Shown here one piece after another: positions 1 to 20,612 of a stretch of 20,612 bases of DNA. Position numbers and translations under genes: made by a program. The DNA comes from a virus. The notes beneath the pieces are model-generated. The model saw only the letters and a program-made list of their open reading frames with translations. It was not told where the DNA came from and did no database searches. Positions within the stretch are counted from its first letter, which is position 1. Every line of letters begins with the position of its first letter. The stretch lies in the IMG/VR virus record IMGVR_UViG_3300035228_001505, positions 1-20,612 of that record. One strand, 5' to 3'.

Positions 1-39
1 TCGCAACCTTTTAGCCATTGCGGCGGGATCTGCTTTCAT
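1..39 (-). CDS. N-terminal fragment of an unidentified gene, cut by the window edge
   Basis: Thirteen codons are visible (MKADPAAMAKRLR), continuing beyond base 1. The ATG at 39-37 overlaps the TAA of the upstream gene by one base (TAATG), the same junction used repeatedly in this operon, so the start is plausible and probably translationally coupled. The fragment is too short to identify. It is the next gene of the tail/baseplate operon. Confidence 0.5.
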   Translation of the reverse strand, partial: MKADPAAMAKRLR

Positions 40-923
40 TATCCATTTACTCCTTTTCTATAATCATAGTTATATCCAACAATAGATCTCTGGGAATTAT
101 CGCCTGGATAATCTTCAATCTTCCCTTCATACTCAACATATAACTTTTCGAGATCTTTTCTTTCACCAAAAATTGTGTAATAATAATTGAAGTAAATTCC
201 CCCACCAATATTAATTACACCACCATTGTAATCAACCGACTCTACATATAGATTTTGGTTTTCTCCAATAGGAGTTAAATTAACAGTGATAGAATCCTCA
301 TGTACTAGACCTTTCCAGTATTCTGGTATTTTAATTACATTAGATTCGGATTTACCGCGATGATATACACCAACTTCTGGACCTTCAATGCAAGCATGAG
401 CAAGTCTCCAACCTTTCTTGGTTGGATGGTGCATATCAAATCCTTTACCAGGAGCAAGCATTGCAGCAGCAATCTTACCATCTAGCCATGCACAGTTAAT
501 AACACCAGCAACATTGAGTACTCCATTGACATTATCTGCGCCATTTTGCACTTTCACTGAATTACCAACTTTCAATGCATTGGCAATATCAACACCATTC
601 TTAAGACTCAACGCATTCTTAATTGTAGTACCAAGTTTAGTTGTAAGACCAGTAAAGGTACTAACTGCTTGAACATTAAAAATACCAATGATATTTGCAA
701 TTCCAATTACTTCTAATGATGCAGGAACTGATATCCCAATTGGAGGACCAATCATTACTGTAGCTCGTGGAGCCCCAACAGTTCCATTTGCACCAAAATA
801 TGCTGGTCCATTACAAACGAATGTACCAGGAAATACTCTTGAAGCAACGTCTAGGAAGGAAACGTCCAATGCCCCGATGATAACCTTATCACCGAACATT
901 CCTATCGAACCAGTAACTGCCAT
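39..923 (-). CDS. Tail/baseplate structural protein with a conserved C-terminal LEGPE-type module
   Basis: 294 aa. The N-terminal ~150 residues are rich in short hydrophobic beta-type repeats (V/I-x-I/V with Gly and Asn), suggesting an elongated beta structure. The C-terminal half holds a motif I associate with tail-fibre and baseplate-associated proteins of cyanomyoviruses: an FDMHHPTKKG segment near residue 162, then HACIEGPEVGVYHRG, then a region with DSITVNLTPIG. That module often sits near fibre chaperone-like domains, but no self-cleavage site is evident. The gene starts at the stop of the beta-helix gene (TAATG), placing it in the hub operon. Virion location is inferred from context and composition. 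The exact role is unknown. Confidence 0.6.
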   Translation of the reverse strand: MAVTGSIGMFGDKVIIGALDVSFLDVASRVFPGTFVCNGPAYFGANGTVGAPRATVMIGPPIGISVPASLEVIGIANIIGIFNVQAVSTFTGLTTKLGTTIKNALSLKNGVDIANALKVGNSVKVQNGADNVNGVLNVAGVINCAWLDGKIAAAMLAPGKGFDMHHPTKKGWRLAHACIEGPEVGVYHRGKSESNVIKIPEYWKGLVHEDSITVNLTPIGENQNLYVESVDYNGGVINIGGGIYFNYYYTIFGERKDLEKLYVEYEGKIEDYPGDNSQRSIVGYNYDYRKGVNG

Positions 924-1492
924 TAGAAGAAGTCCTTAAATTTATCTAGAAACTTGAGGACACCTCCCAAGAAGCTACCTTGGAAAATATCTGTCATAGT
1001 TCCACCTTCATTTGAAACTGATCCTGTATTTTCAACAAAAGTTGCCCCTAATGATAAGTTGTTAGTTCCAAGGATATTTACATTAGTTCCTTTGATATGA
1101 CAAACAGCACCTTTAATATAGACATGTTTGCCCGAGACCAAAGTAATTTCTCCAGAACCATCTTCAGCAGATAATCGAATATTTCTACCCTTAAGAATAA
1201 TATCACCATCTTGAGCATCAATCAAAATATGACCAGAACCAGCTGTTAGGATCTTAGCATAATCATCTTCTGTTGTTTTTGTATACCCACATAGTTCATA
1301 TGAGGTTCCATTACATATGGATTTATAATATCCATCTTTATAATATGTAAATCCTTGAGATTCATCGGTAATCATGGAAAGGTCACTAGTCTTCCCCTTT
1401 AACTCACCCGAATCGATCAATATCCCAGATTCGATTCGGAATCCAGGATAATTTCTAAAATATTCTTTAGAGGTTGGTTTTTGTGTGCTCAT
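923..1492 (-). CDS. Beta-helical protein, probable detached C-terminal spike of gp5
   Basis: 189 aa. Residues about 88-150 form a run of short beta-strand repeats (HILIDAQDGDIILKG, NIRLSAEDGSGEITL, HVYIKGAVCHIKGTNVNILG). They resemble the stacked strands of the T4 gp5 C-terminal triple beta-helix and VgrG-type spikes. The gene lies directly after gp5 with a TAATG overlap, so the two are likely made in coupled amounts. T4 gp5 carries its needle helix in the same polypeptide; here gp5 has none and this neighbour supplies one. The spike role is inferred from repeat pattern and position, not from a domain search. The last ~40 residues are Gly/Phe rich (FQGSFLGGVLKFLDKF). Confidence 0.6.
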   Translation of the reverse strand: MSTQKPTSKEYFRNYPGFRIESGILIDSGELKGKTSDLSMITDESQGFTYYKDGYYKSICNGTSYELCGYTKTTEDDYAKILTAGSGHILIDAQDGDIILKGRNIRLSAEDGSGEITLVSGKHVYIKGAVCHIKGTNVNILGTNNLSLGATFVENTGSVSNEGGTMTDIFQGSFLGGVLKFLDKFKDFF

Positions 1493-4257
1493 TAAATACA
1501 GTCGATAACTTTGATTACAAGATTTTGGTTTATTTCACGTTCACCAGTATCTTTTGTGGTATTAGGCGAATATGCTAAAACGGGGCGTATTTTTCCTCCC
1601 GTACCAGTATTTGTATTTATTATGATAGGCGGGAGCTTTGTAAATCTATGATCACAGTCTTTTAAATCGACCCCAAGGATTGATCCAGACGGACTTAACT
1701 TCAAAGTAAAGAAACATTCAGTTCCAACACCAACATTATCGGCAGGGGTATATCCAATTCCAGGTCCAATTACTTTGAAATCTGTAAATATTCCTACTGG
1801 TGGATCTGAAGGACCTGAAGACCTTTTTGTGGAGAAATTGTAACTATTAGTTCCAGCAATACCAGCAAACTTGTTGCCTGCAGCATCAGAAACCGATCCT
1901 CTATCAATATTAACAAAATAATCTGTTGCTGACTTCAGATTTTTATCTGGATTAATCTTAATGACATCTATTCCAATAAATTCAACCTTATCTTTATTTC
2001 CAATGTCAATTTTTTCATGAAGATCATTACTCGATACTTCTGAGATTGAAATTGTTCCTTCTCCTCTCACAACCTCTTCACTGAATGTTATGAATATATT
2101 TGTCGATGTGGAAATACCGCTGGTATTATCTGATGGAGTAGTGAAAATGATATAAGGAGCTTGCAAGTCCTTTATAGGAATGAACGGAGTCGGATCTGAA
2201 CCATCATCTGGACCATCATCTGGAATATCAGGCCTAGTAGGATCTCCATCCTCTGGAATCAATGGATCAAAGTTTGGACAATAATATTCTCGACCAGTTT
2301 TCTGATCTACCCAGATGAAGTCTTTCTCACGCTCCATTCTAGGACTACCTTTATATTTCTTCTCCCTCAGTCTAGCTACAATGTCACAGTCATTCTTAAA
2401 TGGATCTGGAAATAGTAGATCATTAGGATTATCATCCCTAGGATCAGTATCAGTATCCTCATCATCTGGAGGATTAACTGAACCTATTCCTCTAGAATCT
2501 GGACAATACCCAGAACCTTCTTCGAGTAAGAATATTTGTCTTACTTTACCTCTTTTGTCAATAGTAGCTTCTGCAATTGCTCCCCCACCATATCTGGTTT
2601 TATCGACAATACATATTTTTGGCGGAAACTTATAACCTCTTCCCCTATTTGTTATCTCAATAGAAAGAATACTTCCGTCATCTCCCGAGATGATAGGAAT
2701 TGCTTTTGCAGTTTTTGTGCATGATCCAATAATTTTTACCTTTGGAGGTAAACAGTATGTGAATTTACTTCCAGGAGGAATAGTATCTGGAATATCATCC
2801 TGACTCTTGGGATTGGACGTTTTTTCATTACAATCAAAGAACTGTGATACATTTCCACCCATCAAACTGAGGAATGAAAGACTTCCATCACCAGCTGCAG
2901 CATCTAGATCATCAAGACTAATGTCTAGGTTGTTACTTTTAATGACCTGGACATTATCCAAAACACTGGAAATTTTACCAGCAGCTTTTGTAGATAGTCC
3001 CCATCCCTGAGACCAATCGTCGTAATCTTTGCATTGTAAGTTATCACATGAGAGGAAACTCATGATCATGTTAATATACCCACCTACCTTTCCCAGTAGG
3101 CTTCCAATACCACCAAGAGCACCAGTCAACCAATCCAATCCATCCATGATTGGTTCTAAGGCCTCGTCGATCGCATCAGTCATCTTTGCAATCATTGTTG
3201 CAACTGCTTGTTCTACTCCACAAACAGATGCACCAATTGTTTTATTGACCATATTTTTCAGGAACCCAAAAATATAATCGAAAAGATTAATTCCTAATTT
3301 TTCTAGGACACAGAAGAGAATATCCATGATTCTCTTAAGGGCAGCTGCAACAGGAGATTTTTGTGGTTCTGGTACAATTAGTCCAACGAAGTCTCTAAAT
3401 CTTTTTCCTAGGAACTTAAATATTTTATCTCGAAGAGTATTGAGGATCATCTTCATCGCACCAACGATGAGTCTAGATGCTTTACCAACAATTCTTCTTA
3501 TGTCCGCGACAAAGTTTTGTGCAGAGTTAATATAAATCGATCCAAATTTCTGCAAAGAATTGATAGTTTTAAGAAAACTTCCTACTGCATGAGTAACTTT
3601 AGAGATCGCATCATTCTCACAGGCATTAGATCCACTATGAGGTGCAAGAGATGCATTACCAAAGTATTGACTAGAAGACTGTACGACTCGTCTAACACCT
3701 TCCACGTCCCCTACATCACCCGCAGTTGGAGACTTCCTGGCAGTCTTACCATTCTCTTTTGGAGTCGCTACAGTAGTGTCTCCTTGCACTGGTAGGTTGG
3801 TAGGACCAAAAGGTGCTCCCATAGCTGTACCAGAGAATACACCAAACCCAGCAGATTTCTCCTCATCAATTGTTTCTTTACTAATCGTATTCTTAACTTC
3901 TTTTAGATTTCTTTGCAGACATCCAAAAACAACAGGTTGTTGTGCTTCTTCTCCATCCAGAAAGAAACCGAAAACAGTTTCTCCACCTACCATGGAACTA
4001 CTCTCACCAAGACCACCTTGCCCACCACCCATACTTGGTGAGGCCATAACATGAGCCCAAGGCAAATCGACTTCGGGAAGAGTATCACCATCAAATGGAT
4101 GATATCCAATTATTCTTACTTTACACCTATATGACCATCCTTCCTCAGGATCTGTAGATAAATCACGCCAAACTCGTGGATCAGCAACACGGCCGATCCA
4201 CCAAATAAAACCGTCTCTGCCGGCATATTGAGTTTTTAGTAAAGAATGGTCGATCAT
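1492..4257 (-). CDS. gp5: Baseplate hub protein gp5 (OB-fold type, no lysozyme domain)
   Basis: 921 aa. Residues ~14-115 match the T4 gp5 N-terminal OB fold (GRDGFIWWIGRVADP, CKVRIIGYHP, DLPWAHVM, VFGFFLDG, QPVVFGCL), which binds the gp27 hub trimer. The T4 lysozyme domain is absent. Residues ~215-405 are instead helical and hydrophobic. Two beta-rich modules with a GxGY motif lie at ~505-590 and ~820-896. Between them are an Asp/Pro-rich linker (~597-695) and a bacterial Ig-like (Big_5-type) domain (~697-810: TTPSDNTSG, IFITFSEEV, SVSDAAGN). The protein is longer than T4 gp5 (575 aa). A GAGGA Shine-Dalgarno sits 7 nt before the ATG, inside the last codons of the preceding CP12-like gene. It acts in the virion as the central puncturing hub. 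The family call is firm; the function of the middle region is not known. Confidence 0.85.
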   Translation of the reverse strand: MIDHSLLKTQYAGRDGFIWWIGRVADPRVWRDLSTDPEEGWSYRCKVRIIGYHPFDGDTLPEVDLPWAHVMASPSMGGGQGGLGESSSMVGGETVFGFFLDGEEAQQPVVFGCLQRNLKEVKNTISKETIDEEKSAGFGVFSGTAMGAPFGPTNLPVQGDTTVATPKENGKTARKSPTAGDVGDVEGVRRVVQSSSQYFGNASLAPHSGSNACENDAISKVTHAVGSFLKTINSLQKFGSIYINSAQNFVADIRRIVGKASRLIVGAMKMILNTLRDKIFKFLGKRFRDFVGLIVPEPQKSPVAAALKRIMDILFCVLEKLGINLFDYIFGFLKNMVNKTIGASVCGVEQAVATMIAKMTDAIDEALEPIMDGLDWLTGALGGIGSLLGKVGGYINMIMSFLSCDNLQCKDYDDWSQGWGLSTKAAGKISSVLDNVQVIKSNNLDISLDDLDAAAGDGSLSFLSLMGGNVSQFFDCNEKTSNPKSQDDIPDTIPPGSKFTYCLPPKVKIIGSCTKTAKAIPIISGDDGSILSIEITNRGRGYKFPPKICIVDKTRYGGGAIAEATIDKRGKVRQIFLLEEGSGYCPDSRGIGSVNPPDDEDTDTDPRDDNPNDLLFPDPFKNDCDIVARLREKKYKGSPRMEREKDFIWVDQKTGREYYCPNFDPLIPEDGDPTRPDIPDDGPDDGSDPTPFIPIKDLQAPYIIFTTPSDNTSGISTSTNIFITFSEEVVRGEGTISISEVSSNDLHEKIDIGNKDKVEFIGIDVIKINPDKNLKSATDYFVNIDRGSVSDAAGNKFAGIAGTNSYNFSTKRSSGPSDPPVGIFTDFKVIGPGIGYTPADNVGVGTECFFTLKLSPSGSILGVDLKDCDHRFTKLPPIIINTNTGTGGKIRPVLAYSPNTTKDTGEREINQNLVIKVIDCI

Positions 4258-4260
4258 ATA

Positions 4261-4488
4261 TCAGTCCTCATAAACAAGGCATTCTGGTTCTGATGGGTTT
4301 GTGTCACAAAATAGTTCTAGTGGTGTTGGATCGTGATGATCTCCTTCCTCAATTTCTTTTTTGTGATGTTCAACGTAATCTTCCAATTCATGCAACTCAC
4401 CCTCAATGTGGCGACGTTGATTGGGTGAGATCATAGGGTTGTCAAGGATCTCTTTGTCCTTTTCGATATGTTTTTCGATGCTTTCCAT
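4261..4488 (-). CDS. CP12-like small protein
   Basis: 75 aa, highly charged. The C-terminus (PLELFCDTNPSEPECLVYED) matches the C-terminal CP12 signature CxxNPxxxECxxYxD. In CP12 of cyanobacteria and chloroplasts this Cys pair forms the redox switch that binds GAPDH and, with it, PRK to inactivate the Calvin cycle. Total length equals that of typical cyanobacterial CP12. The helical middle (IEGELHELEDYVEHHKKE) lies where the AWD_VEEL core normally sits but lacks that core, and the N-terminal Cys pair is absent. CP12 is a known auxiliary metabolic gene of cyanophages. This copy is unusual in lying between two hub genes, 3 nt before gp5. Alternatively it could be a structural or assembly protein that borrowed the CP12 tail. 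I see no clear Shine-Dalgarno. Confidence 0.65.
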   Translation of the reverse strand: MESIEKHIEKDKEILDNPMISPNQRRHIEGELHELEDYVEHHKKEIEEGDHHDPTPLELFCDTNPSEPECLVYED

Positions 4489-4509
4489 AGTTTGCGTAAT
4501 GTGGAATAG

Positions 4510-5814
4510 TTATATTCTATATGAATCTCGGACCAAATTCAGTGATGTTGTGTTTTGACCACCTGCAACATCAAAATGATGTCTTAAACTGCGAATTAAA
4601 TAATTACCACTCGACTCCTTGTCTACAGATTTTTCATCAGGATTCGATGGTCCGACAGTAGGGAAGATAATTCTAATTAATTCCCCCGCTTTTAAATTCA
4701 CATTGCATGGTACTACAATATTTAGTGACTGTGTAAACAACAAGTTATATCTAGAAAATGATTTAGCCATGTCGGAATTATCTCTACCACTACCTTCAAC
4801 TAAATTATCACCTTGCATACCAGTATCCCCAATCCTGACAAGAATTCTAGTGGCAGTGTCAGTAATCGCACCGCCAGGCAGTTCCATATCTGTCCCTAAT
4901 TGTGGATCGAAGTGTTCTTTAATTTTATAAGAAAAGGCATCAAACTTCCAACTTACAGGATTATAAAAATATGTCAAGTTTGAATATAAACCAACTCTCA
5001 TATTTTTAATTAAATCTGTATTTTTATCAAGATATGAATGAATAATTTTAAATGTGGAATCTCCTTGTTCCACAACATTTGTAGATGTATAAGTTGTAAT
5101 ATCTTTGGTGTCTGCCGATGTCGTACTCACTGTTTGACTACACATGGTGTCGATAGATTTAAAGTGGAATCCATCTTGGTTCTCGAAGAAAAAGAATCCA
5201 GAAGTTCCAACAGCTTCTGCATTAGTTCCCGAACCAGATGTACCTGAAACCTGGGCAGTATTTGAGAATGGGATTGATTTGGGGGCTAACCATGTGCAAG
5301 TATGGAAGGGTTTTTTCTGATTACCCATAAATCCATAAGCGTTTGAAGTCTTCTCCACAAATATTCTATCAGAATCAATTTTCAATAAATTTCCTAAAAT
5401 ATTTTCTACATGTGTAGAAATAGCGGCTTTTTTAAATCTAGTTTGGCATCTAGTCGCTTCATTATCAAAAACTGATTTTGTTGCACAAGCCAATGTAAAG
5501 GTTTCTATTCCATCCTTAGTAACCAAATCTTGGACACCAGTTACAAATAAAGGATTTTCCTCGTTATATTGTAATTTTCCAAGTGATGTATCAATTGTCA
5601 AATCCAGTCGATCAAATCCCCTAATAGGTAACTTATGATATAAATTATCGGTGTCTGCACACGTAAGGTAACACGTAACAGAGGGGTTCAGTAAATCCTC
5701 AAAGTAATCAATACTTGAAATAGCCCTACTAAAACTATAAGCCTTTTCATTAACTTCACCAGAAGAAGTCAGATAAGCTTCGGAAATTTTGATATTTGCA
5801 AGGGAAGAACTCAT
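4510..5814 (-). CDS. gp27: gp27-like baseplate hub subunit
   Basis: 434 aa, near the size of T4 gp27 (391 aa). The C-terminus (GELIRIIFP, then GNYLIRSLRHHF, then LNLVRDSY) has the pattern of the last beta domain of gp27 / late-control-D type hub proteins, where a tube-like fold ends in a conserved LVRD-type tail. The N-terminal region (SIDYFEDLLNPSVTCYLTCADT, DRLDLTID) fits the first gp27 barrel. Position supports this: it is upstream of gp5 and downstream of gp26, as in the T4 hub gene set, and gp27 and gp5 form the hub complex. It starts in an ATGA overlap with the preceding M23 gene. Identity rests on pattern and context, not on a strong local motif. Confidence 0.65.
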   Translation of the reverse strand: MSSSLANIKISEAYLTSSGEVNEKAYSFSRAISSIDYFEDLLNPSVTCYLTCADTDNLYHKLPIRGFDRLDLTIDTSLGKLQYNEENPLFVTGVQDLVTKDGIETFTLACATKSVFDNEATRCQTRFKKAAISTHVENILGNLLKIDSDRIFVEKTSNAYGFMGNQKKPFHTCTWLAPKSIPFSNTAQVSGTSGSGTNAEAVGTSGFFFFENQDGFHFKSIDTMCSQTVSTTSADTKDITTYTSTNVVEQGDSTFKIIHSYLDKNTDLIKNMRVGLYSNLTYFYNPVSWKFDAFSYKIKEHFDPQLGTDMELPGGAITDTATRILVRIGDTGMQGDNLVEGSGRDNSDMAKSFSRYNLLFTQSLNIVVPCNVNLKAGELIRIIFPTVGPSNPDEKSVDKESSGNYLIRSLRHHFDVAGGQNTTSLNLVRDSYRI

Positions 5815-7685
5815 GATCCTGATAACTGTGTGAGTAAGATTGACTGTGAGATTGTAGCCATGTCTACACCATTGGCAACATTATTACCTCCATTAGATCC
5901 ACCACTAGACATGAAATTGGGCATCGATTTATGTTTTTGTGGTAACTGATTACTAGCTATAATAGTATTATTTACTCTATTCGGTCTATTATAAGATGGA
6001 TACTGATTTACTGGAGGTTCTTGACGTTTAGTTGGAGTTATTATCGATGGAGGAAGTTCAACACTATTGGATTGAGGGGGATTTGCAGTCGAAGATGCAT
6101 CAGGGATAGTGGAGGCCTTTTGTGGGTCTACTTTAGCCTGTTTGTCCAGTTTATCTTCATATAATACTAATTTATTTTCAAATTCGTCTAAACTAATAGG
6201 TTTACCATTTACATCAAAATACTTATCTTCTCGAGCTCCTATAAAATTTCTACCCAAAACATATGTACCAACTTCAGGAATACGTACTTTTTCATCAACT
6301 CTAGAAATATCATGAGATGATTGCAGTTCTTCAAGTTTTTCAGTTAATACTGCCAAGTTATCTTTTTTGTCCTTGGATTCTTTTTGTGTCGGTATTACTT
6401 TTGTTTGTGGAGCAGAAGAAGATTGAGGTTCTACTGGTGGAACTGTTGGGTTAGGATTTGACGGTTGAATGGATGTTGCATTATTTACTTCTGCAAATGG
6501 GATTTTATGTAACCCACCTAAGAATTTACTAGACTGAGAAGCACTGTATCGTTCATAAGTTCCTTGTTTATATAATTCCAGATGCAAGTGTGTATCTTTA
6601 TATTGAGTTTCTTCTCCGCCCAGAGGAACGAGAGTACCAATAATTTGTCCTCTAGTAATTGCATCTCCAGGTTGCACACTTGGATTCATATGCAAGTATC
6701 TTGCATCAATATTGAGGTCTGCATGATTAATCATTACACCAGCAAGATATGCATCCTTACTGCCATTATATCTCTCATCAATAACTACACCATCCGACAT
6801 TGCAATAATTGGAGTTCTGGGATTTTTCCTATATGGAGTAGTTTCTGCTATATCAGTTCCATGGTGCATTCTACCATTTCGCATCCCAACAGGAGAAGAA
6901 ACATAATTTCCACCTGGGAATGGGTGCAATCCACCAGATCCATAGTTAGAAGTATTAATTTTACGTGATACTGGTATCGCAATTGAAGATATAGGTTGGG
7001 ATTGTGTTGTTTGTCTTGCTGATACTGGAATACCTTGAGTAAAAATACCTGCACTAGCAAGTGTTCCAAACAGTGTAACACCCGAAGCAAATTTACCTAT
7101 ATTTAATTTTTTAGTATTTCCTTCTGTCCATTTACCAGGACCAAAATCTTCTGGAGTTCTTGGCGTAAGATTTTTTCCATATGATCTAGTTTGACCCGTC
7201 TCTAAAAAATAAATTTGTTCATCTAATTCTTGTGCAACTCCAGTGATCCAATCCCACCAGTTTAAATTCTTTTTTTGTTCATATAATGCTCTAAGTTTTT
7301 CTTCCCTAGTTCCAGGGGCTTTTGCTGTTTTCCTTTCATTGGTATTAATTAATCCAGGAACAAGAGCAGGTAACCATGCCCCTGCAGTGCCAAGAATAAC
7401 TGCAATAGATGCACCTTGCAGCATACGACCTAGCAATGCATTAGTTGCCATACCAAATGGAGACGGCAAACTTAACGCAAACCCTCCCTTACTATTCTTA
7501 CCTATAACAGACAAATCAATTGTCTTAAGGTATTTCATTCTATTTTTGGAAGGAAACTTAAAGTTCCTCAGTTTACTATCGTTACGTCTTATAAACTTAC
7601 TAAACCGTACAATTGCTTTTTCCGTATCCGCAACAGGACCCCTTACACCTTCCGCTACTGCTCTAATGTTAATTGGTTTAGCCAT
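5811..7685 (-). CDS. Tail-associated M23-family metalloendopeptidase
   Basis: 624 aa. An M23 (lysostaphin/LytM-type) domain spans about residues 255-380. Zn ligands are visible as H274 and D278 in the HHGTD motif and H368 in HLHLE. The catalytic histidines are H332 (RYLHMN) and H366. The GD-x(5)-GQIIG strand typical of the family is at ~340-350. M23 enzymes cut peptide cross-links of peptidoglycan, so this likely opens the cell wall during infection. The N-terminus is basic, with a hydrophobic segment at ~91-113, and the C-terminal ~200 residues are Pro/Ser/Asn-rich and probably disordered. A hydrophobic segment plus a wall hydrolase is typical of tape-measure-type tail proteins. It starts by TAATG overlap with the lysozyme-domain gene and overlaps gp27-like by ATGA. 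Confidence 0.85.
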   Translation of the reverse strand: MAKPINIRAVAEGVRGPVADTEKAIVRFSKFIRRNDSKLRNFKFPSKNRMKYLKTIDLSVIGKNSKGGFALSLPSPFGMATNALLGRMLQGASIAVILGTAGAWLPALVPGLINTNERKTAKAPGTREEKLRALYEQKKNLNWWDWITGVAQELDEQIYFLETGQTRSYGKNLTPRTPEDFGPGKWTEGNTKKLNIGKFASGVTLFGTLASAGIFTQGIPVSARQTTQSQPISSIAIPVSRKINTSNYGSGGLHPFPGGNYVSSPVGMRNGRMHHGTDIAETTPYRKNPRTPIIAMSDGVVIDERYNGSKDAYLAGVMINHADLNIDARYLHMNPSVQPGDAITRGQIIGTLVPLGGEETQYKDTHLHLELYKQGTYERYSASQSSKFLGGLHKIPFAEVNNATSIQPSNPNPTVPPVEPQSSSAPQTKVIPTQKESKDKKDNLAVLTEKLEELQSSHDISRVDEKVRIPEVGTYVLGRNFIGAREDKYFDVNGKPISLDEFENKLVLYEDKLDKQAKVDPQKASTIPDASSTANPPQSNSVELPPSIITPTKRQEPPVNQYPSYNRPNRVNNTIIASNQLPQKHKSMPNFMSSGGSNGGNNVANGVDMATISQSILLTQLSGS

Positions 7686-9361
7686 TATCCGTCAACGATG
7701 TTATATACGATTCTTGAATACATGGTATGAATATTTCCCATATCAAATGGTGCGAGGAAAGGAACTCTACCTCCTTCAGTATCGGGCATAGTAACATTTG
7801 GTTGTCCCTGTCCCTGTTCCTGTTGGGTATTGCCCATATTTAGTGGAATAATATTAGTTTGAACATCATCTTCAGTGATAATTTGTTCTGGAGACTGAGC
7901 AATAGTTTTAGAAGCTTCCAATCTCAATTCTGATCCATCTATTGATGGATTCAATCCAGTTGCACTCCCGTAGTTACTATATGCTGCGTTATACGTAGAC
8001 ATGAAATTTGCAGTATTTACGTTTGGCTGACTTCCTCCAGGTAAGGAAGGCCATCCCATATCTACAGATAGTTTTGGAACAACATCTGACATTAGGTTAC
8101 CATCCCTAATAGACTGAATCATTCCCTGTTCACCACCTTTTCCACCTTGGATGCCATACACTTTGGTCATGTATGATCTCATCATTCTGTCTTGATTTGA
8201 CTTGGTAAATTTATCCTTATTCAGATCAAGTCCAGCGTCTATTGCAGTTTGTCTATGGAAATCTGGATGGAATTGATATGCACCAATTGCACCTGTTGTA
8301 GTATCTCCCTTTCCTTGCATACTCTCACCAGCTTGGAAAGCTTGTTCAATAGTCAGTCCTTCAAGATTGACACCATGATCAGTCTGACCTTGAATAGCAT
8401 TTACATCACCTTCTCCAGCAGAAACTGCATCCATTAAAGCGAGCATTTCTGGCGCAGCATTTGGAAGAGAAATACCACTACCAGAAGCAGTTCCCATAGG
8501 TGTGCTCGTAGGTTGAGCACTGGATTCTGGTTTTAAGTCGATTCCTCCAGGACCTTTAGAGTCGTTGCCATCTTGTGGAGTGATCGCACTTCTAATTCCC
8601 TCAAGAATAGACGAAAATTCTTCAACAGTGGAGTTGAATAACGCAACATCCATATTATCAGGCATTCCAGTCAATGACTGTTGTTGTTGAACTCCTCCTG
8701 TTGGAGGAGGGGTTCCACTAATTTGTCCACCTTGTGGGGCAGGACCTTCTTTATCTGCTTTTTGCATCTGATCATACGTGATCTTTGCAGCAAAAGCAGC
8801 AGTAACTGCAAGAGCAAGAGTTTTTAATCCACCCAATCCCATCCCAGGAGATTTTGTGGAACCCAAATTCTTAGCAGCACCAGCTAGTTGAGTAATTAAC
8901 TTTAATATAATATCTCTGGATTGGAATATAAAGTCGAATGTCCTCTGTAGAGGTTGCATTAAACTCATCAAATTCTGTTGGAATCTTTGGAGTTCGTCTA
9001 GTCCACCCCTAAAGATTCGGGCCAACATTTCGTTTGGATCAAACGAATTTACTTGTCTTTCTACTCTTTCCGAGATGTTAGGAATAAGTCTATTGACTTT
9101 ATTTTCTACAATCTGATTAATTTTGGTTACATTGATTCCATCAGATTCTTGTTGTGGATCTGGAGGCTGCAAAAGACCTTGCGCTACACCTACAAGTGGA
9201 GATCTAGCAGGTTGTACTCTTGAAGATCCTGCAACTCCCGATTTTCCTCTACCAAAGAAATCTGTAGAAGCACTAGTATTTTGCCTACCACCACGAAAAA
9301 ATGCCCCAGGGTTAAACCTGGACATTCTTGGCATTATTCGTGGTGTAATAGGACTACGCAT
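7685..9361 (-). CDS. Tail protein with lysozyme/lytic-transglycosylase-like domain; tape-measure candidate
   Basis: 558 aa. Residues ~303-460 resemble phage muramidase/lambda-type transglycosylase domains. They show an acidic motif (SAGEGD, candidate catalytic Glu E317), then a GAIGAYQF block (357-364) like the G-x-YQF motif of that family, then a SNQDRMMRSYM helix. The substrate would be peptidoglycan glycan strands. The N-terminal 200 residues are basic and helical with a hydrophobic segment (~178-198), followed by a Gln/Pro/Gly-rich linker. It lies directly after the gp26/63-codon chaperone-like pair, the place where the tape-measure gene sits in many tailed phages, and is close in length to T4 gp29 (590 aa). 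The start codon lies 8 nt inside the preceding ORF with no obvious Shine-Dalgarno, so coupling is likely. Confidence 0.65.
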   Translation of the reverse strand: MRSPITPRIMPRMSRFNPGAFFRGGRQNTSASTDFFGRGKSGVAGSSRVQPARSPLVGVAQGLLQPPDPQQESDGINVTKINQIVENKVNRLIPNISERVERQVNSFDPNEMLARIFRGGLDELQRFQQNLMSLMQPLQRTFDFIFQSRDIILKLITQLAGAAKNLGSTKSPGMGLGGLKTLALAVTAAFAAKITYDQMQKADKEGPAPQGGQISGTPPPTGGVQQQQSLTGMPDNMDVALFNSTVEEFSSILEGIRSAITPQDGNDSKGPGGIDLKPESSAQPTSTPMGTASGSGISLPNAAPEMLALMDAVSAGEGDVNAIQGQTDHGVNLEGLTIEQAFQAGESMQGKGDTTTGAIGAYQFHPDFHRQTAIDAGLDLNKDKFTKSNQDRMMRSYMTKVYGIQGGKGGEQGMIQSIRDGNLMSDVVPKLSVDMGWPSLPGGSQPNVNTANFMSTYNAAYSNYGSATGLNPSIDGSELRLEASKTIAQSPEQIITEDDVQTNIIPLNMGNTQQEQGQGQPNVTMPDTEGGRVPFLAPFDMGNIHTMYSRIVYNIVDG

Positions 9362-9545
9362 TACGTTTCGATGATTCTAATTGCTTACGTTTCAAATTCT
9401 CTTCTTCAATGTGCGATCTTAAGAGACCAACATAAATGTCTCTCTCCCAAGAAACCATGTTTTCAATTTCTGTCAAAGAATATTTATGGAACTGCATTAA
9501 AGCGAAGTTGATTCTGTAATATGCCTCAAGATCAATATGAGACAT
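9354..9545 (-). CDS. Short helical ORF, probable frameshift extension of gp26
   Basis: 63 codons from the ATG. The product is helical and charged (LEAYYRINFALMQFHKYSL, then WERDIYVGLL). It can be read alone, because its ATG lies in a TAATAATG context just after the gp26 stop, but no Shine-Dalgarno is at proper distance: the nearest purine run, GGAGGG, is about 25 nt away. The frame is open upstream of the ATG (CGC CTA ATA) back into the gp26 slippery site, so a -1 shift would give a gp26 fusion of about 305 residues. T4 has gp51 at this position, but gp51 is far longer. Small extensions like this match the gpT-type part of tail-assembly chaperones. Function is inferred. Confidence 0.65.
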   Translation of the reverse strand: MSHIDLEAYYRINFALMQFHKYSLTEIENMVSWERDIYVGLLRSHIEEENLKRKQLESSKRNA

Positions 9546-9547
9546 TA

Positions 9548-10270
9548 TTAGGCGAAAAAACTCGATAAACCCTCCAAAACGACTGTGTTCTCTTTTTTGG
9601 TATTAGGATTCATGACTTTGATTTCATGACGAAGTTTAGGCATAGTTTCAAAGAACTGTTCAATTTTTTTGAATTGTTCAGAAGTCAAACTTTCTACCCA
9701 ATCCCTAAGTTCTTTTTTAGAACATTCGGAAGCAACCCACGCATCATCATTAGTATAAACTTGTTCAATACAAGAACAGATAATATCAAAAGATCTCTCC
9801 ACTTCACTATCATCTACAGATCTGACACTAAAATTAGTATCAATAAATTGACCCATAGTTGGATACTTCATTCTAAGAACATACCCCTGACCAAGTTCTA
9901 AGTCTTGGTTATGATCTGGATGCTTTTCAACTTGAATTTTATCGATTGGTATGGATACATTAATTTTAGTTTCTCCATCATCGCCACAAGTGACAACAAT
10001 ATCTATAGACTCACCTACTGACTTGCCACGAATATTTAAGAACAAATATTCAATATCAAAACTAGGTAGATCTTCAATCTTAACTCTACCGATAACGCAT
10101 TCTTTTAAAACTTGTTTAACAGCTATGCTAATTTGATTAGTGTCCTCACTTTCAAGGGCTAAGATAAGAATTTTTTCTTCTCTTACCAGAAATGGTCTAT
10201 ATTTAATTTTTTTGCCACTTGAAGGCAATACCAATTCGTATTGGGATGTCGTAATCTTTGGTAAAGGCAT
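9548..10270 (-). CDS. gp26: gp26-family baseplate/tail-assembly protein
   Basis: 240 aa, like T4 gp26 (208 aa; T4 baseplate protein family). The N-terminus (LPSSGKKIKYRPFLVREEKILILALES) and the following helix-rich region with a cysteine-containing beta section (IDIVVTCGDDGETKINVSI) are typical of the family. The protein has no signal or membrane segment. In T4, gp26 belongs to the hub assembly pathway. In position and architecture this gene also resembles the first member of tail-chaperone pairs that precede the tape-measure gene. It ends at a slippery heptamer that would extend it into the next ORF. The ATG at 10270 lies about 25 nt downstream of a late-promoter-like motif. Confidence 0.8.
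   Translation of the reverse strand: MPLPKITTSQYELVLPSSGKKIKYRPFLVREEKILILALESEDTNQISIAVKQVLKECVIGRVKIEDLPSFDIEYLFLNIRGKSVGESIDIVVTCGDDGETKINVSIPIDKIQVEKHPDHNQDLELGQGYVLRMKYPTMGQFIDTNFSVRSVDDSEVERSFDIICSCIEQVYTNDDAWVASECSKKELRDWVESLTSEQFKKIEQFFETMPKLRHEIKVMNPNTKKENTVVLEGLSSFFA
9554..9575 (-). promoter_or_regulatory. Candidate -1 programmed frameshift signal at the end of gp26
   Basis: On the minus strand the last gp26 codons read AGT TTT TTC GCC TAA. The heptamer T TTT TTC (9560-9554) is in the correct X XXY YYZ phase. A GGAGGG (9575-9570) lies 9 nt before the heptamer, close to the spacing of the stimulatory Shine-Dalgarno in E. coli dnaX. After slippage the frame reads CGC CTA ATA ATG and continues through the 63-codon ORF. 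Lambda gpG/gpGT and P2 gpE/E+E' use equivalent signals; P2 uses the similar T TTT TTG. Sequence evidence is good; use in vivo is untested. Confidence 0.65.
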
Positions 10271-10294
10271 GACTATTATTTCAGTTCATAAAGG

Positions 10295-10302
10295 TATTTA
10301 TT
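10295..10302 (-). promoter_or_regulatory. Candidate late promoter upstream of gp26
   Basis: The minus strand reads AATAAATA, fitting the NATAAATA form of T4-type late promoters reported for cyanophages (T4 consensus TATAAATA). It lies in the 30-bp gap between gp54 and gp26 and would start RNA roughly 15 nt before the gp26 ATG. The region is AT-rich, so a chance match is possible. Confidence 0.4.
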
Positions 10303-11116
10303 AGGCTATTGTTGATGTTGTAGTTTCAATCTGACCATCTCTCAACCATTGTTGAGTTAGTGTATTTGGTCCACTCTGAAACTCTCCAACCAACAATGAG
10401 TTATCTTGGTTATTAATACTTCTTCTACCCGATTGTATGATTACTTTTCTATCATATCTCATATTGATGGTTACTTTAAGTAATTGTGCAGCATCATATG
10501 AAAGTGGAATACTTTCGATATTTGTTGGAAAAGCATTTACGAATGCATAGACAATATTATCACGATAATCTCGTTCAAATTTTGTGATAGAAATCATCCT
10601 TCTATAACTGTCTGGATATCTAAATCTATACATTACGCTTTTTTGATCTATCAAAGATTCATATCCACCAGGACTTCCAGATGTAAGTTTATTGGGAGCA
10701 TAGATTGGATTAATATAGTTAACCCATTCTTCAAATAATCTAAGTGTCTGGTAATCTGAAGAAACGTAAAATGTAAATGCAACCTCCATATCTCTTCTGG
10801 GACCAGAAAAAGACTCATACATTCCTTGACGATCTCCAAAGGTTTCAAAGGGAGCTAAGCTTGTTCCAGGGATAAATGTTTCGGAACATAAAAAATCAAA
10901 TCTTCCTGGATCATCTTTCCCGAATACACCAGAACTAGTCAACCAAGCACTTAAGTCGGAATCGTTACTAACTCCAGCAAATTTTGCTAGATGAAGTGAT
11001 ACCTTGAAGTTATTAGTAGTTGCAGGTGATTGTAATTGTGCAGCAAACGTACCATCATTTGTTCTTGATTTTCCTGTTTCACCAAGAAAGGATTTGAGTT
11101 GCTGTAAAATTCCCAT
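10301..11116 (-). CDS. gp54: Baseplate tail-tube initiator gp54-like protein
   Basis: 271 aa (T4 gp54 is 320 aa). The fold signature is that of tube-type proteins: NNFKVSLHL early, CSETFIPGTSLAPFETFGDRQGMY where the first sheet begins, a DMEVAFTFYVSSDYQTLRLFEEWVNYI segment, and LLKVTINMRYDRK near the C-terminus. gp19, gp48 and gp54 share this fold. The gene faces gp48 across a divergent promoter region, and gp48 and gp54 together cap the baseplate where tube polymerisation starts, so gp54 is favoured over gp19. The ATG at 11116 has almost no leader if the palindromic late motif upstream is its promoter, and no Shine-Dalgarno is visible. Confidence 0.65.
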   Translation of the reverse strand: MGILQQLKSFLGETGKSRTNDGTFAAQLQSPATTNNFKVSLHLAKFAGVSNDSDLSAWLTSSGVFGKDDPGRFDFLCSETFIPGTSLAPFETFGDRQGMYESFSGPRRDMEVAFTFYVSSDYQTLRLFEEWVNYINPIYAPNKLTSGSPGGYESLIDQKSVMYRFRYPDSYRRMISITKFERDYRDNIVYAFVNAFPTNIESIPLSYDAAQLLKVTINMRYDRKVIIQSGRRSINNQDNSLLVGEFQSGPNTLTQQWLRDGQIETTTSTIA

Positions 11117-11137
11117 CTAAATAAATTTATGGTTTTA
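11116..11137. promoter_or_regulatory. Divergent late-promoter region with palindromic ATAAATTTAT
   Basis: Bases 11121-11130 read ATAAATTTAT, a perfect palindrome. Each strand thus presents a late-promoter-like octamer one base off NATAAATA: AATAAATT on plus (11120-11127) and CATAAATT on minus (11131-11124). It sits between the diverging gp54 and gp4 genes, the only place where both blocks could be started. A second weaker AT-rich match (TATATAAA on minus, just upstream) may serve gp54 instead. Confidence 0.4.
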
Positions 11138-11149
11138 TATACTATGTAT

Positions 11150-11587
11150 ATGTCTTATAAGGGAAAATATAAACCAGAACATCCCAAAAAATACAAAGGC
11201 GATCCAACTAATATTGTTTACAGGTCTCTTTGGGAACGAAAGTTTATGAGATATTGTGATTTAAATGAAAGTGTTTATCAATGGCAATCTGAAGAAATTA
11301 TTATCCCATACAAATCCCCTATGGATAATCGTATCCATAGATATTTTCCAGACTTCTTCATAAAATATACTGATAGGAATGGAAAAAGAAGATCTGTTGT
11401 GATAGAGGTAAAACCAAAACGACAACTAAAGATGCCTGAAAAAAATCCCAAAAGAAGGACAAAATCTTGGGCTTATGATGTCAATAATTGGATAATTAAT
11501 CAAGCAAAATGGAAAGCTGCAGAAGAATATTGTGCAGATAGACAGTATGAATTCAGAATCATGACCGAAGACGATTTAGGAGTATGA
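11150..11587 (+). CDS. gp4: Head completion protein gp4 (nuclease-like fold)
   Basis: 145 aa from the ATG at 11150, matching T4 gp4 (150 aa). Motifs in order: KYKPEHPKKYKGD, YRSLWERKFMRYCD, WQSEEIIIPY, HRYFPDFFIKY and VVIEVKPKRQ. The PDFF...IEVK arrangement is the PD-(D/E)xK-type core shared with TnsA-like nucleases. gp4 acts in finishing filled heads so that tails can join. In-frame ATGs also lie at 11129 and 11144, but a transcript from the late motif at ~11120 would begin near 11133, and family similarity starts at MSYKGKY, so 11150 is preferred. It overlaps the next gene by ATGA. No clear Shine-Dalgarno. Confidence 0.85.
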   Translation: MSYKGKYKPEHPKKYKGDPTNIVYRSLWERKFMRYCDLNESVYQWQSEEIIIPYKSPMDNRIHRYFPDFFIKYTDRNGKRRSVVIEVKPKRQLKMPEKNPKRRTKSWAYDVNNWIINQAKWKAAEEYCADRQYEFRIMTEDDLGV

Positions 11588-12078
11588 TTGCACAAAGTAT
11601 CGTAGAACAAGCAGGAAAGAAAAGACGCAGTGGAGACTGGTATGTTAATGCGTTAGAACAAGCCTTAACATTAGTACAAGATCCAGATATAAGCGAGAGT
11701 GATACTGGTGGAGTTGCTGTAGGTGATCTCGTGTTCTTTCAATATGGTGCAAAATATCCAGAAAAATATGAGTTTTGGGACTTACAACCACTCTCATATG
11801 TTATAGAATTTTATCCTGATGGATTTTTAGGAGCAAATTTGCACTATATAAATCCAGATTATAGAGATGCAGTTGCAAAAAGCTTGATAAATAGTAAAGG
11901 CGGTGTAACTGTACCCAAAAACTCCATACATAGATATTTGTTTTCTGGTATAGGTAGTTTACATAAAGTTCCAAAGAGTGAAAATTGGGGTGATATCGCA
12001 CTTCTACCCACAGAAAAGTTTATCGATAGACGTGGTATGAAGTACCCTAAACATAGAGCATACTCTTGGAGTAACTAA
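11584..12078 (+). CDS. Conserved phage protein of unknown function between gp4 and gp48
   Basis: 164 aa. It is basic at the N-terminus (AGKKRRSGDWYVNAL). The core reads GDLVFFQYGAKYPEKYEFWD, LSYVIEFYPDGFLGANLHYI and DYRDAVAKSL, a pattern (F-Y-P, then D-x-x-PL, then GFLG-NLHYL) I have seen in many tailed-phage hypothetical proteins. No enzymatic motif or signal peptide is evident. It is coupled to gp4 by ATGA and to gp48 by TAATG, so it is made with late tail/head completion proteins. A structural or assembly role is likely but unproven. Confidence 0.7.
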   Translation: MIAQSIVEQAGKKRRSGDWYVNALEQALTLVQDPDISESDTGGVAVGDLVFFQYGAKYPEKYEFWDLQPLSYVIEFYPDGFLGANLHYINPDYRDAVAKSLINSKGGVTVPKNSIHRYLFSGIGSLHKVPKSENWGDIALLPTEKFIDRRGMKYPKHRAYSWSN

Positions 12079-13673
12079 TGGCAGAACAAGTACTTCCAAT
12101 TGATCCCCCAATTGTCCAAAAAGTAGATGGAGTGGATAGGGCATATAAAGTTGTAGCAACAGTAAGAAAAGTTGGAATAGCAGGACAGGCTAAAAATAGA
12201 ATTAGAAATGTACGAGTATATCCCGTTGATTCTGATGGAAACCGATTAAAAGGAGCTGTATCTTTATATACAGATGGTCTTTGGGCTAAGAATCAAATTA
12301 CTAACCTTACGGACCAACAGCAAGACGATATTCATAAACGAATACAAAACCAGACCAAAAAGTTTTCAAGAAATACAAACGCTACTCTCCCATCATGGGC
12401 AAGAGTTTCGGGATCAGACCCAACTGAGCCAGCGGCGGCAACATCAACAGAAACAGGATCAGCAAGTGGAATGACTGGCCTAATAGAAGAAGGAGTAGAC
12501 AAGGCTAAAGACTTTGTGGAAAAAGCAAACAAAACATTTGGTCAATTTTCTGAATTTGCAACGACAATCAACACCGACGGCATATTTGGACTAGTAGGTA
12601 AAGACGGTATTGATAGTGGAAAATTTGATCTTAAATCAGATACAAGCATATTGAGTGCTTTTAATGGATATTTAAGATACCCAATTGATATGAATCCAAA
12701 TCAAGATTCATTGAAAATAACTTGTTTTAGATACAGAACACCATATGGAGATTCTTTACAAAAGAAAGGTGGAGGTAGTCTTGGTAATACTAAAAGAAAC
12801 AGTCCATTTAGAGAAAGATTAGGGTCTATTGAATTACCTATGCCATCACAAGGCATAGTAGACTCCACTTCTGCTGCATGGGAAGTTGATTATATGAATG
12901 ATATAACAATGGCGGCTGCTCAACACATTGGAAGTGAAGCTGGTAAGTATATTTCAGGAGCTGTTGGATCTAAACTACCAGTAATTGGTGGATTCATTGG
13001 TAACGCGACTAAATTTTCAGTATATGGAAATTTGATGTCAGGAGCAAACAAGGATTCTGGACTAACAGGAATGCTGGGAGCAAATGTTCTTAGTATGTTG
13101 GGATCAAATTTGGGATTTGATATTGGCGCAGATCAAATCCTTTCTAGAGGCGGTGGAATTGTAAGTAATAGTAATGCAGAATTATTGTTTAGAGGAGTAA
13201 AACTGAGGAGATATAACTTCGCATATAGGTTAATTGCACGAAGTCAGCCGGAAACTAGAGCTATCACAATGCTAATCAGAGCATTTAAACAATGGAGCGC
13301 CCCGAGAAAATTGGGTATAGACAGTAAAGGTGGCGATGCTCAAGCTGGTAATTCATCATGGTTTTTGGGAACTCCAAACGTATTTCAATTGTCATATATG
13401 ACAACGGAAAATGGTAATCGTGCGATAAATAAATTCGTACATAAGTTTAAATCTTGTGCATTAACCAACTTTTCTGTTAACTATGCAGCAAATAATCAAT
13501 GGATGGCTTATGATTCGGGTGCTCCTGTTACATATAATTTAAACTTTGAATTCTCAGAACTCGAACCTGTATACAATACAGACTTTACACAAAATATTCC
13601 TACAGGACGTAACGCTCTTGGGGACGATCTCGGGGATCTAATGCCCATCGGAACATACGACGTAGGATACTAA
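12078..13673 (+). CDS. gp48: Baseplate tail-tube cap gp48
   Basis: 531 aa, longer than T4 gp48 (364 aa), as is usual for cyanomyovirus gp48. The C-terminal half shows the tube-cap pattern: NAELLFRGVKLRRYNFAYRL, then ETRAITMLIRAFKQWSAPR, FLGTPNVFQLSYM, FKSCALTNFSVNYA and APVTYNLNFEFSELEPVY. An Ala/Gly-rich segment (~285-355: AAQHIGSEAGKYISGAVGSK and following) is inserted before this. The N-terminal ~120 residues form a separate beta-type domain followed by a Ser/Thr/Ala linker. The protein sits on the gp5-gp27 hub with gp54 and starts tube and sheath growth. TAATG junctions on both sides suggest coupling. Confidence 0.8.
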   Translation: MAEQVLPIDPPIVQKVDGVDRAYKVVATVRKVGIAGQAKNRIRNVRVYPVDSDGNRLKGAVSLYTDGLWAKNQITNLTDQQQDDIHKRIQNQTKKFSRNTNATLPSWARVSGSDPTEPAAATSTETGSASGMTGLIEEGVDKAKDFVEKANKTFGQFSEFATTINTDGIFGLVGKDGIDSGKFDLKSDTSILSAFNGYLRYPIDMNPNQDSLKITCFRYRTPYGDSLQKKGGGSLGNTKRNSPFRERLGSIELPMPSQGIVDSTSAAWEVDYMNDITMAAAQHIGSEAGKYISGAVGSKLPVIGGFIGNATKFSVYGNLMSGANKDSGLTGMLGANVLSMLGSNLGFDIGADQILSRGGGIVSNSNAELLFRGVKLRRYNFAYRLIARSQPETRAITMLIRAFKQWSAPRKLGIDSKGGDAQAGNSSWFLGTPNVFQLSYMTTENGNRAINKFVHKFKSCALTNFSVNYAANNQWMAYDSGAPVTYNLNFEFSELEPVYNTDFTQNIPTGRNALGDDLGDLMPIGTYDVGY

Positions 13674-14434
13674 TGGCAAATTATTTTTCATATCTACCAA
13701 ATATTAGATACTTATCTAGGGCTTTAAATAGAAATTCTATTGATGAAACTACTGATGTAAAAAATCTTTTTAGAAGAGCTCGGGTACGAACTGATCAATC
13801 AAGTGTAGTATACGGATTTGATGATTACTATATTCCTGGTAATTTACGTCCAGATCAACTATCTGAGAAAATTTATGAAAATGGCAATTATGATTGGGTT
13901 ATCTTAATGGCAAATAATATTATTGATATTCGTAATGAATGGCCTATGGATGATCTGACTTTCCAAAAATATTTACTTACAAAGTATAAGACACAATCAG
14001 AAATTGCATCTGTCCATCATTATGAAACTACTGAACAATTAGATGACTACTCAAGAGTTATTATTCCTGCTGGATTAATAGTAGATTCTAATTTTGATAT
14101 GTCATACCTGGAGAGAAATCCAGACAGACAAGTAGAAGTTAGTTATAGTAATATAGGTTCTGGAATCCCCGAAGCTACTACAGTAGATTCTAATGGAACT
14201 GCAAGAGATACTAACGGAACCGCTATTGAAAATCTGCGGGTTACCCCAGTCACTAACTATGAATTTGAAACCAATCTCAATGATTTCAAAAGAAATATTG
14301 TTCTTCCTAAGAGAGAATACATATCAACTTTTGTCTCCGATCTTGAGAGAATAATGTCTTACGATTCAAAAGCTTCAGAAACTATTGATCGTAAGACAAA
14401 ATCTGTATCCAATTCGAGATTTACTGGGAAATAA
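13673..14434 (+). CDS. gp53: Baseplate wedge subunit gp53
   Basis: 253 aa (T4 gp53 is 196 aa). The N-terminus has the family pattern: YFSYLPNIRYL, DVKNLFRRARVR, DYYIPGNLRPDQLSEKIYENG and YDWVILMANNIIDIRNEWPM. gp53 completes the wedge and joins it to the hub. The C-terminal ~90 residues (from ~165) are polar with repeated Asn-Gly/Thr-Ala (SNGTARDTNGTAIEN) and are not expected from T4. The gene ends 14 nt inside the oppositely oriented metallopeptidase-like gene. Confidence 0.85.
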   Translation: MANYFSYLPNIRYLSRALNRNSIDETTDVKNLFRRARVRTDQSSVVYGFDDYYIPGNLRPDQLSEKIYENGNYDWVILMANNIIDIRNEWPMDDLTFQKYLLTKYKTQSEIASVHHYETTEQLDDYSRVIIPAGLIVDSNFDMSYLERNPDRQVEVSYSNIGSGIPEATTVDSNGTARDTNGTAIENLRVTPVTNYEFETNLNDFKRNIVLPKREYISTFVSDLERIMSYDSKASETIDRKTKSVSNSRFTGK

Positions 14435-15107
14435 AATTATTTTCCTCTAACCATTCACGAGTCATTGGAGTTGGTTCATAGTCAGACCACATAGTTCCTG
14501 CAGCACAAGATTCAAGTGCTTTAAGAGTCATGCCTTCAGTTTTACCTGCCCAGGTTGCTTCTTTCTCCCAAGGGATAGCAGAGGGTTGCAATACATATGC
14601 TCTCCGTGCCATCTCTTGCCACATCGGAGGTACAGAATCCTCAGGCATAATGATGGCAATCATACTGTTATCAATGGTGCCGGCCATGCAGTCTTGTGCA
14701 GCGTGCCATCCTTCATGACGCATTACACTCATTAATACATGAGGACGATGCATAAATGTTTTATTCAGAAAGAAATTATTACTGACAGTATGATAGACAC
14801 CACGATGTCCTACTGGAAAATACTTCTCGTCCGCTAGAAACACATTGACTCCGACCTGATTGAGAGAAACGAGCATGTTGTTGAACTCGTTTGCAACAGG
14901 ATAAAAATCATCAGTATTAGGGTACTCACTAGAGACATCCAAAAGACTATAGACTTCTTTGACTTCATCCGTACACTCTCTGAGTAACATGCACCCCATT
15001 GAATGATTGGTATAGTAATCATTCTCGGTAATGGGATCGGCCTTGGTTGGGAGTGTTGTTACTTGTGCAGCTCCAAGTAGAATCCCTGCAATAATATAAT
15101 TCCACAT
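14421..15107 (-). CDS. Secreted HExxH metallopeptidase-like protein
   Basis: 228 aa from the ATG at 15107. An upstream extension to a TTG at 15161 is unlikely because it would be encoded by the promoter and hairpin. The N-terminus is a signal-peptide-like segment (YIIAGILLGAAQVTTL, possible cleavage after TKA near residue 23), though it lacks a basic n-region. HEGWH at 131-135 (RHEGWHAAQDC) fits a zincin active site, and E181 or E183 in EKEATWAGK could be the third Zn ligand, as in gluzincins with an E-x-x-A helix. Several cysteines suit an extracytoplasmic protein. Similar proteins occur in cyanobacteria and cyanophages to my recollection, without known function. It is isolated on the minus strand behind its own sigma70-like promoter, suggesting early expression. 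Substrate unknown. Confidence 0.7.
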   Translation of the reverse strand: MWNYIIAGILLGAAQVTTLPTKADPITENDYYTNHSMGCMLLRECTDEVKEVYSLLDVSSEYPNTDDFYPVANEFNNMLVSLNQVGVNVFLADEKYFPVGHRGVYHTVSNNFFLNKTFMHRPHVLMSVMRHEGWHAAQDCMAGTIDNSMIAIIMPEDSVPPMWQEMARRAYVLQPSAIPWEKEATWAGKTEGMTLKALESCAAGTMWSDYEPTPMTREWLEENNFISQ

Positions 15108-15129
15108 AAAAAAGGGGTCATAAGACCCC
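15108..15129 (-). terminator. Terminator-like hairpin directly before the metallopeptidase start
   Basis: The minus strand reads GGGGTC TTAT GACCCC (15129-15114) followed by six T (15113-15108) and then the ATG at 15107. This has all the parts of an intrinsic terminator for leftward RNA. However, the promoter just upstream (-10 at 15138-15133) would start RNA at or inside the first stem arm, too early to terminate that transcript. It may stop leftward read-through from the gp32 block, or form a 5' stem-loop on the metallopeptidase mRNA. No Shine-Dalgarno is left between stem and ATG. Confidence 0.7.
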
Positions 15130-15132
15130 CTA

Positions 15133-15161
15133 AGTATATCACATTTAGACTTAACTGTCAA
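15133..15161 (-). promoter_or_regulatory. Near-consensus sigma70 promoter for the metallopeptidase gene
   Basis: The minus strand has TTGACA (15161-15156), a 17-nt spacer and TATACT (15138-15133). Only one base differs from the full consensus. The same pair with the same spacing occurs before gp32. It implies transcription by unmodified host RNA polymerase early in infection. Confidence 0.75.
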
Positions 15162-15184
15162 AAGAGTTTACTATACCGTAATAG

Positions 15185-15192
15185 TATAAATA
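15185..15192 (+). promoter_or_regulatory. T4-type late promoter TATAAATA
   Basis: An exact TATAAATA octamer, the T4 late consensus, lies 22 nt before the ATG at 15214 in a real intergenic gap. The expected start site is near 15198, leaving a leader of about 16 nt. It is read by polymerase carrying the phage late sigma factor, with gp33 (encoded in this window) as co-activator. Confidence 0.75.
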
Positions 15193-15213
15193 ATTGAAAA
15201 TTGTCTTTGAACC

Positions 15214-15786
15214 ATGGACACTAAGGATTATAGACTCTTTTCAGAGGCATATGCTAGCATATACACCGAAAATCAAATCGAACCTGAAGGTGAGGTAATT
15301 TCTGAAATGCCAGAAATGAAGCACGTCAGAACTGCATCTGATGGACAAAAGAGATACTCAACAAAAGATGATGGTCGTCATCAACGTGGTGTAAGTCCAG
15401 ATGGAAAACCTGGTGGTGTTAACGTTGCAAAAACAACTGGACCTGCGGGTGCAGCAATTTATAATACTGTTAGAAAAGTAAAAAATAAAATCTTCGGTGA
15501 GGATGTTGATCTATTTGAACTTATCAAGGATTTCCTGACGAGTGAAGGGTATGCTAACGATGAGAAATCAGCACTCGCTATCATGTCTAACATGAGTGAA
15601 GAGTGGAGAAACGATATCATCGAAAGCATTGAGAATGATCCATCTGTTGTAGAACAAAAAGCAACTGCTACTGATGGTCACGGTAATACATACCGCGATT
15701 ACAGCAATGATGGACTGTCTGACAGACAAAAAAGAATGAAAGAATTTGGTGCCAAGCGTGCTGGTATGTTAGTTAAAGGAGTCTAA
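15214..15786 (+). CDS. Probable virion/prohead-associated protein of unknown function
   Basis: 190 aa. The N-terminal 80 residues are polar and probably disordered, with a Gly/Asp/Lys-rich section (TKDDGRHQRGVSPDGKPGG). Residues ~98-140 form a compact helical module (LFELIKDFLTSEGYAND, then ALAIMSNMSEEWRNDIIES) that I have seen in cyanomyovirus structural and hypothetical proteins. The C-terminus (GLSDRQKRMKEFGAKRAG) is basic. The perfect late promoter ahead supports a late structural role. It is flanked by minus-strand genes on both sides, and its stop overlaps that of the convergent gene. No Shine-Dalgarno is evident. I do not recognise a T4 counterpart. Confidence 0.65.
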   Translation: MDTKDYRLFSEAYASIYTENQIEPEGEVISEMPEMKHVRTASDGQKRYSTKDDGRHQRGVSPDGKPGGVNVAKTTGPAGAAIYNTVRKVKNKIFGEDVDLFELIKDFLTSEGYANDEKSALAIMSNMSEEWRNDIIESIENDPSVVEQKATATDGHGNTYRDYSNDGLSDRQKRMKEFGAKRAGMLVKGV

Positions 15787-15971
15787 GAAGACTTATTCTT
15801 CCATTCACGCATTCCTTTGACCTCTACTCCACGATTGATCATTGACATCATGGATTCTTGTGCGGAAATCATATCGAAGTAAGTAGCAACTCTGTTGTTA
15901 CCCCATAGAACATAATCAACGCACCAAAATCCATGAATCAATGGGTCAAGTACCCTAAGGGTGCGGTTCAT
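15783..15971 (-). CDS. Small hypothetical protein downstream of gp32
   Basis: 62 aa from the ATG at 15971, which has an AGGA Shine-Dalgarno just upstream. The longer in-frame version back to 16070 would lie wholly over the preceding gene and is unlikely. The product is mixed (GFWCVDYVLWGNNRVATYFDM) with a basic tail (GMREWKNKSS). Unrecognised. It overlaps the preceding gene by 17 nt and shares stop-codon bases with the convergent plus-strand gene. Confidence 0.55.
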   Translation of the reverse strand: MNRTLRVLDPLIHGFWCVDYVLWGNNRVATYFDMISAQESMMSMINRGVEVKGMREWKNKSS

Positions 15972-16185
15972 GAGTCCTGAAATAGTTTTCAATTGCTTCA
16001 ATGCGTTCTTCATTGTGTGCAATGATATCAAGTTGCTCTTGAATTGCAGCAAGTACATCAGGATGTTCACCGATACCCACAGGATTGTGGAGGTAAACTT
16101 CTACGTTTGCTTTTGCCTTTTTGATACTACCCTCAGCGTCGGCGCGAAGGGCATCAAGAATATTGTTTCTAAGATCGCAAGACAT
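15955..16185 (-). CDS. Small conserved cyanophage-type protein downstream of gp32
   Basis: 76 aa, fully helical in appearance: ILDALRADAEGSIKKAKANV, then EVYLHNPVGIGEHPDVLAAI, then a charged C-terminal helix. To my recollection close relatives lie beside replication genes in many cyanomyoviruses and are listed as hypothetical. A GAGGA Shine-Dalgarno overlaps the gp32 stop, with 7 nt to the ATG, so it is co-translated with gp32. Function unknown. Confidence 0.7.
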   Translation of the reverse strand: MSCDLRNNILDALRADAEGSIKKAKANVEVYLHNPVGIGEHPDVLAAIQEQLDIIAHNEERIEAIENYFRTHEPHP

Positions 16186-16188
16186 TGA

Positions 16189-17076
16189 TCAATCCTCGGC
16201 AAGTTTCTGGAAGTATGAAAGTGCATCATCTGCATCTTCATCTGTTTCTTCAGTTGAAGCAACTGATGCACGACCTTCACTAAGATCTTCGAGAGTTTCT
16301 TCTTCTGCTACTTCGGGATCGGGAGCACGAAGTTGTTGTTTGCGTCCAAGGACGGCATCTAGACGTTTCTTCAGAGCATCATAAGTTTTGAACTTATCAT
16401 CAGAAGTAAATTCACTGAGATCAACAACTTGATTGTAGATAACTTCTAGTTCAGTATCATCCTCAAGGAGAGGTTCTACACGACCAAACTCAGAAGAATC
16501 ATAGTTCCAATAACCAGCAACCTGTTTGATCTTCAACTTAAAGTTAGCACCCTTCCAGAAATCAAATGGATTGATGGGCTCTTCATCTTCAAACTCGGGT
16601 TGCATTGATGCGGTGATCTTATCAAAGATCTTCTTACCGAATTTATAGAGGAAGACTTTACCTTCGTTGTCGGGATTTGATGCATCCTTTACTACATACA
16701 CGTTAGCATAGTAGGACAGTTTACGCTTCTGCTTACGTGCAATTTCTTTGTCTGATTCATTGCCACTATTCCAGAGACTACGATTCAGTTCTCCAACAGG
16801 ATCATCTTTACCAACGGTAGTCAAGGAGTTTTCAATATACCAACCACCAGGACCTTGGAAGGCATGAGACCAGACCTGATTCCAGGGAAGTTCGCAATTA
16901 GTGTGTGCAGGCAAGAATCGGATCACGGCATAACCGTTACCAGCTTTATCTACAGATGGTTTCCAAAGACGATCATCACCGCCACTACCCTTTTCGTTGA
17001 GTTTCTCCACCTTCTTCATCAGTTTCTCGGTGAGAGATCCAGCGCGGGATTGTTTCTTCAGATCAGCGAAAGACAT
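16189..17076 (-). CDS. gp32: Single-stranded DNA-binding protein gp32
   Basis: 295 aa (T4 gp32 is 301 aa). It coats ssDNA in replication, recombination and repair and recruits gp59. The N-terminus is basic (KKQSRAGS, cooperative-binding region), followed by AGNGYAVIRFLP, GGWYIENS, RKQKRKLSYYANVYVVKD, EGKVFLYKFGKKIFDKI and GANFKLKIKQVAGYWNYD, all matching the OB-fold core. The tail is acidic (EETDEDADDALSYFQKLAED), as needed for partner binding. The T4 zinc cysteines are missing: the CPVC region is DPVG here (residues 92-95). GGAG lies 7 nt before the ATG. Upstream are a strong sigma70 promoter and a leader of 9-nt repeats, suggesting early expression and possible autoregulation. Confidence 0.93.
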   Translation of the reverse strand: MSFADLKKQSRAGSLTEKLMKKVEKLNEKGSGGDDRLWKPSVDKAGNGYAVIRFLPAHTNCELPWNQVWSHAFQGPGGWYIENSLTTVGKDDPVGELNRSLWNSGNESDKEIARKQKRKLSYYANVYVVKDASNPDNEGKVFLYKFGKKIFDKITASMQPEFEDEEPINPFDFWKGANFKLKIKQVAGYWNYDSSEFGRVEPLLEDDTELEVIYNQVVDLSEFTSDDKFKTYDALKKRLDAVLGRKQQLRAPDPEVAEEETLEDLSEGRASVASTEETDEDADDALSYFQKLAED

Positions 17077-17084
17077 GTGTGTTC

Positions 17085-17120
17085 TCCGTATTTTTTGTAT
17101 TGTGTGTATTGTACGTATTG
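17085..17120 (-). repeat. Four tandem 9-nt repeats in the gp32 leader
   Basis: Minus strand, in order: CAATACGTA (17120-17112), CAATACACA (17111-17103), CAATACAAA (17102-17094), AAATACGGA (17093-17085). The core AATAC recurs with an exact 9-nt period, from around the expected start site to the gp32 Shine-Dalgarno, whose GGAG lies at the end of the last unit. The leader has few G residues and looks unstructured. A gp32-binding translational operator is a natural reading, since T4 gp32 represses its own mRNA. Confidence 0.65.
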
Positions 17121-17149
17121 AGTATACGTGTATTTTGGTTAGTTGTCAA
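17121..17149 (-). promoter_or_regulatory. Near-consensus sigma70 promoter for gp32
   Basis: TTGACA (17149-17144), a 17-nt spacer and TATACT (17126-17121) on the minus strand. The -35 box lies within the last codons of the upstream 113-codon gene. Start of RNA is expected near 17114, giving a leader of about 38 nt. gp32 can thus be transcribed apart from the upstream thyX-phoH-gp59 genes. Confidence 0.8.
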
Positions 17150-17480
17150 GACTATTTTCGAGATCCTTCAAGGTGTTCTCAAGATCAACGAAAAACTCTT
17201 CAATATCTTGGTCATCTTTCATACCAAGTATTTTAGCAGAATCAAGGATTGCATTTTTCATTTCAAGAGCCTGAGGATCTTCAGACAATTTCAGTCTAAA
17301 CATAAAGTTTTTCTGTTTTTCCAAAATGGTTCTCATGACTCTGAGTTGTTCCATTTTTTCATCATCATTTGAAGGTTGATCGAATGGGTTTCGCATCATA
17401 CCTCTCAATAGTTCCTCCTGAAGTTTATTAATCTCTTCAATAGAGGATTTAACAACGGGTGAATCGAAAAAATCACTCAC
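17139..17480 (-). CDS. DUF1825-like protein between gp59 and gp32
   Basis: 113 aa, GTG start preceded by GGGAG at 7 nt. The start overlaps the gp59 stop by 8 nt. The pattern FFDSPVVKSSIEEINKLQEEL, then MEQLRVMRTILEKQKNFMFR, then LKLSEDPQA follows that of cyanobacterial DUF1825 proteins, which begin FFDSEIVQ and carry a later helix ending in F-x-x-R-x-x-LSDD. The C-terminus is acidic and probably helical. The cellular role of DUF1825 is not known to me. Its place in the gp33-gp59-gp32 cluster suggests a link with replication or the switch to late transcription, but only by position. Confidence 0.6.
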   Translation of the reverse strand: MSDFFDSPVVKSSIEEINKLQEELLRGMMRNPFDQPSNDDEKMEQLRVMRTILEKQKNFMFRLKLSEDPQALEMKNAILDSAKILGMKDDQDIEEFFVDLENTLKDLENSLDN

Positions 17481-18063
17481 AAACTGTCTCCCTTAAAATC
17501 CGCTTGTAGTCTTTAACATCAATATTTAGAAAGGGTTTATACTTTCTAATTTTTAAACTTACGGTTTCCCACACAGGATCGAAGAGTTTTTCATCATACT
17601 CATGTGAAAACTGCAATATCGAATCCAATATTACCATAGTTTCAATAGAAATGGCACCTTGGATATGTTTTTTAAGTATATCTGGATGAGAAGATCCTCT
17701 AATTTTAAAAATATTATTGAAGTTATGACTTAAAAATACTTCAGATTCTGCACGAAAAGTATTAACAAGGGTCTTCTGTTTATCAAACCAAGACTTGTAA
17801 ATAACTTCGCCTGTCTTAATTATCTCTCCGATCCACAATTTAGATGGGTCGGAGGATTGACTAAAATTTGCTAGGAAAAAGTTTCTGACTTCGGGGTCAG
17901 ATCTTTTCCTAGACATTCTCTCAAAAAAATACTTATCTTTTCTTTTATTGAAACCAGCTTGAGATGCAGATACCTTTCCATGATATTTGAAAAAATCGTA
18001 AGTCTCTTTACTAAAGTGGTTTTTAAAAGCCAAATAAGTCTGATAGACCTCGATTGATTCCAT
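17473..18063 (-). CDS. gp59: gp59 helicase loader
   Basis: 196 aa (T4 gp59 is 217 aa). The N-terminus (VYQTYLAFKNHFSKETYDFFKYHGKV) is the family hallmark. It is followed by FNKRKDKYFFERMSRK, where basic residues bind forked DNA, and a C-terminal helical part (PFLNIDVKDYKRILRE). gp59 binds gp32-coated forks and loads the gp41 helicase. Gene order gp33-gp59-(small gene)-gp32 repeats that of T4. It starts by TAATG overlap with gp33. Confidence 0.88.
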   Translation of the reverse strand: MESIEVYQTYLAFKNHFSKETYDFFKYHGKVSASQAGFNKRKDKYFFERMSRKRSDPEVRNFFLANFSQSSDPSKLWIGEIIKTGEVIYKSWFDKQKTLVNTFRAESEVFLSHNFNNIFKIRGSSHPDILKKHIQGAISIETMVILDSILQFSHEYDEKLFDPVWETVSLKIRKYKPFLNIDVKDYKRILRETVCE

Positions 18064-18317
18064 TAGATAGGTAAACGAGATCTAGTTGTTTTCTTTAGAT
18101 AGTTGAGATCCAAGGCCTCAGCTTTCAGTTTTTCTTTGAGTGGTTTTGAAATCAGTTTATTTACTGACTCCAGCTCGATATTGTTTTCTTCGCAATATGT
18201 GACAATTGCTTCGATATAGTTTAGCTCCGAATTCAGAACTAATGTTTCAATATCACTAGTGAATTTGTTTTGACACAAAAACTTTTCTTTTAATAGCTCG
18301 TTAACTTCTTTCTCCAT
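18063..18317 (-). CDS. gp33: gp33 late-transcription co-activator
   Basis: 84 aa from the ATG at 18317, chosen because GGAGAAT precedes it directly and the in-frame region further upstream only overlaps the nuclease gene. The core (ETLVLNSELNYIEAIVTYCE, ENNIELESVNKLISKPLKEK, LKAEALDLNYLKK) matches T4 gp33 (MSYLEATTAFLEENSI and the following helix). gp33 bridges RNA polymerase and the sliding clamp to activate (N)ATAAATA late promoters such as those seen in this window. It is shorter than T4 gp33 (112 aa) at the N-terminus. Confidence 0.78.
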   Translation of the reverse strand: MEKEVNELLKEKFLCQNKFTSDIETLVLNSELNYIEAIVTYCEENNIELESVNKLISKPLKEKLKAEALDLNYLKKTTRSRLPI

Positions 18318-18987
18318 ATTCTCCGAGTTTGTGGGTGACGAATTCTTTGATATATTTGGTAAGAAGTTTAATATACTCACCCTTGTTTCGCTTTTCATAA
18401 ACTTTAACATCTCCATTTTCACATACCATTAATGTAACAATCTTCTCTACCGCAGTGCCTGTCATTTCATAGTACATGCAGGCATACGCAGTCTCTTGAA
18501 CAAAGTAGTTTTGACACCACTTCTCTGGTTTAATTTTCTTGGATGTTTTGAAATCTATGATGGCTAACTCGCCTTCATATTCTGCAATACAATCAACTCT
18601 TCCAGCAATACCAAAGTATTCGGAATACAAAGGTTTTTCTAATGCGTGAATATTATTTATATTATCTAAAGATTTTTTCGCATGAAGAAATAACGCTTTA
18701 GTTGTTGGAAGTACGTTTTCAAGAGTATTAATATCTTTATTTAAAAGATACTGTTCTACAAGATCATGGAATTTAGTTCCTCTGGTTGTAGCAACTTTTG
18801 TGATCTTATTGGCTTCCTCTTCACCAACTTTCTTGCGCCAGTTAATAAAAATCTGACGATTATAGAAACTGGTTATAGAAGTAATAGAAGGAGCTTTTTT
18901 TCCGTTTGGAAGGGTATAATACCTAACTCCATCTATAGAATTGGCTTCTAACTCAAAATCACCAAGAGTATTTAAATGGACAAACAT
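18301..18987 (-). CDS. RecB-family PD-(D/E)xK exonuclease
   Basis: 228 aa. The nuclease motifs are in order: GTKFHDLVE (residues 70-78, conserved His74), GIAGRVDCI (Asp132), LAIIDFKTS (Asp145 and Lys147, the D-x-K core) and VQETAYACMYY (Gln164, the Q-x-x-x-Y motif). This is the layout of RecB-like and MGME1-type exonucleases that degrade linear DNA ends. The N-terminus contains a PSITSITSFY segment typical of the group. It sits between phoH and gp33, starts by TAATG overlap with phoH and overlaps gp33 by 17 nt. A role in host DNA breakdown or recombination is likely; the precise substrate is not shown. Confidence 0.82.
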   Translation of the reverse strand: MFVHLNTLGDFELEANSIDGVRYYTLPNGKKAPSITSITSFYNRQIFINWRKKVGEEEANKITKVATTRGTKFHDLVEQYLLNKDINTLENVLPTTKALFLHAKKSLDNINNIHALEKPLYSEYFGIAGRVDCIAEYEGELAIIDFKTSKKIKPEKWCQNYFVQETAYACMYYEMTGTAVEKIVTLMVCENGDVKVYEKRNKGEYIKLLTKYIKEFVTHKLGEYGERS

Positions 18988-19745
18988 TATAAAGCAAGTG
19001 CTAATTTAGTAACAAGATAGTTTCTAACTAATCCAGAACGAACTATGTCGTCAAGATTAAATTCAACTACTCCGAAATCTTCTTCCATGATTTCAACAAT
19101 TCGTTTAAAATCTAGAATGCCATTTCGTTCATATGACTTAGTAAGATCAGTCTGAGTGGAGTCACCGCAAAAAATAATTTTACAGTTATCTCCAACTCTT
19201 GTAATTATACTATCTAATTCATGAAAATTCAAGTTTTGCATTTCATCTACAAGGACAATGCAATTATCCATAGTTGTACCACGAATGAAAGAGGTACTCC
19301 AAAAAGAGATGGTCTCTTGAGTTTTCAAGTTACCATAGAGCATTTCAAAGTCTGCATCTGTGGGTAATTCAAACATGTACCTAACCATATTTTTATATGG
19401 AATTTGATACAAAGCAGCCTTATCATCATGATCTCCTGGAAGAAAACCAATCTCCCTAGTAGAAACTAGAGATCTAACGATGTATAGTTTTTCATATGGA
19501 GTATTCTCATTTAATACATCTTTCAATGCTTTATAGAGACTAATAAACGTCTTACCAGTACCAGCGGCACCATAAGCGAATATATTTTTGTTATCATCAT
19601 AATGATCAAAAAGAACCTTCTGATTAGTCGTCAGAGGTTCAATATCAACCATCATATCGGAATTAATTGGTTTACGACGACGCTTTTGTTTAGCCGTCAT
19701 TCCTACTCCGATAGGATCATCTTGGTTTCTCTTCCTTCGTGCCAT
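18987..19745 (-). CDS. phoH: PhoH-family ATPase
   Basis: 252 aa. Walker A GAAGTGKT at 59-66. The conserved IVRSLVSTREIGFLPGD block is at ~89-105, and Walker B IVLVDEMQN at ~163-171 with D167-E168. A sensor-like IIFCGDSTQTD follows. PhoH is widespread in marine phages, and its bacterial relatives include phosphate-starvation proteins and RNA-linked ATPases. The biochemical role in phages is not settled. The N-terminal 30 residues are strongly basic. A weak GGTAG lies before the ATG. Confidence 0.93.
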   Translation of the reverse strand: MARRKRNQDDPIGVGMTAKQKRRRKPINSDMMVDIEPLTTNQKVLFDHYDDNKNIFAYGAAGTGKTFISLYKALKDVLNENTPYEKLYIVRSLVSTREIGFLPGDHDDKAALYQIPYKNMVRYMFELPTDADFEMLYGNLKTQETISFWSTSFIRGTTMDNCIVLVDEMQNLNFHELDSIITRVGDNCKIIFCGDSTQTDLTKSYERNGILDFKRIVEIMEEDFGVVEFNLDDIVRSGLVRNYLVTKLALAL

Positions 19746-19749
19746 AGTT

Positions 19750-20010
19750 CTACCGAGATAGTTTGTTGTACTTGCCTCTGATGCCCGCAGATTGTTCTGA
19801 TTTTTTCAGAATGTGATTCCAACCTGGGTGTTTATTAGTGAGTTTATCTTGCCACTCACCAACTTCACCTACACCAGGACAAGTACTTGGATCAGAAAAA
19901 TCCCGAGTCCAATCAGGATTATCACCTTTCCAACCGTCCCAGTCGTGAACACTCATTACCACTTCTTTCTGTTCGCCAGTTTCGGTATTAATTACTGGGT
20001 ACGTTGCCAT
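19750..20010 (-). CDS. Small conserved cyanophage protein upstream of phoH
   Basis: 86 aa from the ATG at 20010. A longer version to 20067 would only extend into the preceding gene. The sequence starts MATYPVINTETGEQKEVVMS, like small proteins that begin MxTYxxxNxETGE in T4-type cyanophages and bear some likeness to FmdB-type N-termini. It lacks the paired cysteines of a zinc ribbon. A Trp/Asp/Gly/Pro-rich middle (DWDGWKGDNPDWTRDFSDPS) and basic tail follow. Function unknown. It overlaps the preceding gene by 23 nt. Confidence 0.65.
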   Translation of the reverse strand: MATYPVINTETGEQKEVVMSVHDWDGWKGDNPDWTRDFSDPSTCPGVGEVGEWQDKLTNKHPGWNHILKKSEQSAGIRGKYNKLSR

Positions 20011-20215
20011 CTTCTGATACCTTCTTCTTGTTAAATCCAAATGGTCCTTCTTTATCGTCCAATGCAAATTTCATTGCAATGCCACCAACTGCTTCCATAA
20101 CTTTCAGAATGTCTTCTGACTTAGCATTTTCACCTAGTTCTTTGGCAACATACCAATACTTAGGCCAAAATGTTTCACCTGCTTTTTGATAGTCTTCTAG
20201 TGTTAAAATTTTCAT
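19988..20215 (-). CDS. Small conserved protein adjacent to thyX
   Basis: 75 aa from the ATG at 20215, which overlaps the thyX stop as ATGA. The earlier in-frame ATG at 20221 is less likely because of this junction. The product (KILTLEDYQKAGETFWPKYW, YVAKELGEN, KVMEAVGGIAMKFALDD) is mostly helical and ends in a basic, Asn-rich tail. To my recollection similar genes follow thyX in cyanomyoviruses. No known function. Confidence 0.68.
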   Translation of the reverse strand: MKILTLEDYQKAGETFWPKYWYVAKELGENAKSEDILKVMEAVGGIAMKFALDDKEGPFGFNKKKVSEDGNVPSN

Positions 20216-20612
20216 AACCATTCAAGTGCTTTAGATACTGTAGGGAATTGTTTAATAAAGATTTGTTTGCAGGACTCTGCAAGATCCATATGTTCTTTTT
20301 GTGTTCCGTTTGAACAACGCAATTCAATATAATGGATCCACGACCTACATGAGCCTGTCATGTAGATTTTTGTTGGAGTTGACAAAGGCATAATCATTCT
20401 AGCACACTCCTTAGCAACTTCTTCAGACAAAAGTTCTTCATAGAGCAATTGTGCTTCTCTAAAATGTTCTTGAATTTTGAACAGAAGTTTAGATGAAATC
20501 AAAGGATCTAAGTCATCGATAGAATTCTGTCGATTCTTTGTATCTTGACGGCGCAATTCAGGTAAAGGAATTTGTTGAGAAAGGAGTTGTGTACTTGCGT
20601 ATCTTTGTGAAA
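20212..20612 (-). CDS. thyX: Flavin-dependent thymidylate synthase ThyX (C-terminal part, cut by window end)
   Basis: About 133 codons are visible and the frame is open to base 20612, so the N-terminus lies outside. A TTG at 20556 is internal, not a start. The visible part begins in the end of the ThyX signature (SQRYAS, following the RHR motif that would lie just outside), then PLPELRRQDTKNRQNS, then the conserved EVAKECARMIMPLST, TKIYMTGSCRSWIHYIELR and the closing helix. ThyX makes dTMP from dUMP using FAD and methylene-tetrahydrofolate, supplying thymidine for phage DNA synthesis. Confidence 0.9.
   Translation of the reverse strand, partial: SQRYASTQLLSQQIPLPELRRQDTKNRQNSIDDLDPLISSKLLFKIQEHFREAQLLYEELLSEEVAKECARMIMPLSTPTKIYMTGSCRSWIHYIELRCSNGTQKEHMDLAESCKQIFIKQFPTVSKALEWL

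Follow-up and report, generated by a model that had tools for sequence, protein, structure and literature searches.

The window analysed here is a stretch of 20,612 nucleotides of DNA from a marine phage, in which a long tail-building helper protein is very probably made by some ribosomes slipping back one base close to the end of the short-form gene. It is highly likely that gp26 and gp51 between them encode the short and long members of a tail assembly chaperone pair produced by programmed −1 frameshifting, as with G and GT of lambda. This reading, together with the lambda analogy already drawn in an earlier note on this DNA, is supported at the sequence level by the conserved heptamer and Shine-Dalgarno (SD)-like element, by the missing gp51 start codons and by the domain make-up of gp51 in T4. 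The features concerned are the following:

10301–11116, minus strand: tail tube-like gene directly upstream (phrog_45, E 2.8e-27; PF23849, E 7.6e-12)
9548–10270, minus strand: gp26, N domain of the tail assembly chaperone and putative short form (PF12322, phrog_150; model resembles the HK97 tail assembly chaperone)
9571–9575, minus strand: GGAGG, putative SD-like stimulator within the gp26 gene (in relatives enriched at synonymous sites and at a preferred spacing)
9554–9560, minus strand: in-phase slippery heptamer T TTT TTC (T TTT TT(C/T/A) in 71/75 clusters of relatives)
9548–9550, minus strand: 0-frame stop TAA, one codon past the heptamer (the same gap in 63/71 cluster representatives)
9354–9553, minus strand: −1 frame extension, RLI plus 63 codons (gp51 domain, phrog_634), predicted C-terminal part of the long form
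9354–9545, minus strand: 63-codon gp51 ORF counted from its ATG (ORF list, phrog_634 match), where re-initiation is possible
9521–9545, minus strand: candidate downstream hairpin, 9545–9538 pairing with 9528–9521 (z −0.11 against shuffles for 90 nt of the window)
7685–9361, minus strand: 558-residue ORF directly downstream, a possible tape measure protein judged by position only

Reading of the junction demonstrated that the 240-residue gp26 ORF (10270–9548) ends in GTT TTG GAG GGT TTA TCG AGT TTT TTC GCC TAA, and that T TTT TTC at 9560–9554 lies exactly in the X XXY YYZ phase of the gp26 frame, as the earlier note had stated. Its GGAGGG (9575–9570), placed 9 nt before the heptamer, was likewise confirmed; GGAGG (9575–9571) lies 10 nt before it. 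In the −1 frame the junction reads TTT TTT CGC CTA ATA ATG and stays open until the 63-codon ORF ends, so that the predicted fusion would have 305 residues. The ATG of this gp51 ORF starts 2 nt past the gp26 stop and, as had also been claimed, is not preceded by an SD, GGAGGG being 24 nt upstream. By itself TTTTTTC is unremarkable in the window, where it occurs 14 times against 10.9 expected from shuffling, and the evidential weight thus lies on phase, position and conservation. Profile searches matched gp26 with PF12322 (E 1.7e-72, 244 bits at a cut-off of 24.5, residues 9–240, full domain) and phrog_150 (E 9.4e-79), and the gp51 ORF with phrog_634 (E 6e-24, profile positions 60–118 of 121); translating the gp51 frame from the slip site gave E 1e-25. 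The 558-residue downstream ORF was without a match in Pfam or PHROG.

In the mechanism that we infer, as regards both the slippage with its rate and the chaperone function, the majority of ribosomes would terminate at TAA and release the 240-residue short form, and some would pause as GGAGG pairs with the tail of the 16S rRNA. Paused ribosomes would slip by −1 on T TTT TTC, with TTT-TTC re-paired as TTT-TTT, and would continue to a 305-residue long form with the gp51 domain at its C-terminal end. If the analogy with lambda G/GT holds, the tape measure protein would be coated by short and long forms alike, and tail tube subunits would be recruited through the gp51 tail that the long form carries.

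Alignment of the junction in relatives, a check proposed in the earlier note, showed the gp51 domain in the −1 frame in 261 of the 281 loci examined, with both the heptamer and the upstream SD-like element kept at synonymous sites. Because two queries often retrieved the same contig, the loci are partly non-independent, and counts are also given per cluster (80% amino acid identity); −1 frame ORFs and the end of T4 gp51 served as seeds for the gp51 profile, whose matches in close relatives of these seeds are not independent. T TTT TT(C/T/A) is present in 241/261 loci, as TTTTTTC in 225, TTTTTTT in 15 and TTTTTTA in one; the other 20 (Vi01 and relatives, Vibrio phage D508) have the −1 frame with a non-canonical site instead, and the four clusters of the 75 that lack the T6 carry ATT TTC or CTT TTC in its place. 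The codon before TTT ends in T in 71/71 T6 clusters, across seven amino acids (codon usage giving P ~1.5e-16); TTT is the first Phe codon in 71/71, as against 482/744 Phe codons in the rest of gp26, and the second is TTC in 65/71 versus 35% elsewhere; the 71 clusters are those of the 75 selected for the T6 motif, and the synonymous-site P values assume that they are independent and give direction and size rather than exact probabilities. An Arg follows the two Phe residues in the −1 frame of 55/71 representatives, which arises from any 0-frame codon starting with G and is therefore not counted as evidence of −1 frame reading.

One locus, L181, was excluded from the heptamer, start-codon and SD-like element counts and was rejected as an in-between state, because its frame is broken well away from the gp51 junction, midway through the gp26 domain, which marks an error or a broken gene. 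Also excluded was IME-SM1 (L163), where gp51 is in another frame; in the junction stretch, 14 other records of its group (some of them duplicates) have one base more, and the usual site is present in the two of these that were read, Mendera and Moby, so that a sequencing error is likely. Neither Mendera nor Moby yielded a domain match with the gp51 profile, and Menderavirus is therefore named below only as a probable member. Scanning viral_contigs with the gp26 of Bakedbeans yielded no relative.

An SD-like match of at least 5 nt precedes the heptamer in 41/71 representatives (58%) versus 10% of 8520 control positions, and these matches mostly end 10 nt from it. The Glu codon of the EG pair is GAG in 49/58 versus 488/1539 elsewhere (p 5e-16); this upstream GAG is held by silent sites, as is the heptamer. 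Downstream of the heptamer, folding gave a mean z of −2.04 over the 71 representatives, with z < −2 in 36 of them versus 4 for the control stretch. In the hairpin alignment of the cyanophage scan (117 of 118 distinct sequences, L129 being omitted), all 500 shuffles were surpassed on three of five pairing measures and not on the other two. The downstream 90 nt of the window itself folded no better than shuffles, and its own hairpin was rejected as a significant structure on that z value.

It is very unlikely that gp26 and gp51 are separate proteins, with gp51 made alone through termination and re-initiation at TAATAATG and no fusion formed. Such a route would agree with the closeness of the window's ATG to the stop, with an ATG near the gp51 domain start in 181/261 loci (51/75 clusters), with GenBank records showing two CDS (e.g. 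P-SSM2, phiN3 and K571) and with the Mendera and Moby records, which give a ribosome binding site 13 nt upstream of the small ORF. However, between the slip site and the fourth codon of the gp51 domain, no ATG, GTG or TTG (rarer starts were not counted) was found in 71/261 loci and 22/75 clusters, and in L216, L235, L236 and L250 the gp26 stop falls within the gp51 coding region. The gp51 ATG has an SD in 0 of 49 ATG-bearing cluster representatives, compared with 35/71 representatives at the first ATG of the gp26 frame; moreover, silent sites preserve the heptamer, and T4 carries the fusion as one ORF. The combination of both routes, a frameshift fusion accompanied by some re-initiated free gp51 in the phages that keep the ATG, appears rather doubtful: retention of the ATG in 51 of the clusters speaks for it, but none of those 49 ATGs has an SD, and the codon was possibly kept for its Met or through common descent.

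The conserved T run brings in slippage of RNA polymerase, rather than of the ribosome, as the cause of the shift, which we regard as extremely improbable; a run of T6–T7 is present in 241/261 loci, but the bacterial cases described in the available part of PMC5009743 have runs of 9 A or T, and the X XXY YYZ phase, the third base of TTC and the SD-like element at its preferred 10 nt are ribosomal features. That the motif was retained solely for a C-terminal Ser/Asp-Phe-Phe is scarcely credible. Although the Phe pair is conserved at the gp26 C-terminus, also in T4 gp26, T4-type gp26 ends have other Phe codons (e.g. TTC TTT) or one Phe, and loci of the frameshift type retain TTT TTC with the preceding T over seven amino acids.

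For T4, the earlier note was right that gp26 and gp51 are separate genes, and needs correction in that T4 gp51 itself contains the gp26 domain. This single ORF has the whole PF12322 domain at 1–201 (E 3.9e-52) and a C-terminal end matching phrog_634 and phrog_150, the phrog_634 match (147–246) partly overlapping the gp26 domain. Both domains are found within a single ORF in 10 T4-type loci, and T4 gp51 looks like an equivalent gp26–gp51 fusion made from one ORF; pairwise BLAST of T4 gp51 against the window's gp51 gave no match, and the link comes from profiles. The window is not of this type, its gp51 domain being in the −1 frame relative to gp26. The two domains are common to the window and to T4 (Straboviridae), where gp26 would be the short form and gp51 combines the gp26 domain with a gp51-like end, whereas T4, phage 31, Krischvirus and RB43 (with weak matches) have two genes, one of them fused, in place of one gene and a −1 shift.

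The predicted N-terminus of gp26 resembles the HK97 tail assembly chaperone. Comparison of the model (pLDDT 86) with the PDB gave as top rows 3FGX (Z 7.9), 2OB9 (the HK97 chaperone; Z 7.7, 83 aligned, rmsd 4.0) and 3KLU (YqbN; Z 7.0), with the next at 4.8, where Z under 8 may reflect a common arrangement. Foldseek of this model against the PDB gave nothing at E ≤ 0.001, with 2OB9 ranked first at E 0.39, and neither the gp26 profile nor T4 gp51 had a PDB sequence match up to E 1. For a T4-type gp51 model (L173, alignment A3, pLDDT 90), no chaperone row was present and the best Z was 3.9 among the Foldseek-ranked PDB chains, the only ones aligned.

According to the available part of PMC5009743, the short and long forms of lambda G/GT have a common N-terminus and the −1 shift occurs at the 3′ end. 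As far as sequence comparison goes, the predicted forms here likewise have a common N-terminus, with the heptamer near the gp26 3′ end, and the order may be that of lambda G/GT-type regions, a tail tube-like gene lying upstream and a long ORF without family match downstream; the predicted likeness of the gp26 N-domain to 2OB9 may be a further point in common with frameshifted chaperones. Unlike in lambda and those other systems, a putative SD-like stimulator is conserved here, and gp26 is without a PDB sequence match. The dnaX-type bacterial −1 site has a spaced layout of upstream SD, heptamer and downstream hairpin. Here the SD-like element 10 nt upstream, the slippery heptamer and, in many relatives, a candidate downstream hairpin are similar, but the predicted frameshift product is the longer one and the hairpin is not universal among relatives. 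Parts of such sites (upstream SD, downstream hairpin) are mentioned in the same part of PMC5009743.

Frameshifting of this kind is an established device of other tailed phages, and for T4-like phages it seems to have been reported already, at least in outline. In their available parts, both PRFect (PMC10885494) and the Adele paper (PMC12846349) cite Vladimirov et al. 2022, where tail assembly chaperone genes of T4-like phages were identified, the latter for poly-T −1 signals in this phage group; the earlier statement that such a shift is not described for T4-like phages was thus wrong at the level of the phenomenon. In phage Adele (Vandenendeviridae/Andersonviridae), as given in that part of PMC12846349, the −1 shift is at a poly-T GTTTTT at the short-form end, with the open frame conserved; the window shares the poly-T −1 site at this position and differs by phage family and by the heptamer T TTT TTC.

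We give an even chance to a joint reading in which frameshifting is the ancestral route to the chaperone pair among T4-like phages in the broad sense (cyanophages, KVP40-like and Angelvirus phages, probably Menderavirus, Sinorhizobium and other marine phages, and Ackermannviridae), and gp51 is no gene of its own in most of them. The T4 branch would have swapped the shift for gene duplication and fusion, Ackermannviridae would shift on a non-canonical [A/G] ATT TTC AT(T/C) TAA where only the Phe tRNA re-pairs well, and cyanophages would add a tripartite signal of SD, heptamer and hairpin. If T4 gp51 is the long chaperone form, binding to the tape measure gp29 and to a tail tube partner would be expected of it, and a cyanophage fusion might substitute for it. 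For cyanobacterial ribosomes, the junction also provides a natural candidate −1 site that is very well conserved. The annotation to be corrected includes the P-SSM2, phiN3 and K571 records, in which gp51 is entered as a separate gene, and those of P-RSM1, Vi01 and EspM4VN, in which it is overlooked entirely.

The in-phase heptamer, the GGAGG ahead of it and the open -1 frame, proposed in an earlier note to join gp26 (the putative short form of a tail assembly chaperone, 240 aa) to a 63-codon ORF (gp51), were all read back from the sequence of the window, a virus record of 20,612 bases, and both ORFs lie where that note had placed them:

10270-9548, minus strand: gp26 ORF (PF12322/phrog_150)
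9545-9354, minus strand: 63-codon ORF, gp51 (phrog_634)
9560-9554, minus strand: slippery heptamer T TTT TTC, in X XXY YYZ phase
9575-9571, minus strand: GGAGG, its 3' end 10 nt ahead of the heptamer

The gp26 ORF, ending in the codons AGT TTT TTC GCC TAA, matched PF12322 (E 1.7e-72) and phrog_150 (E 9.4e-79), and the small ORF matched phrog_634, 'baseplate hub assembly catalyst' (E 6e-24). The -1 frame (FFRLIM...) stays open as far as the small ORF extends and would yield a product of 305 aa. TTTTTTC by itself is common enough in the window (14 occurrences versus 10.9 expected).

The junction was followed in relatives, as the earlier note had suggested, in 281 loci: the window itself and 280 others. 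Two scans with proteins of the window supplied 160 of these, scans using T4 gp51 or the gp26 of KVP40-like, Sinorhizobium and Vi01 phages supplied 108, and annotated phage records the remaining 12. The loci are samples from among the matches listed (at most 80 per scan) and the same ones recur between scans, so that the 75 clusters obtained from gp26 at 80% amino acid identity are the fairer count. The gp51 domain was found in the -1 frame of gp26 in 261 of the 281 loci, with TTTTTTC at 225 of the slip sites, TTTTTTT at 15, TTTTTTA at one and no such heptamer at 20; the T6 heptamer is present in 71 of the 75 clusters. Ten loci are of the T4 type, having gp26 alone plus a fused gp26-gp51 ORF, seven are cut off, one (L158) has no gp26 match and two are odd. 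One of the latter, from Stenotrophomonas phage IME-SM1 (L163), is one base shorter here than 14 related records, probably through a sequencing error, and its gp26 annotation enters another frame; in the other (L181), the reading frame of a T4-like gp51 gene is broken midway through its gp26 domain.

Synonymous sites are constrained at both elements, the heptamer and the upstream GAG, among the 71 representatives (one per gp26 cluster with a T6 heptamer). Directly ahead of the slip codons, all 71 have a codon ending in T, be it for Ser, Asp, Asn, Ala, Arg, His or Thr. Of the slip codons themselves, the first (Phe) is TTT in 71/71 versus 65% elsewhere, and the second is TTC in 65/71 versus 35% elsewhere. 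A Shine-Dalgarno match of at least 5 nt precedes the heptamer in 41 representatives (58%), compared with 10% of 8520 in-gene control positions, and in 47 of the 66 with a match of at least 4 nt the spacing to the heptamer is 10 nt. For Glu in the EG pair, GAG is used in 49/58 cases versus 488/1539 elsewhere (p 5e-16); the preceding Leu codon ends in G in 33/52 versus 389/1367 (p 5e-7).

A hairpin is probably a third element of the signal, in part of the cyanophages only. The 60 nt starting at +5 after the heptamer, folded against dinucleotide shuffles, gave a mean z of -2.04, with 36 of 71 representatives below -2, versus -0.3 and 4 of 71 for a control stretch within gp26. Many loci from the cyanophage scans carry a single hairpin here, made of TATG.CTCA, a 9-nt loop and TGAG.CATA, a stretch that also codes for conserved residues and is absent from other groups. 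In an alignment of 117 of the 118 distinct sequences, 78.3% of hairpin cells pair, against a mean of 75.0 in shuffles and 22-51% in slid controls, and changes on both sides are seen in 43 cells versus 26.9 in shuffles. Four pairs are changed on both sides, a number reached in 104 of 500 shuffles, and 11 pair types occur, a number reached in 32 of 500. Folding of the window's own downstream 90 nt is unremarkable (z -0.11).

The alternative would be a separate start of gp51. Between the slip site and the fourth codon of the gp51 domain, ATG occurs in 181 of the 261 loci and only GTG or TTG in nine, while none of these three codons is found in 71 loci (22 of 75 clusters); judged by these codons, an independent start is not possible in many phages. 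No Shine-Dalgarno match of at least 4 nt was found in the 13-base stretch before the gp51 ATG in any of the 49 representatives having one; before the first ATG of the gp26 frame it was found in 35/71. In 55/71 the first -1-frame residue after FF is Arg, which is simply consistent with -1 reading, since any 0-frame codon starting with G gives Arg. In the records of Mendera and Moby (L287, L288), four bases shortly before the slip site are labelled as the ribosome binding site of the small ORF that follows; the frameshift model would supersede this annotation. In the records of Vi01, P-RSM1 and EspM4VN (L165, L168, L285) the gp51 domain is unannotated.

The 20 loci without a canonical heptamer comprise Vi01, of the Ackermannviridae, 18 contigs retrieved with Vi01 gp26, and Vibrio phage D508, for which the record gives no family. 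Throughout Vi01 and its relatives, SKML-39, EspM4VN and Vibrio phage D508 (L165, L167, L263-L280, L285, L286), the gp51 domain lies in the -1 frame and the site reads [A/G] ATT TTC AT(T/C) TAA, or A CTT TTC AAG TAA in L167, instead of X XXY YYZ. An unusual -1 shift seems to be needed at these sites, because 16 of the 20 lack any ATG, GTG or TTG for gp51.

The earlier note rightly held gp26 and gp51 of T4 to be separate genes, and these lie on opposite strands. T4 gp26 is the PF12322 domain alone, and T4 gp51 contains that full domain (residues 1-201, E 3.9e-52); BLAST of the two against each other gave 2e-6. The C-terminal end of T4 gp51 matches phrog_634 (147-246, E 1.2e-23), a stretch taking in part of the gp26 domain, and also the terminal part of phrog_150, within a match that spans 3-248 overall; the window's -1 frame from the slip site matches that same terminal part of phrog_150 (231-278, E 3.9e-5). 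BLAST of T4 gp51 against the window's gp51 found no match. In predicted structure, gp26 of the window and a T4-type gp51 (L173) are much alike in order of elements, gp51 having three additional C-terminal helices. Thus, the T4 branch holds in two genes what the others seem to obtain from one gene and a shift. Phage 31 and Krischvirus are arranged as T4, whereas RB43 (L283) has the fused gp51-type and the gp26-type genes in tandem on one strand, with weak profile matches, as expected of a tandem duplication. Aeromonas phage AsFcp_1 (L281, Angelvirus) reads GAT TTT TTC GAT TGA, with the stop one codon after the heptamer, and has its gp51 domain in the -1 frame. For Mendera and Moby the site is GAT TTT TTC GGC TGA, and the gp51 profile detected no gp51 domain in them.

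Sullivan et al. 2010 (PMC3037559), in the part available, describe cyanophage and marine vibriophage gp51 as lacking the first ~200 residues, and gp51 as absent only from Aeh1, which the AsFcp_1 pattern might explain if Aeh1 is alike. According to excerpts of PRFect (PMC10885494), some T4-like phages do not frameshift but have a short gene plus a long, fused one, and according to those of the Adele paper (PMC12846349), poly-T is a known -1 signal in short-form genes of T4-like phages; both statements rest on Vladimirov et al. 2022. Since such signals are, by these excerpts, already in print, the cyanophage junction appears to be a further case of a known phenomenon. Among the papers listed for cyanophages and frameshifting, none dealt with the gp26-gp51 junction; there is a fair chance that Vladimirov et al. 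2022 already cover the cyanophage case.

The whole case is built on sequence and predicted structure. Over its N-terminal 85-95 residues, the gp26 model aligned best with 3FGX (uncharacterised), 2OB9 (HK97 tail assembly chaperone) and 3KLU (YqbN), with Z of 7.9, 7.7 and 7.0 and the next at 4.8; YqbN is related to phage tail chaperones. Plain Foldseek also placed 2OB9 first, at an E of 0.39 that is not significant alone. Taken together with the order of the genes and the two predicted forms, this resemblance makes a tail assembly chaperone the most likely interpretation of the gp26/gp51 products. In lambda, gpG and gpGT bind the tape measure and, via T, the major tail protein, according to the part consulted of a review (PMC5009743). 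Directly upstream of the window's gp26 lies a tail tube-like gene (phrog_45), and directly downstream a 558-aa ORF without a family match, by its position a candidate for the tape measure gene. Further downstream, a 624-aa ORF (5811-7685, minus strand) carries a Peptidase_M23 domain (E 5.1e-13), and a gene for a 75-aa CP12-domain protein (4261-4488, minus strand; PF02672, E 2.7e-11; phrog_627) adjoins a gp5-like lysozyme gene within the tail module.
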